From NCBI GenBank assembly GCA_025782575.1, contig JALGYY010000044.1, positions 60,973 to 124,972 of the forward strand: a DNA stretch of 64,000 nucleotides. Direction: 5' to 3'. Position 1 is the first letter of the stretch. Each line of letters opens with the position of its first letter. Of the stretch, positions 1-64,000 are shown piece after piece. Under the pieces are notes generated by a model. That model did not search any database. It was not told the origin of the DNA and worked only from the letters and a program-made list of their open reading frames with translations. Source of the stretch: a bacterium (GTDB lineage: Bacteria > Orphanbacterota > Orphanbacteria > Orphanbacterales > Orphanbacteraceae). The position numbers and the translations under genes were made by a program.

Positions 1-3000
1 GGCAGTGGTTCACCCCGGTTCCGGCAGGGATCAGGTTCCCCATGATGACGTTCTCTTTCAAGCCGAGCAGATTGTCGGTGGCACCCTTGATCGCCGCCTC
101 GGTCAGCACCCTGGTGGTCTCCTGGAAGGAAGCCGCCGATACGAAGCTCTCCGTAGAGAGGGACGCCTTGGTGATCCCGAGGAGCAACGGCTGGAACGTG
201 GCCGGCTTTCCACCCTCCGTGATCAGCCGCTCGTTCTCCAGCTTGATAATCCCCTTGGAGATCTGGTCCCCTTCGAGAAAGACCGTATCGCCCGAATCCT
301 CTACCCGCACCTTCTGGAGCATCTGACGGACAATGACCTCAATGTGCTTATCGTTGATCCGTACACCCTGAAGGCGGTAAACCTCCTGGATTTCGTTTAC
401 GAGGTACTCCTGAACCGCATTGTTCCCCTTGATCCGAAGGATGTCGTGCGGGTTGATCGGCCCCTCAGAGAGCGGCTCCCCGGCGACAACGTAGTCTCCT
501 TCTTTCACCATGAGGTGCTTTCCATGCTGGATCAGGTATTCCTTCTCAGCTCCTGACTCGTTGGTAGCAACGAGCTTACGGAGTCCGCGGACCGTACCCG
601 CGAACTTGATTGTGCCGTCGATTTCAGAGACCACGGCCGCATCTTTCGGCTTCCGCGCCTCGAAAAGCTCCGCTACTCGGGGTAGACCACCTGTGATATC
701 CCTGGTTTTTGAAAATTCCCGCGGAATTTTCGCCAGAATCGAACCCCCGGCGACCTTGTCACCGTCGTGAGCCAGAATCCGGGCTCCCGTCGGAATGAGA
801 TATTCGGCGCTCTTCCGGCCGCCGGTACCGACAATTCGAATTGTCGGGTGCAGGCTTTTTTCACGTACATCGATGATCACCCGCTGGCGGAGACCGGTCT
901 TGTCATCCAGCTCCTCGCGGACTGTCACCTCGTCGATGATATCGACGAACTTCACCACACCCTTCTTTTCCGAAACGATCGGCGTCGAGTAAGGGTCCCA
1001 CTCGAAGATCGCCTGTCCCTCTTCGACCTTGTCCCCTGCGGCGACCCGCAGGTGAGCTCCGTACGGAATGCGGTGCTTCGCCCGCACCCGCTCCTCGTCG
1101 TCGATGATCGACACCTCACCATGCCTGGCAATGACCACATGAACCTTGTCGGCCTGCTGGATGGTCCGGACCCGATCGTTGAACAGGATCTCTCCGCCAA
1201 CCCGGGCTACGAGCTCCGTGTCCTCAGCAATGCGGGCAGCCGTACCACCGATGTGGAAGGTACGCAGCGTCAGCTGAGTGCCCGGCTCGCCGATCGACTG
1301 GGCTGCAATCACCCCGGCAGCCTCGCCGAGCGTCACGATCCGGCCTGTCGCCAGGTTTCTACCGTAACAATTGATACAGACACCGCGCCGTGACTCGCAG
1401 GTGAGGACGGAGCGGATCTTCACCATTTCGATACCTGCCTCTTCGACTGCGATCGATTCTTTCTCGGTGATCTGCTCAGCAGCGTGAACGATGATGTCGC
1501 CCGAAATCGGATCAACAATATCCTCTACCGCTACGCGGCCGAGAATCCGATCGGCCAGCGGTTCGATCACCTTCTCACCCTCTTTGAGGGCGGAAGTGTC
1601 GAGTCCCAGAATCGTGCCGCAGTCGTCTTCATTAATGATGACATCCTGCGCCACATCGACAAGACGACGGGTGAGATAACCAGCGTCAGCAGTCTTCAGA
1701 GCGGTATCGGCGAGACCCTTCCGCGCACCGTGCGTGGAAATGAAGTACTCGAGCACCGTCAGGCCTTCGCGGAAGTTCGAGACAATAGGCGACTCGATCA
1801 CTTCCTGACCGGTGAGCTTCTTCTGCGGTTTTGCCATCAGCCCACGCATACCGGCAAGCTGGCGGATCTGCTCTTTCGAGCCTCTCGCCCCGGAGTTCGC
1901 CATCATGTATACCGGGTTGAATCCACCGAACGACCTGCCGAGGTTCTGGAACATGATGTCTGAAATATCGTTCGTGACGTGCGTCCAGGTATCAATCACC
2001 TTGTTGTAACGCTCACCGTTCGTGATCTGACCGCTTTTGTAATGATCGTAAATCTTGCGAACTTCCTTCTCCGCCTTCTTGATCATCTCGGTTTTCTCTT
2101 TCGGTATCATGATGTCATCAATACCGATCGTGATTCCCGCAAGAGTGGCGTAACGGAAACCGAGATCCTTGAGGTCGTCCAGAAACGCCGCTGTCCGGGC
2201 GCCGCCCAGCTTGGTATGGCTCCGGCCGACGATTTTCTCGAGTTCGCTCTTGTTCATCACATCGTTGATGAACTGAAGTTCCTCGGGTACGACCCGGTTG
2301 AAGATCACGCGGCCGACAGTCGTTTCGATCCGCTTACCCCTGAACAGTACTTTGATCTTGGTACCGAGCTCCACGAGGTCGGCCGCGTAAGCAGCTTCGA
2401 CATCATCGAAATTACCGAAGCCCATCCCCTCGCCCTTCGCTCCGTCGCGGGGCAGAGTGATGTAGTAGCAACCGAGCACGATATCCTGCGAGGGAGAGGC
2501 GACAGGGCGCCCGCTCGCCGGTGCGAGAATATTGTGACTGCTGAGCATCAATACGCGCGCTTCGATCTGCGCTTCGAACGAAAGCGGCACATGTACCGCC
2601 ATCTGATCGCCGTCAAAGTCGGCGTTGAATGCCGCACAGACGAGCGGATGAATACGGATCGCCTTCCCTTCGACCAGGACCGGCTTGAACGCCTGGATCC
2701 CGAGCCGGTGAAGGGTGGGGGCGCGGTTCAGCAGAACCGGATGGTCCTGAATGATCTCTTCGAGAATATCCCAGACTTCAGGTTTCTCCCGCTCCACGAG
2801 CTTCTTCGCGCTCTTTACTGTCTGTACATAGCCCTTGTCTTCCAGCTTCTTGATAATGAAGGGTTTGAAAAGTTCGAGTGCCATGTTCTTCGGCAGCCCG
2901 CACTGATCCAGCTTGAGCTCCGGCCCGACAACAATTACCGAACGGCCTGAGTAGTCGACTCGCTTACCGAGGAGGTTCTGGCGGAACCGCCCCTGTTTTC

Positions 3001-3994
3001 CCTTCAACATGTCGGATAGGGACTTCAGCGGCCGGTTACCCGGTCCGCGGACGGCGCGGGTGCGGCGTCCGTTATCGAACAGCGCGTCCACCGCTTCCTG
3101 AAGCATCCTCTTCTCGTTACGCAGGATGACCTCGGGGGCGCGAATATCCACCAGCTTCTTCAGCCGATTATTCCGGTTGATCACGCGCCGGTAGAGATCG
3201 TTCAGATCGGAAGTGGCGAACCGTCCTCCCTCGAGGGGGACGAGAGGCCGAAGGTCAGGCGGAAGAACGGGGACGATGTCCAGAATCATCCACTCCGGCT
3301 TGTTGCCCGACTGCCGAAAAGCTTCGACGACCCTGAGCCGCTTCAGCGTGTCTTTCTTTCGCTGGACCGAGGTTTCCATCTTCACCTGCACCCGCAGTTG
3401 ATTGGAGACTTCTTCGATCCTGACGTTGGCGAGAAGCGATTTGATCGCCTCGGCGCCCATGTCCGCTTCGAACCCGTCTACCCCGAATTCCTTCCGGAGT
3501 GCAATATAGCGCTCTTCCGAGAGGAGTTCTTTTTCTTCGAGAGGGGTATCCTTCGGGTCGATCACGACGAACGACTCGTAGTACAGAATCCTCTCGAGAT
3601 CGCGAACGGTCATGTGCAGCAGATGCCCGATCCGGCTCGGAATCCCTTTGAAGTACCAGATATGAGATACCGGAACGGCTAGTTTGATATGGCCGAGTCG
3701 CTCACGGCGAACCTTGGCCTGCGTCACCTCGACGCCGCAACGGTCACAGACGACCCCACGGTATCGAATTCGTTTATACTTCCCGCAATTACACTCCCAG
3801 TCCTTGACCGGCCCGAAGATCCTCTCGCAAAAGAGGCCGTCTTTCTCCGGTTTGAAGGAGCGGTAATTGATCGTCTCAGGCTTCGTGACCTCACCGAACG
3901 ACCATCCCAGGATCGTCTCCGGCGAGGCGAGCTGAATCCGGATCGATTTAAACGATGCGGGCTTCCTGCTCTCTTTGTCTCTTGCGGTAAACAC
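1..3994 (-). CDS. rpoC: RNA polymerase beta' subunit (partial, C-terminus off the left edge)
   Basis: This is the largest subunit of RNA polymerase. The GTG start at 3994 has a G-rich Shine-Dalgarno stretch about 8 nt upstream, and 1331 codons lie inside the window. The zinc-binding CxC...CxxC cluster is near residue 70, the catalytic magnesium motif NADFDGD is encoded near 2602-2630, and the second zinc site ([13 protein letters not shown]) is near 1370-1410. The frame reaches the conserved NLIPAGTG segment at the left edge, so only a few dozen C-terminal residues are missing. It follows rpoB by 59 nt in the same transcript. Identification is certain; only the 3' end is unseen. Confidence 0.98.
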
Positions 3995-4053
3995 GTGCGC
4001 TTACCCCCCGATCGGTGCGCCCTTTCCCTGACGGGATCGGACCGGCCGCTCCA

Positions 4054-7000
4054 TTACTTCGACGAATTTTCCTGCTGAAGGTGAATATCCAACCCCAGCG
4101 ACTGCAACTCCTTCACGAGCACGTTGAACGACTCGGGAATACCGGGCTGCGGCGGATTGTCTCCCTTCACGATCGCCTCATACACCTTGGACCGGCCGAC
4201 CACGTCGTCCGATTTCACGGTGAGAAGCTCCTGGAGCGTATAGGCGGCTCCATATGCCTCGAGCGCCCAGACTTCCATCTCACCAAAGCGCTGGCCACCG
4301 AACTGGGCTTTACCGCCCAACGGCTGCTGCGTAACCAGTGAGTACGGCCCGATTGATCGAGCGTGGATTTTATCATCAACGAGGTGAGACAGTTTCAACA
4401 TGTAAATCTGTCCCACCGTCACCTGTTCCTTGATCCGTTCGCCGGATCGACCATCGTAAAGCCAGGTCTTTCCGTTCGACGGCAGATTCGCCTCGGCAAG
4501 TTTATCTTTGATCTCACCGATGGTCGCTCCGTCGAACACGGCGGTGGCCACCTTGATTCCGAGGTGTTGGCATGCCCAACCCATGTGCGTTTCGAGCACC
4601 TGACCCAGGTTCATACGGGAAGGTACGCCGAGCGGGTTGAGAACGATTTCGACCGGAATGCCGTCCGCGGTATGAGGCATGTCCTCAACCGGCAGGATCT
4701 TGGCGACGACACCCTTGTTTCCATGCCGTCCGGCCATCTTGTCACCCACGGAGATCTTGCGTTTCTTCGAGATGTAGACCTTGACGAGTTTCACCACGCC
4801 GGGCGAAAGTTCGTCGCCTCGATTCAAACGCTCCAGCTCGCGTGCGCCTGCGCGTTCCTTCAGGTCCAGCGCTTCTCCCGCTGCGTCCAGAATCTGCCGG
4901 ACTTTGTTATTCGTTCGCGTGTCGTCAGTGAACGGCTCGTCGTGACCGACCTTTTCGAAATCGATCTCCTCCAGCAACCGTTCGTTCCACTTCCGACCTG
5001 CCCGAATGTACTCATCGTTCGCGCTATAATAGAAACGGGCCGTGGTGTGATCTTCGAGAGCATGGTGAATCCGCTCTTTCCTCAGATCCTGGATCCCCTT
5101 GATCTCGCGGCGAATCCGACGCTTGATCTCTTCGGCCTTTTTCTTCTCTTCCTTCTTGGCGCGTTCGTCACGCTCTTTCCGGGAGAAGACTTTCACATCG
5201 ATAACGATGCCGTCCATGCCGGGAGAGGCCTTGAGTGACGCATCCTTCACGTCGCCCGCCTTCTCACCGAATATAGCGCGGAGCAACCGCTCCTCAGGGG
5301 AAAGCTCGGTCTCGCCCTTGGGTGTGACCTTCCCCACCAGGATATCTCCGGATCGAACGTGGGCTCCAACCCGAACGATGCCGTCCTCATCGAGATTCTT
5401 AACCGCTTCCTCGCTTACGTTCGGAATCTCACGGGTGATCTCTTCGACTCCCCGCTTGGTGTCCCGTACCTGAAGCTCGTACTCCTCGATATGTATGGAG
5501 CTGAAGCGATCGTTCTTGACGAGCTCTTCACTGAGAAGAATGGCATCTTCGAAGTTGTAGCCGTTCCAGGGCATGAAGGCGACCAGCACGTTCTGGCCGA
5601 GGGCGAGTTCACCCCCCTGCGTGCCGGGACCGTCTGCGATCACCTGGCCCGGTTTCACCTTGTCCCCCGGCTTGACGATCGGCTTCTGATTGATGCAGGT
5701 GTCCTGGTTCGAGCGGCGGTACTTGGTAAGCTTGTGAATCTCGAGCCCTTCAAAGCCCGTGAAGTCCAGCTCCCGCCCTCTCGAGTAATTGATCACGATC
5801 TGGTCGGCCGACACTGATTCAACCGTGCCGCCCCGCTTGGTCGTTATGAGAACGCCGGAGTCGCGTGCCACCTTGCCTTCGAGACCGGTACCGACGAGCG
5901 GCACCTCCGCCCGGAGGAGGGGGACCGACTGCCTCTGCATATTCGACCCCATGAGCGCACGGTTCGCATCGTCATGCTCCAGAAACGGGATCAGCGCTGT
6001 CGCCGCCGATACGAGCTGCATCGTGGAAACATCCATATAATCGACTCGGTCGCGATCGACGATCGGGTAGTCACTTCGGAATCGAGCGGTCAGACGATCA
6101 GGGATGATCTTGCCCTTGTCGTCCAGCGGTACATTCGCCTGGGCGATGATGTGCTCATCTTCCTGGTCCGCCGAAAGATACTCGATATTCTTGGATGCGA
6201 CACCGTTCTTCACCTTGCGATAAGGTGTCTCCAGGAATCCGTACTCGTTCACCCGGGCGTAGGTTGAAAGAGAACTGATAAGACCGATATTCGGCCCTTC
6301 CGGAGTTTCGATCGGACACATCCGCCCGTAGTGAGTGTAGTGAACGTCACGCACTTCGAAGCCGGCCCGCTCTCTAGTCAGACCGCCCGGCCCGAGAGCC
6401 GAAAGACGACGCTTGTGAGTCAGCTCAGCGAGCGGATTCGTCTGGTCCATGAATTGGGAGAGCTGAGAGCTGCCGAAGAACGTCTTTACCACAGCCGAAA
6501 TCGTTCGCGCGTTGATGAGATCGTAAGGCGCGATGTTGTCGGTATCACCGAGACTCATCCGCTCCTTGATGATCCGCGCCATCCGCGACAGCCCGATCGA
6601 GAACTGGATCGAGAGGAGCTCGCCTACAGACCGGAGTCGTCGATTGCCGAGGTGATCGATATCGTCGTTGAAACCGTTACCGATCTTGAGCTTCAGCACG
6701 TACCGGATGATCGCGACGAAATCCTCCTTCGTGAGGGTCGTCGTGTCAGTCGGGATGCTGAGCCCCAGACGGCGGTTCAGCTTGTGCCGTCCCACCTTGG
6801 CGAGATCGTAACGCTTCGGATTGAAGAAAAGCCGATCCAGAAGGGCACGGGCCGTATCAAGGCTCGGCGGATCTCCCGGACGGAGAAGATTGTAGATCTT
6901 CTTCAGCGCTTCTTCTTCACTGGTGGTCGGGTCCTTGACGAGTGTGTTTTTAATAACCGCAGAATCCATTTCCTCGTCAGGCAGAAGAAGGCTGATCTTG

Positions 7001-7839
7001 CCCACTTTGAGGTCCCTGAATTTCTCGATCAGCTGCGGCGTGATCTCATCGCCGGCAGCGGCGATTACTTCGCCCGTCCCGGACACTTCATCGACAACAT
7101 CGGCTCCGAGAAGCTGCCCGACCATCTCGTCTTTCTTGCGGCTCGTAGCGAAGTTCACTTTCTTGGCGGAATAGACGAGCCTCAGACAATCCTCATTGGT
7201 CGAGTATCCGAGGGCACGGAGGAGAATCGTGACCGGAAGTTTTCGTTTCCTGTCTATATGAACGTACAGCATATCGTTGATGTCGGTCGAAAACTCGACC
7301 CACGAACCACGGTAGGGAATGATCCTCGCCGTGTAGAGACGCTTTCCGTTCGGATGCACTTCCTGGTCGAAGAAAACACCGGGTGAGCGGTGAAGCTGGC
7401 TCACAATGACCCGCTCCGCTCCGTTAATGATAAACGTACCTTTTGCCGTGATGACCGGAAGTTCGCCCAGGTAGACTTCCTGTTCGATTACTTCCCGGAC
7501 TTTCTTCTCTCCATCCACCGTCTCTTTGACGAGGAGGCGGAGAGTTGCTTTGAGCGGAGCCGCGAATGTTACATCGCGCTCGGCGCACTCATCGACATCG
7601 TACTTCGGATCGCCAAGGCCATAAGACACGAATTCGAGGCTGAAATTGCCCCGCGCGTCCTCGATGGGGAAGACCTCATTGAAAACCGCTTGCAGCCCCT
7701 GGTTTTTCCTTTGGTCGGGCGAAACACTGAGTTGAAGGAAGTGTTCGAACGACTTGAGCTGAATGTCGAGGAGGTTCGGTATCTCCATCACGGCGGGGAA
7801 CTTGGAAAATGAAACCCGCTCGGTAGGCAGAGAAGACAA
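4054..7839 (-). CDS. rpoB: RNA polymerase beta subunit
   Basis: The product is the catalytic beta subunit. The open frame extends to a GTG at 7848, but that codon overlaps the AAGGAG ribosome-binding site. A TTG at 7839 is 8 nt downstream of it and gives 1261 aa, so I prefer TTG. The rifampicin-binding region ([26 protein letters not shown]) carries the usual sensitive-type Asp, His and Ser residues. The C-terminal GRHGNKG and [22 protein letters not shown] motifs are intact. A charged K/E-rich linker lies near residues 905-950. It sits between rplL and rpoC in the standard order. Confidence 0.98.
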
Positions 7840-7884
7840 GTATCCCACTCCTTACTGAGAGAAAACGATCAGTCCCGGCCGAAC

Positions 7885-7911
7885 CCGGGAACTCTTGTAA
7901 CGAGCTCCCGG
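7885..7911 (-). terminator. Hairpin between rplL and rpoB (possible attenuator)
   Basis: Read on the minus strand, a 10-bp stem (CCGGGAGCTC paired with GAGTTCCCGG, one G-U) closes a 7-nt loop in the 108-nt rplL-rpoB gap. No U-run follows, so it is unlikely to be a full terminator. A partial attenuator or processing site between L7/L12 and beta is known in E. coli, and an equivalent role here is an inference. Confidence 0.4.
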
Positions 7912-7947
7912 ACCGGCGCCGGACCCAAAAACCGTGAGGAACAGAAA

Positions 7948-8352
7948 TTACTTGATGTCGACCTGTCCGCCGGCTTCCTCGATCTTACCCTTGATCTCGT
8001 CGGCTTCCGCCTGTGAGACAGCCTCTTTGACCGCCTTCGGCGCGGCGTCGACAAGCGCCTTGGCCTCTTTGAGCCCGAGACCGGTGATGGCGCGAACCGT
8101 CTTGATTACCTGGATCTTCTTGTCGCCAGGGGCAGTGAGGATTACGTCGAATTCGGTCTGCTCTTCGACAGCAGCTTCGCCACCGCCGCCGCCCATCGGC
8201 ATCGCCATCGCCTGCGGCGCAGCGGAGACGTCGAAACGATCTTCGATCGCCTTCACGAGCTCGGAAGCCTCGAGAACGGTAAGCTTTTCAATCGCATCGA
8301 GCATTTCCTGGATCTTTGGTGAAACTTCGATGGTGGCTGTTTCTTCACTCAT
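7948..8352 (-). CDS. rplL: 50S ribosomal protein L7/L12
   Basis: L7/L12 forms the ribosomal stalk that recruits elongation-factor GTPases. The 134-aa protein has the expected N-terminal dimerisation helix region, an Ala/Gly-rich hinge with a run of glycines near residues 50-60, and a C-terminal domain with the conserved EKTEFDV-like and [14 protein letters not shown] segments. The length is slightly above the usual 120-130. A GGGAGGAAAAG ribosome-binding site precedes ATG 8352. It lies 89 nt after rplJ, as in most bacteria. Confidence 0.97.
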
Positions 8353-8441
8353 TTTCTTTTCCTCCCGATCAATCGGAGCTTAGCTTGATAACTGTCAAAC
8401 GAAGGGCGTCCATGACCGCATCGAAGTGCGGCGGCGCCTCG

Positions 8442-9083
8442 TCAGGATTCTTCTTTTGCGTCGGGAGCGTCTCCGCTCTCCTCCGCCTTGGCGGGCTCTT
8501 CCTTCGCCGGTGCGGCTTCGGAAGATGCGCTCTCTGCGCTATCTGTAGAAGAGGTCGGGCCACCACCCGCCTCTTTGACCTTGCGGACTTCCTCGACGGC
8601 CAGGGCGAGGCTCGCCAACACCGCCTGGATTCCACCCGCAATCCCCTGAACAGGGGCGTTAATAAGTCCCGCGATCTGGGCGATCAACACAGGCTTGGAG
8701 GGCAGCTTGGCGACTTCCGCCACTTCATCGGGCGACACCACTCTGCCGTCGATGAACCCACCCTTGATCTTCGGGAGCTTATGTTCCTTCGCGAAGTCCG
8801 ACAGGATTTTCGCGGGTGCGATCGGATCGGAATCGGCTATCGCCCAACCGGTCGGACCCGAGAGGAATTCCTCAAGCCCGTCCATTCCGACCTGTTTGAT
8901 CGCGTGAATTGCTAATGTGTTTTTTACGACAAGAAAGCGCGTTTCCGCTTTCCGGCATTTCCGCCGGAGCTCGGTTATGCTTTCGACGTCGAGACCGGAG
9001 AAATCGGCGATCACCACTCCTTGCGCGGTGGAGAGCCTCTCCTTGAAAGCCTCGACAGCTTCTATCTTGGATTGCGCTGGCAT
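8442..9083 (-). CDS. rplJ: 50S ribosomal protein L10
   Basis: L10 anchors the L7/L12 dimers to 23S rRNA. The 213-aa protein shows the N-terminal GVVIADFSGLDV and LRRKCR...FLVVKNTL segments of the family. Its last 40 or so residues are an Ala/Glu/Ser-rich acidic tail that makes it longer than E. coli L10 (about 165 aa), which resembles the longer forms of several other phyla. It begins 3 nt after the rplA stop, so translation is probably coupled. The rplJ-rplL pair is likely autoregulated by L10 as elsewhere, but I did not find a convincing L10 leader structure. Confidence 0.96.
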   Translation of the reverse strand: MPAQSKIEAVEAFKERLSTAQGVVIADFSGLDVESITELRRKCRKAETRFLVVKNTLAIHAIKQVGMDGLEEFLSGPTGWAIADSDPIAPAKILSDFAKEHKLPKIKGGFIDGRVVSPDEVAEVAKLPSKPVLIAQIAGLINAPVQGIAGGIQAVLASLALAVEEVRKVKEAGGGPTSSTDSAESASSEAAPAKEEPAKAEESGDAPDAKEES

Positions 9084-9086
9084 GAC

Positions 9087-9800
9087 TCAGGCTCCTTGTG
9101 AGGAAATCTGCAGGAGTGTGGCACCAATATCGATGCGGACGCCGGGACCCATTGTGGATGAGAGCGTGACGCTCTTCCAATAGGTGCCCTTTGCTGCAGC
9201 CGGCTTGGCTCGATTCAGTTCTCCGAGAACGGTTCGGGCGTTTTCGGCCAGGTTATCCGCCGAGAACGAGACCTTTCCGATCGGCACGTGTATGTTTCCG
9301 GTCTTGTCGGTGCGGTACTCGATCCGCCCCGCCTTGACCTCTTTGACCGCTTTCCCGACTTCGAAAGTGACGGACCCGCTCTTCGGGTTCGGCATGAGAC
9401 TCCGAGGGCCAAGTACGCGGCCAAGTTTTCCCACATCTCTCATCATGTCGGGCGTGGAGATTACGGCGTCGAAATCGAGCCAACCACCCTGGACCTTTTT
9501 GACGAAATCTTCGCCACCGACGAAATCAGCACCCGCCTTTTCCGCTTCCGTGACTTTCTCTCCCTTGGCAAAGACAAGAACTCGTACGGTCTTTCCTGTG
9601 CCGTGGGGGAGCGAAATCGTACCGCGGATCTGCTGGTCCGAATGCCGTGGGTCGACACCGAGGCGGGCGGACAGTTCAACGGTTTCGTCGAACTTGGCCT
9701 TCGCGCCTCCTTTTACCAGGCCGAGTGCTTCGTTCAGGTCGTAGTTCTTCATATGCACGACCTGCTCGTGCGCTGCCCGGTAGCGCTTTCCTTTGCTCAT
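9087..9800 (-). CDS. rplA: 50S ribosomal protein L1
   Basis: L1 forms the mobile L1 stalk at the ribosomal E site. I place the start at ATG 9800 ([10 protein letters not shown]), which has an AGGAG site 7 nt upstream; the open frame runs further upstream but into rplK. The resulting 237 aa is the normal length. Conserved segments include [27 protein letters not shown] and the [10 protein letters not shown] region. L1 commonly represses the rplK-rplA message by binding its leader, and that is likely but unverified here. Confidence 0.97.
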
Positions 9801-9837
9801 GAATTTTTCTCCTGATCTCCCGCGTTCACATATGGGG

Positions 9838-10278
9838 CTAAGGGAGAACTCCGTCCACCTCAATACCCATACTGCGCGCGGTTCCTGCGATCATTCGCAT
9901 GGCCATCTCAACATCATTGGCGTTGAGATCTTCCTGCTTCAACTCAGCGATTTCACGAAGTTGGTCGGGAGTTACTTTGCCGACCTTGTTTCGATTAGGC
10001 TCGCCCGAGGCCTTCGCGAGACCGACAGCGCGCTTCAGAAGCACCGCAGCCGGTGGCGATTTCGTAATGAAGGAATAGGACCGATCCGCGTAGACGGTGA
10101 TGACTACCGGAATGATCAGCCCCTGTTTCTCCTGCGTTTTGGCGTTGAACGCCTTGCAGAAATCCATGATGTTCACACCGTGCTGACCGAGCGCCGGCCC
10201 GACTGGAGGAGCGGGAGTCGCGTTGCCCGCCGGGATTTGGAGCTTGATCATGCCCATGATTTTTTTTGGTGGTGCCAT
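9838..10278 (-). CDS. rplK: 50S ribosomal protein L11
   Basis: L11 is part of the GTPase-associated centre and the target of thiostrepton and of stringent-response signalling. The 146-aa protein has the conserved N-terminal [25 protein letters not shown] segment (shown here in part) and the C-terminal RNA-binding domain ending in [12 protein letters not shown]. It starts 35 nt after the nusG stop with an AGGAGTAGCAGGACA leader before ATG. The context nusG-rplK-rplA is standard. Confidence 0.97.
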
Positions 10279-10313
10279 TGTCCTGCTACTCCTTGCGCCG
10301 ACTGATCGGGCGC

Positions 10314-11147
10314 CTACAGATTCTTCACCTGAAGAAAATCGAGCTCGACGGGTGTTGCGCGGCCGAAGATCGATACCATGACTTTCAATTTGCCGCGCTC
10401 GGGGTTGATTTCGTCTACAATGCCCGTGAAATCCGTAAACGGTCCGTCGGTCACCTTCACATGCTCGCCGATGTGGTACGGCACTGTCGGAGTCGGCTTC
10501 CCCTTCGACCCTTCAATGCGGCCGAGGATTCGCTCGATTTCATCATCCGAAATCGGTTGCGGCTTGGCGCCCACGCCCACGAAACGTGTGACTCCCGGCG
10601 TATTCGATACGACGCGCCAGGTATCATCCGACATCTCCATCTGAACGAGCACATAGCTGGGAAAGAACTTCTTCGTCTGAATGGTCTTCTTCCCGTTTTT
10701 CATTTCCGCCACGCTCTCAGTCGGAATCAGCACGCGCGGGACGCTCTCCGAGAGCCCGGCCTGATCGATGGCCCGCCTGATGTTGCGGCACACTTTGTCT
10801 TCGTGCCCCGAGTAGGTATGGAGGACATACCAGTTGAACTTATCATCCTCCTTGGCCTCCTCGACGGTCTTCTCTTCCGCTGGCGCCGCCTCGGCGTCAT
10901 CGCCGTCTGCCGACTCCGTCACGGCCCCATCAGCATCGACGGAGACCGCATCCTCCCCAGCGGACTCTTCCGCCACAGTCTCCTCAGCCCCAGTCTCTTC
11001 CGCAGTTTCTTCCGCAGTCTCAGCTGTTTCTTCGGCAGCTTCTTCTTTGATATCAGTCGAATCGCTCACGATATCGCCTTCCGAGGTGGCGTCCGGAGAC
11101 ACCTCTCCGTCTTCCTGCCCGTGATTCTTACCTGTCTCATCCCACAT
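10314..11147 (-). CDS. nusG: Transcription termination/antitermination factor NusG with acidic N-terminal extension
   Basis: NusG binds RNA polymerase and links it to Rho and the ribosome. The NGN domain starts near residue 104 ([17 protein letters not shown]), and the KOW domain ends the protein ([20 protein letters not shown]...). The first 100 residues or so are a low-complexity Glu/Ala/Asp/Thr segment with no internal Met, so the 277-aa length is about 100 aa above E. coli NusG. The frame is open throughout and begins at ATG 11147, 19 nt after secE, although the ribosome-binding site is weak (GGAA). Acidic NusG extensions also occur in Streptomyces. Confidence 0.95.
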
Positions 11148-11166
11148 GATGCGTTCCGGCCGGGGA

Positions 11167-11367
11167 CTACAAACTAAATACGAGACGCACGATCCGCGAC
11201 AGACCGAAGTCGACGATTCCGATAAAGATCGCGATCAGAAAAACCGTGACCACCACTACAAGCGTGGACGACTTGAGCTCTTCCCAGGTAGGCCAGGCCA
11301 CCTTGTGAAGTTCGATCCAGACTTCCCGAAGAAAGCGACTGGATTTTTGTACGATTGTTTCACTCAT
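11167..11367 (-). CDS. secE: Preprotein translocase subunit SecE
   Basis: SecE is the small essential clamp of the SecYEG channel. I choose ATG 11367 (MSETIVQKSS), preceded by AGGAG at an 11-nt spacing, giving 66 aa; the longer frame upstream runs through tRNA-flanking sequence. The conserved amphipathic helix FLREVWIELHKVAWPTWEEL is followed by a single transmembrane helix (VVVVTVFLIAIFIGIVDF). This is the short single-TM form typical of most bacteria. It is flanked by tRNA-Trp and nusG, the usual arrangement. Confidence 0.96.
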   Translation of the reverse strand: MSETIVQKSSRFLREVWIELHKVAWPTWEELKSSTLVVVVTVFLIAIFIGIVDFGLSRIVRLVFSL

Positions 11368-11406
11368 CTCAGATCGTACTCCTGGCAGGAGTAAAAATTG
11401 GGAACG

Positions 11407-11479
11407 CGGGCCCGGCAGGCTTCGAACCCGCAACCCCCGGTTTTGGAGACCGGTGCTCTACCAATTGAGCCACAGGCCC
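11407..11479 (-). tRNA. tRNA-Trp (CCA anticodon)
   Basis: On the minus strand a full cloverleaf is seen: acceptor GGGCCTG/CGGGCCC, D arm with GCTC...GAGC, anticodon stem CCGGT with loop containing CCA, and T arm GGGTTCGAA. The 3' CCA is not encoded. Its place between tuf and secE is the common bacterial position. Confidence 0.97.
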
Positions 11480-11543
11480 TTGTTCTCAGCCATTGGCGGC
11501 GCGACCTCCAGGGTCGCGCCGCGTGAATTCTATACTCTCTCCG

Positions 11544-12749
11544 TTATTCGAGAATCTCGGCGATCACACCGGCGCCGACCGTACGGCCACCTTCTCGAAT
11601 CGCGAACCGAAGCGATTTCTCCATAGCGATCGGAGTGTGGAGCTCCACGTTCATCTCGACGTTATCGCCGGGCATCACCATCTCGCGTCCCTCGGGGAGG
11701 GTAAGCGAACCGGTTACATCCGTAGTACGGAAGAAGAACTGCGGCCGATAACCGTTGAAGAACGGTGTGTGACGGCCCCCTTCGTCCTTCGTCAAGATGT
11801 AGACCTCGCCGCGGAACTTGGTATGGGGCTTCACAGAGCCGGGAGCCGCGAGAACCATGCCGCGCTCCAGATCATCCTTGTCCATACCCCGGAGCAGCAG
11901 GCCGATGTTGTCACCTGCCTGGGCGCTGTCCATCAGCTTCCGGAACATCTCAACACCGGTGACCGTTGTCTGTACGATGTCTCTCAGGCCGACACGCTCC
12001 ACCTTGTCACCAACCTTGATCGTTCCACGTTCCACACGGCCGGTACCTACAGTACCGCGACCGGTGATCGAGAAGACGTCCTCTACAGCGAGCAGGAACG
12101 GCTTGTCGTTTTCCCGAGCCGGCTCAGGAATGAACGTATCGATCGCTTCCATCAGCTCCGTGATGCACTTCGAAGCCTCTGGATCGGTCGGGTTATTCAT
12201 TGCCAGCAGTGCGGCACCGCGAATAACGGGAGTGTCGTCACCGGGAAAATCATACGCGCTGAGGAGCTCACGAACCTCGAGCTCGACGAGATCGACAAGC
12301 TCAGGATCATCAACGGTGTCGACTTTGTTCAGGAAAACGACGATATGGGGCACGTTCACCTGGCGGGCGAGGAGCACATGCTCACGAGTCTGCGGCATCG
12401 GGCCGTCAGAAGCGCTCACCACCAGAATTGCGCCGTCCATCTGCGCCGCACCGGTAACCATGTTCTTCACATAGTCAGCATGCCCGGGGCAATCGATGTG
12501 CGCATAATGTCGCAAATCCGACTCGTACTCGACGTGCGAGGTCGCAATGGTCAGGATTTTGGTGGCATCGCGCCGACCCTGTGATTCAGAAGCTTTCGCG
12601 ACCTCGTCATAGGTGATCGCGGTAGCCAATCCCTTGGCTCCCTGAACCGCGGTAATCGCGGACGTGAGCGTCGTCTTGCCATGATCGACGTGGCCGATCG
12701 TTCCCACATTCACATGTGGCTTCGTGCGTTCGAACTTCTCCTTTGCCAT
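11544..12749 (-). CDS. tuf: Translation elongation factor Tu with divergent switch I
   Basis: EF-Tu delivers aminoacyl-tRNA to the ribosome as a GTPase. The P-loop GHVDHGKT (residues 19-26), DCPGHAD with catalytic His90, NKVD, and normal domains 2 and 3 ending in [11 protein letters not shown] are all present (401 aa). Switch I is odd: the usual KARGITI is replaced by [13 protein letters not shown] (residues 56-68), and this stretch is about 6 residues longer than in E. coli. Thr67, equivalent to the Mg-binding Thr of switch I, is kept. The G5 motif reads GAAL instead of GSAL. I recall a similar switch I in planctomycete EF-Tu. It follows the tRNA cluster; no rpmG lies between tuf and secE. 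Confidence 0.96.
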
Positions 12750-12809
12750 TGGAACCTAACTCCTCCTAGCCATCTCGGCCTCGGCAAAACGCGTCAGGCG
12801 GTGGAATGA

Positions 12810-12885
12810 TGGAGCCCACGACCCGACTTGAACGGGTGACCTATTGCTTACCATGCAATTGCTCTACCAACTGAGCTACGTGGGC
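12810..12885 (-). tRNA. tRNA-Thr (GGT anticodon)
   Basis: The minus strand gives a complete cloverleaf with acceptor GCCCACG/CGTGGGC, anticodon loop ATGGTAA (GGT), T arm with GTTCAAG, and an encoded CCA. It is the last tRNA before tuf, in the same position as E. coli thrT. Confidence 0.97.
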
Positions 12886-12957
12886 ATCCCCATGACACTA
12901 CCGGTCATGTACCGCCAGGACGCCTGATTGCGATTCATCCTCTATCTCAAGTAAAAC

Positions 12958-13034
12958 TGGAGCGGGAAACGGGACTCGAACCCGCGACCCTCAGCTTGGA
13001 AGGCTGATGCTCTAGCCAACTGAGCTATTCCCGC
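12958..13034 (-). tRNA. tRNA-Gly (TCC anticodon)
   Basis: Acceptor GCGGGAA pairs with TTCCCGC, the anticodon stem TCAGC/GCTGA carries loop CTTCCAA (TCC), and the T arm has GGTTCGAGTCC. The 3' CCA is encoded. The order Thr-Tyr-Gly-Thr-tuf matches the E. coli thrU-tyrU-glyT-thrT-tufB unit. Confidence 0.97.
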
Positions 13035-13162
13035 GCCCGGCGAGCCTCTCGGCCTTGGCTTCGCGACTCGCCTATTTATCCTTCCAGACTCCGGAAGGTA
13101 TGGGACCGATGGCGGCTCGAAGGCCGGCCGGCGATCCCGCAGTTAACCTGTTCGATCAAATC

Positions 13163-13244
13163 TGGGGAGGGGAGGATTCGAACCTCCGAAGGCTTCGCCG
13201 ACAGATTTACAGTCTGTTCCCTTTGGCCACTCGGGAACCTCCCC
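13163..13244 (-). tRNA. tRNA-Tyr (GTA anticodon)
   Basis: This is a class II tRNA with a long variable arm. Acceptor GGGGAGG pairs with CCTCCCC, and the anticodon stem CAGA/TCTG encloses a loop containing GTA. The variable stem is followed by a T arm GGAGGTTCGAATCCTCC. CCA is not encoded. Confidence 0.97.
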
Positions 13245-13306
13245 TGAAGTTCCATCCTCTTTTTTCTCACCGCCTTGCGGGCGTCTCTCGCAGCAGATTC
13301 AGGCTG

Positions 13307-13382
13307 TGGAGCTGGCGAGAGGACTTGAACCCCCAACAACCTCATTACAAGTGAGGTGCTCTACCAATTGAGCTACGCCAGC
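13307..13382 (-). tRNA. tRNA-Thr (TGT anticodon)
   Basis: Acceptor GCTGGCG/CGCCAGC, anticodon stem CCTCA/TGAGG with loop CTTGTAA (TGT), a normal T arm and an encoded CCA are all visible. It is the first gene of the long minus-strand transcript. Confidence 0.97.
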
Positions 13383-13423
13383 CCTTTTTGTGACAGACAT
13401 AGCTACGCAGAGACAGAACACGG

Positions 13424-13452
13424 AGCGTAGCAACGCCTAACTGCAGTGTCAA
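13424..13452 (-). promoter_or_regulatory. Sigma-70-type promoter of the tRNA-tuf-rpl-rpo transcript
   Basis: On the minus strand TTGACA (13452-13447) is followed after exactly 17 bp by TACGCT (13429-13424). It lies about 40 bp upstream of the first tRNA, as expected for a strong stable-RNA promoter. No other good promoter is visible before tuf. Confidence 0.75.
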
Positions 13453-13651
13453 CAGCAAAAGCGGAACTTTTCTCATGTTTTTCTTGAATGCCTGGCGCCG
13501 GATCAGCTGGAGCCAATCGTGGGGAACCGGAATCCCTTGCTCCTTTTGTCGACGCCTTGAATATGATACTTTTCCTTTATCTTCCCGTCAACAGCGCGGG
13601 AGCAAATCCGGGGAATAAGAGAATCCAGGTGAGTGCCGAGCCTCTCGACCG

Positions 13652-15562
13652 ATGATGAACGATCAATCCTCAAAAAATGGCCGGTTGATCCTGCTCCTCG
13701 TGCTAATCGCGCTGATTCCGCGTGCCCTTTTCCTGTTTCAGGCTGTCGAGGTTCCCCTGTTCGACTCTTTTTACCTCGACTCGGCTTCGTACGACCGTTG
13801 GGCTCAAAGACTCGCCGGCGGGGAGTGGATGGGGGAGCGCCCTTTCCACATGGCACCTGTATATCCTTATATCCTTGGCGTTTACTACAAGCTGGCCGGA
13901 CGGGACCTGTTGGGTGTTCGAGTGTTACAGCACCTGATGGGCGCTATGAGTGCTGCCCTCATTTTCCTGATCGGCCGGCGTCTCTTCGGGCGAGGGGGCG
14001 CCTGGATCGCCTTTATTCTGGCAGCCGGCTACGGCCCCTTCGTCTACTTCGAAGGTCAGCTCCTCGCATCGGCGCTCGGCGTCTTTCTGGGCGTATTGGC
14101 GCTCTGGCTTCTGATTCGTTCGCTCCAATCAGAGGGGAAAGGGATCGCCCTGGCCGGCCTGGCACTTGGAATCGGATCGGTCGCCCGGCCTAATCTCTTG
14201 TTTTTCATGCCGTTAGCAGCTGCGTGGATCCTAGTGTCCGAAAAGAATCGCTTTCGGAAGGTCCTGCCCTATCTAGGGGCTTTCGTGATCGCCCTCACGC
14301 CGGCGGCGATCCACAATTATGCCCTGTCGGGTGAGTTCATCCTGATTTCATCTCACGGGGGCATCAGCTTCTATCTGGGGAACAACGATTTTACTCAGGG
14401 GACCTATGTCCCACCTCCCGAATTCGCCGGAAATCCTGAGGCGATCGATATTTACGATTCGAAGCGGATTGCTGAGCGGGAGAGCGGGAGGTCCTTGTCC
14501 TCCAAGGAGATTCAGGGTTACTGGTATGGTCAGAGCTTCGAGTGGATGGCACGCCGGCCGGGCGACTTCCTCAAGTTATTGGCTCGCAAGACGTTGCTCT
14601 ATTTGAACGGTTATGAGATCCCGCTCGATGTGAACTATGAGTTCGATAGAAAGCTCTACCCGGTCTTCCGGATCCTGCCGGTAACCATGGCGCTCATCAT
14701 CCCGCTCGCCCTGCTCGGTATCCCCCTCGCCTTTCGCGCTGAGAAAAGGAGCCTGCTCCTCTTTCTGTTTGCCGCGGCAAACGGGGCCTCGGTAATCGCC
14801 TTCTTCGTTACCGCCCGCTATCGCCAGACAGGTGTGCCTGCCATGCTGCTTCTGGCGGCTTTCGCCCTCTATTATATGTACCAGGCCGCCCGGGAACGGA
14901 AGTGGCGGACTCTCGGCGCGTCGATAGCGGCGTTTCTGCTCCTCTCGATTCCCGCCCGGCTGGAACTCTACCCGGGCAAAGTGACCGGCGATGCCCGCTC
15001 ACTCGGAATCGTCGGAAGGGCATACGCACATGCGGGGGAGCCTGCAAAAGCGGAGAGGTATCTTCGTCGGGCTCTCGACCTCGTCCCGGAACACGTGGAC
15101 AGCCGGATGAATCTGGGGAATCTGTATTATGAAACCGGGCGCTACCAGGAGGCTGTCGAACAGTTCGGCGAGGCAACGACAATCGCACCCCGGTTCCTGG
15201 GAGCCTGGAACAATCTGGGCAATGCACTTCGTGAGGCGGGAGATCCGGAAGCGGCGCTCCGCGTGATCGCCCACGCCCTCGAGATCGAGCCCCGATTCGC
15301 CGGCGGCCATAACAACAGGGGATACACACTCACCCGGCTTGGCCGGATCGAAGAGGCTGATAGCGCTTTTCGCTCCGCTATCGAAATCGATCCGGCCATG
15401 GTGGACGCCTGGGCGAACTGGGCTGATATGCTGATCGCCGGCGGCAGGCCTGGAGAAGGGGCCCGTGTACTTGATGACGGGATTCGCGCCACCGGGGGAC
15501 ACGCGGGACTCCGGGCGAAACGCCGCGCCCTCAATCAGATCGAAGAGCAGGACAGCCCGTGA
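13652..15562 (+). CDS. GT39-like integral membrane glycosyltransferase with C-terminal TPRs
   Basis: The 636-aa protein begins with a GT-C-like fold. After the first TM helix comes a loop with acidic residues (FDSFYLDSASYDRW, about residues 38-51), then about ten further hydrophobic helices to residue 430. PMT/ArnT-type enzymes use such loops to transfer sugars from polyprenyl-phosphate donors. From about residue 440 the protein becomes soluble with four TPR-like repeats (for example YLRRALDLVPEHVDSRMNLGNLYYETGRYQEA, residues shown in part), probably periplasmic. Two codons (ATG ATG) compete as start. The next gene overlaps by 4 nt (GTGA). Two similar proteins lie at 29409-31565 and 60205-62313. 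Substrate unknown. Confidence 0.8.
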   Translation: MMNDQSSKNGRLILLLVLIALIPRALFLFQAVEVPLFDSFYLDSASYDRWAQRLAGGEWMGERPFHMAPVYPYILGVYYKLAGRDLLGVRVLQHLMGAMSAALIFLIGRRLFGRGGAWIAFILAAGYGPFVYFEGQLLASALGVFLGVLALWLLIRSLQSEGKGIALAGLALGIGSVARPNLLFFMPLAAAWILVSEKNRFRKVLPYLGAFVIALTPAAIHNYALSGEFILISSHGGISFYLGNNDFTQGTYVPPPEFAGNPEAIDIYDSKRIAERESGRSLSSKEIQGYWYGQSFEWMARRPGDFLKLLARKTLLYLNGYEIPLDVNYEFDRKLYPVFRILPVTMALIIPLALLGIPLAFRAEKRSLLLFLFAAANGASVIAFFVTARYRQTGVPAMLLLAAFALYYMYQAARERKWRTLGASIAAFLLLSIPARLELYPGKVTGDARSLGIVGRAYAHAGEPAKAERYLRRALDLVPEHVDSRMNLGNLYYETGRYQEAVEQFGEATTIAPRFLGAWNNLGNALREAGDPEAALRVIAHALEIEPRFAGGHNNRGYTLTRLGRIEEADSAFRSAIEIDPAMVDAWANWADMLIAGGRPGEGARVLDDGIRATGGHAGLRAKRRALNQIEEQDSP

Positions 15563-16557
15563 GCGAGAACCGCATCTCCATTATCGTCCCGGTCCGTAAC
15601 GCTGTATCGACAATGGGACGGTGCCTTGAGGCAATCTATGGGTCGACCACCCGACCCCACGAAGTCGTGGTAATCGACGACGGCTGCACGGACGGTACGA
15701 TGGACGTGGTGCGGGGGTTCCCCGCCCGGATCGTGAAGAGCGAGGGGAGTGGGGGGGTGGCAGCGGCTCGGAACCAGGGATCGGCCGCTACAGAAGGAGA
15801 GGTGCTCTTCTTCCTCGATGCCGATGTCATCCTGGAGCCGGGGGCGCTCGCCGCCGCACGGGATGCGATGGCTGACGGAAACCTGGCTGTCGCCGTTGGA
15901 CTGCAGTCGGCGGAATCGCCCTACTCGAACGCCACCAGCGTCTACAAAAACCTCTGGCTCAGATATACATACCGGATTCGCGCGGGCCGGTTTGCCGTGC
16001 TCTATTCGAGCGCGGTCGCGATCCGTCGTACCGACTTCGAGCGGGTGGACGGATTCGACACGAACTACCGGCAGCCGAACATCGAGGACTCCGAACTGGG
16101 GATGCGGATTTCCGAGGCCGGCGGACGGGTCGATCTGGTGCCGGGAATCGAATTCCTGCATATCAAGCGTTACGATGTCATTTCCATGCTCCGTACAGAC
16201 TTCCATCGTACGGTCGGCATGACGAAAGTACAGCTTCGCGATCGATTTCAACGGATCCGCCGCGAGAACTACACCTCCATCCCCACCTCTTTTCTCATCT
16301 CCTGCCTCTCCCCCTGGCTTGTAGTGATCGCCTGGTTGGCGGGTTTCCGCCCCGGTCCGGTTGCATGGCCTCTACTTCTCCTGTCACCCGCGCTGCCGAT
16401 CGCCCTCCTGAACATAGGATGGCTCCGTTATCTCGCCCGGCGCATGGACCTTCGCCTCGCCTGGAAAGGGGTTCTCCTGCTGCACCTCGATGTAGCGGCC
16501 GTCAACGCGGGCTTCGCCTGGGGCGTGCTCGAATACCTTACAGGGAAACGATACTGA
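15559..16557 (+). CDS. Family 2 glycosyltransferase, membrane-anchored
   Basis: The protein has an N-terminal GT-A domain with ISIIVPVRNAVSTMGRCLEAI, the nucleotide-binding VVIDDGCTDGT, and the DxD-type FFLDADVILEPG near residue 92. A GxDxxYxxxxxEDxELGMRI-like segment near residues 170-185 is the usual acceptor/catalytic region. Two hydrophobic helices near residues 245-300 anchor it to the membrane. GTG start 15559 overlaps the previous stop (GTGA), so the two genes are translationally coupled and likely act on the same glycan. Acceptor and sugar cannot be told from sequence. A long inverted repeat follows at 16621. Confidence 0.88.
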   Translation: MSENRISIIVPVRNAVSTMGRCLEAIYGSTTRPHEVVVIDDGCTDGTMDVVRGFPARIVKSEGSGGVAAARNQGSAATEGEVLFFLDADVILEPGALAAARDAMADGNLAVAVGLQSAESPYSNATSVYKNLWLRYTYRIRAGRFAVLYSSAVAIRRTDFERVDGFDTNYRQPNIEDSELGMRISEAGGRVDLVPGIEFLHIKRYDVISMLRTDFHRTVGMTKVQLRDRFQRIRRENYTSIPTSFLISCLSPWLVVIAWLAGFRPGPVAWPLLLLSPALPIALLNIGWLRYLARRMDLRLAWKGVLLLHLDVAAVNAGFAWGVLEYLTGKRY

Positions 16558-16620
16558 GAGGTGGGGCGGTTGCCGAACGGCTGCCACGGCAGCGGCAAGC
16601 GTCCTGGTCGGCGCGAGACG

Positions 16621-16754
16621 AGCCCGTGGGACCATGTAGTTCTGGGGAGTTCTGGGGAGTTCTGGGGACACAATACTTAATTCCCCCGACCCATCTTGGC
16701 GGAATTAAGTATTGTGTCCCCAGAACTCCCCAGAACTACATGGTCCCACGGGCT
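16621..16754. repeat. Long intergenic inverted repeat, copy 1
   Basis: The arms, about 60 nt each, are almost perfectly complementary around the core GACACAATACTTAATTCC and GGAATTAAGTATTGTGTC. The outer arms AGCCCGTGGGACCATGTAG / CTACATGGTCCCACGGGCT also pair. The left arm carries three tandem TTCTGGGGAG units and the right arm two, so one 10-bp unit is unpaired. The same core occurs at 36870-36943. The form suggests a REP/MITE-like element that can fold into a long hairpin and may also stop transcription of the gene on its left. No transposase lies nearby. Confidence 0.85.
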
Positions 16755-16766
16755 GTATCGAAAGTT

Positions 16767-16794
16767 TGAACCGGATGGGAGATCGGGGCGACCT
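16767..16794 (+). promoter_or_regulatory. Possible ECF-type promoter upstream of the sigma factor
   Basis: TGAACC and CGACCT are separated by 16 bp and lie 34 nt before the ECF sigma gene. The AAC-containing -35 element is typical of ECF promoters and would allow autoregulation. The -10 match is weak, so this is only a candidate. Confidence 0.3.
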
Positions 16795-16827
16795 ATCAAG
16801 TGAAGCCGGTAGACAAGTTGAGGGTTC

Positions 16828-17370
16828 ATGAAGCGCAGCAGCGATCGAGTCTATGACGAGCTCCTCGTCCTGCACGCGCAGGATGGAGAGAACGAGGCGC
16901 TCAATGAACTCGTCAGACGCTGGCAGCCCCGCCTGATTGCCTATGCGATCCGGGTGACCGGGCATAGAGAGGCAGCAAGGGATATCACCCAGGAAGCGTG
17001 GCTGGCGATGGTCCGGTCGCTTCGAAAGTTGGATGATCCCGCCCGATTTCCCGCCTGGGCTTATCGGATCGTGAAGAACAAGTGCATTGACTGGATTCGC
17101 TCACGGCAACGGCAGAGGGCTGGCGAGGAAAAGATCGAGATGGAGCTGAAGATCGATGCCGGCCTGGATCATTCAGGAGACGAAATCGCCGCCCTTCGTA
17201 AGATGATCGCGAAGCTCCCGGAGGAGAGTCGCCAGGTTTTGATCATGCATTACACAGAAGGATTCAGCACCGCGGAGATCGGAGATGCTCTCGGAATTCC
17301 GCGGGGGACAGTCAAGTCGAGATTGCATCACGCTCGATTGGCACTGAAAACAATGCTCGGCACGAAGTAA
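16828..17370 (+). CDS. ECF-subfamily RNA polymerase sigma factor
   Basis: The 180-aa protein has sigma region 2 (LVRRWQPRLIAYAIRVTGHREAARDITQEAWLAM...FPAWAYRIVKNKCIDWIR) at about residues 28-90. Region 4 has the HTH segment KLPEESRQVLIMHYTEGFSTAEIGDALGIPRGTVKSRLHHAR at about residues 128-170. There is no region 1 or 3, which defines the ECF group. The start ATG 16828 follows TTGAGGG. The next gene, 27 nt downstream, encodes a small membrane protein that could be its anti-sigma factor, a common ECF arrangement. Target promoters are unknown. Confidence 0.93.
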   Translation: MKRSSDRVYDELLVLHAQDGENEALNELVRRWQPRLIAYAIRVTGHREAARDITQEAWLAMVRSLRKLDDPARFPAWAYRIVKNKCIDWIRSRQRQRAGEEKIEMELKIDAGLDHSGDEIAALRKMIAKLPEESRQVLIMHYTEGFSTAEIGDALGIPRGTVKSRLHHARLALKTMLGTK

Positions 17371-17397
17371 TCGTCGAGCGACACGAAGGAGGGAGTC

Positions 17398-17808
17398 ATG
17401 GACAAGGAATGGAACGATCGTAAGCTGGACGAGAAAATCCAGAAGGCTCTCGAGAACAGACTTGTAGAAGCGATTCAGAGCGAAGGTGGGAAGGGGAACC
17501 GCTTCGACGAAGAGAGTATTACAGAGCTCATCTCCAACAGCTTCAAGAGTAAAATGAAGTGGGCCATCGTGATCATGTGGTCCAAGCTGATTTTCTCGGT
17601 TCTGATCTCGATCATTTCTGTCGGCATGTTCCTGATTTCCGAGACCACGCGAGCCCAGATCGCATGGTCTACGATGTTTATTATCGGCGTAGCCGGCGTT
17701 GGTATCATGTCCGCGCTTTACTGGATGGAAGTGAACCGCCACTCGATCACACGGGACTTGAAACGTCTCGAGCTGATGGTTGCGAAGCTCGTTGAAGCGC
17801 AGTCGTAG
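17398..17808 (+). CDS. Two-TM membrane protein, possible anti-sigma partner
   Basis: The 136-aa protein has a charged N-terminal cytoplasmic part (about 55 residues), two transmembrane helices near residues 58-80 and 87-108, and a short charged C-terminal helix (RDLKRLELMVAKLVEA). It is preceded by a strong AAGGAGGGAGTC site and lies 27 nt after the ECF sigma gene, so the two are co-transcribed. The size and layout resemble small membrane proteins often paired with ECF sigmas (DUF6768-like is my guess). No zinc-binding anti-sigma motif (HxxxCxxC) is present, so an anti-sigma role rests on context alone. Confidence 0.7.
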   Translation: MDKEWNDRKLDEKIQKALENRLVEAIQSEGGKGNRFDEESITELISNSFKSKMKWAIVIMWSKLIFSVLISIISVGMFLISETTRAQIAWSTMFIIGVAGVGIMSALYWMEVNRHSITRDLKRLELMVAKLVEAQS

Positions 17809-17877
17809 CAGCAGGGACTAGCAAAGCACGTAACGGCGGACAACTTACAATCCCGCGCACATCATCTTGAAAATAAC

Positions 17878-17913
17878 GGTGGCTGCGCCGTTCCGAAGAA
17901 CAGCGCAGCCACC
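17878..17913. terminator. Bidirectional terminator hairpin between convergent genes
   Basis: A perfect 11-bp stem GGTGGCTGCGC/GCGCAGCCACC encloses a second 4-bp stem GTTC-CGAA-GAAC. It lies between the stops of the ECF operon (17808) and the octaheme gene (17976), where a bidirectional terminator is expected. U-runs are poor on both sides. Confidence 0.6.
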
Positions 17914-17975
17914 TGGTTCAGATCTTAAGGTTTGTTGCGCGATACTGTCGATCGCGCGGCTTTCGATCTGCTTCT

Positions 17976-19250
17976 CTAGCGCGCGGCCAATGTCCTGGCG
18001 CTGACCGGATGGATACCGGTCGCCATCGCAGAGAGTTCTTCCAGTGTCCTTTGCGATACGCCGCCGCCAACGCCGTCGGCGTCTTTGTGGCAGCTATAGC
18101 AGGCGAAGTCGAGTGTGACTCTCGCGAGACCGGTCGCGGGATCCTCGAGAACTGTGGTCGATGCGGCCACAATTCCCATTCCCTCTTCTTTATCAACCGC
18201 AGCAGGATTAATCGCCCAGATGTGACTCCTGACGTCCCCTTGATGGATCGTAATTGCGAGGGCGCTCTTGGCCGACTTGGGCATATGACAGTCAACACAG
18301 GCAGGGCCGCCGAAATCGGCACTCAGGTGCGCGACATCGCCACCGTCCAGCGTGTAATCTTCCGCCGCATGACAATCGGTGCAGCTCGTTTTGACGCCGA
18401 TACCCATAGCGACGTCATCGAACATGACCGACGCATGGGGATCGTGGCATTCGCTGCACCCAGGTCCGTTGCCGATTGCGTGAGGCGAGTGGAGCCACTC
18501 ATCATACTGTTCATGATGCTCGATGAATCCACCTGACGCGGCGATACGGTTCAGAGCATCGCGGGTATGGCAGCGACCACACTGCTCAGACGAATTGTCC
18601 ACTTCCAGTGCGTTCAGATCGGGTGCCAGCACATGCAGGCTTCCCCTGCCGTGGCACTCTTCGCAGTGAATGCCGCCGGCGAAGAACGTGCCGTACATGC
18701 CCGGCATGCCATCCTGATTGTCCGTCAGATCACCGTCCGTTGTCGGATCGCTATCCGCTACCCAACCCGTTGTATGGCATTTGCCGCAATCATAAGGCTT
18801 GGTGTTCGGCGGATCAGTCAAGTGATAGTCCGACCATAGATCCTGTTCGAAGTTGTACTGGTTATCTTCGAGACCGGTGATGATCCAGCCATCCTGGTTG
18901 ATGAAGCGCATCTTCCACGCGTATCCACCGATCGTGTAGCTGATATCGGCCCATGTGAATCCGGCGGGTGGTTCGACCGCATCGTTCGGATACTCTGAAA
19001 AGCCGGGGAAGGAGCCTGTCGGTGCCTCACCCAGAATTTTCGTCAGTTTGAATGGGTGGCCCGATTCAACCCACATGTCATATTTTGCCTCGTGACATTC
19101 TTTGCAGGTCTCGGATCCGACGAATGCCAGGACCGGTATTTCCGGGTCGGGGCAGACAATCGGGTCGTCATCATCATCCCCGCAACCGGGCAAGATGAGG
19201 AAGGCCATTGCGAGGGTTAAAGCGTACTTGGCGATTCGGCTCACGGTCAT
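17976..19250 (-). CDS. Octaheme c-type cytochrome lipoprotein
   Basis: The 424-aa protein starts with a lipoprotein signal (LILPGC, Cys23), followed by a GDDDDD acidic spacer. Eight CxxCH haem-binding motifs follow (CKECH, CGKCH, CEECH, CGRCH, CSECH, CTDCH, CVDCH, CYSCH). It should be exported, lipidated and loaded with eight c-type haems in the periplasm or on the outer membrane. The spacing resembles NapC/NrfA-like multihaem electron-transfer proteins, but I cannot assign a substrate. The strong GGAGG before ATG 19250 supports the start. It is divergent from the PAS/sigma-54 activator gene and near two other multihaem genes, so a shared respiratory role is likely. Confidence 0.92.
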   Translation of the reverse strand: MTVSRIAKYALTLAMAFLILPGCGDDDDDPIVCPDPEIPVLAFVGSETCKECHEAKYDMWVESGHPFKLTKILGEAPTGSFPGFSEYPNDAVEPPAGFTWADISYTIGGYAWKMRFINQDGWIITGLEDNQYNFEQDLWSDYHLTDPPNTKPYDCGKCHTTGWVADSDPTTDGDLTDNQDGMPGMYGTFFAGGIHCEECHGRGSLHVLAPDLNALEVDNSSEQCGRCHTRDALNRIAASGGFIEHHEQYDEWLHSPHAIGNGPGCSECHDPHASVMFDDVAMGIGVKTSCTDCHAAEDYTLDGGDVAHLSADFGGPACVDCHMPKSAKSALAITIHQGDVRSHIWAINPAAVDKEEGMGIVAASTTVLEDPATGLARVTLDFACYSCHKDADGVGGGVSQRTLEELSAMATGIHPVSARTLAAR

Positions 19251-19557
19251 GGGGGACCTCCTGTCACAGGTTCCTGTAATCCACCGGGATCAACCCAGGC
19301 GGGCTCCTGCCTAAATTCACTGCTTTGCAACACTAGTTCAAGATAAATCGCTCAACTACTCATCTTTTTTCATAAAAGTTTGTCAGCCCTAACTCTTTGC
19401 AGTCGTGGCTGTTCTCGCAAACCGAGTCCAGCCGATCTCCGCGTCGAGCCGTTCCAAATCGACTCTGCTCGTGGAAAATTATGTTGCACCAGGGTCCGGT
19501 AACGCCGACCCTATAATCGTCCGACAGCACCGCCCCGGGTGATACGGAAAGCCCATT
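19251..19557. other. Intergenic control region between octaheme gene and PAS activator
   Basis: This 307-bp gap holds no gene. It contains a consensus TATAAT toward the plus-strand activator and two weak -24/-12-like matches described under rejected items. An ACAGG-TT-CCTGT palindrome lies at about 19266-19277, next to the octaheme start, and may be an operator. Confidence 0.5.
19512..19517 (+). promoter_or_regulatory. Consensus -10 element for the PAS/sigma-54 activator gene
   Basis: A perfect TATAAT lies 40 bp before ATG 19558. No good -35 hexamer is found at 16-18 bp, so the promoter may be weak or activator-dependent. Confidence 0.4.
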
Positions 19558-20940
19558 ATGAAGGACAATCAAGACATACGCTTTGCTCGAGTCACCCCCC
19601 CCGATTTCTCCCTGGAGCACCATTTCAAGGACATTGTCGATTCACTGCCTGACGGCCTGATCACTGTCGACAAAGAATGGCGCGTCACCAGCCTGAACCG
19701 GGCGGCGGAAAAGCTTCTCGGCGTCTCCGAGCGCAAGTCGATCGGACGTTTCTGCTACAAGGTAATTCGGGGCGAGCATTGCCGGAGTGACTGCCCGCTT
19801 GCCATCACTCTTGAAACCCAGAGAAATGTGCGCGACTTCGAGGTGCCCACCTCCGACCAGAAGGGGGGGCAGCGCACTCTATCCGTAAGCACCGCCGTCC
19901 TCCGCGATTCCGACGGCACACCGATCGGCGGGGTCATCTCTCTACGTGACATGACCCTCATGAACCGGCTCAGAGATGACCTCCTGGGGAAGACCGGGTT
20001 TCACGGTCTCATCGGGAAGAGCCGGGCCATGCGGGAGCTGTTCGATCTCATCCGCGAAGTGGCCGACTGCGATTCGAATGTGCTGGTCGAGGGGGAATCA
20101 GGCACCGGCAAGGAGCTGGTTGCGAAAGCGATCCAGCGGCTCTCTTCCCGCCGGGACAATCCGTACGTTCGGGTGAACTGCGCCGCATTTGTCGAAACCC
20201 TGCTTGAGTCGGAGCTTTTCGGCCATGTACGCGGTGCGTTTACAGGTGCTCACCTGGACAGGCCCGGGCGATTCGAGATGGCCGACAAAGGGACGATATT
20301 CCTCGATGAGATTGGCGAATCGAGCCCGGCAGTGCAGATGAAACTGCTACGAGTACTGCAGGAGCGGGAACTGGAGCGTGTGGGGGGGAACGAGACGATT
20401 CAGGTGGATGTGCGTGTTATCTCCGCTACAAACATCCCGCTCGAGAGCCTGGTCAGTGAGCGTCGTTTCCGGGACGATCTCTATTATCGGTTGAACGTGA
20501 TCCCAATTACGATCCGCCCGCTACGGGAACGGACAGATGACATCATTCCGCTGACCGAGTTTTTTCTGGAGCGGCGACGGCTCATCGTCTCCAAAGATCT
20601 CACCATATCGCCGGGTGCGATGGCGCTTTTAATGGAGTACCGGTGGCCGGGGAACGTGCGGGAACTGGAGAACGCGCTCGAACATGCATCGGTCCGCTGC
20701 CAGGGCGTGATCATTCAAAAACGCCACCTCCCGAATACCATCAGGAAGTCGAAGAAGGGGGGGGGCGAAGGACCGGCCGAAGATGCCGGCGCCAGGCGAG
20801 TGCTCGAAGCGCTTCGGGCCGCCCGATGGAACAGAGCCGAGGCGGCCCGCCGGCTCGGGATCAGCAGGACCACACTCTGGCGTCAGATGTCGAAATACGG
20901 CTTGATCGACGACTCCAAGACGATTGGATATCATTCCTAA
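19558..20940 (+). CDS. PAS-domain sigma-54-dependent transcriptional activator
   Basis: This bacterial enhancer-binding protein has an N-terminal PAS domain (about residues 20-135), a sigma-54 AAA+ domain (about 148-380) and a Fis-type HTH (about 415-450). Visible motifs are Walker A GESGTGKE (179-186), GAFTGA, which contacts sigma-54, and FLDEIGE (Walker B). The HTH reads [19 protein letters not shown]. The PAS domain carries three cysteines, C66, C75 and C79 (CYKV...EHCRSDCP), which could bind metal, haem or sense redox state. There is no receiver domain, so it senses directly. It sits in the multihaem cytochrome island and is the nearest candidate to drive the -24/-12 promoter at 25338. 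Its stop overlaps the convergent GMC gene by 4 nt. Confidence 0.93.
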
Positions 20941-22508
20941 CGAACGACCTGCTCCAGATGATCCGCCAGCCGGATTGCCAACGCGACAATCGTGAGGGTG
21001 GGGTTTGTATAACCACTCGTCGGGAAGACCGAACTGCCGGCGATGAACAGGTTTGCGATGCCGTGGACGCGGCAATTCTGGTCCACCACACCCCTCCTCG
21101 GGTTCAAGTCCATGCGGGTCATTCCCATCTGATGCCACCCTCCCCGAACACCGGGAGGCCAGCCGCTTTCCGACTGGTCATCCAACACTCTGACCCGGCC
21201 GAGTCCGGCGCGTCCGATCTCTTCGCCGAACAATATGTTGGCTCGGCGGAGCGCCTCTCTCTCGAGCTCACCGAATCGCCAGGCGAGTGCCGGGCGCCTC
21301 ATACCGAGGCGGTCCCGGTCTGATGTGAGCGTGACACGGCTGTCCGGGTTCGGCGCCTGCTCGATGTGGCTGCCCAATGTAAGCAGCCCCCCCGACGGCC
21401 GAAACGCGCGAAAATATCCGTACAAGAGCACCCCGTCAAGATCAGACAGTACATTCTTGAGGTGCCTCGAGGAAGATCGGGCCCCTTCCCCAGCCATGAT
21501 CGAGTTCCACATGAAGCCTGCGGACAGTACGCCGAGTGACGATTTTCTGGCAGCCTCGTCGGGAGTTGTCGCTTGAACGAATGCACGAATATTGAGGAGT
21601 CCTTCGCGGGCAAGGACCTCGGGCGAAAGAGTAAGATAGCCGACACCCCAGACATCGTCCAGAACACCCCCCGAGTAGAGCCCGATAGGCGTTTCGGGAT
21701 CGGACAACATCAGCACCGATCCCGGAACAGAAAGATGTTCCATGAAGTAACGCCCCACTACATCGTGCTGGTTCCCGAGCCCGTTCCTATGGACCGTATC
21801 GGAAGCGAGCAGCAGTCGGGCGTTTTCGATCGCTCCGGTCGCCAGTACGAAGACTCTCGCTTTAACCGTCATCTCTTTGCCGCCAAACGTCTTTGTTCGA
21901 ACTCTGGTAATGGCATTCCCGTCTACATTCGTTTCAATATCAACGACGTTGGCGAACAGGTAGGTCTTGATTCTGTCTTCGCGATCGATCTCTTCCCTGT
22001 ATTTCTGGCCGAAACGGGTCGGGCTGACCCGATACATCGCCGTTTCCACTCGTTCGCCCTGAAGCGGAAAACGTCGATTTTCATCGTGCTCCCACTGGTC
22101 GGTATCATATTGATAGGTACCGAGCTCGCACACTGCATGGGCACGCTGGTAGTAGGGATCCAGATGGGCTTTGTCGAAAGGCCAGCCGCTGTATGGAATG
22201 GAGTCGCGCTTGACGAAGTCGATCTCGTCCAGGGGCCGGCAGGCGCCGGACCAGACGTTACTCGCGCCGCCGAAGCGTCTCACCCGCAGAAGGTCGAGGT
22301 CGTAGTATTGATAGCCGATGTTCTCTCCACGGCAGAGAGCCTGTGTCTCTTCGTCGTATTCGAATCCGCCGCTTTCCAGCAGGCAGACATCGATCGATTT
22401 CGCCGCGAACTCACGGGCCATGGTGATACCGGCCGGCCCGGCACCTATTATGCAGACGTCGGTCTCGACATCGGTCTTCCGGTCAAGAGCGCGGGCATCG
22501 ATGAACAT
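20937..22508 (-). CDS. GMC-family FAD-dependent oxidoreductase
   Basis: The 523-aa flavoprotein begins with the FAD-binding Rossmann motif DVCIIGAGPAGITMAREF (about residues 17-35). It has the GMC N-terminal region (RRFGGASNVWSGACRPLDEIDF) and ends in the GMC C-terminal domain with the catalytic-type GGWHQMGM His (about residue 457) and NPTLT (about residue 500). These enzymes oxidise alcohols or sugars. No signal peptide or Tat motif is present, so it acts in the cytoplasm unless exported with a partner. It is the last gene of a minus-strand operon with a cytochrome c/b fusion and a four-TM protein, which suggests electrons pass to or from that membrane complex. Substrate unknown. Confidence 0.9.
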   Translation of the reverse strand: MFIDARALDRKTDVETDVCIIGAGPAGITMAREFAAKSIDVCLLESGGFEYDEETQALCRGENIGYQYYDLDLLRVRRFGGASNVWSGACRPLDEIDFVKRDSIPYSGWPFDKAHLDPYYQRAHAVCELGTYQYDTDQWEHDENRRFPLQGERVETAMYRVSPTRFGQKYREEIDREDRIKTYLFANVVDIETNVDGNAITRVRTKTFGGKEMTVKARVFVLATGAIENARLLLASDTVHRNGLGNQHDVVGRYFMEHLSVPGSVLMLSDPETPIGLYSGGVLDDVWGVGYLTLSPEVLAREGLLNIRAFVQATTPDEAARKSSLGVLSAGFMWNSIMAGEGARSSSRHLKNVLSDLDGVLLYGYFRAFRPSGGLLTLGSHIEQAPNPDSRVTLTSDRDRLGMRRPALAWRFGELEREALRRANILFGEEIGRAGLGRVRVLDDQSESGWPPGVRGGWHQMGMTRMDLNPRRGVVDQNCRVHGIANLFIAGSSVFPTSGYTNPTLTIVALAIRLADHLEQVVR

Positions 22509-22552
22509 GTCGATTCCTTTCGGCCTTAAGACGGTCCGATGTCAGTCGATCG

Positions 22553-22954
22553 TTACCCGAATCGCCTCGCCCTCGCCCGGGGAGAGAACCGCCGGCCAAG
22601 CAGGGCGCCTGCCTCCGCTGCTGCAAGGGCAAGTACAGCCTGCCCGAGCGGCACCCAGTCGACACGCCCCTCAAACAGTAGAAAGACAAATATGAGAGTG
22701 AAGTAGCCCCAGAAGGCGCCGCTCACCAGCAGCGCCAGAACCGACCACTTGCCGGGCCAGAGAAAAGCGAGCACGGCTCCGAGAATGCCGCAGAGTGCGA
22801 GCCCGACAGTCACTGGATGGAGATCGGCGAAGCCGACGCTTTCCAGATTCGGATACTTGAATTCGAGCACGAGCACCAGGGTCGTGAAGAACGCCACGAA
22901 ACTCATCACTACCGCAATGACATAGGCCAACGCAAACGACACACGTTCACTCAT
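22553..22954 (-). CDS. Small four-TM membrane protein of unknown function
   Basis: I do not recognise this 133-aa protein. It has about four hydrophobic helices (near residues 7-30, 45-65, 70-95 and 103-122) and a short basic C-terminus (RRFSPRARARR), which should lie in the cytoplasm. It starts 9 nt after the stop of the cytochrome fusion and ends 44 nt before the GMC gene, so it is the middle gene of a three-gene operon. No haem-ligating His pair or Cys motif is visible. A role as an anchor or assembly factor for the neighbouring redox proteins is possible. Confidence 0.75.
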   Translation of the reverse strand: MSERVSFALAYVIAVVMSFVAFFTTLVLVLEFKYPNLESVGFADLHPVTVGLALCGILGAVLAFLWPGKWSVLALLVSGAFWGYFTLIFVFLLFEGRVDWVPLGQAVLALAAAEAGALLGRRFSPRARARRFG

Positions 22955-22963
22955 CTCGATATT

Positions 22964-24892
22964 CTAGTCCTCTTCGGCAGGCCGGGCATCCCCCTTCTTC
23001 TCTTTGAGCTTTTCGATCTTTTCGAGGTTGCTCGCCGCCGAAGCCGCCGGATGCTCGACCTTGAACTGCTCCTCGGGCATGCACCCCGTGAGCCAGGACG
23101 GGTTCATCGGGTAGACATTCGGGCTGAACACTGTCGAGTACATATGCCAGACAAGGATCGCCAGGAAAGCAAGCCAGGCCTCGTAATAGTGAATGATGAG
23201 CATCACATCGAGGAAACCCTTCGGAAGCCAGGTGATGGCCAGGTTGTCAAACCAAAGCAGCAGCCCCGTCACTCCCATGATCAATGTACCCCAAACGAGT
23301 GCCCAATACTCAGCCTTCTCGACATAAGAGAAGCGCCTGAATTGTGGGTGATCTTTTGTGATGCCCAGATTGTAGGCGTTCATCTGAATGAACTGCCGGA
23401 AGTCGTTCAAGCTCGGAGCCATGTCCTTTAGGAAAACACGGCCACGCTTCGTAATCAGATAAAGGCCGTGCCAGGCGGATGCCATCAGGAGAATTACTCC
23501 GGCGATGTGGTGCAGGTCTCCGCGAAGGGTATACCCCCCCTCCCAACCGAAGAGCCCTTTGGACCACCAGGAATCATAAAACCGAAGGGAAAAGCCCGTA
23601 ACAACCAGCACAGTGAAGGAAAGGGCGAGGATGAAATGCTGGACCACTTCGTCGCCGTCCATCCTCCGTACCTGCTTCTTGGTGGTCATCACCTTGCGGA
23701 TCTGATGGAGGAGATCGATGAGCCAATGGAGGGCCATACCGCCGATCACAACGAAGATCAGGGTGATATAGATCATACGAACGATCCCTGCGATACCCGT
23801 CTGCATGCCGGCGGAATCCTCGTGTATGCGCGTACTGGCGATTTCCTCTGAAATACTCGGGTGGCAGGTGCCGCATGTGGCTACGAGATTTGCCGGGTTC
23901 ACGGTCGAAGTGGGATCGGTATGGGGCAGGATACGATGGGCACCATGGCAGGAGGCGCAGTTCGCCACCGTCACGTCGCCCGCTTTACTCTTCAACCCGT
24001 GATAGGAATCCTGGTAGGACTGCAGCCGCCCGGTGGGCAGCTCGTACTTTTCATTAAGAGCCGCCGACTCATGACAGGGGGTGCAGGTCGCCTCGGCCAG
24101 GCGGTTCGGACTGACCGGGGAGCGTGGGTCGTCTGTCGGCAGAATGTTGTGCTCGCCGTGACAGCTCGTGCAGATCGGGGAATCCACCTGGCCACGCTTT
24201 GTCAGATCGCCGTGGATCCCCTCCCAGTAATCCTCTTCGATGTACTTGTGGCACTGGCCGCAGGTATTCGGAATATTGAAATGGTTGATCGCCGAGCGAA
24301 CGTCCCCGGGCGAGAGGATCATGTGGGCAGTCCCCTCAGTGGAATGGCAATCATTGCAGGATGCTGCGGAGTAGCGCCCGCCCAACGCCGAGCGGCCGTG
24401 AATGCTGTTTTCGTATACCCGAACCGGATGTTTGAAGCGGATTTTCTGGTCGGTCGTAAACGCATCGTCCTCGTGGCAGAGACCGCAGGTGCTCGGGAGG
24501 TTCAGGGGACTGACCCGTGAGTCTTTGTGATCGACATAGCGGATCGAGTGGTTTCCGTGGCAGTCGGCGCATCCAGGTACCGCATCGTCTTCACCTATCA
24601 CACCCCGTCCATGTTTGACATAGATATCCGCGACATCCTCGTGGCAGGAACCGCAGTCGGCGGGTGGTAAAATGTCTTCGTGGGGGAGCTCATTGATGGA
24701 CGTGTGGCATTCGATGCAGTCGAGGCCGGCGTGGACACTCCCTTCGAGAGCGTCTGACAATTCCATATCGGGATCGTCAGTGGATTCGAAGTGACAGTCT
24801 GTGCAATCCGCGTTCTCGACCTGCGCCGGGGTCGGGGATACTGCAAAGATGAGAGTCAGAAATAAAAATGTGCCCACCAGTCTCGGCTTCAC
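22964..24892 (-). CDS. CbcL-like fusion: 11-haem cytochrome c plus diheme cytochrome b domain
   Basis: After a signal peptide, residues of about 28-350 carry eleven CxxCH motifs (CTDCH, CIECH, CGSCH, CADCH, CGLCH, CNDCH, CGQCH, CTSCH, CTPCH, CASCH, CGTCH). A TM helix and a cytochrome b561/FdnI-like domain of about four TM helices follow (about 360-600), with His in HFILALSF, LHHIAGV/WHGLYLI and IHYYEAW/WHMYSTVF. The design matches CbcL of Geobacter, an inner-membrane menaquinol oxidase feeding periplasmic cytochromes, which as I recall has nine c-haems. I choose GTG 24892, with GGAGG 9 nt upstream, over TTG 24901. It is the first gene of the operon, divergent from the UGA-containing cytochrome operon. 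Confidence 0.9.
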   Translation of the reverse strand: MKPRLVGTFLFLTLIFAVSPTPAQVENADCTDCHFESTDDPDMELSDALEGSVHAGLDCIECHTSINELPHEDILPPADCGSCHEDVADIYVKHGRGVIGEDDAVPGCADCHGNHSIRYVDHKDSRVSPLNLPSTCGLCHEDDAFTTDQKIRFKHPVRVYENSIHGRSALGGRYSAASCNDCHSTEGTAHMILSPGDVRSAINHFNIPNTCGQCHKYIEEDYWEGIHGDLTKRGQVDSPICTSCHGEHNILPTDDPRSPVSPNRLAEATCTPCHESAALNEKYELPTGRLQSYQDSYHGLKSKAGDVTVANCASCHGAHRILPHTDPTSTVNPANLVATCGTCHPSISEEIASTRIHEDSAGMQTGIAGIVRMIYITLIFVVIGGMALHWLIDLLHQIRKVMTTKKQVRRMDGDEVVQHFILALSFTVLVVTGFSLRFYDSWWSKGLFGWEGGYTLRGDLHHIAGVILLMASAWHGLYLITKRGRVFLKDMAPSLNDFRQFIQMNAYNLGITKDHPQFRRFSYVEKAEYWALVWGTLIMGVTGLLLWFDNLAITWLPKGFLDVMLIIHYYEAWLAFLAILVWHMYSTVFSPNVYPMNPSWLTGCMPEEQFKVEHPAASAASNLEKIEKLKEKKGDARPAEED

Positions 24893-25074
24893 GTCAAACA
24901 ACCTCCATAGGACGGCCGCTCGGCCCGCCGGGGATGGCGAGCTCCCGAGTAGTTACTGTGTTTTGTTCGCTCTGCACAATATAGACGCAGATCGAAAAGG
25001 CACAAGCCAGGAGTTATTACCCGATTCAGACTGCAATTCCCGGCCGGCGTGAGCGCACAAGTCCTGACGACGTT

Positions 25075-25089
25075 GAAACAACCTGTTTC
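25075..25089. promoter_or_regulatory. Upstream activator site 1 (GAAACA-N3-TGTTTC)
   Basis: The palindrome GAAACAACCTGTTTC has two perfect 6-bp arms around 3 bp. It is centred about 257 bp before the -24 element and about 180 bp before the leftward start. An identical-architecture site lies at 25183. Confidence 0.6.
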
Positions 25090-25102
25090 CGGGCGAATCA
25101 AA

Positions 25103-25115
25103 ACGTTTCAAACGT
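25103..25115. promoter_or_regulatory. Additional palindrome ACGTTT-C-AAACGT
   Basis: This perfect 6-bp inverted repeat shares the GTTTCA half-site with the two flanking activator sites but has 1-bp spacing. It may be a weaker third site. Confidence 0.35.
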
Positions 25116-25182
25116 GTGATTCCCCCGATAACATGTCAAACAGCCACGTAACCTCCTCACTGTAACCACTGTATCCGGACGC

Positions 25183-25199
25183 TGAAACAGACTGTTTCA
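25183..25199. promoter_or_regulatory. Upstream activator site 2 (TGAAACA-N3-TGTTTCA)
   Basis: Perfect 7-bp arms surround GAC. The centre is about 148 bp upstream of the -24 GG, the normal distance for a sigma-54 enhancer, and 109 bp from site 1. Confidence 0.65.
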
Positions 25200-25337
25200 A
25201 CCACACATCCCGGCCTGGCGCGCTATCAACGGGCCGAGTGAGGCTGCAACCGGAAGCGGCCCACTAACTGACAAAGCAACAACCAGTTACAGCGCAGGGG
25301 GGGACTTTTTGGCGGTACTCTCTTCGCTTTTATTGCA

Positions 25338-25353
25338 TGGCACGTGCTATGCA
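25338..25353 (+). promoter_or_regulatory. Sigma-54 (-24/-12) promoter
   Basis: TGGCACGTGCTATGCA matches the consensus TGGCACG-N4-TTGCA at all but one of the fixed positions. The invariant GG and GC are exactly 10 bp apart. Transcription should start near 25363, just before the ribosome-binding site of the TPR gene. Confidence 0.85.
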
Positions 25354-25384
25354 CTTCCGTCTCCGCACGAGGAGAGGGGCCGAG

Positions 25385-25831
25385 ATGAGTGAAATGCTTG
25401 GAAACCGCTACTTCATCGCCAGAGAATTCGAAAAGGCGGTACCTATCCTCGAAACCGCACTGCTGGCCAATCCCGCACTCTCCCGGGTTCGCAAGAAACT
25501 GATCATCAGCTATACGCAGGTGGACCGGATTGATGATGCACTCGATCTGTTTCTCAAGACACTTGAAGACGATCCACGAAGCATCATCGATACCGACCTT
25601 GAAGCGGAAGATTGCCCGTGCCCCCACCTCTGCTCGTCCATCGAGCGCCGCCTCCCCTATCTCAAGGATCCGAGCAGTGCTCTTATTACCCTCGGCATTC
25701 TCGAACTTTTCTGCGATATCGACGCTTCCAGGTCCTACATCAGTGAAGTAACTCAACTCGCTCCCGATGATTCGCGCTCGGCTATGGCGCTTACGCTTTT
25801 GAAAAAGGAGAAACCCGCATGCCGAAACTAG
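25385..25831 (+). CDS. Small TPR-type protein, first gene of the sigma-54 operon
   Basis: The 148-aa soluble protein has TPR-like helices (RYFIAREFEKAVPILETALLANPALSRV and ISYTQVDRIDDALDLFLKTLEDDP) and a Cys-rich turn (CPCPHLC) near residues 76-82. I choose ATG 25385 with GAGGAGAGGGG upstream; the earlier ATG at 25337 lies inside the promoter itself. No signal peptide is visible, so it is cytoplasmic. The last 13 nt overlap the start of the multihaem gene. I do not know its function; a chaperone or maturation factor for the following cytochrome is plausible, and the CxCxxxC turn might bind metal. Confidence 0.75.
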   Translation: MSEMLGNRYFIAREFEKAVPILETALLANPALSRVRKKLIISYTQVDRIDDALDLFLKTLEDDPRSIIDTDLEAEDCPCPHLCSSIERRLPYLKDPSSALITLGILELFCDIDASRSYISEVTQLAPDDSRSAMALTLLKKEKPACRN

Positions 25832-27198
25832 CAAGAATCCGTAACTCCCGAATCATGGTGCCTCTCAGTATGGTGGCGCTCCTGCAGGTGGTTCTCTTCG
25901 TTTTTTTTCTCGGCTGTTCGTCCTCCGATTCGGACGACAATCCGACGGGCCCGATAGACCCGGTAGACCAGAAGAACGGCTGCGAAGAGTGCCACACCAG
26001 CGAAGCGACTCTGATAGCCACCGCATCGCCTGATACATTGCCCCCCGCGGGCAGTTCGGGAGAAGGCTGAGGCGGCGAGGTACCTCAGTTGGAGGTATGG
26101 GAAAAAGTTCTCGTTGGTGATGACTATCTCGACTCATTCCATGGAACGAACATCACTTGCGTCGCCTGCCATGGCGGAGATGATTCGGATTCTCTATCCA
26201 AAGAACAGGCCCACGCAGGGCTCGCCACAGATCCGTCTGCTGGAACAGACGGAGCGTGCGCCACGTGTCACTCCGATGAAAACACAGGCCACTCATCGAG
26301 TCTTCATTTCACCCAGGAAGGTTATTGGACGCGGATCGAGCAGAGAACGGGACTTGACCGATCATCGCCGGATGCGCAGCACATGGTCGACGCAGATTGT
26401 GCCAAATGCCACACGTCATGCGGACAGTGCCATATCAGCCGACCGAACGCCGTAAGGGGCGGCCTTGTGAGCGGCCACATGTTCAAGAACCCGCCCAATC
26501 AGACCGAGAACTGCACCGCATGTCATGGTAGCAGGATCGGCGAGGAGTTCCGCGGGAGCCACGACGGCATTCCGGCGGATGCTCATTATAATATGGGTAT
26601 GAACTGCTTCTCGTGCCATACGGCCGACGAGATTCATGGGACGGGGGAAACGCCCCCTCATCGGTACGATGTGGAGAACGGCCCCAAGTGCGAGACCTGC
26701 CATCCCGATGTTCTGACTGACACCCAGAACAGCCAGCACTCGATCCACACTGATGACGTGCAGTGCCAGGTCTGCCATTCGGTGAGCTATAAGACCTGCT
26801 ACAACTGCCACGTGGGAAGCGGACTGCAGGATCCGTCGCGGCTCGATTTCCGAATCGGGTTGAACTATGAACGGGATGATCTCCATCCCTGGAAGTACAT
26901 CGTGGTTCGCCATATTCCGATCGCGCCCGACAGCTATGAAGAGTACGGCATCGATATGCCGCACTACGCCAGCTTCCCCACCTGGGAAATGGCTACGCCC
27001 CACAATATTCGGAAGAACACACCGCAGAACGAAAGCTGCGGCGCATGCCACGGAAACGAAGATATTTTTCTCACTCCCGCGTACATCGATTCGCTAATTG
27101 CTGAAGGGTTGATGCACACGGAGGAAATCGAAGCGAATGCGGACGTCGTCGTTGAGCAGCTCCCGTCAATGGGATTGCCCACCGCCGGCAGTGAATGA
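25819..27198 (+). CDS. Multihaem cytochrome c lipoprotein with in-frame UGA, probable selenoprotein (ExtKL-like)
   Basis: ATG 25819 has AAAGGAG 8 nt upstream and encodes a lipoprotein signal (FFLGC, Cys33) and the first haem motif CEECH. The frame then meets UGA at codon 84 (26068-26070) and continues open for 375 codons with ten more motifs (CVACH, CATCH, CAKCH, CGQCH, CTACH, CFSCH, CETCH, CQVCH, CYNCH, CGACH). The downstream part alone would lack any export signal and so could not receive haem. The UGA context is SSGEG-U-GGEVPQ. A stem-loop fitting the bacterial SECIS rule follows. Read-through as selenocysteine gives about 459 residues and 11 haems. I recall Geobacter ExtKL as a multihaem selenoprotein beside a rhodanese, as here. 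A nonsense mutation or sequencing error is the alternative. Confidence 0.8.
26071..26097 (+). promoter_or_regulatory. Candidate bacterial SECIS element
   Basis: Ten nt after the UGA, the stem TACCTC/GAGGTA (26081-26086, 26092-26097) closes the 5-nt loop AGTTG. The loop begins 17 nt after the UGA, and its second base is G, as required in the usual bacterial SECIS search model (a G among the first two loop bases, loop 16-37 nt from UGA). The stem is short, and a competing palindrome GAGGTACCTC overlaps it. Confidence 0.55.
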
Positions 27199-27212
27199 CA
27201 AGGAGGTTTGGA

Positions 27213-28232
27213 ATGAATCGGACACGCTTTGCACTGGCGCTGATCGGCGCCCTGGCGATGGTCTTTTTCGTCGGCTGCGGAGACGATGACAACCCGACCG
27301 ATCCGGGAATAACCGTTGACCAGACTGATGCTGTGATCAGCGCCGTAAATTCGTATGTGACGTCGGGCAGTTCACCGGTTACGAAAGCCGATGTGCTCTT
27401 CGCCACCCTGAACGACGGTGACGACGCAAACGATCCATTTGTCCTGAGCGTTCGGAGTGCTGATCACTATGCGCTCGGTCATATCCCCGGCGCCGCGAAC
27501 ATCTCCTGGAAAGAGATCGCTGATCCGGCGAAGCTCGCCACACTTCCGACGGACAGGCAGATCGTCGTGTACTGCTACACCGGCCATACCGGTGCTGTCG
27601 CGACGACCGTGCTGAACTCGCTCGGCTATGATGCCATCAACATGAAGTTCGGCATGTGCGCATGGACGAAGGATCTGGATGTGCGCGTGGCGACCGCTTT
27701 CAGCGAAGCGACTGACGCACACGACTATGCCGTGGAAACCACGATCAACGATCCGGCTGCGTCCTATGACATGCCTGATCTGGATGTCACCGGTTCTACT
27801 GACACCTGGGAGATCGCCCGGGCCGCTGCGGAAGTCTATACTGCCGGAGCCGACGGTCCGACCAAGAAGGCCTCCGACGTATTCGACAACCTGAACGACG
27901 GCGACGATGCGAACAACTGGTTCATCGTGAGCGTCCGGAGCGCCGAGCATTATGCCGGCGGCCACATTCCCGGCGCGATCAACATTCCATGGACAGAGAT
28001 CGGCGACGAGAGTCTTCTGAAGAAGATTCCGGCGGATGCTACTGTCCTCGTTTACTGCTACACCGGTCACACAGGGGGTATCGCGACTACCGCCCTCCGC
28101 ATGATGGGCTATGAAGCCTACAACATGAAGTGGGGCATGGTCTCCTGGACAACTGATCCGGATGTGCGCGCCACTGCCGCATTCAGCGAAGAGATTGACG
28201 CACACGACTATGCGGTGGAGTCCGGAAACTAG
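27213..28232 (+). CDS. Tandem rhodanese-domain lipoprotein (ExtH-like)
   Basis: ATG 27213 follows a perfect AAGGAGG. The 339-aa protein has a lipoprotein signal (FFVGC, Cys22), an acidic spacer (GDDDNPTD), then two rhodanese domains. Each has an active-site loop YCYTGHTG, with catalytic cysteines at about residues 121 and 282, so both may be active in persulfide or selenide-sulfur transfer. The halves repeat one another (NMKFGMCAWT / NMKWGMVSWT; HDYAVE at both ends), showing an internal duplication. It lies 14 nt after the UGA-containing cytochrome gene. A lipoprotein rhodanese beside a multihaem cytochrome is the arrangement of Geobacter ext clusters; a periplasmic chalcogen-transfer role is inferred. 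Confidence 0.92.
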   Translation: MNRTRFALALIGALAMVFFVGCGDDDNPTDPGITVDQTDAVISAVNSYVTSGSSPVTKADVLFATLNDGDDANDPFVLSVRSADHYALGHIPGAANISWKEIADPAKLATLPTDRQIVVYCYTGHTGAVATTVLNSLGYDAINMKFGMCAWTKDLDVRVATAFSEATDAHDYAVETTINDPAASYDMPDLDVTGSTDTWEIARAAAEVYTAGADGPTKKASDVFDNLNDGDDANNWFIVSVRSAEHYAGGHIPGAINIPWTEIGDESLLKKIPADATVLVYCYTGHTGGIATTALRMMGYEAYNMKWGMVSWTTDPDVRATAAFSEEIDAHDYAVESGN

Positions 28233-28248
28233 GATTTGTTAATTGGGG

Positions 28249-28288
28249 GGGAGGGTCGACCCGTCAAGGCGGCCTTCCTTACCCTCCC
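28249..28288. terminator. Putative convergent terminator
   Basis: GGGAGGGT and ACCCTCCC form a perfect 8-bp stem with a 24-nt loop, spanning the 46-bp gap between the rhodanese stop and the convergent ArsC-like gene and overlapping its last codons. Confidence 0.4.
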
Positions 28289-29094
28289 ATCAATCGCTCT
28301 AATCGCCTGACCAGTTCGTCCCTCGTTTTTCGAAACGCATTCAGCCGTGTCTCGGCGTCCCCGTCGACACCCGCCGGATCGGAAAGCCCCCAGTGCAGGC
28401 GACGGGCATTTCCCAGGAATGCCGGACAAACTTCCTCGGCGCATAGCGTGATCACTGCATCGATTGAAGCGGGATCAACATCATCCACGCTTGTTGACTG
28501 ATATCGTGAGATGTCGATGCCCGATTCAAGCAGGACGGCGATCGCCTCCGGCCTGACCGCTGACGGGCGAGAACCCGCGGAGGCGACGTCGATCCCATCC
28601 GGCGCAATCGACCGGGCGATCCCCTCGGCAATTTGACTCCTGGCGGAGTTGGCCACACAGAGAAAGAGAAAGCGCCGCGGTCCGAGGGCCCGAAGGACCG
28701 CAGCTTCCAGGGCCCATTTTTCGTACTCACCTTCAGGTCCGGTCGGTGAAATCTCCACGCCGTCGATCCGGAGCCGATTGCCTGGCAAGGGTATTCCCTC
28801 TGGGGGGTTTCCAGAGGGGAGCGGCTCCCCGGCTGAAGACCGGATCACACGAACCAGATCGATCTCCATGTCGGAACAGAGTTTAGCTACAATCTCCCGT
28901 AGAAGACCTTCTGTGTCTCCGCTCGACTCCTGGCCGGGATCAGAAATAAGCTCGATTTGCACTGGGCTATCTTTCTCGATGAAGAATGGCGCGAGAATGC
29001 CGCTAGTGGCCGAATTCCGGCCTTCAATGACCCTGCTTGGTGTACCAGGGAATTCCCGATCCCACCCGGGATAGGTATTCTCCCTAATGACCAT
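28279..29094 (-). CDS. ArsC-type low-molecular-weight phosphatase-fold protein with extra N-terminal domain
   Basis: The C-terminal 135 residues or so match thioredoxin-coupled arsenate reductases of the LMW-PTP fold. They have the P-loop FLCVANSARSQIAEGIAR (CX5R), SAGSRPSAVRPEAI, and the LCAEEVCP region with redox-type cysteines before LHWGLSDPAG. The N-terminal 140 residues or so are unusual. Part (PVQIELISDPG ... LRIDGVEISP) resembles a thioredoxin-like fold but has no CxxC, so it would be structural. ATG 29094 has AGGGG 5 nt upstream. It converges on the rhodanese operon. Arsenate reduction is the family function, but a role in selenium or sulfur detoxification is possible from context. 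Confidence 0.82.
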   Translation of the reverse strand: MVIRENTYPGWDREFPGTPSRVIEGRNSATSGILAPFFIEKDSPVQIELISDPGQESSGDTEGLLREIVAKLCSDMEIDLVRVIRSSAGEPLPSGNPPEGIPLPGNRLRIDGVEISPTGPEGEYEKWALEAAVLRALGPRRFLFLCVANSARSQIAEGIARSIAPDGIDVASAGSRPSAVRPEAIAVLLESGIDISRYQSTSVDDVDPASIDAVITLCAEEVCPAFLGNARRLHWGLSDPAGVDGDAETRLNAFRKTRDELVRRLERLMGG

Positions 29095-29150
29095 GAGGAC
29101 CCCTGCCGATAGACAGGGTACCTGCCGAAACTATCAGAAAGGAGGCAGTC

Positions 29151-29336
29151 ATGGAACGAGAGATCCTTACAGCGGACCAGGTGGCTGATTACCTGAGATT
29201 GAGCCGGAAGTCGGTTTATCGACTGGCGAGAGCCGGCGTGCTGCCCGCCAAGAAAATCATGAACCAGTGGCGGTTCGAGCGCACCCAGCTGAACGAGTGG
29301 ATGCGCCAGAAAGAGGACGAGCCGGTCGCCGTCTAA
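29151..29336 (+). CDS. Excisionase-type helix-turn-helix protein
   Basis: This 61-aa protein is nearly all a winged HTH of the excisionase/MerR-like family: ILTADQVADYLRLSRKSVYRLARAGVLPAKKIMNQWRF (shown in part), followed by a short LNEWM helix. A strong AAAGGAGG lies before ATG 29151. Such proteins bind DNA as phage excisionases or as stand-alone small regulators. There is no integrase or att site nearby, so a regulatory role is more likely. It is divergent from the ArsC-like gene, separated by 56 bp, which it could control. A terminator hairpin follows at 29349. Confidence 0.88.
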   Translation: MEREILTADQVADYLRLSRKSVYRLARAGVLPAKKIMNQWRFERTQLNEWMRQKEDEPVAV

Positions 29337-29348
29337 GTCACCCGCGCA

Positions 29349-29400
29349 TCTCACCAGGATTCGTCGTGCTACGCGAGTTCGCGACAGAATCCTGGTGAGA
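29349..29400. terminator. Bidirectional terminator hairpin
   Basis: A perfect 14-bp stem TCTCACCAGGATTC/GAATCCTGGTGAGA with an inner GTCG/CGAC stem fills the gap between the HTH gene and the convergent membrane glycosyltransferase gene. Confidence 0.65.
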
Positions 29401-29408
29401 AAGCCGGA

Positions 29409-31565
29409 CTAATTTCCTCCGGCACGAGCCTCGCTGATGAGCGCGCGAACCGACTCGTCCTCGGGCCGAGCCACCAGATAGCGCTCCAGAAGTGAGATCC
29501 CACGAGCCCTGTTCCCTCCGCGAAGCCTGAGGACACCCAGCCCACGGAGAGCGTCCGGGTAGTCAGGATCAAAAGCGAGCGCCTTCCCGTATTCCACCGC
29601 AGCGCCTTCCGGACTCCCCCGCTTCTCGGCAAGTCGGGCTAACCGGCAGCGGATCTCCTGATTGTCACCCAGTCCGGCGAGCCGTTCAAAAATGGCTGCC
29701 CCATCGGCCAAACGGTTCGCTCGTTCATACGAACTTCCCAGATTGTAAAGAGTCTCGCGATTCCCCGGATCGAGTTGAGCTCCCGCCTCGAGAGTGAGCA
29801 CGGCACCGCCGATATCCCCCGCCCTTAGTTGTAATACACCCAGATTGTTATAGAAGTCGCCGTTCAAAGGTTCCAGGTCGATCGCCCGCCTGAGTTCAGC
29901 CATCGCTTCTTCATTACGACCGGCCCGGTAATGGATCCCGGCCAGGTTCGCCCTCGCTTTGCCATGATCCGAAACCGCATCGATCGCTCTTCTGTAGTCC
30001 TGCTCGGCGGCGTCGATATCGCCGAGCGCCTCCCAGGCGAGCCCGCGATCATTCCAGATGTCTCCGTCTCCACCCCGCCACTCGATTGCCCGGTCGTATT
30101 CTTTGAGAGCCTCTTTGTGAGCGCCTCGATCGGAGAGCCTCTTACCCAGATGGAAATGGGTCCGCACAATCCCTTTGTCCGGCAGGTCGACGGGAAAGAA
30201 ATTCAAGAGGATGAAAAGAGCCATCAGTACGAGACCCTGCATGCGGGGAAATCGCCCGGCCCGACCAGCCCTGTAAAGGGGGGCGGCGGCGAACGCAGCC
30301 AGCACGGCCAGTGTCGGAAATAGGGGCATGCGATAGCGCGATGAATAGGGGAAGAGGATAACAGCCACCATATAGAAAGCGACAAAAAGGAGGGGAAGAA
30401 GCGCCATCCCTCTCTTTCGGATCGCTCGATACCCTCCGAGAATCAAAAACGGCATCACGAGTCCGGCCGGCAACGCAAGTATTTTGAGAACGAATGATTG
30501 ATCCCGAAAATACTCGAAATCCTGGCTCGTATCGATTTCCCATCCGCCAAGAAACAGAAGAGCCCGTTTGCCGAATCGAGCGGCCGCACGGGCGGGGTCG
30601 CTGCGCATCTCTTCAGCTGCCAGACGATAGTAGAACCGGTCGCGATCGACTTCCCGGATGGCCCCTTCGCTTGTCGCGATCCGTTCGATCGTCCGCCACT
30701 CGGTGCCCGGCCGGACCGATGCGAGACCATCCGCTTCGATGCGATTGGCAATATAGAAATTCATCCCGCCGTTCGCCTGTATGAGAATGGGATCACCCAC
30801 AGCTGCATTGCGCATGGCGACCGGCGCGATCACCGCCGTGCAACCAACGAGAAGAAAAAGGGGCGCCAATAGCGCCGTGATCGGGCGGGAAGCCCCGCTG
30901 TCCCCCTGTCCGCCGCGCCCCGTCATCCCCGAACTCTGCCACCATGCCCAGAAAAGAAAGACCGGCGCCGCAATCAGAATGGTCGGCCTCGTAATCGCCG
31001 AAAGCCCGAGCACCACCCCGGCCGCAGACCAGAGCGGGGGCTTTGCCCGGCGGAGGCCCAGTTCGAGTGTAATTACCAGCAGCAGGGTATCCAGAAACAC
31101 GGCCAGCGTGGTTGCGAGTATTTGACCTTCAAAATATATGAATCGAGAATACAGTATGCCGATTCCGAGGGCGGCGAAGCCGGTGTTTCTCCCGCCCACG
31201 ATCCGGCCGGCGCGATAGAGGAGGGCGAGCGACAGCAGGCCGAGAATGTGATTGAAGACATAGAAACCCTGAAACGAGGAGCCCCTGTCGATCAGAGCCG
31301 CCAGGATGTACGGGTAGAGTGGGCCATGTATGTGGATTCGGCTCCAGAGCGCTTCCCCATGTGCGATCGTAGTCGCCCAGCCCTTATATTCTGCGGCATC
31401 GATGATCGGATAATCGAAGAACGGATTTCCATGGAGCTCGGAAACATAGAGAAGCCTGAGGATGGCGGCGATAACGAGCAGACTGATGAGGAGGGTCCGT
31501 TCCCTCTGGCGGGCCCGGGCGGCAGCGGAACCGGAACGATTCGCGCGGCTCACGCGAATAACCAA
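29409..31565 (-). CDS. GT39-like integral membrane glycosyltransferase with C-terminal TPRs (second copy)
   Basis: The protein of about 718 aa has the same plan as the one at 13652. A GT-C-like membrane part begins after a short basic N-terminus (about residues 28-450), with acidic loop FFDYPIIDAAEYKGWA and the shared motif FIYFEGQILATTLAVFLDTLL. At least six TPR-like repeats follow (about residues 490-715, e.g. AIEWRGGDGDIWNDRGLAWEALGDIDAAEQDY, in part). The start is uncertain: TTG 31565 or GTG 31553, neither with a clear ribosome-binding site. It lies 18 nt after the FGE-fold lipoprotein gene, so they form one transcript. Protein or lipid glycosylation at the periplasmic face is inferred. 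Confidence 0.78.
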   Translation of the reverse strand: MVIRVSRANRSGSAAARARQRERTLLISLLVIAAILRLLYVSELHGNPFFDYPIIDAAEYKGWATTIAHGEALWSRIHIHGPLYPYILAALIDRGSSFQGFYVFNHILGLLSLALLYRAGRIVGGRNTGFAALGIGILYSRFIYFEGQILATTLAVFLDTLLLVITLELGLRRAKPPLWSAAGVVLGLSAITRPTILIAAPVFLFWAWWQSSGMTGRGGQGDSGASRPITALLAPLFLLVGCTAVIAPVAMRNAAVGDPILIQANGGMNFYIANRIEADGLASVRPGTEWRTIERIATSEGAIREVDRDRFYYRLAAEEMRSDPARAAARFGKRALLFLGGWEIDTSQDFEYFRDQSFVLKILALPAGLVMPFLILGGYRAIRKRGMALLPLLFVAFYMVAVILFPYSSRYRMPLFPTLAVLAAFAAAPLYRAGRAGRFPRMQGLVLMALFILLNFFPVDLPDKGIVRTHFHLGKRLSDRGAHKEALKEYDRAIEWRGGDGDIWNDRGLAWEALGDIDAAEQDYRRAIDAVSDHGKARANLAGIHYRAGRNEEAMAELRRAIDLEPLNGDFYNNLGVLQLRAGDIGGAVLTLEAGAQLDPGNRETLYNLGSSYERANRLADGAAIFERLAGLGDNQEIRCRLARLAEKRGSPEGAAVEYGKALAFDPDYPDALRGLGVLRLRGGNRARGISLLERYLVARPEDESVRALISEARAGGN

Positions 31566-31583
31566 GGTGACATCATCTGTCGA

Positions 31584-32519
31584 TCACTCCACCGGTTTGG
31601 CTGCCAGCAGCCCGATCGCACGGTCCATATCGATGACGCACCGGAAACCGATGCCGAGGCTAGTGCCGGGCGCGGCCCTCCAGTAACGCTCCCAGCATCG
31701 GGATGCCTTGTGACCCTTCACCCAATCCCCTCCCCGCATGACCGCGAGCTCCCCCTCGGTGCATGCGGGGGGATCGCGATCGGGGCTTCTCTTATAGTAG
31801 TCGGGATCATAGAGGTCTTCGCACCATTCGTAGACATTTCCGGCCATGTCGAGAGCGCCGTATGGGCTCGCTCCTTCGGGGAACGCACCGACCGGTCCGA
31901 CCTTCTCCCAGGGATCGTCGTTCCAGTGGAAATTCCCTTTCCCTCTGTCGAATTCGTTTCCCCAGGGCCACTGGCGGCCGTCCTCACCCCGGGCGGCTTT
32001 CTCCCACTCCGCCTCGGTGGGGAGGCGCTTTCCCGCCCACAGAGCAAAAGCCCGACTATCAAACTGGCTCACTCCGCATACTGCGAACCCGGGGCTGTTC
32101 ACTTCATCAAGCCACTGAAAAATGGGGACTCGTCGCCCGGTTTCTTCGACAAATCGAGAGTAGATCCCGTTTGAAACCTCGAGCTTGTCCACATAGTACC
32201 CGCTCAACCAGACGGTACGCACCGGTTGTGCATCATCCCGCCCCTCGTCGCTTCCCATGATGAACGGACCCGGTGGAACAAGAACCATCACCATATCAGA
32301 TGGAGGCAGTATGATTTCATAAGGGTATTTTCTGCCATCTTCGGAGACCCAGGCGGGTGAGATTTCAGCTTTCGGGCGTGAATCCCGATCGGCAGCGGAC
32401 CTGTCGGTCGATGTACAGGAAATGCTCTGGAGTATGGCGATGATCAGCGCAACAACAAGAAGGGGTCTTCCGTATCGGGCGATGCGGCGTGGTATCGGAT
32501 TCCCGCTTACAGACTCCAT
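31584..32519 (-). CDS. FGE/SUMF1-fold lipoprotein
   Basis: The 311-aa protein has a lipoprotein signal (ILQSISC, Cys35) and then the formylglycine-generating-enzyme fold, with MVLVPPGPFIMGSDEG, LPTEAEWEKAARG, YDMAGNVYEWCEDLY-type and MRGGDW...RCWERYWRAAPGTSLGIGFRC segments. FGE proper activates sulfatases by oxidising a Cys to formylglycine and uses two cysteines. Cysteines are present in FAVCGV and RCW, but not in the canonical pair that I can identify, so it may be a structural or ligand-binding member of the family. It is anchored in the cell envelope and co-transcribed with a TPR membrane glycosyltransferase. Confidence 0.85.
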   Translation of the reverse strand: MESVSGNPIPRRIARYGRPLLVVALIIAILQSISCTSTDRSAADRDSRPKAEISPAWVSEDGRKYPYEIILPPSDMVMVLVPPGPFIMGSDEGRDDAQPVRTVWLSGYYVDKLEVSNGIYSRFVEETGRRVPIFQWLDEVNSPGFAVCGVSQFDSRAFALWAGKRLPTEAEWEKAARGEDGRQWPWGNEFDRGKGNFHWNDDPWEKVGPVGAFPEGASPYGALDMAGNVYEWCEDLYDPDYYKRSPDRDPPACTEGELAVMRGGDWVKGHKASRCWERYWRAAPGTSLGIGFRCVIDMDRAIGLLAAKPVE

Positions 32520-32567
32520 TCACTCACTTTACACGAGGGAATGTCGTAAGAGTAGGCGGGAATGAAC

Positions 32568-32594
32568 AACGGGAGGCCATAACAGCCTCCCGTT
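32568..32594 (-). terminator. Hairpin in the leader of the FGE-fold gene
   Basis: AACGGGAGGC/GCCTCCCGTT forms a perfect 10-bp stem with a 7-nt loop, 49 bp upstream of the minus-strand start 32519. It could be a terminator for upstream transcription or a leader structure; no U-run follows. Confidence 0.45.
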
Positions 32595-33020
32595 CGCTCA
32601 TACATAACGGCGGGTCCCGAGTGAGCCGCCTGTTTGCACCCCAACCTTAACCCGGAGGATTCTTCCCGCGCCCTAGCTCCCCTTATTGACCATGACACGG
32701 AAGTGACTTACGTCACGATCTCACACATGAGTGTTCGACCGAACCCGGGCAAGGTACTGACTGACTGCACTAGAGACCCGCACAACTATCGGCTCCTCCC
32801 CCGACTCCACAAGGGAGCCGGGGAAGAGCACCGCCTACAGGATGAGGAGGGCAGGAGGTGGCTTGCTGCCGATTTTGGTGGTCACCCGGCCCCTATTCCG
32901 GGTTACCGATTGGATGAACTCGCATAGAGAGTGCCAGCCCGCCCAGAAATCGACCAAAACTAACACCCACAACCACTTGTAAATCAATGAGTTAAAGCCG
33001 TGCTTTCTCGTGCGCCAACC

Positions 33021-33062
33021 GGGGATTTAGTCCCCACCCGCTCAAATAGGAACCCGGTTCCT
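33021..33062 (-). terminator. Tandem hairpins downstream of the TPR/sigma-54 activator gene
   Basis: GGGGA-TTTAG-TCCCC and AGGAACC-C-GGTTCCT lie 12 bp apart, 88-129 bp after the stop at 33150. Their place after the gene suggests transcript termination or 3'-end protection. Confidence 0.4.
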
Positions 33063-33149
33063 ACCCGGCCAGGCATTGAACTTACTAACTCGTTGTTGTG
33101 TTGGAGGTTGTGCGAGTGGAACTTGGTACACAGGGGATTAGGTGTAAAG

Positions 33150-36100
33150 TTACTCTCTGCCTATATTTTCAAGGTTGTAGCGCTGGATCTTATTTCGGAG
33201 GCCCCGCAGTGAAAGGCCCAGCTCCCGAGCGGTCTTGCTCCGGTTGCCCCGGTTCCGGCGCAGAGCCTCGATGATTTGCGCCGTCTCGAGCGCTTCCACC
33301 TTGCTCTTGAGATCGGAGGGGCCGGATGAGGCGGAGATATCGGACAGAGCGTTCACGCCAGGTCTCAGTGCATCGGGCAGATGTTCCCGCCGGATTGACT
33401 GGCCCGGGCAAAGCAGGACGGCTCGTCGAACTGCTTTTTCCAGTTCACGCACATTTCCCGGCCAATCGTAGCGATCGAGAGTCTCATAGATCTCGGAATG
33501 AAATTCGACCGAGTTCCGATTGACTTTCTGACGGCAGAGATCCAGGAAGTAATCCGCCAGAAGCCTCACGTCCGAGACACGCTCCCGAAGAGGAGGGAGT
33601 CGCAGACTGATGTCGTTGATTCGGTAGTAGAGGTCTTTCAGGAAGCGGCCTTCTCTGATGTCCTCTTTGAGCTCCATATTGGAAGTCGCACAGACAACGC
33701 GCACATCTACCTTGCGATGCCTGCTCGATCCGACCGGTCGAATCATACCCTGGTCGAGAACATGCAGAAGCGCCCGCTGAACATGGGCACCAGCTTTTCC
33801 GATTTCATCGAGCAGGATTGTCCCGCCGTTCGCCTCTTCGAATAGCCCGTTTCGATCGCCGAGCGCGCCGGTAAACGCACCCTTCACATAGCCGAACAGC
33901 TCCGATTCCAGAATCTGCTCCGGTAGTGATGCGCAGTTCACGGTGACAAACGGCCCGTCCGCACGGTCGCCTGAATCGTGGATCGCCTGCGCCAGGAGTT
34001 GCTTCCCGGTACCGGTCTCCCCTTCGATCAGGACGGTAATCGGATAGTTCGCTACACGCGACGCGATCTGAAGAGTCTCGATCATGCGGGCGTCTTCCGT
34101 CACGATATTGGCAAAGGGGTATTTATTCTCCAGCTGCTCTCTTAGAAAGACGTTCTCACGATGAAGCTTGGTCTTCTGGTCCTCGGCCACCAGACGAGCG
34201 ATCGCGAAAGTAGCGCCGGCAAGATGTTGCACGTCCCGCAGGCGGAACCAGCCGTTGTCCTCTCCGGAATCTCTTTCTACGTAAAGAATCCCCCGCTCGC
34301 CCCCTCCGATCGAAAATGGAAGGATCACAACAGAGCGGCTCTCGTCTTCCGTGTACGATCCAGTAAGGCCGGTGCAGAACAAGGGCCGCTCGGCTTCCAG
34401 AAATCCAGGATCTCGCGCGATCAGCCGGCCCACCGCCGCTTCCGCTTCGTCGTCGTCGAGGCCGAACGAGGAAAGTACCTGTAGTTCCGCGCCGTTCGTA
34501 CCGCACGCGATCCACGCCTTGTCAGCATCAGTGTCGGCGGAGGCTTCTGCCAGAAGCCAGCAGAGGCCGTCTTCCAGATTCCCTTCGAGTTCCGAAAACT
34601 TGAGGTGCGTGGCATCGCCCCGCCCCATGATTTCATACTCGAACTGCTGTTCGATCAGTCGAATCAATTCGCGGGCCTCATCGACACCCCAGGAATAGCC
34701 CACCTTTTCCAGGAGCTTCTTAGCGGTGTACGCGTAGATCAGCGCTTCGTCAAGATCCTGACGGTCGACCCAGTAGCGAGCGATCTCGATCGAAGTCATC
34801 GCCGTTTCGCGATCGGAAGAAAGATCCTCCCATATCCGCTTGGCCCGGAGATAGTGGGTAAGCACGGCGTCGGACTGACCATGGGAGGCGTTTGGCGACA
34901 TGGCGATCCGTCCCGCGACCAGAAGAGCTTGAGCAAGATCCTGCCTGTAACCGATTCGTTCGAACGAAGCGATCGATGTCGCGATTTTTTCTTCGGCCCG
35001 CTTGACACGGCCCTTGGTGAGGTCGACCTCGGCGGAGAGCCGCATGCGCCAACCTTCCTGTGCCGGATCGCCCACAGCCCGTGAGGCTTCCCCGATTCCG
35101 TCCACCAGCCGTATTCCCTCGGACAGACGATCACTCTGAATAAGATGTTGTGCCAGGTAAAGCGTTGCTTCTACTGCCAGGTCGCCCGCCGGCGAGACTT
35201 CCTCCGCGAGAGAGACCGCCCGGTAAAGGTTTGCTTCCCCCGCAGCACGGTTTCCTCGCTGAATGGCCGCGCTCCCTTCGATAATCTCCAGGAACGTACG
35301 CTCCCTCTTGAATCGCTCTTCTTCGCAAAGCTTTTTTCCGAGTTTCAGGCAGTTGTCCACGGCCTCGAATGAGCCGCGCACCAGATGGATTTTCGCCTCG
35401 GCAATGAGAGCACGGGTGACGCCCAGCTCATAGCCGATCTCTTCAAACACACGCCGCCCATCCTCAATCATCGGAAGGGCTTCATCATGCTCGCCCAGGC
35501 GGATCCGCAGATTGCCGAGGTTCAGGCTGGCGGAACCGGATAGATAGTAGAACCCTTCCTGCCCCGCCTTCTGGCGAGCCCGCTCCAGGTAACGGAACGC
35601 TTCTTCCCACCTACATTCAGATTTGGAGAGTGTGCCGAGATGGATGAACGAGCGGCATTCGCCGTCCGGGTCTTCCGCCACTCGATAAGCGAACAGCGCC
35701 TCTTCAAAGTGGTTACGCGCTTCTTCGGACGAGCCGGAACGCTGTGCGATGATTCCGAGGAGTGATCGGGCCGGCCCGATCCAAGGTTGCACGCCAGTTG
35801 TTTTCGCCACGTGCAGGGCTTCGCGTCCCTTTTCAGCCGCCCCCGTCGGGTTTGCCTGCTCCATGGCGAGTCGACCTTCAAGGACGAGCGTGCCCGCGCG
35901 CACCGTCGTTTCACTCATCGAGCCGACGACTCGCTCAGCCTCCTGGTACGCTCCGGTCCAGAAGTAGCACCACGCCAGCTTTTCTCGCAATTCGTCGGCG
36001 AGCTCCGGCGGAGCGTGGTCGCTCCAGTCGCTTTCGAGGGCGAGCCGGAACTCGCGGATCGCATCGTTAAAATGGTCAGACGAAAGGTATAAAGAACCGA

Positions 36101-36248
36101 GATCGCCCTGGGTACTCGGGATATGGCGTTCCAGCCCGAGAGCCTTGCCGATCTCGTTCAAATTCCGTCCCAGATTGGAGCGGTTTTCGAAGGTCATGAA
36201 GCGGTTCTCCGCTGCGAGTCCAGTCTCCGGCTCCGCCCGGTCGTTCAC
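33150..36248 (-). CDS. Large TPR-GAF-sigma-54 activator
   Basis: The 1032-aa protein has about 560 residues of TPR-like repeats (YLSSDHFNDAIREFRLALES, AFRYLERARQKAGQEGFYYL and many more). A GAF-like sensor domain follows (about 585-705), then a sigma-54 AAA+ domain with Walker A GETGTGKQ (about 743), KGAFTGA (about 793) and TILLDEIGK, and a Fis-type HTH ending in NRSKTARELGLSLRGLRNKI. It should activate a -24/-12 promoter. The TPR array is a likely protein- or peptide-binding sensor. The frame starts at GTG 36248, but ATG 36197, with CGGAG upstream, is an equally good start (1015 aa). It is 18 nt after a small secreted protein gene. Confidence 0.92.
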   Translation of the reverse strand: MNDRAEPETGLAAENRFMTFENRSNLGRNLNEIGKALGLERHIPSTQGDLGSLYLSSDHFNDAIREFRLALESDWSDHAPPELADELREKLAWCYFWTGAYQEAERVVGSMSETTVRAGTLVLEGRLAMEQANPTGAAEKGREALHVAKTTGVQPWIGPARSLLGIIAQRSGSSEEARNHFEEALFAYRVAEDPDGECRSFIHLGTLSKSECRWEEAFRYLERARQKAGQEGFYYLSGSASLNLGNLRIRLGEHDEALPMIEDGRRVFEEIGYELGVTRALIAEAKIHLVRGSFEAVDNCLKLGKKLCEEERFKRERTFLEIIEGSAAIQRGNRAAGEANLYRAVSLAEEVSPAGDLAVEATLYLAQHLIQSDRLSEGIRLVDGIGEASRAVGDPAQEGWRMRLSAEVDLTKGRVKRAEEKIATSIASFERIGYRQDLAQALLVAGRIAMSPNASHGQSDAVLTHYLRAKRIWEDLSSDRETAMTSIEIARYWVDRQDLDEALIYAYTAKKLLEKVGYSWGVDEARELIRLIEQQFEYEIMGRGDATHLKFSELEGNLEDGLCWLLAEASADTDADKAWIACGTNGAELQVLSSFGLDDDEAEAAVGRLIARDPGFLEAERPLFCTGLTGSYTEDESRSVVILPFSIGGGERGILYVERDSGEDNGWFRLRDVQHLAGATFAIARLVAEDQKTKLHRENVFLREQLENKYPFANIVTEDARMIETLQIASRVANYPITVLIEGETGTGKQLLAQAIHDSGDRADGPFVTVNCASLPEQILESELFGYVKGAFTGALGDRNGLFEEANGGTILLDEIGKAGAHVQRALLHVLDQGMIRPVGSSRHRKVDVRVVCATSNMELKEDIREGRFLKDLYYRINDISLRLPPLRERVSDVRLLADYFLDLCRQKVNRNSVEFHSEIYETLDRYDWPGNVRELEKAVRRAVLLCPGQSIRREHLPDALRPGVNALSDISASSGPSDLKSKVEALETAQIIEALRRNRGNRSKTARELGLSLRGLRNKIQRYNLENIGRE

Positions 36249-36266
36249 CGGCGGGTCGGTTTCCCG

Positions 36267-36548
36267 TTAGATTCCGATGAATCGCGACAGGAAAATAGCT
36301 AACCTCAATCGAGGCGACAGATTCGACGAGTGGCCCGCACCGCTCTCAACGGAGATCGGATCCTCCGATGGGGTGACTATCGGGAAGTCGTCCGGATCAG
36401 TATCGCCGTGGCCGCCGTTCGGGTCTTCATATCCGCCTTGCGGGCCGGGACCGGTATCGATCCAGGCATCTGCCGGACCGTTCCAGGCTGCTATCAACAG
36501 GATCGCCAGACCGAACAGCCAGAGCTTCTTGCGATTGCGGGAACTCAT
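36267..36548 (-). CDS. Small secreted Gly/Asp/Pro-rich protein
   Basis: ATG 36548 is preceded by AAAGGAG at 6 nt; an in-frame ATG at 36563 lacks such a site. The 93-aa product has a signal peptide (LWLFGLAILLIAAWNGPADA), then a Gly/Pro/Asp/Thr-rich middle (DTGPGPQGGYEDPNGGHGDT, in part) and a hydrophobic, arginine-containing C-terminal helix (LRLAIFLSRFIGI). I know no family for it. It is the first gene of a two-gene transcript with the TPR/sigma-54 activator, under the strong promoter at 36656. A secreted signal or a target of the activator's regulon is conceivable, but unproven. Confidence 0.75.
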   Translation of the reverse strand: MSSRNRKKLWLFGLAILLIAAWNGPADAWIDTGPGPQGGYEDPNGGHGDTDPDDFPIVTPSEDPISVESGAGHSSNLSPRLRLAIFLSRFIGI

Positions 36549-36655
36549 CGCAACTCCTTTCATGGGAAGCGCAGGAATCAGAAGCTCCTTAACTATAAGT
36601 GAAGGAACAACCGCTATCCTTTCAAGTCAATCGAGACAAAACCTCGTTAATGCTT

Positions 36656-36684
36656 ATTATACCTAGATTTACCTGATTTGTCCA
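36656..36684 (-). promoter_or_regulatory. Sigma-70 promoter of the secreted protein/activator operon
   Basis: On the minus strand TGGACA (36684-36679) is followed after 17 bp by a perfect TATAAT (36661-36656). The start of transcription would be about 100 nt before ATG 36548. Confidence 0.7.
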
Positions 36685-36869
36685 GATGGGGGGCGGTAGG
36701 TCAGTCAAGTTGGGCCGCATGGCGGCGAATCCCCGTCCGTTCAGCGATTTCCTGCCCGGTCGGCACTCCCTCCCCCCAAACAAGTCTACCTTCTTCCCGG
36801 GGAGCCGCTGCGGGACTCCGATTGTCGTCCCTCGCTGGCTCGTTCGGCCGGCCCATTGGGGGGTTCTGG

Positions 36870-36943
36870 GGAGTTCTGGGGACACAATACTTAATTCCGC
36901 CGACGCGTTTTGACGGAATTAAGTATTGTGTCCCCAGAACTCC
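36870..36943. repeat. Long intergenic inverted repeat, copy 2
   Basis: Two perfect 30-bp arms (36870-36899 and 36914-36943) around a 14-nt loop carry the same GACACAATACTTAATTCC core as the repeat at 16621. The outer flanks (GGCCGG at both sides) pair only partly, so the flanks differ from copy 1 while the core is conserved. This pattern points to a dispersed element rather than a simple terminator. Confidence 0.85.
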
Positions 36944-37083
36944 AGAATTAAATAGGTCCCACCGGCCTCGTCTCGCTAATTCTCCCGGGAAGAAGGTTGA
37001 CTGGTGTGGGGGGAGGGAGTGCCTGAGGTTCTTGGGGTGTGCGAGGTACGTATGGATAGTGGGAAACCTGTGCGGTGGATGAC

Positions 37084-37092
37084 TTATCCACA
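37084..37092 (+). promoter_or_regulatory. Perfect DnaA box within a GTGGAT-N5-ATCCAC palindrome
   Basis: TTATCCACA is the consensus DnaA box. It overlaps an inverted, 7-of-9 matching box, giving the palindrome 37075-37091. A lone site such as this may titrate DnaA or regulate a gene; it is not enough for an origin. Confidence 0.4.
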
Positions 37093-37127
37093 GGTGACGC
37101 GGGGGGGGATCAGGGTCTTAACAGAGG

Positions 37128-37514
37128 TCAGGTTCGCGCGTCTCTGGCGGAAACACTCCTTGAGTAGATTGTCCGGAGGAATTCGGATCGAATCCGGCCC
37201 TCCCAGCTCTTTCTCTCCCGATCTGAGGAGGTATAGAGCAGTTCTCCCTGGGCGATTGCGGAATAGGCAAGGTTGGCGGAAGCGCCGTTCAGGATGAGTA
37301 CATTGATATAAGGCGTGTTGAGATCGACACCGATCAGCTCCGTGAGCTCCAGGCGGAGGTCCTCATACCGGTCAATAGGGACATGATCCGCGAAGAGAAG
37401 ACCCAGATCCGCCCTCGGAGCCTTTTTGCCGGTCCTCTGGTGGGCCTCGTCAAGGCGATAGACCAGCGAAACCTCACTTTTTGCACCACAAATCTGCTGA
37501 AGTGCTTTCCGCAT
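37128..37514 (-). CDS. Degenerate MNT-type nucleotidyltransferase-fold protein
   Basis: ATG 37514, with GAGGAG just upstream, gives 128 aa. The order of elements (short helix, VSLVYRL strand, ADLGLLFADH strand, LRLELTELIGVD helix, INVLILNGAS, AYSAIAQGELLYTSSDRERKSWEG) matches minimal nucleotidyltransferases of the MntA/HEPN-MNT group. The catalytic GSxARG is replaced by YRLDEAHQRTG, and the DxD by a single Asp (ADLG), so catalysis is doubtful. No HEPN partner gene is adjacent. It may be a non-catalytic regulator or a decaying toxin-antitoxin remnant. Confidence 0.65.
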   Translation of the reverse strand: MRKALQQICGAKSEVSLVYRLDEAHQRTGKKAPRADLGLLFADHVPIDRYEDLRLELTELIGVDLNTPYINVLILNGASANLAYSAIAQGELLYTSSDRERKSWEGRIRSEFLRTIYSRSVSARDART

Positions 37515-37694
37515 TTCCACTCCTCTCCCCCCCGAACTATCGGAAGAATGCGCCCCCCTGTCCAGCCCGTATTCAATGGCCATCATATTTTCTCCCTCAT
37601 CGGGTGCTTGAAAGGGGATTTCCCATTACCATATTAGAGAGTCGCAACCTGTTAATTCGTTCTGTTCTCCATATAAGTGGTAAGGAGAGTTCCA

Positions 37695-38795
37695 TTGGCT
37701 GATCGCATTTCATCGGATCGGGCGCTCGACCTCCTCAAGGGAGTCGTCGATCCTGGTTTCGAAAATGACATTGTTTCCCTCGGCTTCGTAAAGGATGTGA
37801 AACTCCGAGGGGATGAAGTCCTCGTCCGGCTCGAGTGGCCCACCTACCCGATAGCGCAGCACGCCATTCTGAAAGACGAGATGGCCGAGAAGTTGACGGC
37901 AGGGGGTGCGCGGAGCGTCTCGTTTCAGGAGCAGCATGTTGTCCTCGGGAAACGGGCATCCGACAAGCAGCAGCTTCTGAAAGGAGTCAGAAATGTGATC
38001 GCTGTGGCGAGCGGCAAGGGGGGGGTCGGGAAGTCGACACTCTCGGCGAATCTGGCTCTCGCTCTTTCGGAGAGCGGCGCGTCGGTCGGGTTGCTTGACT
38101 GCGATGTGTACGGTCCGAGCATCGGACTCATGTTCGGTGTGAAAGAGAAGCCCAAAATGGCCGGGGAAAATCTGATACTCCCCATCGAGACGCGGGGACT
38201 GAAGCTCATGTCGATGGCGTTTATTTCCGAGGACGACGCGCCGGTCATCTGGCGCGGGCCGATGGTGCATGGCCTGATTCAGCAGTTTCTTACACAGGTC
38301 TCGTGGGGAGCACTCGACTATCTCGTGATCGATCTCCCCCCGGGAACTGGTGATGCCCAGCTGACCCTCACCCAGAGCGCGCCACTTTCAGGCGCGGTGA
38401 TCATCACCACCCCACAGGAAATGAGTCTGATCGACGCGCGAAAAGGTCTACGGATGTTCCAGCAGGTGAGTGTGCCGGTACTCGGCATTGTGGAGAACAT
38501 GAGCTATTTCAGCTGTCCCCACTGCGGTGAGAGGTCCGAGATCTTCAGTCACGGTGGTGGTCGAGCTACGAGCAAGGAACTGAATATTCCGTTTCTGGGA
38601 GAAGTGCCGATCGATCCCGAGGTAGTTGCCGGCGGCGACGAAGGGGAGCCGATTGTAGGCCGGAACCCCGATTCGCCTGCAGGCAAAGCCTATCTGGCGG
38701 TCGCGGAAAACGTCGCTGTCGCGCTTGCCCGGGAAGCATTCGAAGGCGCGGCCGACAACAGCGGGGACTTTTCCATCGACTGGCAGACCGGTTGA
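37695..38795 (+). CDS. mrp: Mrp/ApbC-type iron-sulfur cluster carrier ATPase
   Basis: TTG 37695 lies 7 nt after a perfect AAGGAG; a GTG at 37677 lies before that site and is rejected. The 366-aa protein has an N-terminal MIP18/DUF59 domain (about residues 1-95), then the deviant Walker A SGKGGVGKST, and the C-terminal CPHC pair (YFSCPHCGERSEIF) that binds a bridging Fe-S cluster in the dimer. Mrp delivers Fe-S clusters to apoproteins. The next gene overlaps by one base and encodes DUF971; the plant protein HCF101 fuses the same three domains, which supports a joint function. Confidence 0.95.
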   Translation: MADRISSDRALDLLKGVVDPGFENDIVSLGFVKDVKLRGDEVLVRLEWPTYPIAQHAILKDEMAEKLTAGGARSVSFQEQHVVLGKRASDKQQLLKGVRNVIAVASGKGGVGKSTLSANLALALSESGASVGLLDCDVYGPSIGLMFGVKEKPKMAGENLILPIETRGLKLMSMAFISEDDAPVIWRGPMVHGLIQQFLTQVSWGALDYLVIDLPPGTGDAQLTLTQSAPLSGAVIITTPQEMSLIDARKGLRMFQQVSVPVLGIVENMSYFSCPHCGERSEIFSHGGGRATSKELNIPFLGEVPIDPEVVAGGDEGEPIVGRNPDSPAGKAYLAVAENVAVALAREAFEGAADNSGDFSIDWQTG

Positions 38796-39115
38796 TGGCC
38801 GGACCCGCGAAGAGCATTCGCCCCCGGTCCATGCGGAAAGCGGGGGAGAACGAGCTGGAAATCGTCTGGGAGGACGGCAAGAAGTCGCTTTACAATACAG
38901 CCGTGCTTCGTCGACAGTGCCCCTGCGCCGGATGTGTCGATGAGTGGACGGGCGAGCGGACACTCAATCCTCTCGAAGTGCTCGAAACAGTCAAGCCGGT
39001 CAAGATCGAACCGGTCGGGCGATACGCGATCCGGGTGATCTGGGACGACGGCCACGATACCGGAATCTATACATTCAGCTATCTGCGCAACCTCGATGAG
39101 GGCAAGGTCGATTGA
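38795..39115 (+). CDS. DUF971 domain protein
   Basis: The 106-aa protein is a stand-alone DUF971 (gamma-butyrobetaine hydroxylase N-terminal-like) domain. It shows LEIVWEDGKKSLYN, LRRQCPCAGCVDEWTGER with a CPCAGC cysteine cluster, and YAIRVIWDDGHDTGIYTFSYLR. ATG 38795 overlaps the mrp stop (TGATG), so translation is coupled. DUF971 is fused to Mrp in HCF101 and is linked to Fe-S assembly or metal binding. Its exact biochemical role is not established. Length is typical. Confidence 0.9.
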   Translation: MAGPAKSIRPRSMRKAGENELEIVWEDGKKSLYNTAVLRRQCPCAGCVDEWTGERTLNPLEVLETVKPVKIEPVGRYAIRVIWDDGHDTGIYTFSYLRNLDEGKVD

Positions 39116-39245
39116 TTCAGCCTCGTCCCTGATTGGCTCTACAATTTCTTGCAGGATCGTGATCCTCTCTCTATACTGCAGGCGGAAGATTCGGATACAA
39201 CCCTGGCCCGGACTTCGGGCAGACAGCCTGCGAAGGGGATCACGA

Positions 39246-39626
39246 TTGGACAGCACCCAGATCCTGCACACCCGGGAAATCAAGAAGCGCCTCGGCTCCC
39301 TGCCAACCTGGGAAAAAAACAGTAAAGCTATCAAGCGATCTGTTCTCTTCGAGTCTTTTCATGAATGTGTCGATTTCGTCTGCATTCTTGCCGAGCTCTC
39401 GGACAGCATGGAACATCATCCTGATATCGAGATTCGAGAGAACACCGTGACACTCTATTGCTCATCTCATTCGGCTAATGGAATCACGGGAGTCGACTTC
39501 GATCTCGCCCATCGCATCGAGGGATTGATCACGGAAACTGTGGTCGACAGGGGCGATGAGGATATGGACGAGATTGACGAAGCTGAACAGCTCTTCGGCG
39601 ACGCGGATGCCCTCTTGAACGACTGA
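39246..39626 (+). CDS. phhB: Pterin-4a-carbinolamine dehydratase-like protein
   Basis: TTG 39246, after GAAGGGG, gives 126 aa; the longer frame upstream has no conserved content. The family motif is clear: EHHPDIEIRENTVTLYCSSH...GITGVDFDLAHRIEGL (in part), with the HHP and the second His used in dehydration of 4a-hydroxytetrahydrobiopterin. The expected Tyr-Asn-x-Val is altered to IEIRENTV. A C-terminal acidic tail of about 25 residues (EDMDEIDEAEQLFGDADA) is not usual. In organisms without aromatic hydroxylases the protein often has a molybdopterin-related or unknown role. It is 130 nt after DUF971. Confidence 0.85.
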   Translation: MDSTQILHTREIKKRLGSLPTWEKNSKAIKRSVLFESFHECVDFVCILAELSDSMEHHPDIEIRENTVTLYCSSHSANGITGVDFDLAHRIEGLITETVVDRGDEDMDEIDEAEQLFGDADALLND

Positions 39627-39749
39627 TCCCGTTGCTGCTGAGAAGTTCGTTGAAGAGCCGGGCTCGGGCGACTGCAGAACTTCTCTACCGGCCCGAGACT
39701 TGGACTCACCATATCGCCGCTTCTCTGTAACCAAGGAATATCAGGCACC

Positions 39750-40535
39750 ATGCGGTCTATCACCCGATCTCTAAGAGAGCTGGTACAGTATCGTGAGCTC
39801 CTCCGATACTTCATAGTGCTGGATCTCAAGGTCAGATACCGTGGTAGCGTGCTCGGGTTTCTTTGGACCTTGCTGAACCCCCTGTTGCTCATGCTCGTCA
39901 TGTGGGCTGTCTTCTCTCGCTTTGCCCGCATTCAGGAAGACAGCTACGCACTCTTTCTCTTGTCCGGCCTGATGGCATGGCTCTTCTTTCAGCAATCCGT
40001 CGGGCGCTCGTTGACAAGCATCGTCAGTAATCGGGGCTTGATACAGTTGATCTATCTACCTAAAGTTGTTTTCCCGATATCAATCGTTGGTTCAAATCTC
40101 TTGAATGTTTTCTTTTTCTTCATCGCCTATCTTCTCATCGCAGTATTTACAAACCATGGCGTTCCCTGGACAGTGGTCATGCTCCCGGCCGTTCTCCTCA
40201 TGCTCTTCCTCTTGTGTTCGGGAGCGGCGCTTCTTATGTGCTCGCTGACGGTGTTCTTTCGTGACTTCACCCATCTGACTCCCGTCCTGATGCGTGCGTT
40301 GTTCTATCTGACACCGATTTTTTACAGACCGGACATGCTCGGTCCCAAGGGGGCCGTCTTGCTCCGTGCCAGCCCTGTCTATTACCCGGTTGTGGCCACC
40401 CGCGAGATACTTTACTACGGCACAATCCCCGGAGCCGACATCTGGCTTACGGGCTTCGCCTATGCCCTGCTTCTTCTGGCTATCGGACTTGTCGTCTTTG
40501 TCGCGACGGAAGATCGGTTTGTCTACTATGCATGA
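39750..40535 (+). CDS. wzm: ABC-2 polysaccharide exporter permease (Wzm-type)
   Basis: The 261-aa membrane protein has an N-terminal amphipathic segment (YRELLRYFIVLDLKVRYRGSVLGFLW, in part) that contacts the ATPase, then six TM helices, with the ABC-2 signature region near FYLTPIFYRPDMLG and SPVYYPVVATREILYYG. Such permeases export O-antigen or capsular glycan on undecaprenyl carriers. The downstream ATPase gene overlaps by 8 nt, so the pair is translationally coupled. It begins a cluster of glycan-synthesis genes running to 49425. Confidence 0.93.
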   Translation: MRSITRSLRELVQYRELLRYFIVLDLKVRYRGSVLGFLWTLLNPLLLMLVMWAVFSRFARIQEDSYALFLLSGLMAWLFFQQSVGRSLTSIVSNRGLIQLIYLPKVVFPISIVGSNLLNVFFFFIAYLLIAVFTNHGVPWTVVMLPAVLLMLFLLCSGAALLMCSLTVFFRDFTHLTPVLMRALFYLTPIFYRPDMLGPKGAVLLRASPVYYPVVATREILYYGTIPGADIWLTGFAYALLLLAIGLVVFVATEDRFVYYA

Positions 40536-41355
40536 GCGTAGAACGACAGCTGGTGAGTTCGCCATCGAAGCCCGAGAGTTAGGTATCCGGTACCGGCGTT
40601 ACCTGCGGCAGGTCAACACACTGAAGGAATCCGTAGTCGGCCTGTTCAAGGGGAATCATTTCGAGAGTTTCTGGGCCCTGCGGGGACTGGACCTCACGAT
40701 TCGCAAGGGAGAGAGGGTAGGTGTTGTCGGTCCGAACGGGGCGGGGAAAACCACGTTGCTGAAGGCGTTTTCCGGTGTTCTCCCACCGGCCGAGGGGTCG
40801 GTGGTTGTATGTGGCCGGATCGCTCCCCTCTTCGGACTGGGAGGCGGTTTTCGAAATGATCTCACCGGACGGGAAAACATCTACTTGAACGGTGCGATCC
40901 TGGGAATGAGCCGCCGGGATCTCGAAGGCCGTGTGGATCGCATTGTCGAATTCGCCGGAGTGGGAGACTTTATCGAAGCGCCGTTACACACATACTCATC
41001 CGGCATGCGGGCACGGCTCGGATTTTCAGTGGCAACCGACATCAGCCCTGAAATTCTTCTTCTCGACGAGGTTTTCTCCGCCGGCGATGCGGAGTTTCGC
41101 GCAAAAGCAACTGCACGTCTCGAGACGTTCTTCAAAGAAGGCAAGACTGTCGTCGTTGTGTCACACGCCATGGATCAGATCAAGAGGCTCTGCAATCGCG
41201 CCCTCTACATAGAGAGCGGTCGTGTTGCCGCCGACGGCGAACCCAACGAGGTAATCGATCATTATCTCGAGGCGGTTCGCAAGAAGAAGGAGATCAGCCA
41301 ACGGTCGGCGGCTGACGATGCGGGCCGGAAGGTCGCCAGGGACGCGCCGTCATAA
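40528..41355 (+). CDS. wzt: Polysaccharide ABC exporter ATPase (Wzt-type)
   Basis: I choose ATG 40528 (MHERRTTAG), inside the end of wzm, over a much earlier in-frame codon. The 275-aa ATPase shows GPNGAGKTT (Walker A), SSGMRARLGFS (signature), EILLLDEVF (Walker B) and a switch His (VVSHAMDQIKRLC). It lacks the long C-terminal carbohydrate-binding domain found in O8/O9a Wzt, so chain-end recognition must be different. It powers export of the glycan built by the following transferases. The next start overlaps its stop (TAATG). Confidence 0.94.
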   Translation: MHERRTTAGEFAIEARELGIRYRRYLRQVNTLKESVVGLFKGNHFESFWALRGLDLTIRKGERVGVVGPNGAGKTTLLKAFSGVLPPAEGSVVVCGRIAPLFGLGGGFRNDLTGRENIYLNGAILGMSRRDLEGRVDRIVEFAGVGDFIEAPLHTYSSGMRARLGFSVATDISPEILLLDEVFSAGDAEFRAKATARLETFFKEGKTVVVVSHAMDQIKRLCNRALYIESGRVAADGEPNEVIDHYLEAVRKKKEISQRSAADDAGRKVARDAPS

Positions 41356-42509
41356 TGCGGATCCTGATGAGCGAGGCGTTGCCGTACGAGGGAGACATTC
41401 GGGTCGGGTCTCACGAGCTGGCCCGACAGTTTCTCAAGCACGGACACTCGGTCCTTTGGGTCGGTTGCACTTATCACCTGATCGGACTACTTCTGGGCTT
41501 GCTCGGCAGCTCCCGCCACCGCCATGTGGCGGACTCATGGCGTTCCGGCCCTGTAGAGTGCGAGCCGGGACTTTGGGTCTTCTACCCGATAAGCTTTCTG
41601 CCCTACCGGAATGCGCCCGGTTTTCGCAATAAAACAGTATTGCGCCACAGTCTCCGTCTTACCGTACCTCGTGTATCGAACGTGATCGAATCTCTCGGTT
41701 TCGCAAGTCCCGATCTGCTCTGGCTGTCCCAATCTCCCAATTCCGCCGCGTTGATCAACATGGTTCATCCCCACAAGGTCGCCTACCGGATTTCAGATCG
41801 ATACCATCTCTTTCGTGGAATTCCTCCGACTATGGTGAGCGCAGAAAATGAGCTGCTACGCCGGGCTGATTCCATTTTCGTGACGGCCCGAACAGTATTG
41901 GACGATCTGCCGGAAACGCTTCTACACCGGTGCCAGTACCTCCCCAACGGCGTTGACATCGATCACTTCCGCCGGCCTGCGGCCTCTGTGCACGAGCCCG
42001 AAGAGTTCCGCGACGTTCCCCATCCCCGCGCGATCTTCATCGGCACGATCGGGGATTGGGTCGATATCGATCAGATCGCCCGTCTGGCTCGAAGCATGAA
42101 GCATGTAAATTTCATACTGATCGGCCCCATTAAAACCGAGGTCGGTTCACTTGCCCCCCTCGGCAATGTCAGGATACTCGGACCTCGGCGTTATTCTGAG
42201 CTGCCGCAATACCTGCACTGTTCAGATGTGGGCATCATCCCTTTCCTGAAGAGCCCCCGCACTGACGCCGTGAGCTCCAACAAGCTCTTTCAGTATTTTG
42301 CTGCAGGCCTCCCCGTCGTATCTACACGGCTAGACGAAATTGAACACCTCAATTCCCCGGCGAGGCTTGCCGATACCGATGCCGATTTCGCATACCACCT
42401 GGAACAGGCCTTGTTGAATGGGAGCGATCATGAGGCCTATGTGTCGTTTGCGCAGGCCAACACGTGGGACACTCGCTTTGAAACTGTGCGGCAGGCGATC
42501 GGGATATGA
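41355..42509 (+). CDS. Family 4-type glycosyltransferase
   Basis: The 384-aa GT-B enzyme has an N-terminal domain with HELARQFLKHGHSVLWVG and LWLSQSPNSAALI. The C-terminal donor-binding domain has RAIFIGTIGDWVDIDQIARLA, a SELPQYLHCSDVGIIPF turn, and the SSNKLFQYFAAGLPVVSTRLDEI motif (about residues 315-340) that binds the nucleotide. It lacks the classic EX7E but keeps a Lys (KLFQY) in its place, as in TuaH-like enzymes. It overlaps wzt by one base. It probably adds one sugar to the exported glycan; donor unknown. Confidence 0.88.
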   Translation: MRILMSEALPYEGDIRVGSHELARQFLKHGHSVLWVGCTYHLIGLLLGLLGSSRHRHVADSWRSGPVECEPGLWVFYPISFLPYRNAPGFRNKTVLRHSLRLTVPRVSNVIESLGFASPDLLWLSQSPNSAALINMVHPHKVAYRISDRYHLFRGIPPTMVSAENELLRRADSIFVTARTVLDDLPETLLHRCQYLPNGVDIDHFRRPAASVHEPEEFRDVPHPRAIFIGTIGDWVDIDQIARLARSMKHVNFILIGPIKTEVGSLAPLGNVRILGPRRYSELPQYLHCSDVGIIPFLKSPRTDAVSSNKLFQYFAAGLPVVSTRLDEIEHLNSPARLADTDADFAYHLEQALLNGSDHEAYVSFAQANTWDTRFETVRQAIGI

Positions 42510-42520
42510 GCTGATGAGAT

Positions 42521-43651
42521 ATGCGGGTTAATATAGGATTCGTCTCCCATAGTGCCGAACTCTCCGGGGCTGAAAGATACCTACTCAGCGCGATCGATGT
42601 ATTGAAAGAAGTCGGGGTTCGCCCCTCCGTCGCGGTTCCACGCCGTGGCCCTCTTTGTGATCGATTGGCCGGGCTCGATGTCCCCTGTTCGATCATTCCC
42701 TATCACTGGTGGGCGGTCAGACATCACAGATCTCCACTGGTGCGAGCGGTCAGGCACCCGGTGAGTATTATGGGAGGAGTGCGCATCGCCAGGTACTTCT
42801 CGTCCCAGAAGTGCCACGTGGTTTTTACCAACAGCGAGATGATTTATTCGGGTGCTCTTGCGTCAAGGCTTTTGGGCCTCCCTCATGTATGGCAATTACA
42901 CGAACTGCGAGACGAGTGGTGTTTCGATTTCGGCGATCGCCTGACCTCGAAATACATGCGTCAAACCACACACCGATTCATCGCCAACTCCTATTCAACC
43001 CGTGACAGTTATCTTCCTTATCTTGGTAGATCAGAAATGTCAGTCGTCTACCCATCGGTCCACTTCACCGATTGTATCCCGCCAAACGTGAGAAAACGGG
43101 GGCCGCGTTTTCGATGCGTACTCGTGGCTACGATAGCGCCTCACAAGCAGCAGGTAGAGGCAATCGAAGCGATTCGCCATCTGCGGGATAGTGGGTTCTC
43201 CGTTTCTCTCGATCTGATCGGTGAAGATGCCGCCGACACAAAGTGGTACCGTCGAGATCTGGAGCGTAGAATCGTGGAGGCGAATCTCGAAAACGCTGTC
43301 CGTTTTCTCGGCTATGTGGAAGACCCGGCGGCGCTCATGGCCGCCGCGGATGTTTTGTTGGTGACATCGAGAGAATCGTTCGGCAAAACAATTGCCGAAG
43401 CAATGTCGGTCGGCACACCGGTAGTGGGGAGCGGGTGCGGGGCCGCACTTGAATTGATCGATCACGATGAGACCGGCTTGTTATATGATCCTGGTGATAG
43501 CGTGCAGCTGGCCGATCGTATCAGGGGGCTCGGAGAGGACCGGGATGAAGGCAGGAGACTTGTGACAGCCGCCCGGGAATCTGCGGCGAAACGTTTCAGT
43601 TCCCAGGCTTTCCGAGATGGCCTGATGGAAGCGATCGAATCCGTAATTTGA
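42521..43651 (+). CDS. Family 4 glycosyltransferase
   Basis: The 376-aa GT-B enzyme begins IGFVSHSAELSGAERYLLSAI, with the early GAE motif of GT4. The C-terminal domain has RCVLVATIAPHKQQVEAIEAI, VRFLGYVEDPAALMAAADVLLVTS, and the retaining-enzyme signature ESFGKTIAEAMSVGTPVVGSGCGAALELI, with the EX7E glutamates. It is 11 nt after the previous gene and 22 nt before the large fusion gene, so all belong to one transcript. The sugar transferred cannot be told. Confidence 0.92.
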   Translation: MRVNIGFVSHSAELSGAERYLLSAIDVLKEVGVRPSVAVPRRGPLCDRLAGLDVPCSIIPYHWWAVRHHRSPLVRAVRHPVSIMGGVRIARYFSSQKCHVVFTNSEMIYSGALASRLLGLPHVWQLHELRDEWCFDFGDRLTSKYMRQTTHRFIANSYSTRDSYLPYLGRSEMSVVYPSVHFTDCIPPNVRKRGPRFRCVLVATIAPHKQQVEAIEAIRHLRDSGFSVSLDLIGEDAADTKWYRRDLERRIVEANLENAVRFLGYVEDPAALMAAADVLLVTSRESFGKTIAEAMSVGTPVVGSGCGAALELIDHDETGLLYDPGDSVQLADRIRGLGEDRDEGRRLVTAARESAAKRFSSQAFRDGLMEAIESVI

Positions 43652-43673
43652 TGGCGGAAGGAGCGTCGGACGA

Positions 43674-46600
43674 GTGAGCAGTAATAATCCTGATCGCTCT
43701 CGGGAATCGAAAGTCGATTCCATTCGCTTCACCTCCTATGGAAAGGATGTCCGCTTCCATCTGCCTGATCCGGGAGATCACGTTCAGGGAATCATATCGA
43801 GAGAAAAGGGCTTCTATGAGGCTGACATGCTCAGCGACATGCGAACGCGGCTGCGCCATGATCAGCTGGTTCTCGACGTAGGCGCCCATATCGGTAATCA
43901 CACCATATTTTTCGGCGTCATCTGCTGCTCGAAGGTGGTAGCGATAGAACCGAATCCCCATCTATTCGAAATCCTCAAAAAAAATATCGCGCTGAACCAA
44001 CTAGATGACAAGGTGATCGCTCTCGGACAAGCAGCGGGGAACAAGCCTGGCTTGGGAAGGCTCTCTATCCCCGATCCACGGAACCTCGGGAAAACGCAGG
44101 TGATCCGTGCAGACAATGGTGACACGGAGATTGTCCGCATCGACGACCTGCATCTCAATTCTCCGGTCTCCCTCCTGAAAATCGATGTAGAGGGTTCCGA
44201 AGTTTCGGTTTTGAAAGGCGCGAAAAAGACCATTCAGCAGGATCATCCCTTGATCTACGTCGAGGCAATCGAAGAGGAGAATCTGGCGGATATATTGGAG
44301 CTGCTTTCGGAGAGCGGCTACTGGGCCGTAGGTAATTTCAATTGGACACCGACTTACTTATTCATGCCGGCCGTCAGTGGGCAGGAACAGATCGCCGCAT
44401 TGATGGCGTGCGTGGATCTATCAAGGAATGACCTGCTGAAGAAGATCGAGAAACTGGAGAGCCGAATCGATGCTCAGTTGCAGGCGGAAGGGCGGGCCGT
44501 CTCACAGGAGAGTGAGTATCACAAGGGCCTGGATGATCGAATTGCCACTCTAGCAAGGCAGAGTGAGGATGCGCTTCTGAAGCTGGGAGGCGAAGTTTCA
44601 GCGTTAACCGGGAAGAATGTTTTAATGGCCGATCAGCTGAGCAAGCTGGAGGCTCAGTTCAGAGTCCGCATTCTCGAACTCGAGAACCGCGTCGAGGAAG
44701 CGACCAGAATGCGCGACCAGGCGATCCGTGAGTGCCGGGTGCAGGAGAAGTCGATCCGGGAATTGCGGGATCAGTTGGCCGCTGCTGAAAACCACGCGCG
44801 GCAGATGGCGGATTCTCTCGCACTTCGATTCGGACAGACACTTGGCGACGCATTGAACCACCCCGTATCCGGCCTTCTGCAGCTTCCCGGTCGACTGGCG
44901 GGAATAGCGGCTGAACGAATCCGTCGCGGAAGAACACATGTGGATCGCGATTCTTCGCACCTTACGGCCAGGATCCCTCCGACAACGACCGGTCTTCCTC
45001 CTGGCACTCTATTCCGCGACTCGTTCGAATCATCCTGGTGCGACTGGGAACCGAATCAGAATGTGCGAATGGAGTCTGGGGGGCGATTCATCGTGCGCCA
45101 GAATGAGAGCACGCCGGGGATTCGAAAGAGCGGCGTGAGAGTTAGCCCCAGCGCATCATACTCCTTCAAACTCTCCGGTAATTTCAATGTCAGAAATATG
45201 AGAGCCTTTTTCAGGGTCATCGATGAGGACACTTCAACCGATCTTTGTTCGGTGTCTCACTTCCAGGGTGATCACGTATCGGTAGTGACAATTCGAACGC
45301 TGCCGGAAACGAATACGATTGGCATTTTTATTCTTGTGGAAGCGCCCGTGCTCGATGACAACTGTCTTATCCGTTACGTTGAGCTCTTACTCGACGAGGA
45401 GGAGGATGGGATATTTCCTGCCGGCAGCGACATGCGAACACTGGGCCACCCGGTAGTTGCTTCCATGGCGTCCGTACCGGGCCGCCGGAATATCCTGCAT
45501 GATGCCGTGATGAGCCTTCTTCCGTCTATCGATCAACTCCACCTGTTTCTTAACGGATATGAAGAAGTGCCCGAGTTTCTGGACCACGCCAAAATCACCG
45601 TCAGCCGCTCGCAGGTATTTGGTGACAATGGAGATGCCGGGAAATTCTTTCATGTGCAGGCCGACGGGCCCGGTTACCGGTTTACATGTGACGACGACAT
45701 CATCTATCCGCCTGATTACGTCGACCGGATGATCGAAAAGCTGGCCTTGTACAATCATGAAGCGGTGGTCGGAGTACATGGAGTGCTCTGGAAGCAACCA
45801 CTCAAGGACCCTTACGATCGGGACTCGCGCCATGTCATTCACTTCGCTGGTATGAGCGAACGGGACCGGTCCGTTCATGTGCTCGGAACCGGGACTCTCG
45901 CTTTTCATACCAGTACACTTTCATTGAGACGGAATGATTTTCAATTTCCCAACATGGCTGATATCTGGTTCGCCCTTAAATGCCAGGAACAACACGTGCC
46001 CCTCGTTTGCATTGAGAGGTCGAATTCCTGGCTGGTCGCAAACCGGGGGGCGGGGGCGGAAACAAATATATTCGACCATTCCACGGAGAACGCCGGAACA
46101 TCACTCGACTCGTCTCGGGTTCAAGGTCATGTCGTGCGGAGCCATCAGCCATTTACGATTCATTCCGTTCGAACAGCAAAGGCAAAACGAGAAAAGCTCG
46201 TGCTCGCCATCACAACATACAACCGGCGGGAGTACTTGGAAGCGTGCCTGAACTCATTTATCGAGACCCGGGATCCCGCTTTCGACTGGGTGGTAATTGT
46301 CGCCGACGACGGGTCGACCGATGACACGCTCGAATATCTCCGGAGACTCGAGTTCCCACATGAGCTGCATATTATTCATAACAAGAGGCGCTTCGCGGTG
46401 GGTCAGACAAATACGATTTTCGAACTCTGCAAGAAAATTGGATTCGACATGGCGTTCAAAGCTGACGATGACGTCGTCTTCAAACAGGACGGCTGGGATC
46501 GCGCCTACCTGGACGCCGTCAGGCTGAGCGGTTGGAAACATCTCTGTTATTTGAATCAGCAGCACTTCGAAGAGCTTCGCCGACGGACAGATGAGGGATA

Positions 46601-48554
46601 CGAGTTACCACAGGGAAGGTCTGATGATTCCGGCACCTGCGTCGCACATGTCAACGTCGAACAATGCATGGGAGCGCTCTTTACGTTTACACCCGATCTT
46701 CTCGAAAGGGTCGGCTACGGAGACGAGGCCAGCTTCCCGATTCGCGGGCAGTGGCACATAGATTTCTCGATGCGTTGCTGCCGGGCAGGTTTTAATGATC
46801 CTCGCCATTTCTTTGATATCCGAGAGAGCAACCGGTATATCGAACTGCAGAACAATCTTCGCAGTGACTACCGTTGCGCCATTGAATGGGGCGATGAGTA
46901 TCGGAAGACTAAAAAGCCGGCCGAGATGGAGAGACGCCGGCGCGTTCTTGAAGACACCACACGAGTCTTTGTCGATCGCCCGGAGAACAAGCGAGTGAGC
47001 AAGCCTGCCGATATCAGTCATTTCTTCGATCGCGTATACGTTCTAAACCTTGATCGGAGGCCGGAACGTTGGGCGCGCATTCGCGAGACGGCCGGTAAAT
47101 ACGGGCTGAATGTGGAGCGTTTCCCCGCGGTTGACGGCAACCTGGAGCCCCACCTCTCGGATTGGAGAGAATATTCGAGCAGAAATCCGTCAAAACTGCC
47201 GCCGGGGATGCGGCCGGTGAAAAACTCTCGCGAGTACTACCTCGACTATCATACCGAGCGCGCAAGAGTCGCATTCGTGGAGCAGCGGCTAGGCAGGAAG
47301 GCGATACAGAGTCCTGGAGCATGGGGTTATCTGAAGACCATGATCGCGCTGCTGGAGCAGGCCATGAAGGATGATTTGCAATCAGTCCTCGTGTTGGACG
47401 ACGACGCCTGCTTTCATCATGAGATCGGCGATTTGTTCATGCGATTCAAGGAGCCTCTGCCCGCTGACTGGAAGATACTGCAGATGGGTACTTTGCAGTA
47501 TCAATGGGGCGATGACTACATCTCGTGGGTCTCAGATAATCTGTACAGGTGCAACGGTTGTAGTGTGGGGTCCCATGCTGTCGGATTGCACCGATCAGTC
47601 TTCCCCCTCCTTCTCAGTCATTGCTATCGTTTTGATCTCCCCTATGACGAGGGCGCTCTCCATTATGCTAAACGCGAATTCCAGTCCCGCTCATACACGT
47701 TCCATCCGAACCTGATCATCCAGGATACGAGTACCAGCGATATTCTCTCGTCCAAGGTTCAGGAGAGGGAGGGCACGAAAGAAGGGAACGTCTATCGGTG
47801 GAGGCTCGCCGACTACGACATCCACCCGGACCGGGAGGGGGTGGGGCCTCGGGTGATCTGGGCATGCGGCACGCGAACAGGCGGAGGATTCCTGATCACC
47901 ATGACGCGTGCACTCATACAGGATGATCTCCGGCCGACTGCCGGCATATCGATCGGCCGACTGGATCGTGAGGATCCGGATCGAACACCAGACCTGAAGT
48001 CCTTTTTCGCCAAAGGGAAACCGTGGGAGTATATTGAGCGCTTTGGTCTTGTCTCGTTGAAAATAGAAGAGCCCGGCGTGGATGACCTGCTTCCGACACT
48101 TGCCGATCGGTATCGGGGTGCGAAGGTGTTGATGACGATTCGCCGGATCGAAGAAACCATCACATCTCATTTCAATATCAAGCAGTGGGGTGCGCCGGAA
48201 AGCAGCATTCTGGAGTGGTATCGCCGGGGGATTGATCATTTTGAATCGCTCGCCGAGAGAGGGCAGCTCTTTGTGCTGAACATTGACGAGCCCGGTGCTT
48301 TTGACATCGCGCATATGGCCGCCTACCTCGGATGCGAGGTCAGTGCAAGAGCAATGAATATGGCTGAGAACTGGCCGATCCTCAATGATCTCAACCACCA
48401 GAAGCAAAAGGCCGGGGAGCATTTCAAGAGTAGGGAAAAGCCCCCGGAAATCGACACCCTGCATGAGCGCAATCCCTGGCTCGCCCGAGTGGAACAGCGC
48501 TACAGGGACTTGTGGCGGCTCTGTTCCACAGTTCCTGTTGACCATAGCGGGTAG
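43674..48554 (+). CDS. 1626-residue multi-enzyme glycan protein: FkbM methyltransferase, coiled coil, three glycosyltransferase domains, sulfotransferase-like domain
   Basis: Domains in order: an FkbM-type SAM methyltransferase (about 40-230; VLDVGAHIGNHTIFF, LLKIDVEGSE); a coiled coil (about 250-385); a beta-rich segment (about 445-575) that may bind carbohydrate; and a GT-A domain (about 590-800) with DDD in FTCDDDIIYPP. Next are a GT2 domain (about 840-1090; LAITTYNRREYL, VADDGSTDDT, FKADDDVVF), a GT25-like domain (about 1115-1360; FDRVYVLNLDRRPERW, VLVLDDDACF), and a P-loop sulfotransferase-like domain (about 1390-1626; WACGTRTGGGFLI, and VLMTIRRIEETITS like the PAPS-binding 3' loop). GTG 43674 follows GGAAGGAG. 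It would make, methylate and perhaps sulfate a surface glycan processively. The fused order is unfamiliar to me. Confidence 0.88.
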   Translation: MSSNNPDRSRESKVDSIRFTSYGKDVRFHLPDPGDHVQGIISREKGFYEADMLSDMRTRLRHDQLVLDVGAHIGNHTIFFGVICCSKVVAIEPNPHLFEILKKNIALNQLDDKVIALGQAAGNKPGLGRLSIPDPRNLGKTQVIRADNGDTEIVRIDDLHLNSPVSLLKIDVEGSEVSVLKGAKKTIQQDHPLIYVEAIEEENLADILELLSESGYWAVGNFNWTPTYLFMPAVSGQEQIAALMACVDLSRNDLLKKIEKLESRIDAQLQAEGRAVSQESEYHKGLDDRIATLARQSEDALLKLGGEVSALTGKNVLMADQLSKLEAQFRVRILELENRVEEATRMRDQAIRECRVQEKSIRELRDQLAAAENHARQMADSLALRFGQTLGDALNHPVSGLLQLPGRLAGIAAERIRRGRTHVDRDSSHLTARIPPTTTGLPPGTLFRDSFESSWCDWEPNQNVRMESGGRFIVRQNESTPGIRKSGVRVSPSASYSFKLSGNFNVRNMRAFFRVIDEDTSTDLCSVSHFQGDHVSVVTIRTLPETNTIGIFILVEAPVLDDNCLIRYVELLLDEEEDGIFPAGSDMRTLGHPVVASMASVPGRRNILHDAVMSLLPSIDQLHLFLNGYEEVPEFLDHAKITVSRSQVFGDNGDAGKFFHVQADGPGYRFTCDDDIIYPPDYVDRMIEKLALYNHEAVVGVHGVLWKQPLKDPYDRDSRHVIHFAGMSERDRSVHVLGTGTLAFHTSTLSLRRNDFQFPNMADIWFALKCQEQHVPLVCIERSNSWLVANRGAGAETNIFDHSTENAGTSLDSSRVQGHVVRSHQPFTIHSVRTAKAKREKLVLAITTYNRREYLEACLNSFIETRDPAFDWVVIVADDGSTDDTLEYLRRLEFPHELHIIHNKRRFAVGQTNTIFELCKKIGFDMAFKADDDVVFKQDGWDRAYLDAVRLSGWKHLCYLNQQHFEELRRRTDEGYELPQGRSDDSGTCVAHVNVEQCMGALFTFTPDLLERVGYGDEASFPIRGQWHIDFSMRCCRAGFNDPRHFFDIRESNRYIELQNNLRSDYRCAIEWGDEYRKTKKPAEMERRRRVLEDTTRVFVDRPENKRVSKPADISHFFDRVYVLNLDRRPERWARIRETAGKYGLNVERFPAVDGNLEPHLSDWREYSSRNPSKLPPGMRPVKNSREYYLDYHTERARVAFVEQRLGRKAIQSPGAWGYLKTMIALLEQAMKDDLQSVLVLDDDACFHHEIGDLFMRFKEPLPADWKILQMGTLQYQWGDDYISWVSDNLYRCNGCSVGSHAVGLHRSVFPLLLSHCYRFDLPYDEGALHYAKREFQSRSYTFHPNLIIQDTSTSDILSSKVQEREGTKEGNVYRWRLADYDIHPDREGVGPRVIWACGTRTGGGFLITMTRALIQDDLRPTAGISIGRLDREDPDRTPDLKSFFAKGKPWEYIERFGLVSLKIEEPGVDDLLPTLADRYRGAKVLMTIRRIEETITSHFNIKQWGAPESSILEWYRRGIDHFESLAERGQLFVLNIDEPGAFDIAHMAAYLGCEVSARAMNMAENWPILNDLNHQKQKAGEHFKSREKPPEIDTLHERNPWLARVEQRYRDLWRLCSTVPVDHSG

Positions 48555-48606
48555 TGGTGGAAGCGGCATCGCGAGCCATACGTATTGGCATTCCGGAAAT
48601 TCTTAG

Positions 48607-49425
48607 ATGATTGATCTCACAATCGTAACTGTGAACTATGGAAGTTCACAGCTCCTGGCCAAGTGCCTGGAGTCACTGCGACCTGCTTTGGCGACAATAC
48701 CAGCGGAAATACTCGTATATGACAACGGTTCCGATGATCCCGGCCTCCCTGAGATTTTGCGCACTGTTCCCGAAGCGCGCCCGATCTCGGGAAAGAGGAG
48801 GGTATCCTTCGGAGCGGCCAACAATGCTTGCGCTGCGGAAGCACTCGGAGCTTACTTCCTCTTTCTCAATCCTGACACGACCGCGAAACCCGGGGCCATC
48901 GAGACACTTCTTGCGTTCATGAAGTCTCACGCCCGCTGCGGTTCCGCAGGGCCACTGCTTGTGGACGAGAGAGGGCGAATCGAGTTTTCCTTTGCTCGGG
49001 ACCCGGGGATTCTCTCCGAAGCTCTCATGCTTCTGAGAAAGCGCTTGTCAGGCACGAGTCCGCCGATGATGCAAAACGGGGGGAAACCTGGGAAAATTGA
49101 TTGGATTTCGGGCGCTGCCATGTTGGTCAGACGAGAAGCGTTCGAGCAGGTCACCGGCTTCGATGAGGAATATCCCCTCTATTTTGAAGATGCAGATCTC
49201 TGCCGCAGGATGCGGCGCTTCGGCTGGCAAATCGCATACTGCCCCGATGCCAGGATCATTCACAAGCGGGGGGGGACGCAGACAGACCCTATAAGGCAGG
49301 ATTCGAAATATCGAAGGAGCCAGCTCCGTTACTATCGGAAGCATCGAGGACTGATCGAGAACTACTTGCTGCGATTATACTTGCGGTTGCGCGGGGGCGG
49401 AAATTCAGACTCCGAACCCAGGTAG
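48607..49425 (+). CDS. Family 2 glycosyltransferase (rhamnosyltransferase-like)
   Basis: The 272-aa GT-A enzyme has LTIVTVNYGSSQLLAKCLESL, the donor motif VYDNGSDDPGL, SFGAANNACAAEA, and the metal-binding FLFLNPDTTAKPGAI (NPD in place of DxD, typical of WbbL-like rhamnosyltransferases). The catalytic-region motif GFDEEYPLYFEDADLCRRMRRFGW is near residues 186-209. The basic C-terminus (LRLYLRLRGGG) may contact the membrane. It is the last gene of the glycan cluster, 52 nt after the large fusion. Confidence 0.92.
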   Translation: MIDLTIVTVNYGSSQLLAKCLESLRPALATIPAEILVYDNGSDDPGLPEILRTVPEARPISGKRRVSFGAANNACAAEALGAYFLFLNPDTTAKPGAIETLLAFMKSHARCGSAGPLLVDERGRIEFSFARDPGILSEALMLLRKRLSGTSPPMMQNGGKPGKIDWISGAAMLVRREAFEQVTGFDEEYPLYFEDADLCRRMRRFGWQIAYCPDARIIHKRGGTQTDPIRQDSKYRRSQLRYYRKHRGLIENYLLRLYLRLRGGGNSDSEPR

Positions 49426-49467
49426 GCTATCTCTGGTCCGGCAGATAGAAAACCCGGAAGATCAGCA

Positions 49468-50223
49468 CTAACGCCGCCTGCCCGCTTTCTTTTTTCTCAG
49501 AGTCTTCCTGGCGGGAGCTTTCTTCTTTCGAACGCTTTTCCGGTTGACTCCTTTTTTCGCTGTTTTCTTCCGTACAGTTTTCCTGGCCGGTGACCGCCGT
49601 GTCTTCCTGGTTGTCTTCTTGCGGTTGACGCTCGTTTTCTTGCTCGGCTTCTTGCCGGTCTTCTTCTTTTTTGTAGTCTTTCTACCAGCAGCCTTTTTCT
49701 TGCCCACCTTTTTCTTCGACGGCCGCCTGATCACTTTCCTGGTGGTCTTCTTACCCGTCTTCTTCTTGACCGTCTTCTTTGTCGGTTTTTTCTTGGTTTT
49801 CTTCTTGGTCGACTTCTTCTTCGTGATTTTCTTTTTGGTTGTTTTTCGGGTCGCTACTTTCTTTTTCGGTCTTGTTGCCGTTTTACTCGCTGCCCCGGCA
49901 GCAGCTTTTTTTACCTTCGGCTCTTTCGGCTTCTTGCCGGGATAGACGATCCGACCGCAGGATTCGCAGAGTACCACTTCCGTCGGCATGTTTCGGATCA
50001 CATAGTTCGTGTCGGGGTAGTGCATACCACACCCCTGGCAGACCCCCTCGATTATCGCTGCCAGCGCGAATCCACTTCGTTCACGGCGAAGACGATAGTA
50101 GCGGAGCACGTTCGGATCGACCCGGCGCTCGATTCGTTTGCTTTCTTCCTCCTTCTTGGCCTTGGCCATTCGCTGGCGACCGACCTCGTCCAACTTCAGG
50201 AGGAGTTTAACCTGTCGATTCAT
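49468..50223 (-). CDS. Zinc-ribbon protein with long histone-H1-like Lys-rich tail
   Basis: The 251-aa protein has two parts. Residues 1-100 hold a helical segment and a four-Cys zinc ribbon (CQGCGMHYP ... CESCGR), as in the C4-type zinc-ribbon family often preceded by a coiled coil. Residues of about 100-251 are almost only Lys, Arg, Thr, Ala and Pro in degenerate KKxTKK and KKxxxRKT repeats, like eukaryotic histone H1 tails and bacterial AlgP or HctB. Such tails bind DNA without sequence specificity. It lies next to parB-parA. A nucleoid-associated role is inferred. The N-terminal coiled coil is shorter than usual for the family, so the start could be further upstream, though no frame supports this. 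Confidence 0.88.
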   Translation of the reverse strand: MNRQVKLLLKLDEVGRQRMAKAKKEEESKRIERRVDPNVLRYYRLRRERSGFALAAIIEGVCQGCGMHYPDTNYVIRNMPTEVVLCESCGRIVYPGKKPKEPKVKKAAAGAASKTATRPKKKVATRKTTKKKITKKKSTKKKTKKKPTKKTVKKKTGKKTTRKVIRRPSKKKVGKKKAAGRKTTKKKKTGKKPSKKTSVNRKKTTRKTRRSPARKTVRKKTAKKGVNRKSVRKKKAPARKTLRKKKAGRRR

Positions 50224-50529
50224 GACTCGCCTTTCGGTTTTGGGGTCGAGTCAGATTCACCGGTTGCCGTTTTTGGAATGCGGAACTGGATGCGAACCCC
50301 TTTGCCGAGAGGAGCTTAAGCATTTCCATAATAGATTTGAAGAAAAAAATGATTCGGTGGGATCAGGTAGGGGATTCAGGAAGACCTCCCACTTTCCCGG
50401 GAGGGGGGAAACCAGGGATCATTCCGGTTCGAATTCGCATGCCGGAAAGAGTGAGCCTGTTGTGTAACTATTTGATTTAAAAAGAGTTATGATCAAATAG
50501 CCGTGTTGGAAATTCCCACAGTCAGCCGA
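50224..50529. other. 306-bp region without gene between Zn-ribbon gene and parB
   Basis: Only short open frames without features are seen. An A-rich patch lies near 50335-50350, and a run of ATTTGATTTAAAAAGAG lies near 50470. I see no clear promoter or terminator. Confidence 0.4.
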
Positions 50530-51423
50530 TTAGAACGCCGCATCCGACGCTTCCCCCTCTTCACCCAGGATGATTTCGGCGTAGAGCCGCTCAAACTCTT
50601 CATTACCATAGTATTCGATCTCGATAACTCCCCCCTTCGCCTTTTCCTTGATCTGTACCCTCGTTCCCAACCTCTCCCTGAGCCGATCCTCGAACAGGGC
50701 GAGCTGAGGATCCCGCTTTGCCGGATCTGCCGGCTTTAGGCGCCGTTTTCCAGGTTTGACACCTCCCCGCGCCAACTCCTCGGTTCTTCGCACGGAAAGC
50801 CTGTCGCGTAGCACACGCTCGAACAGCCTGTCCCTGACTGCCCCCTCCGGCGCCTGAAGAAGAGCCCGACCATGGCCGGCGCTCAGCTTTCCGTCTGCCA
50901 CTGCACGGAGCATCCTCTCGGCCAGGCGAAGGAGCCGGATCGAATTCGTGATTGAGGAGCGATCTCGGCCGACGACCGCCGATAACTGATCGTGCGTAAG
51001 TCCTTGCTCTTCAATGAGAAGCCGAAACGCTTCCGCCTCTTCCACAGGATCGAGATCCGCCCGCTGCAGATTCTCGATCAGCGCCCACTGGAGCATCTCC
51101 TCGTCGGGGACCTCTCGTATAACGACCGGCACCTGACGAAGACCGGCCTGTTTGGCAGCAAGAAAACGCCTCTCTCCGGCAATGATCTGGAAGCGGTCCC
51201 CTTGAGGCCTTACGACAATTGGCTGGAGAATTCCTTTTTCCTCAATGGATAACGCCAGGCTGGCTATTTTGTCCGGGTCGAATCGGCGCCGAGGTTGTGC
51301 ATCGTTCGGAATGACCCGCTCTACCGGGACTTCATTCAGTGCCCGATCGCTTACGACTTCCGGTTCTTCGCTATTGGCCGACAGCAGTGCGTCGAGACCC
51401 CGCCCCAGTACTCGCTTCGTCAT
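50530..51423 (-). CDS. parB: Chromosome partitioning protein ParB (Spo0J)
   Basis: The 297-aa protein has the start motif KRVLGRGLDALLS, which contacts ParA. The CTP-binding domain follows with ERVIPNDAQPRRRFD and the GERRFLAAKQAGL box (about residues 78-92), then the HTH region GLTHDQLSAVVGRDRSSITNSIRLLRL that recognises parS, and a C-terminal dimerisation domain. It loads at parS, spreads by CTP-driven sliding and works with ParA to segregate the origin region. Its start lies 53 nt inside parA, so they are translated from one message. Confidence 0.96.
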   Translation of the reverse strand: MTKRVLGRGLDALLSANSEEPEVVSDRALNEVPVERVIPNDAQPRRRFDPDKIASLALSIEEKGILQPIVVRPQGDRFQIIAGERRFLAAKQAGLRQVPVVIREVPDEEMLQWALIENLQRADLDPVEEAEAFRLLIEEQGLTHDQLSAVVGRDRSSITNSIRLLRLAERMLRAVADGKLSAGHGRALLQAPEGAVRDRLFERVLRDRLSVRRTEELARGGVKPGKRRLKPADPAKRDPQLALFEDRLRERLGTRVQIKEKAKGGVIEIEYYGNEEFERLYAEIILGEEGEASDAAF

Positions 51424-52177
51424 TCTCGATCACCTCTCTGGCAAGTTTAAGGTAACACCTTGCGCCCAAACAAGTTACGTCATATAGAAGAATCGGCTTC
51501 CCAAAGCTCGGCGCCTCGCTCAGCCGGACATTTCTGGGGATGACCACCTCAAAGACACTTTCCGGGAAATGGGCCCGGGCCTCCTCGGCTACCTGACGAC
51601 AGAGGTTCAGCCTCTGATCGTACATAGTAAGGAGGACACCTTCCAGGCTGAGATCCGCGTTCAGGTTTTTCTGAATCAGCCGCACTGTGTTTAGAAGCTG
51701 TGTCAGCCCCTCGAGGGCATAGTACTCGCACTGAATCGGAATGAGGACCGAGTCAGCGGCAGCAAGGGCGTTCACCGTCAGCAATCCGAGCGATGGGGGG
51801 CAGTCAATAAAGATGTAGTCGTACTCCGCCTTGATCTTCTCCAGGGTTCGCCGTAACCGGAATTCGCGCGCCATCTCGTTAACCAGCTCAATTTCGGCGC
51901 CCACAAGATTGCGACCGGATGGGAGTAGATCAAGGTATCGAATTTCTGTGCTTTTCAGGATATCCCGAGGGGTCGCGGTCCCCAGAAGCGCCTCGTAGAT
52001 GGTACTTTCCCCATCCTTCGCACGGATACCCAGGCCACTCCCGGCGTTCGCCTGAGGATCCAGATCGACCAGAAGAACGCGCTTCTCCGCGACGGCAAGG
52101 CTGGCTGAGAGGTTGACCGCAGTGGTCGTCTTCCCGACACCCCCCTTTTGATTGGCCACGGTGATGATGCGTCCCAT
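51371..52177 (-). CDS. parA: Chromosome partitioning ATPase ParA (Soj)
   Basis: ATG 52177 (MGRIITVANQ) is preferred to GTG 52189. The 268-aa deviant Walker A ATPase has NQKGGVGKTTTAVNL, LLVDLDPQANAGSGLG, and YIFIDCPPSLGLLTVNAL. The C-terminus overlaps parB by 53 nt. Two parS-type sites lie just upstream in its leader, so ParB probably binds there and may also repress the operon. Unlike many bacteria, no rsmG (gidB) is adjacent. Confidence 0.96.
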   Translation of the reverse strand: MGRIITVANQKGGVGKTTTAVNLSASLAVAEKRVLLVDLDPQANAGSGLGIRAKDGESTIYEALLGTATPRDILKSTEIRYLDLLPSGRNLVGAEIELVNEMAREFRLRRTLEKIKAEYDYIFIDCPPSLGLLTVNALAAADSVLIPIQCEYYALEGLTQLLNTVRLIQKNLNADLSLEGVLLTMYDQRLNLCRQVAEEARAHFPESVFEVVIPRNVRLSEAPSFGKPILLYDVTCLGARCYLKLAREVIENDEASTGAGSRRTAVGQ

Positions 52178-52221
52178 TCGACCCCCCACGTGCGGTCTCT
52201 CGCCGCGATTTTGCCACCGGA

Positions 52222-52237
52222 TGTTTCACGTGAAACG
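52222..52237. promoter_or_regulatory. parS: parS centromere-like site 1
   Basis: TGTTTCACGTGAAACG differs from the consensus parS TGTTTCACGTGAAACA at one end base only. It is 45 bp upstream of the parA start. Confidence 0.92.
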
Positions 52238-52263
52238 TCAGGGGCGGCCCTTTTCCAGCCGCA

Positions 52264-52279
52264 TGTTTCACGTGGAACA
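52264..52279. promoter_or_regulatory. parS: parS centromere-like site 2
   Basis: TGTTTCACGTGGAACA matches the consensus at 15 of 16 positions. It is 42 bp from site 1 (start to start, four helical turns). Confidence 0.9.
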
Positions 52280-52462
52280 TTCGCCCGCCACTCTCTGGGC
52301 CGGCACGCGGATAGTAAGATAGGATCGAACCCCCGGCAAGGGATTTTGATCGTGGACCAGTGAATCCAATGCGAGAGCTCACCAATTGAGTGCTGTCCAG
52401 GCCGGCCTTTACTTACGGAAGGCTCCCCGCTATTATCCCGTTTGACTGACAGGGAGGATTCA

Positions 52463-53878
52463 ATGGCAACTGAGATTTTTTCGTGGGGAGCCGCCCAGGA
52501 GGTCACGGGCTCCAAGCATTTCCTGCAAACCCCCAACGCACTCATTCAGATTGATTGCGGTATGTTCCAGGGGCGCCGTAAGGATGCTTATGAGCGCAAT
52601 CGTAAGCTGCCGTTCGATTGTGGCGCCGTCAACGCGTGTGTCCTTACCCACGCCCACTTTGATCACTGCGGTAATCTGCCTACACTGGTCAAATCGGGTT
52701 ATGATGGCCCGATCTACGCGACACCCGCCACGAAGGACATTGCCAGGATCATCCTGAACGACTCCGCACACATTCAGCAAAGTGACTCCGCCTGGGCCAA
52801 AAAACGAGCCCGGCGCAGCGGCAGGAAAGACGCCTTTATTCCACTTCCGATTTACGATTTTGAAGATGTCGACCATGTGATGGACAGGTTCGTCGACATT
52901 CGCTACGGCGAGCGAAAGGAAATCGCGCAGGGGATCAACATCACTCTGTACGACGCAGGGCACATTCTGGGATCGGCCTCCGTGGATATGGAAGTGGAAG
53001 AGGGGGGAACGACACATCGCGTCCTCTTCAGCGGAGATCTGGGGCGACGGGACCTTCCGATCCTGAGAGATCCCCAACATCCGCCTACACCCGATGTCTT
53101 CATCGGAGAGAGTACCTACGGCAACCGTTTGCACGAGGAAGTTTCCGAGGTAGACAAAGAGATGGCGGAGGTGATCAACCGGACCGCCGACCGGGGTGGA
53201 AAGATCATCATCCCCGCGTTTGCAGTAGGCCGGACCCAGGAAATAGTCTATTGCGTTCATCTGCTGACGGACAAGAAGATGATCCCCAGCATGCCGGTCT
53301 ATGTGGACAGTCCGATGGCGATCAAAGCAACCCGCGTTTTCCTCGATCACCCGGAGTGCTACGACCAGGAGACGCATGACGCCTTCACCTCGCACTCCAA
53401 GAACCCCTTCGGTTTCGAGGAACTGACTCTCACCCGTACCGTTGAGCAATCCAAGGAGATCAATGAAACGCCTGGTCCGGCCATCATAATCTCCGCGAGC
53501 GGGATGGCGGAATCGGGACGTATCCTTCATCATCTAATGAATAATATTGAAGATCCCCGCGCGACCATTCTTATTGTGGGCTATATGGCGAGCCACACGC
53601 TGGGCCGGCGGATTGTAGAGCGGCACGAAGAGGTCCGAATCTTCGGGCAGGAATTCAAATTGAGAGCTGAAGTAAAAATCCTAAATGCCTTCTCCGCCCA
53701 TGCCGATTTCCAGGAGATCCGGCGCTATCTGGGCCACTATTCGAAGAAGGAACTGCGGGACATCTATCTGGTCCACGGAGAGCCGGACGCGCAGAAAAAC
53801 CTGACCGATGTCCTGGAGAGCGATGGTTTTCGCCACGTGGAGGCGATCCAGTATAAGGAGCGTTACCGGATCGGTTGA
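52463..53878 (+). CDS. Beta-CASP metallo-beta-lactamase RNase (CPSF/YSH1-like)
   Basis: ATG 52463 follows AGGGAGGATTCA. The 471-aa protein has the metallo-beta-lactamase HxHxDH motif (THAHFDHCG, near residue 66), GHILGSASV, and FSGDLGRRD. The beta-CASP part has YVDSPMA, IIISASGMAESGRILHHL and NAFSAHADFQEI motifs, ending in YLVHGEPDAQKNL. These zinc enzymes are RNA endo/exonucleases in archaea and bacteria. It is the soluble form of about 470 aa without KH domains. It is divergent from parA, sharing the parS-bearing upstream region. Confidence 0.94.
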   Translation: MATEIFSWGAAQEVTGSKHFLQTPNALIQIDCGMFQGRRKDAYERNRKLPFDCGAVNACVLTHAHFDHCGNLPTLVKSGYDGPIYATPATKDIARIILNDSAHIQQSDSAWAKKRARRSGRKDAFIPLPIYDFEDVDHVMDRFVDIRYGERKEIAQGINITLYDAGHILGSASVDMEVEEGGTTHRVLFSGDLGRRDLPILRDPQHPPTPDVFIGESTYGNRLHEEVSEVDKEMAEVINRTADRGGKIIIPAFAVGRTQEIVYCVHLLTDKKMIPSMPVYVDSPMAIKATRVFLDHPECYDQETHDAFTSHSKNPFGFEELTLTRTVEQSKEINETPGPAIIISASGMAESGRILHHLMNNIEDPRATILIVGYMASHTLGRRIVERHEEVRIFGQEFKLRAEVKILNAFSAHADFQEIRRYLGHYSKKELRDIYLVHGEPDAQKNLTDVLESDGFRHVEAIQYKERYRIG

Positions 53879-53967
53879 TTTTCCGAGGCCGGGACGCCCG
53901 ACGGGTTCTGAATGATGTATAGTAGCCCGGACTTCACATCAGGATTCGAAGCCAGGGACACTCCCCT

Positions 53968-55683
53968 TTGCGTGATCATCCTATGTTCTTGTTTATCAAC
54001 AACTTGCGCCAGCCGATGGCGCTGAAAAACTCCGGCCGCCCATCCCCCAGGGGGCCTCGCCCATTGGCTCTCCGCAAACCGGCTCGCTTCATCGCCACCA
54101 TCCTGCTCGCCTGGGCGGTCGCCGGCTGCTCCGATTTTGGCTCGGAACCGAAAGAACCGACCATACCCGACTGCCCTGATACGGCAGAGCATCAGCTGAA
54201 CGGGCTGTTCGGCGAGCTTGTCGATCATCTTTACCGGATCGAAGTGAGTCAGGCATTGTTCTACAAGGGAGTAACCGCGAGCTTCGAGACAACTGTTGGC
54301 GGTCACGCCCCGATCTACACGCGCCAGGAAGTCCATGATGTTACGACAGCTATCGCAGAACTTTCCGGTCTTCGTTTCCCGGTTGAGCTGATCCTCGACG
54401 AAATCGACTCACTTTTAGTCGAGGCGGATCCAGGGGAAAACTGGGCACCACTCTTTCGACGATGGGAAGTGTCCATCAACAGTGCGCTGAACATGGGTGA
54501 CTCCCTCCATGACCGCCTGGAGAATAAAGCTCGGTCCATCCTCGCAGACCTCGCTCTGAACAAGGGTTCTCCGGAAGCAGCAGCGTTTTCCTGCCAGGTT
54601 ACCGGAGTCGGAGCCGGCTTCAACTCTTTGGAAGAATTCCTGGAACGAGCTGATCGGAAGGCATGGGTCGAGCTATTCCCGGCGTTTACCTCCTGTGCCC
54701 TCACCCTATGGAGTGAGGATTGGTACGACCTCATCCAGGAAATCCAACCGCTTTTCGCCAGGAATCAGGAGCCTCTCCTCGGCGGCCTCAGTCTTTTTAT
54801 GGCGCCCGACATCAAAACAAGCGCATCGGGATGGTCGGAATTAGAAGCCTGGGGAGAAGGGGGGAGGACAATCCAGCCGATAATTGTCGCCCCGGACGAC
54901 CCCACGGCCCTTTCGGGTCCGGCGGTTCTGGTTCTCATTCCCCGGGCCGGCCTGAAGGGCTCTCTCTATCACACCTTTTTCTTGAACCGACCCAAGGCGC
55001 TTGAACAGGTTCCCCCGGGAGAGTACGACATTCTCTTTCTTGCAAGCGGAGGGCGGCCCACCACTTCCGGCCCCATCACGATCGGCCCATCACCGACACG
55101 GGATCTATTCTTTGCTTTTCAACCATTGAACCCCGAACCGTGTGCAGGCCCAAACGGCGCTCTCCCCCTCTGGGTAATCGACCCTATGAGCGGACTTCAC
55201 CTCAGCAATCCCTGTCAATGCGACTGCAGAACGGAAGTCTGGGAGGGGTCGGCCACTTTCCAGGTCACTACCCCGGAAGATACAACACACATAATCCGTA
55301 GTACGTCTGCGTTTCGCTTTGTCGTAAGCTGCCGGGATGCTTCGATCTCCGGTGAAGGGACGGGCACGGTCGAGATCCTGCGCCGCAGCAACGGGGAGTG
55401 CGAATACACCGGCCCCGCGGAGAACTCGTTCAAGATTCAACTATCAGGGCACCGATTCCTTCGAACAGTGAATCTCACTTTCAGCAAGGCGGGCGGGACA
55501 TTCACGACAACCCTCCTTTGCCCGGGTGAAGAAGCCGGAACAATCGACATAAGCGAGATAGTGCAACCAGCCAGAACGACTTCCCTCGAGCTCGAGGGGA
55601 TTGTGTCGACAGTGGAGTTTCCAACCGGAGCCACCCTTGACAGCCCGTTCTACATCTCCACACAGATTTCGCGTATATTCTAG
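53968..55683 (+). CDS. Large lipoprotein of unknown function
   Basis: I do not recognise this protein. A lipoprotein signal (FIATILLAWAVAGC) puts the mature Cys near residue 53 from the first codon, or 37 from ATG 54016, which is a better distance and the likelier start. The first half of the mature part is predicted helical; the second half is beta-rich, with a cluster of cysteines (SNPCQCDCRTEVW, FVVSCRDAS). The repeated GTVEILRRSNGECEY and SFKIQLSGHRF segments suggest a beta sandwich. It is 89 nt after the beta-CASP gene. Function unknown; it should sit on the outer or inner membrane. Confidence 0.7.
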   Translation: MRDHPMFLFINNLRQPMALKNSGRPSPRGPRPLALRKPARFIATILLAWAVAGCSDFGSEPKEPTIPDCPDTAEHQLNGLFGELVDHLYRIEVSQALFYKGVTASFETTVGGHAPIYTRQEVHDVTTAIAELSGLRFPVELILDEIDSLLVEADPGENWAPLFRRWEVSINSALNMGDSLHDRLENKARSILADLALNKGSPEAAAFSCQVTGVGAGFNSLEEFLERADRKAWVELFPAFTSCALTLWSEDWYDLIQEIQPLFARNQEPLLGGLSLFMAPDIKTSASGWSELEAWGEGGRTIQPIIVAPDDPTALSGPAVLVLIPRAGLKGSLYHTFFLNRPKALEQVPPGEYDILFLASGGRPTTSGPITIGPSPTRDLFFAFQPLNPEPCAGPNGALPLWVIDPMSGLHLSNPCQCDCRTEVWEGSATFQVTTPEDTTHIIRSTSAFRFVVSCRDASISGEGTGTVEILRRSNGECEYTGPAENSFKIQLSGHRFLRTVNLTFSKAGGTFTTTLLCPGEEAGTIDISEIVQPARTTSLELEGIVSTVEFPTGATLDSPFYISTQISRIF

Positions 55684-55723
55684 GGACCAGGCAGGTACGG
55701 ACCCGACTCCAGGGGAATCACCA

Positions 55724-56116
55724 GTGAAAAAGACGTTTCAGATCAAGACTGACAAAAGGATCCAGACCACGGATATTACAGCAATGGTGCAGGACCTCAT
55801 TGACCCGGGTTACGAGGGGATCTGCGTTGTCTATACTCCCCATACCACCACCGCCATCGGAATCAACGAAGGCGCCGATCCCGACGTCGCAAGCGACATC
55901 GAGCGTACCCTTGCGAACCTCTTTCCGAAAGATGGAGACTACCGCCACTTCGAAGGCAACTCCGATTCCCATTTGAAATCGATCCTGACCGGACCGTCCG
56001 AAACGATCATCATCGAGAATGGAAAGCTCGTGCTTGGCCAGTGGCAATCCATTTACTTCTGCGAATTCGACGGACCAAGAACAAGAAACGTGTACGTTCG
56101 ACTTCTTGCCGATTAA
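55724..56116 (+). CDS. yjbQ: YjbQ/UPF0047 family protein
   Basis: GTG 55724, with AGGGG upstream, gives 130 aa; the earlier frame belongs to the previous gene's end. The family motifs are complete: VVYTPHTTTAIGINEGADPDV (in part), GDYRHFEGNSDSHLKSILTGPSE, and GQWQSIYFCEFDGPRTRNVYV. Conserved His and Glu line a small active site. The family has weak thiamine-phosphate synthase activity in E. coli, but its true role is unclear. It is followed after 12 nt by the FHA protein. Confidence 0.94.
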   Translation: MKKTFQIKTDKRIQTTDITAMVQDLIDPGYEGICVVYTPHTTTAIGINEGADPDVASDIERTLANLFPKDGDYRHFEGNSDSHLKSILTGPSETIIIENGKLVLGQWQSIYFCEFDGPRTRNVYVRLLAD

Positions 56117-56128
56117 AGAGAGGAACCC

Positions 56129-57115
56129 ATGCCGGGCCGCAAACTGAAACTGCTTATTATCGATCAGAAAGCAGGAATCCATCGGGTGCTTTCGTTTGAT
56201 ACGAACGAACCGGTCTCTATCGGCCGTGATGCGGAGAACCTGGTTGTCCTGAATGCTCACTCCGTCTCCAGAAAGCATGCCCTGATCGAACCAGCGCCGG
56301 ATGGTTGGGTCATCAAGGATTGCAGCAGTCTCGGCACCTCCAGAAACGGGGAGCCGCTACAGAAAGAGGCTCCCGTACTTCTCGAGAATGGCGATACGCT
56401 CGAGTTTCCTGGTCACGAAATCAAAGTGACGCTCGAAGTGGGGGCCGAGCAGGAACAGGACGCCGCGGTGCAACTGGAAGACCTGGTACGCGATCTCGAA
56501 GAGGACAAGCCGACCGCGCATATCCGTGTCATGCAGGGGGACGTCGAGCAGGGCGCAGTCGCTCTCGGCGGCGAAGGATCCCGTCTCATGATCGGACGAA
56601 GTGCGGAGTGCGAGATACGAATCGATGATCCCATGCGTCTCATATCGGGTATGCATGCCAAGGTCGAGAGAGATTGGGCCGGCGTATTCATCTACGACCT
56701 CAGCCGGAACGGCGTATTTGTGAATGGCATAAGAATCAATGACGTCGCCCCGCTCAAGAACGGCGATCGAGTTACGCTGGTCATTGCGGAAGAGGGAGAG
56801 GATAGACCTGTACTTCTCTTCGAAGATGAGTCGGGGAGCGAAGAACCGCCCGAAGGGGCGATCGGCGAGCCCGATCAGGAACAGGAAGAACCGATGCCGG
56901 AATCCGAACAGGAAGAAGAGCCGGCGACAGAAAGCACACCCGAACCGGAGCCGCCTGTTCAACCGGATCAACCTGAATCGACACCGACGCCCGCTGGAGT
57001 CAAGTCGTCTCGTCCCCCCTCCGGCGGTGGTGGCGTACTATTCTTGATCATGATTATTATCGTTCTGGTCGCCGTCGGCGCGCTGATCTTCGCAGGGCTG
57101 AAGCTCTTTTCCTAG
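56129..57115 (+). CDS. Double-FHA tail-anchored membrane protein
   Basis: The 328-aa protein has two forkhead-associated domains: FHA1 at about residues 25-110 (SIGRDAENLVVLNAHSVSRKHALI, in part) and FHA2 at about 140-225 (MIGRSAECEIRIDD, SGMHAKVE, LSRNGVFVNG). FHA domains bind phosphothreonine. A long Glu/Pro-rich linker (about 235-300) leads to one C-terminal TM helix (VLFLIMIIIVLVAVGALIFAGL), so the FHA part is cytoplasmic and tail-anchored. A Ser/Thr kinase would be the partner, but none is in the window. FHA-bearing SctD proteins occur in type III systems, and sctV is nearby, yet this layout differs from SctD. Confidence 0.9.
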   Translation: MPGRKLKLLIIDQKAGIHRVLSFDTNEPVSIGRDAENLVVLNAHSVSRKHALIEPAPDGWVIKDCSSLGTSRNGEPLQKEAPVLLENGDTLEFPGHEIKVTLEVGAEQEQDAAVQLEDLVRDLEEDKPTAHIRVMQGDVEQGAVALGGEGSRLMIGRSAECEIRIDDPMRLISGMHAKVERDWAGVFIYDLSRNGVFVNGIRINDVAPLKNGDRVTLVIAEEGEDRPVLLFEDESGSEEPPEGAIGEPDQEQEEPMPESEQEEEPATESTPEPEPPVQPDQPESTPTPAGVKSSRPPSGGGGVLFLIMIIIVLVAVGALIFAGLKLFS

Positions 57116-57146
57116 CCCGGGGGACCATCACCAAAGGAAACTTCAC

Positions 57147-57515
57147 TTGAAAAGAAACCCGATCAACCTTGGCGACAAGCTGCAACTCTTCCAGGATCAC
57201 TGGTCCCCTCGCGTAGTAGCCGAGCTGAACGATTATCAATTCAAGCTGGCTAAACTGGAGGGGAAATTCGTCTGGCACAAACACGACGAAACCGATGAGG
57301 CGTTCATGGTTCTTAACGGAAGCATGACAATTGATTTCCGGGATGGTGAGGTCCGTCTTTCCCGAGGTGAAATGTACGTCGTCCCGAGAGGGGTCGAGCA
57401 CCGACCGCGAGCAGAGCGAGAGTGCCACGTCCTGATTGTCGAACCGTCAGGAACAAAAAATACGGGGAATTCCGACAACGATACGCTGACCGCGGAAAAC
57501 GACATCTGGATCTGA
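57147..57515 (+). CDS. Small cupin-domain protein
   Basis: The TTG start at 57147 follows AAAGGAAA at a suitable distance, giving 122 aa. Cupin motif 1 reads WHKHDETDEAFMVLNG and motif 2 reads EMYVVPRGVEHRPRA, so the metal-binding His residues and the Glu are in place. The size fits a single-domain metal-binding cupin of the mannose-6-phosphate isomerase-like group, whose substrates are varied. It is 31 nt after the FHA gene and 13 nt before a small membrane protein, as part of a four-gene run. Confidence 0.9.
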   Translation: MKRNPINLGDKLQLFQDHWSPRVVAELNDYQFKLAKLEGKFVWHKHDETDEAFMVLNGSMTIDFRDGEVRLSRGEMYVVPRGVEHRPRAERECHVLIVEPSGTKNTGNSDNDTLTAENDIWI

Positions 57516-57528
57516 CCGAGAGGAATCA

Positions 57529-57831
57529 GTGAAAGCCGGAAGAATATTTCATGGGTTCCTGCTGGTCTTTTCGAATGCGTTCGTCGGGCTTGCGGGAGGA
57601 TCTCTGGTCGGCGCGCAGATCATTCCCGAGGGGGCCGGTCTCGCAGGGCCGGCCGAAGCACTCGTTTACGGATTGATCGGCCTGGTTCTTTCCATCGCCT
57701 TCAGCGTCGTTGCCCTCCTGAAAATGAGTGACCGCCGACTTCGTTTCACGCTGTTCTGCTCCATGGCGATCGCTCTGGTAATCGTCGCAATCCTCTTCGG
57801 CATACGATCGGTTCGCACCCGGAATTCGTAA
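57529..57831 (+). CDS. Small three-TM membrane protein
   Basis: GTG 57529 with GAGAGGAATC upstream gives 100 aa. The protein has three hydrophobic helices (about residues 8-30, 42-64 and 72-92) and a basic C-terminus (RSVRTRNS). I know no family. It is 13 nt after the cupin gene and probably co-transcribed with it. A long inverted repeat at 57818 overlaps its last codons. Confidence 0.7.
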   Translation: MKAGRIFHGFLLVFSNAFVGLAGGSLVGAQIIPEGAGLAGPAEALVYGLIGLVLSIAFSVVALLKMSDRRLRFTLFCSMAIALVIVAILFGIRSVRTRNS

Positions 57832-57876
57832 ACCTGATTCTCTGTTTGTTGGTGTCTCGCCAATGTGAATTCCGGG
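57818..57876. terminator. Inverted repeat between convergent genes
   Basis: CCCGGAATTC and GAATTCCGGG are perfect 10-bp arms with a 39-nt loop that holds a smaller TTGGTG/CGCCAA stem. They span the gap between the small membrane protein and sctV, so a bidirectional terminator is likely. Confidence 0.45.
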
Positions 57877-60042
57877 CTAGCTTGCTTCCTGCTCGGGCTC
57901 TTCCTCGAACCCGCCGCCAAAGAGGCTCTGTCCGGTGAGCGAGATGATTCCCATGGGCTGGGGCATCAGTTCGGGTGTCAATTCTCGCGTGGAGATAACG
58001 GCGGCATCGGGGAATTCGACGTCACAAAGACGCTTGAAGAAAGGGCGCGCTTCCGGCTCGATCAATACGACCGGTGGCGCGGCGGTCGGCGGCCGGTCAC
58101 CCAGTTCATTACGAATCGCGCCGAGAATGTCCCCCTGCATGTCGGGTGAGAGCCCGAGATAGGTACCGGTCGGCGTGTGGCGCACTGATTCGGTAATCGC
58201 CTGCTGAATCTCGGGCTCTACCTGGTAGACAATCAACTTGCCGTCAGCACGGGCGTACTTGAAACAGATCTGTCTGGCCAGGCTGCTCCGCACCAATTCC
58301 GTAAGCTGAAGAGGGTCGCTTTCAACTCGCCCCCACTCGCTAAGCGCTTCGAGAATCCCTTTTACATCGCGTATCGACACATTTTCACGGGCAAGCCGCT
58401 GAAGCACTTCCGTAAACTGGAAGAGATTGACCACCTTGGGGATGACCTCTTCCACAAGATTCGGATGAGACTGGCCGAGCTGATCGAGCAGTAACCGGAC
58501 TTCCTGCAGCCCGATGAACTCCTGAGCGTATCGCTTGAGGAACCCGGCGATCTGTAGAACGAGCACCTCGGCGTGCGTCACGATCGGAATGCCCGCCTGC
58601 TGGACCAGCTCGATCTTGTCCTCAGGGATCCATGATGCCGGCGACCCGTTGGCCGGGTTTTCCGTCGGCTCCGCTTCGATCTGGAAAACTGCCAGATTTT
58701 CCGCCGATTCATTCACGAAGACTTTGTCAGTCGGAATAACGCCGGTCGAAACAGGAACTTCTTTCAATAGAATGGCAAATGCCCCCTCGCCGATCGGCTG
58801 ATTCCCCTGAATCTGGATCGGAGGGAACTGGACGCCCAGCTCGTAGTAGAGAGAGTCACGGAGTTCCGGAATGAGCCGTGCGAGCGCCTGCCCGCCATCC
58901 CCTTCCCGGTCGATCACATCGGTCAGCGTCTCACTCACCTGAACGAGGACCGGTACCGTCAGACTGAATCCCGCATCGCCGGTCGCCTCTTCCTCTTCGG
59001 GGGCCTGCTCCTCGACCAGCTCTCCCGCTTCCTTGCGTTTCTTCGTCTTGATAAGGCCGTAAGCGGTCGCTCCGACCACAATTGCAAGCGTGAGAAACGG
59101 CACCACAGGAAGACCTGGCACGATAGCCAGTCCGACCAGGAGTATCGCTACAATGGCGATCGCTTTCGGCTGTGCCAGAATCTGTGTCGCGATGTCCTTG
59201 CCCAGATGGCTCTCCGCTTCTTCCGAGGCCACGCGGGTGACGACAATGCCGGCCGAAACGGAAATGAGAAGTGCCGGGATCTGGCTGACGAGGCCGTCGC
59301 CGATGGTCAGAATCGAGTAGGTCTGGAGCGCCTTGCCGGCTTCCATGCCCTGCTGCATGACCCCGATGGCGAGACCACCCACAATGTTGATGAGCGTAAT
59401 GATGATTCCCGCGATGGCGTCACCCTTCACGAATTTCATCGCGCCGTCCATGGCACCGTACAACTGCGACTCCCGCTGCAAACTGGCCCGCCGGGTCCGG
59501 GCCTCATGCACGTCGAAGAGCCCCGCCCGGAAGTCGGCGTCGATCGACATCTGCTTCCCCGGAAGCGCATCGAGCGTGAACCGGGCGGAAACCTCCGCTA
59601 CACGTTCGGCGCCCTTGGTGATCACCAGAAACTGGATCAGCGTCAGAATGAGAAAGATGACGAAGCCGACAACCAGATTACCGCCGGCCACGAAGTTCCC
59701 GAACGCCTTGATCACCTCACCGGCATCCGCCTGGAGCAGGATGAGCCGTGTGGACGACACGTTCAGCCCCAGCCGGAAGAGAGTTGTAATCAGCAGGATG
59801 GTCGGGAACGCCGCGATCCGTGTCGCGTCCATGATGTAGATACAGACGAGCAGAAGGGTGACTGCCACGGTGATATTGACGGTGAGCAGCAGATCGAGCA
59901 GAAATGTCGGGAGCGGGATCAGCATCATCCCGATGATCGAAACCATGAATCCCGCAAGCATGAGATCCGAGTACTGCGCGACGATTTTCTCGACGTTCGC
60001 CTGCTTGATATCTTCGATCAGTGTCTGGAAAGCACTTGCCAT
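57877..60042 (-). CDS. sctV: Type III secretion export gate protein SctV (FlhA family, non-flagellar type)
   Basis: The 721-aa protein has about eight N-terminal TM helices, with the FHIPEP signature (RLGLNVSSTRLIL) and GAERVAEVSARFTLDALPGKQMSIDAD. A large cytoplasmic domain follows, with FIGLQEVRLLLDQL and VSIRDVKGILEALSEWGR. The segment ESQLYGAMDGAMKFVKGDAIAG is the injectisome (SctV/YscV/EscV) form rather than the flagellar FlhA form. SctV is the nonameric export gate. No other sct or flagellar gene is in the window; it is isolated between convergent and divergent plus-strand genes. A Glu-rich insert (EEQAPEEEEATG) follows the last TM. Confidence 0.88.
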   Translation of the reverse strand: MASAFQTLIEDIKQANVEKIVAQYSDLMLAGFMVSIIGMMLIPLPTFLLDLLLTVNITVAVTLLLVCIYIMDATRIAAFPTILLITTLFRLGLNVSSTRLILLQADAGEVIKAFGNFVAGGNLVVGFVIFLILTLIQFLVITKGAERVAEVSARFTLDALPGKQMSIDADFRAGLFDVHEARTRRASLQRESQLYGAMDGAMKFVKGDAIAGIIITLINIVGGLAIGVMQQGMEAGKALQTYSILTIGDGLVSQIPALLISVSAGIVVTRVASEEAESHLGKDIATQILAQPKAIAIVAILLVGLAIVPGLPVVPFLTLAIVVGATAYGLIKTKKRKEAGELVEEQAPEEEEATGDAGFSLTVPVLVQVSETLTDVIDREGDGGQALARLIPELRDSLYYELGVQFPPIQIQGNQPIGEGAFAILLKEVPVSTGVIPTDKVFVNESAENLAVFQIEAEPTENPANGSPASWIPEDKIELVQQAGIPIVTHAEVLVLQIAGFLKRYAQEFIGLQEVRLLLDQLGQSHPNLVEEVIPKVVNLFQFTEVLQRLARENVSIRDVKGILEALSEWGRVESDPLQLTELVRSSLARQICFKYARADGKLIVYQVEPEIQQAITESVRHTPTGTYLGLSPDMQGDILGAIRNELGDRPPTAAPPVVLIEPEARPFFKRLCDVEFPDAAVISTRELTPELMPQPMGIISLTGQSLFGGGFEEEPEQEAS

Positions 60043-60204
60043 GCCGGAAGTGTAGCAAAGAGGGGGGCACGGGGGAACGCAAAAGGGAAAGGATAGCGGG
60101 AGACGTGGAATGGGGCCTCAGGAGCAATGGTTTCCTATATAATCATGGAGTCGGCCATTCCGGAGATTGAAGTTCGTAGATTCCCGTCCGATGAGCGAGG
60201 GTTC

Positions 60205-62313
60205 ATGAAGGCCCGAGGCACCTCGATCGATGAGTCCGGGAAAGATAAGCACCGATCCTTCCCACTATCCGGTCTGCCGGCTCTGGTTATTCTCGCTCTG
60301 GCACTCTTCTTTGTTTCTTTGAGCTTCACGCCCATCACCAACAATGACATCTGGCTCCACCTGGCTGTGGGGGAATGGATCGTCGATCACGGCGAAGTCC
60401 CGACCACTGATCCATTTTCCTATACCGCTTCGGGGGCGTCGTTCATTGCGCACGAATGGCTGGCGGGCGTCCTGTTTTACTCGGTCTATCGGGGAGCCGG
60501 CCTTTCAGGTCTCATGTTCATGAAGACGCTCTTCTGGATGGCGGCGCTCGGACTTGCCGGGTGGGCGGCGCTTCGGGCGGGGGGGAGCAACGTTGCTGTG
60601 CTCGGCTCCCTGTTTCTTGCAATCGTCATCGGGAACGGCCGGTTTCTGGAGCGCCCCGAGATTTTCACGTATGCCATCACAGGAGCTTACTTCTGGGTGC
60701 TCGGGGAAGAGCATCGGCGATGGAGAGCAGGGGCAATTGATACCGCGGGCGGTGGCGGCCGAACGGCGGCGAGCCTCCTGTGGGTTCTGGTCCCTTCGCA
60801 GCTCGTCTGGGTGCAGACTCACGGCGCGTTCGTTACCGGACCGATTTTGTGCGCCCTGTTTCTCGCGACCACGACGATCGAATCGATTTTCGTCTGGAAG
60901 AAATCGCCGGGACGACGCCGTCTGCTGACCGGTGCGTTCGTACTCGCCTCGCTGATCGCCGCAGGCCTAATCAATCCGAACGGACTGCATCTCTACGAGA
61001 CGGCGTTACGATTGACCGAAGGGACTCCGGAACTCAATTTCGAGTGGCAACCCCTATTCGAGTCCACTCCGGCACTTCGTTCGTCCGTCGGCATCACGTT
61101 CTGTTTCTGGGTCGCACTTCTCGGTGCGGGGGCGTTGTTCGGCGCCGTTCGTGACAGTAGGCGCACGATGAGGAGCGGGGCGATTCGGGCTGCGCTGTTC
61201 ACGATACTTGTTACCGGGCTGACAATGGGACTCGCCCGGGGAGGCGACGGCGCGCTTATTCTCGCGGTCCTGATAATCGCGATCAGCCTGGCGCTCTTGC
61301 TACGAAGTCGCCGGATCCCCTTCTGGCTCCTCGGAACGACCGCGCTCTACTTCTATCTCGCTGTCCGTTACAACCGGAACACGGCACTGTTCGCCATCGG
61401 TACGCTACCTGTTCTCGCATTATGTTTTACTTCGGAGGAGAGACCCCGCGCGCATATCAGGCGGCTCATGCTCTCGATCATTCTTCTCCTGTCGATCGCC
61501 GGTACAATTCTGACATTTACGATCGGCTGGCCTTATGCACCGGGAATCGCCAAGAAATCAGGTCTCGGTGCCGGTCCCAATATTCCGGTGAAAGCGATGG
61601 ATTACATCGAAGAAAACGGCATTTCGGGCCGCGTCATGAACTCATATTCCTACGGCGCCTATATCGTCTTTCGAGCGTATCCGGAGACACAGGTATTCAT
61701 CGACAGCAGAAACAGAATTGTCTATCCACCCGAGATCTACTCCCGGTTCCGTACCGCCGCCAATGACATGCAGACCGCTCAAGAGCTCTTCGACGAATAC
61801 CGGCCGGTCTACGCGATGATTCAGTACGATCGATATTCATTCCAGGGGCATGATCCGGCAGTGGCTTTCTTTCTCAGCCGGTCTCCCGAGTGGGCGCTTG
61901 TCTATTTCGACGACCGATCGCTCGTCTTTCTGAATCGTAACGCCGGATATGCCGACCTGATCGCGGCGGACGGGTTCAATCTGCTGAATCCGGTTCTCTA
62001 TCAACCGGGAACCGAGCAGGCGTTCGATCTACGAATGAGACCGGGATACGAGCGCGAAACGGCCCGCGCCATCGCCCGGTTTCCCGAAAGCGTGACGGCA
62101 ATGTTCCTGAGGGGAGAGGCGCTTACCGGAGCGGGGGAGCCGGAAGAGGCGCTCGCTCTTCTGGAATCGCTTTTGCAAAAAGATCCCCGCCATATTCCCG
62201 CCATGATCGCCGCCGCCAACCGGTGTAAGCGCCTCGGCCTAGCAGGAGAAGAACGTAGATGGATCGAAGAAGTGAAATCGCTTCATGGGGAGATCGAGGT
62301 TGTTCGGGAATGA
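60205..62313 (+). CDS. Multi-TM membrane protein with short C-terminal TPR (third family member)
   Basis: ATG 60205, with GCGAGGG just upstream, gives 702 aa; the open frame extends to 60127. The first TM is followed by a loop with NNDIWLHLAVGEWIV and then DPFSYTASGASFIAHEWLAGVLFY, as in GT-C-like dolichol-type transferases. Ten or more TM helices run to about residue 450, then a soluble part with DYIEENGISGRVMNSYSYGAYIVFRAYPETQVFIDSR (in part) and a final TPR-like pair (GEPEEALALLESLLQKDPRH). The plan is shared with the proteins at 13652 and 29409, although sequence similarity is low. Function as a membrane glycosyltransferase is possible but less certain than for the other two. Confidence 0.7.
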   Translation: MKARGTSIDESGKDKHRSFPLSGLPALVILALALFFVSLSFTPITNNDIWLHLAVGEWIVDHGEVPTTDPFSYTASGASFIAHEWLAGVLFYSVYRGAGLSGLMFMKTLFWMAALGLAGWAALRAGGSNVAVLGSLFLAIVIGNGRFLERPEIFTYAITGAYFWVLGEEHRRWRAGAIDTAGGGGRTAASLLWVLVPSQLVWVQTHGAFVTGPILCALFLATTTIESIFVWKKSPGRRRLLTGAFVLASLIAAGLINPNGLHLYETALRLTEGTPELNFEWQPLFESTPALRSSVGITFCFWVALLGAGALFGAVRDSRRTMRSGAIRAALFTILVTGLTMGLARGGDGALILAVLIIAISLALLLRSRRIPFWLLGTTALYFYLAVRYNRNTALFAIGTLPVLALCFTSEERPRAHIRRLMLSIILLLSIAGTILTFTIGWPYAPGIAKKSGLGAGPNIPVKAMDYIEENGISGRVMNSYSYGAYIVFRAYPETQVFIDSRNRIVYPPEIYSRFRTAANDMQTAQELFDEYRPVYAMIQYDRYSFQGHDPAVAFFLSRSPEWALVYFDDRSLVFLNRNAGYADLIAADGFNLLNPVLYQPGTEQAFDLRMRPGYERETARAIARFPESVTAMFLRGEALTGAGEPEEALALLESLLQKDPRHIPAMIAAANRCKRLGLAGEERRWIEEVKSLHGEIEVVRE

Positions 62314-62395
62314 GGACCGCTGCGTGCACACGACGACGACTAGCCGCGACTGTTTGAACTGTCTCCTTCCCGATATTCCCGCTCCTTACATCCGG

Positions 62396-62524
62396 CTACC
62401 GCAAGACAACCGTCTTCTTCGTTACGATCTTACCAAATTTGGTACTTGCTGAGACGGATTGAAAACAGGCAGCGAACAGGAGAGTGAGAATGAGCATCTG
62501 AGCGCGCATCAGGGAACTCCTCAT
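62396..62524 (-). CDS. Short secreted ORF, possibly truncated
   Basis: A 42-codon frame (ATG 62524 to TAG 62396) lies 11 nt after the stop of the next gene upstream and encodes a signal peptide with a lipobox-like LLFAAC, then SVSASTKFGKIVTKKTVVLR. The start has only a weak GGA site. The end, in the middle of a beta-strand-like segment, suggests a truncated gene rather than a full protein. It was too short for ordinary gene calling. Confidence 0.4.
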   Translation of the reverse strand: MRSSLMRAQMLILTLLFAACFQSVSASTKFGKIVTKKTVVLR

Positions 62525-62535
62525 GTGAAATCCGG

Positions 62536-63102
62536 TTAGCGAAACAACTGTTTGACCTCACTCCAGGAACCGTCATGCGTATGAGCCCCCTGTTTTACAC
62601 GGGAAGCAATCGGAAGATTGCCATAAGGGCAGGTTCGGAGAGTGCGGGCAGAGACCCTGCCTCCCAGGCCAGCGCCCCCGTCTATGACAGCGTAGTAGGT
62701 TCGATTCGGTTCAAGACAAATCTCGATGATTTCGACGGAGTCGAATCCTGAGCACGACTTTGCAACACAGTCATTTTCGTCACAGGATCCGAGGAGCATG
62801 AGATCGACATCGGCCACGTGGCCCGGGTCCGGGCTGAGAAGCCGAATCCTCACCTGCACACCAAGGCCGGGCGGAGTGGTGAGTGTGTAGACTACGTCCC
62901 CTCCGGTGCCGCTGCACGCACACGCATAGACCCGGACGTTGTCAGGATAGTTGAACGGATCTCTGGATTGACTCGCTCCATTCAAAACGAGCGGGGTAGC
63001 GTAACTACAATCCAGGAGACCGGCTAATGCTGCTGTGGGGCCGAGGAACAACGAAAGAACGAGAAAACCTGTAAACGCCATCGCTTCAATCCTCACGTAC
63101 AT
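62536..63102 (-). CDS. Secreted protein of unknown function with Cys pairs
   Basis: ATG 63102 follows TGAGGAGGTG. The 188-aa product has a signal peptide (AFTGFLVLSLFLGPTAALA), then a beta-rich domain with several cysteines (DCSY, ACACSG, GSCDENDCVAKSCSG, ICLE, RTCPYG), probably disulfide-bonded. The pattern VRIRLLSPDPGHVADVDLMLLGSC and RTYYAVIDGGAG is like pre-peptidase C-terminal (PPC) domains. It ends WSEVKQLFR, a motif shared with the decayed ORF just upstream. Function unknown. Confidence 0.7.
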   Translation of the reverse strand: MYVRIEAMAFTGFLVLSLFLGPTAALAGLLDCSYATPLVLNGASQSRDPFNYPDNVRVYACACSGTGGDVVYTLTTPPGLGVQVRIRLLSPDPGHVADVDLMLLGSCDENDCVAKSCSGFDSVEIIEICLEPNRTYYAVIDGGAGLGGRVSARTLRTCPYGNLPIASRVKQGAHTHDGSWSEVKQLFR

Positions 63103-63397
63103 GGGAACACCTCCTCAAGTCATAACCACGTTGCCGAAACAGCTGTTCCGCTTCGCTCCATACAGCTCCAGAGCTACTGGGATCACATCCCCGAGCTTCC
63201 AAGCCCCCCATACCCGAAGTGAAAGACGTTGCCCGGACTGTTCCACGGACCCTCGGGTTGACTCGGGCATTCACAAAATTCGGCTTAGCGTAGTTCTGAT
63301 TCAGGTCACTGACCAATGCCGGGAAAGGGCTGAGGAGCCCACAAAAGAGCAGCGTGATAGGAACTGCTACCGCTCTTGTCTCCACGTACACGGTCAT
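63086..63397 (-). pseudogene. Decayed relative of the neighbouring secreted protein gene
   Basis: A 103-codon frame starts with a hydrophobic leader (AVAVPITLLFCGLLSPFPALV), lacks the Cys-rich domain, and then has AVWSEAEQLFR, close to the WSEVKQLFR end of the downstream gene. There the neighbour has a TAA stop, while this frame has CAA and reads on for 15 codons into the next gene's start. An internal deletion plus loss of the stop would explain this. It could also be a short functional protein, but I think decay is more likely. Confidence 0.45.
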
Positions 63398-64000
63398 CGT
63401 CCTGTTTTCTGGACGAACGCCTAAGAAGCGTCGTTTGGTGGAGCCGCGCGGTCAGATCGGCGGATGAGTAGGCTTGGAGATAGGCAACATGACTACCGGC
63501 ACGGGGTCCTCGGCGCAAACTTTCGCTCATTCCAAGTTCGGAGTCTTGATTTAGTTTATACCACTAGCTAGGGGAAATCAATGAATGCTTCTCGATAGCG
63601 GTTCTATAACGGTATTGGCAGACTGGAACTTTACCTATAACAGGTTGAAATCACCGAAAAGCATAACGTCAATTCGCGGATGTTATCGGCAAAGCGCTCT
63701 GCTCGGCGCCGGTCGTTGTTTAGCCTCGAATTGCTCGACTATTTTGAATTTTCTATCGATTTCAAGAAATATTGCTTGACAGGTTCTGGAGCGCGCCAAG
63801 CTCGACTGTCTCTGGTTACTTGCCAGGCTCCCGCGAGTACGCATCTCGTCCTGGTGAGTGAACAGCTCGCGACCTTATTTTTCGAGTTTCTGAATCCAAC
63901 CGCGATCGATCTTGCGCCGCCTCTCTCGAAGCCGAAAAAGAGGGTGTTAGAATGTTTATGGGGCTTGGATCGACAAGGGTAGATGTGTGAGGAGGAATGT
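63398..64000. other. 603-bp region without a supported gene, right edge
   Basis: Nothing gene-like can be supported. Two short plus-strand frames lack features. The local sequence is more AT-rich than the rest near 63545-63680. Confidence 0.4.
63945..63953 (+). promoter_or_regulatory. Possible extended -10 promoter for a gene beyond the right edge
   Basis: TG-T-TAGAAT fits an extended -10 element. A GAGGAGG ribosome-binding sequence lies at 63989-63995, so a gene probably starts just past 64000. Confidence 0.3.

Follow-up and report, generated by a model that had tools for sequence, protein, structure and literature searches.

Can a UGA codon lying within the gene for a c-type cytochrome be read as selenocysteine, and if so, what would such a residue do in a multiheme protein? 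The question is raised by a gene on the forward strand (25819-27198) of the window, by which we mean the whole 64,000-nucleotide stretch of bacterial DNA analyzed here.

Gene layout

Within its frame this gene has just one UGA before the terminator, at codon 84 (26068-26070); the terminator is itself UGA. Read through codon 84, it would encode an 11-heme c-type cytochrome of 459 amino acids. The part before the UGA has a Shine-Dalgarno sequence (GGAG, 25807-25810), a lipoprotein-type signal ending in LGC (Cys33) and only one CxxCH, heme motif 1 (CEECH, residues 55-59, 25981-25995); the part after it carries the other ten CxxCH motifs and no signal peptide. The initial annotation had described one frame cut only at codon 84, with 11 heme motifs split one and ten and with the ribosome-binding site and lipoprotein signal confined to the first part, and translation of the window bears this out.

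The UGA might instead be a real stop, produced by point mutation or sequencing error, with the downstream part dead or separately started. In this genome UGA does act as a normal stop codon outside this site, the gene's own terminator being one example, and a mechanical listing of open reading frames divides the gene at codon 84. Against this reading, an export signal is missing from the downstream part, and the heme motifs are conserved: all 11 sites are apparently kept among 29 aligned members, with two of them deviating from CxxCH in some members through a wider spacing between the cysteines in the alignments.

Conservation of the UGA codon

A scan of a genome collection identified two relatives, one from Candidatus Eisenbacteria (52% identity) and one from a second bacterium (46%), both with the UGA in GEG-U-GGE and with flanking DNA nearly identical to that of the window. 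Whole-genome searches added four homologues from 47 genomes of the Eisenbacteria group and nine from 395 genomes of the class to which the 46% relative belongs, and a domain-wide sample of 386 genomes contributed 14 more. The lowest identity to the window protein among the homologues is approximately 32%. The gene was absent from all other genomes examined in the window's own phylum (seven genomes, including its own).

The UGA occupies the identical codon in all 30 homologues that possess the surrounding segment (the window counted), which come from many bacterial families, and none of the 30 has Cys at this position. The motif around it is G-E/x-G-U-G-G across homologues and GEG-U-GGEVPQ in the window. 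An alignment of homologues had been proposed as a check on the selenocysteine reading, with Cys or UGA expected at this site, and the alignment returned UGA alone. Because 30 loci hold UGA at the matching place, its presence at codon 84 is not due to chance, and the same sharing of the codon across families argues against a mutated or misread stop. As no Cys homologue exists among these sequences, a selenol role for the residue rests on its invariance.

The SECIS hairpin

Behind the UGA lies a putative bacterial SECIS hairpin, GUACCUC-AGUUG-GAGGUAU (26080-26098, forward strand), with a stem of 7 bp, an AGUUG loop at 26087-26091, a predicted energy of -8.7 kcal/mol and 16 nt between the UGA and the apical loop. 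A published bSECIS model (PMC13188914) specifies a loop of 3-9 nt, a stem of 4-16 bp, a G among the first two nucleotides of the loop, a UGA-to-loop distance of 16-37 nt and a minimum free energy of at most -7.5 kcal/mol; the window hairpin satisfies its criteria, four out of four. A search of Rfam for a known SECIS family gave no match, which is uninformative for so short an element.

Covariation supports the hairpin. Among 26 ungapped sequences, compensatory changes occur at five of the seven pairs and 88.5% of cells are paired, compared with only 34-54% when control positions are slid along the alignment; none of 500 shuffles equaled the observed covariation score, and none the observed fraction of paired cells, in a test that ignores kinship between the sequences. 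Relative to synonymous recodings that preserve each gene's own codon usage, the hairpin is more stable across 30 sequences (mean z -2.08, relatedness uncorrected), with the window hairpin alone reaching z -1.4 (p 0.056). The stem is also enriched in the rare codons CCT, TTG and GCA, which these genes otherwise avoid: CCT accounts for 17 of 37 Pro codons in the stem versus 6% of Pro in the remaining gene sequence, and TTG for 19 of 26 Leu codons versus 15%. In profiling of codon identity the SECIS codons fall in the upper range and not at the maximum, making the synonymous-recoding test the stronger of the two, and at three loci (L037, L038 and L071) the stem forms only when shifted. With compensatory changes preserving a hairpin behind a shared UGA, the possibility of a genuine stop or pseudogene is negligible.

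Selenocysteine machinery

The genome from which the window derives (4.88 Mb, 95% complete) encodes SelA (524.6 bits, cut-off 268), SelB (378.6 bits, cut-off 242) and SelD (379 bits, cut-off 125), together with a tRNA-Sec recognized both by Rfam (72.7 bits, gathering threshold 47) and by ARAGORN (SeC, anticodon tca). The full set of selA, selB, selC and selD, for which a search had been recommended, is therefore present. The SelD of this genome is a selenoprotein too, with an in-frame UGA in FATKAGUAAKHPR (contig C46:271946-272869; L018:1468-2529).

Among tested genomes, 17 of 18 carriers of the cytochrome gene yielded a SelB match, compared with 35 of 63 non-carriers (p about 0.0015). Within the best-sampled class the counts were 10 of 10 carriers versus 9 of 25 non-carriers (p about 0.0005), neither comparison being corrected for phylogeny. 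The sole SelB-negative carrier, G025, may have an incomplete genome.

Decoding of the UGA as Trp, or generic near-cognate readthrough, would likewise yield a full-length protein. Plain readthrough, however, places no selection on UGA itself across 30 lineages, and it leaves without a part the complete SelA, SelB, SelD and tRNA-Sec set, the Sec-type SelD, the co-occurrence with SelB and a bSECIS element with the required spacing and loop; we consider it extremely unlikely. The proposal of the initial annotation that the UGA specifies selenocysteine is thus upheld by the conserved codon, the machinery and the SECIS-type hairpin with its compensatory changes. Because 30 relatives share the position of the UGA and an RNA hairpin is conserved downstream of it, codon 84 is almost certainly selenocysteine, which on sequence evidence would be inserted by SelB and tRNA-Sec under the direction of the hairpin at 26080-26098; protein data are lacking.

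Gene neighborhood

The gene that follows (27213-28232, forward strand) encodes a tandem rhodanese lipoprotein with two CYTGHTG active-site loops. It has its own Shine-Dalgarno sequence (AGGAGG, 27201-27206), and its best start lies 14 bp past the end of the selenoprotein gene. On the upstream side, a gene for a TPR protein (25337-25831, forward strand) that is not conserved at other loci overlaps the start of the selenoprotein gene. Given this overlap at the 5′ end and the 14 bp spacing at the 3′ end, the three genes are likely to share a transcript, as judged from their arrangement. The rhodanese is the conserved partner: it is directly adjacent at all 26 selenocysteine loci with enough flanking sequence (the window and 25 of the 29 others). 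The four remaining loci stop at contig edges, one of them showing an apparent rhodanese C-terminus at the edge.

Two other neighbors recur more sporadically. A multiheme cytochrome that carries a fused b561-type membrane domain (PF01292; 22964-24901, reverse strand) has homologues near the selenoprotein gene at five loci (L067, L102, L104, L109 and L112), and a PAS and sigma-54 activator (19558-20940, forward strand), which may sense the substrate of the module, has homologues near it at four (L057, L099, L104 and L106). At L100, L102, L103 and L104 the gene order is selenocysteine cytochrome, rhodanese, a barrel-like protein of about 400 amino acids and an 11-12-heme cytochrome, followed at L102 and L104 by a multiheme cytochrome b561 homologous to that at 22964-24901 in the window. 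The barrel assignment is inferred from sequence, the match to OmpA being weak, and a set of rhodanese, outer membrane barrel and multiheme cytochrome was not found together in the window.

Relatives lacking the selenocysteine segment

Two genomes of one family (G753 and G468) have homologues without the whole selenocysteine segment, at loci L110:6250-7449 (reverse strand) and L086 with L095. Heme site 10 (CYNCH, residues 327-331) and His310 are missing from both homologues as well. Neither has a rhodanese neighbor in the readable flanks, the G468 gene being split over two contigs. Because all three are absent from both relatives, selenocysteine, heme 10 and the rhodanese seem to have been gained or lost together, and this may have been one event.

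Since the relatives without selenocysteine lack the entire segment and no Cys homologue is found, the family would be hidden from searches that rely on Sec/Cys pairs. It is nevertheless well supported and widespread, and annotation is likely to report each of its genes as a pair of broken fragments.

Comparison with known multiheme selenoproteins

Geobacter ExtKL had been suggested as an analogous protein, and the analogy holds in kind and in gene company. ExtKL (NF040886) is likewise an exported multiheme cytochrome with one predicted selenocysteine, and its extHIJKL cluster likewise has a rhodanese lipoprotein, a beta-barrel and further cytochromes nearby (PMC5877670, PMC6148476), with published ties of the ext cluster to selenite/tellurite and metal reduction (PMC5877670, PMC6148476). 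The likeness does not extend to membership of the ExtKL family. In ExtKL five hemes precede the UGA and only a small remainder follows (PMC6148476), so that its selenocysteine follows all of its hemes, whereas that of the 11-heme window family follows heme 1 and precedes the other ten. The ExtKL model NF040886 gave no match in three members searched up to E 10 or in 16 members at E 0.001. A true ExtKL orthologue working in a Geobacter-type extracellular electron conduit would explain the pairing of a multiheme selenoprotein with a rhodanese and the beta-barrel and cytochromes that some loci add, as in extHIJKL (PMC6148476, PMC5877670), and the rhodanese at L108 does match ExtH (NF040901; 1.1e-19, under the cut-off), this divergent locus being the only one to do so. 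With the model unmatched and the hemes distributed differently around the UGA, we judge orthology very unlikely.

Other members of the selenite/tellurite reduction operon give weak matches, all below cut-off: ExtN (NF040967) with L030 at 1.2e-11 over the region after the selenocysteine, and ExtM (NF040943) in 10 of 16 members. Neither ExtN nor ExtM is in the selenoprotein list of a 2026 inventory of 119 families (PMC13188914), whose three multiheme-related selenoproteins are ExtKL, a GSU2204-type protein and the octaheme protein TIGR04315, the last appearing as a GenBank-annotated Sec form (WP_331457571.1; PMC13188914). None of these three was matched above cut-off. For TIGR04315 (cut-off 375 bits), weak matches were seen in 5 of 16 members, L030 scoring only 19.6 bits. 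We found no curated model for the window family and no entry for it in the inventory (PMC13188914). "Hypothetical protein DG" (NF049953), which has a GUxG motif (PMC13188914), was considered for its likeness to GUGG and set aside, as there was no NCBIfam match.

The family shares with bacterial selenoproteins in general the UGA, the bSECIS and the full machinery, but differs from the usual ones in having no Cys homologue and no CxxU or UxxC motif. What is new among the known selenocysteine-containing multiheme cytochromes is the site of the selenocysteine together with the near-obligate rhodanese partner. We are highly confident that the window protein is a selenoprotein of an undescribed, widespread family with a rhodanese partner, in the absence of protein or expression data.

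Structure and heme ligation

An AlphaFold2 model from 29 mature sequences, which contains no hemes, reached a pLDDT of 82 and a pTM of 0.81, falling to a pLDDT of only about 54 near the selenocysteine loop; a first model from 16 full-length sequences was discarded (pLDDT 46). With VIA-align, the best match was the octaheme tetrathionate reductase of Shewanella (1sp3; Z 8.8, 254 aligned residues, 4.3 Å, model residues 57-407), followed by hydroxylamine oxidoreductase (Z 4.3), and 1sp3 was also the top match in a profile search of PDB sequences (E 1.6e-8). Foldseek alone found no PDB match to the model, so the likeness to octaheme tetrathionate reductase as the nearest solved structure is only suggestive, and proteins rich in CxxCH are prone to draw weak matches to one another. 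The two would have a multiheme core in common, with the window family differing in its 11 hemes and in an extra N-terminal part that holds heme 1 and the selenocysteine.

Ten histidines outside the heme motifs are conserved for the 11 hemes, and there is no conserved Met, Lys or other Cys, so one heme may be open or otherwise ligated. Sec84 is the only other invariant residue of ligand type. It lies in a glycine-rich loop between hemes 1 and 2, in no known redox motif. The relatives without selenocysteine have 10 hemes and nine such histidines, a count that is likewise one short, which argues mildly against Sec84 as a heme ligand.

Proposed function

The family probably comprises periplasmic or outer membrane multiheme selenoenzymes that reduce sulfane-sulfur or selenium species with the help of the rhodanese, the reaction being inferred. 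The protein would be a reductase of the multiheme, octaheme tetrathionate reductase kind. Electrons from quinol would pass through the multiheme cytochrome b (b561) and other cytochromes to the selenocysteine cytochrome, while the active-site Cys of the tandem rhodanese would bear sulfane sulfur, or else selenium or tellurium, in a persulfide-like adduct. The selenolate of Sec84, on its flexible glycine-rich loop, could then attack this adduct, after which the heme chain would reset Sec84 and the reduced product would be released. We offer the mechanism as a whole tentatively, as an inference that falls somewhat short of probable; its substrate and activity are untested.

Alternatively, Sec84 could play a structural part, relay electrons or trap a metal, without any catalytic role, in a protein that is an extracellular electron conduit and no enzyme. 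The flexible loop without a known redox motif would suit such a role, as would the electron-transfer cytochromes among many of the neighbors. A non-catalytic residue is harder to reconcile with a selenocysteine that is invariant and never replaced by Cys, with the constancy of the rhodanese neighbor, with the joint absence of selenocysteine, heme 10 and rhodanese from two relatives, and with a closest solved relative that is a catalytic octaheme enzyme; we regard it as rather unlikely without setting it aside. Doubtful, to a slightly greater degree, is a bolder reading, by which the family is a novel class of enzyme: selenocysteine would act directly at an open multiheme active site, or be an axial ligand there, and a dedicated rhodanese partner would hand it sulfur or selenium.

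Anaerobic reductive respiration is the more common setting for multiheme domains of the b561 type and for selenocysteine systems. On these general grounds, the b561-type neighbor and the selenocysteine system of this genome speak against the opposite direction of flow, in which the rhodanese and the selenocysteine cytochrome would oxidize sulfide or thiosulfate and pass the electrons to cytochromes. Such cytochromes are reversible in principle, and TsdA enzymes are reported to operate in both directions (PMC6879331). Sulfur oxidation is improbable while retaining some weight, and we prefer the reductive assignment.

The locus ties selenocysteine to multiheme respiration with a near-obligate rhodanese partner. 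The role of selenocysteine in cytochromes, a question that has stood since ExtKL, becomes testable, with many species available for the purpose.

Other features of the window

A further multiheme lipoprotein is encoded at 17976-19250 (reverse strand). It matches the UshA-like (seleno)protein model NF041198 weakly (38.9 bits, cut-off 275), probably only through the heme region. At 28279-29094 (reverse strand), an arsenate-reductase-like low-molecular-weight phosphatase domain is preceded by an additional N-terminal region of some 140 residues. Five clustered tRNA genes at 11407-13382 (reverse strand) adjoin a gene for EF-Tu.
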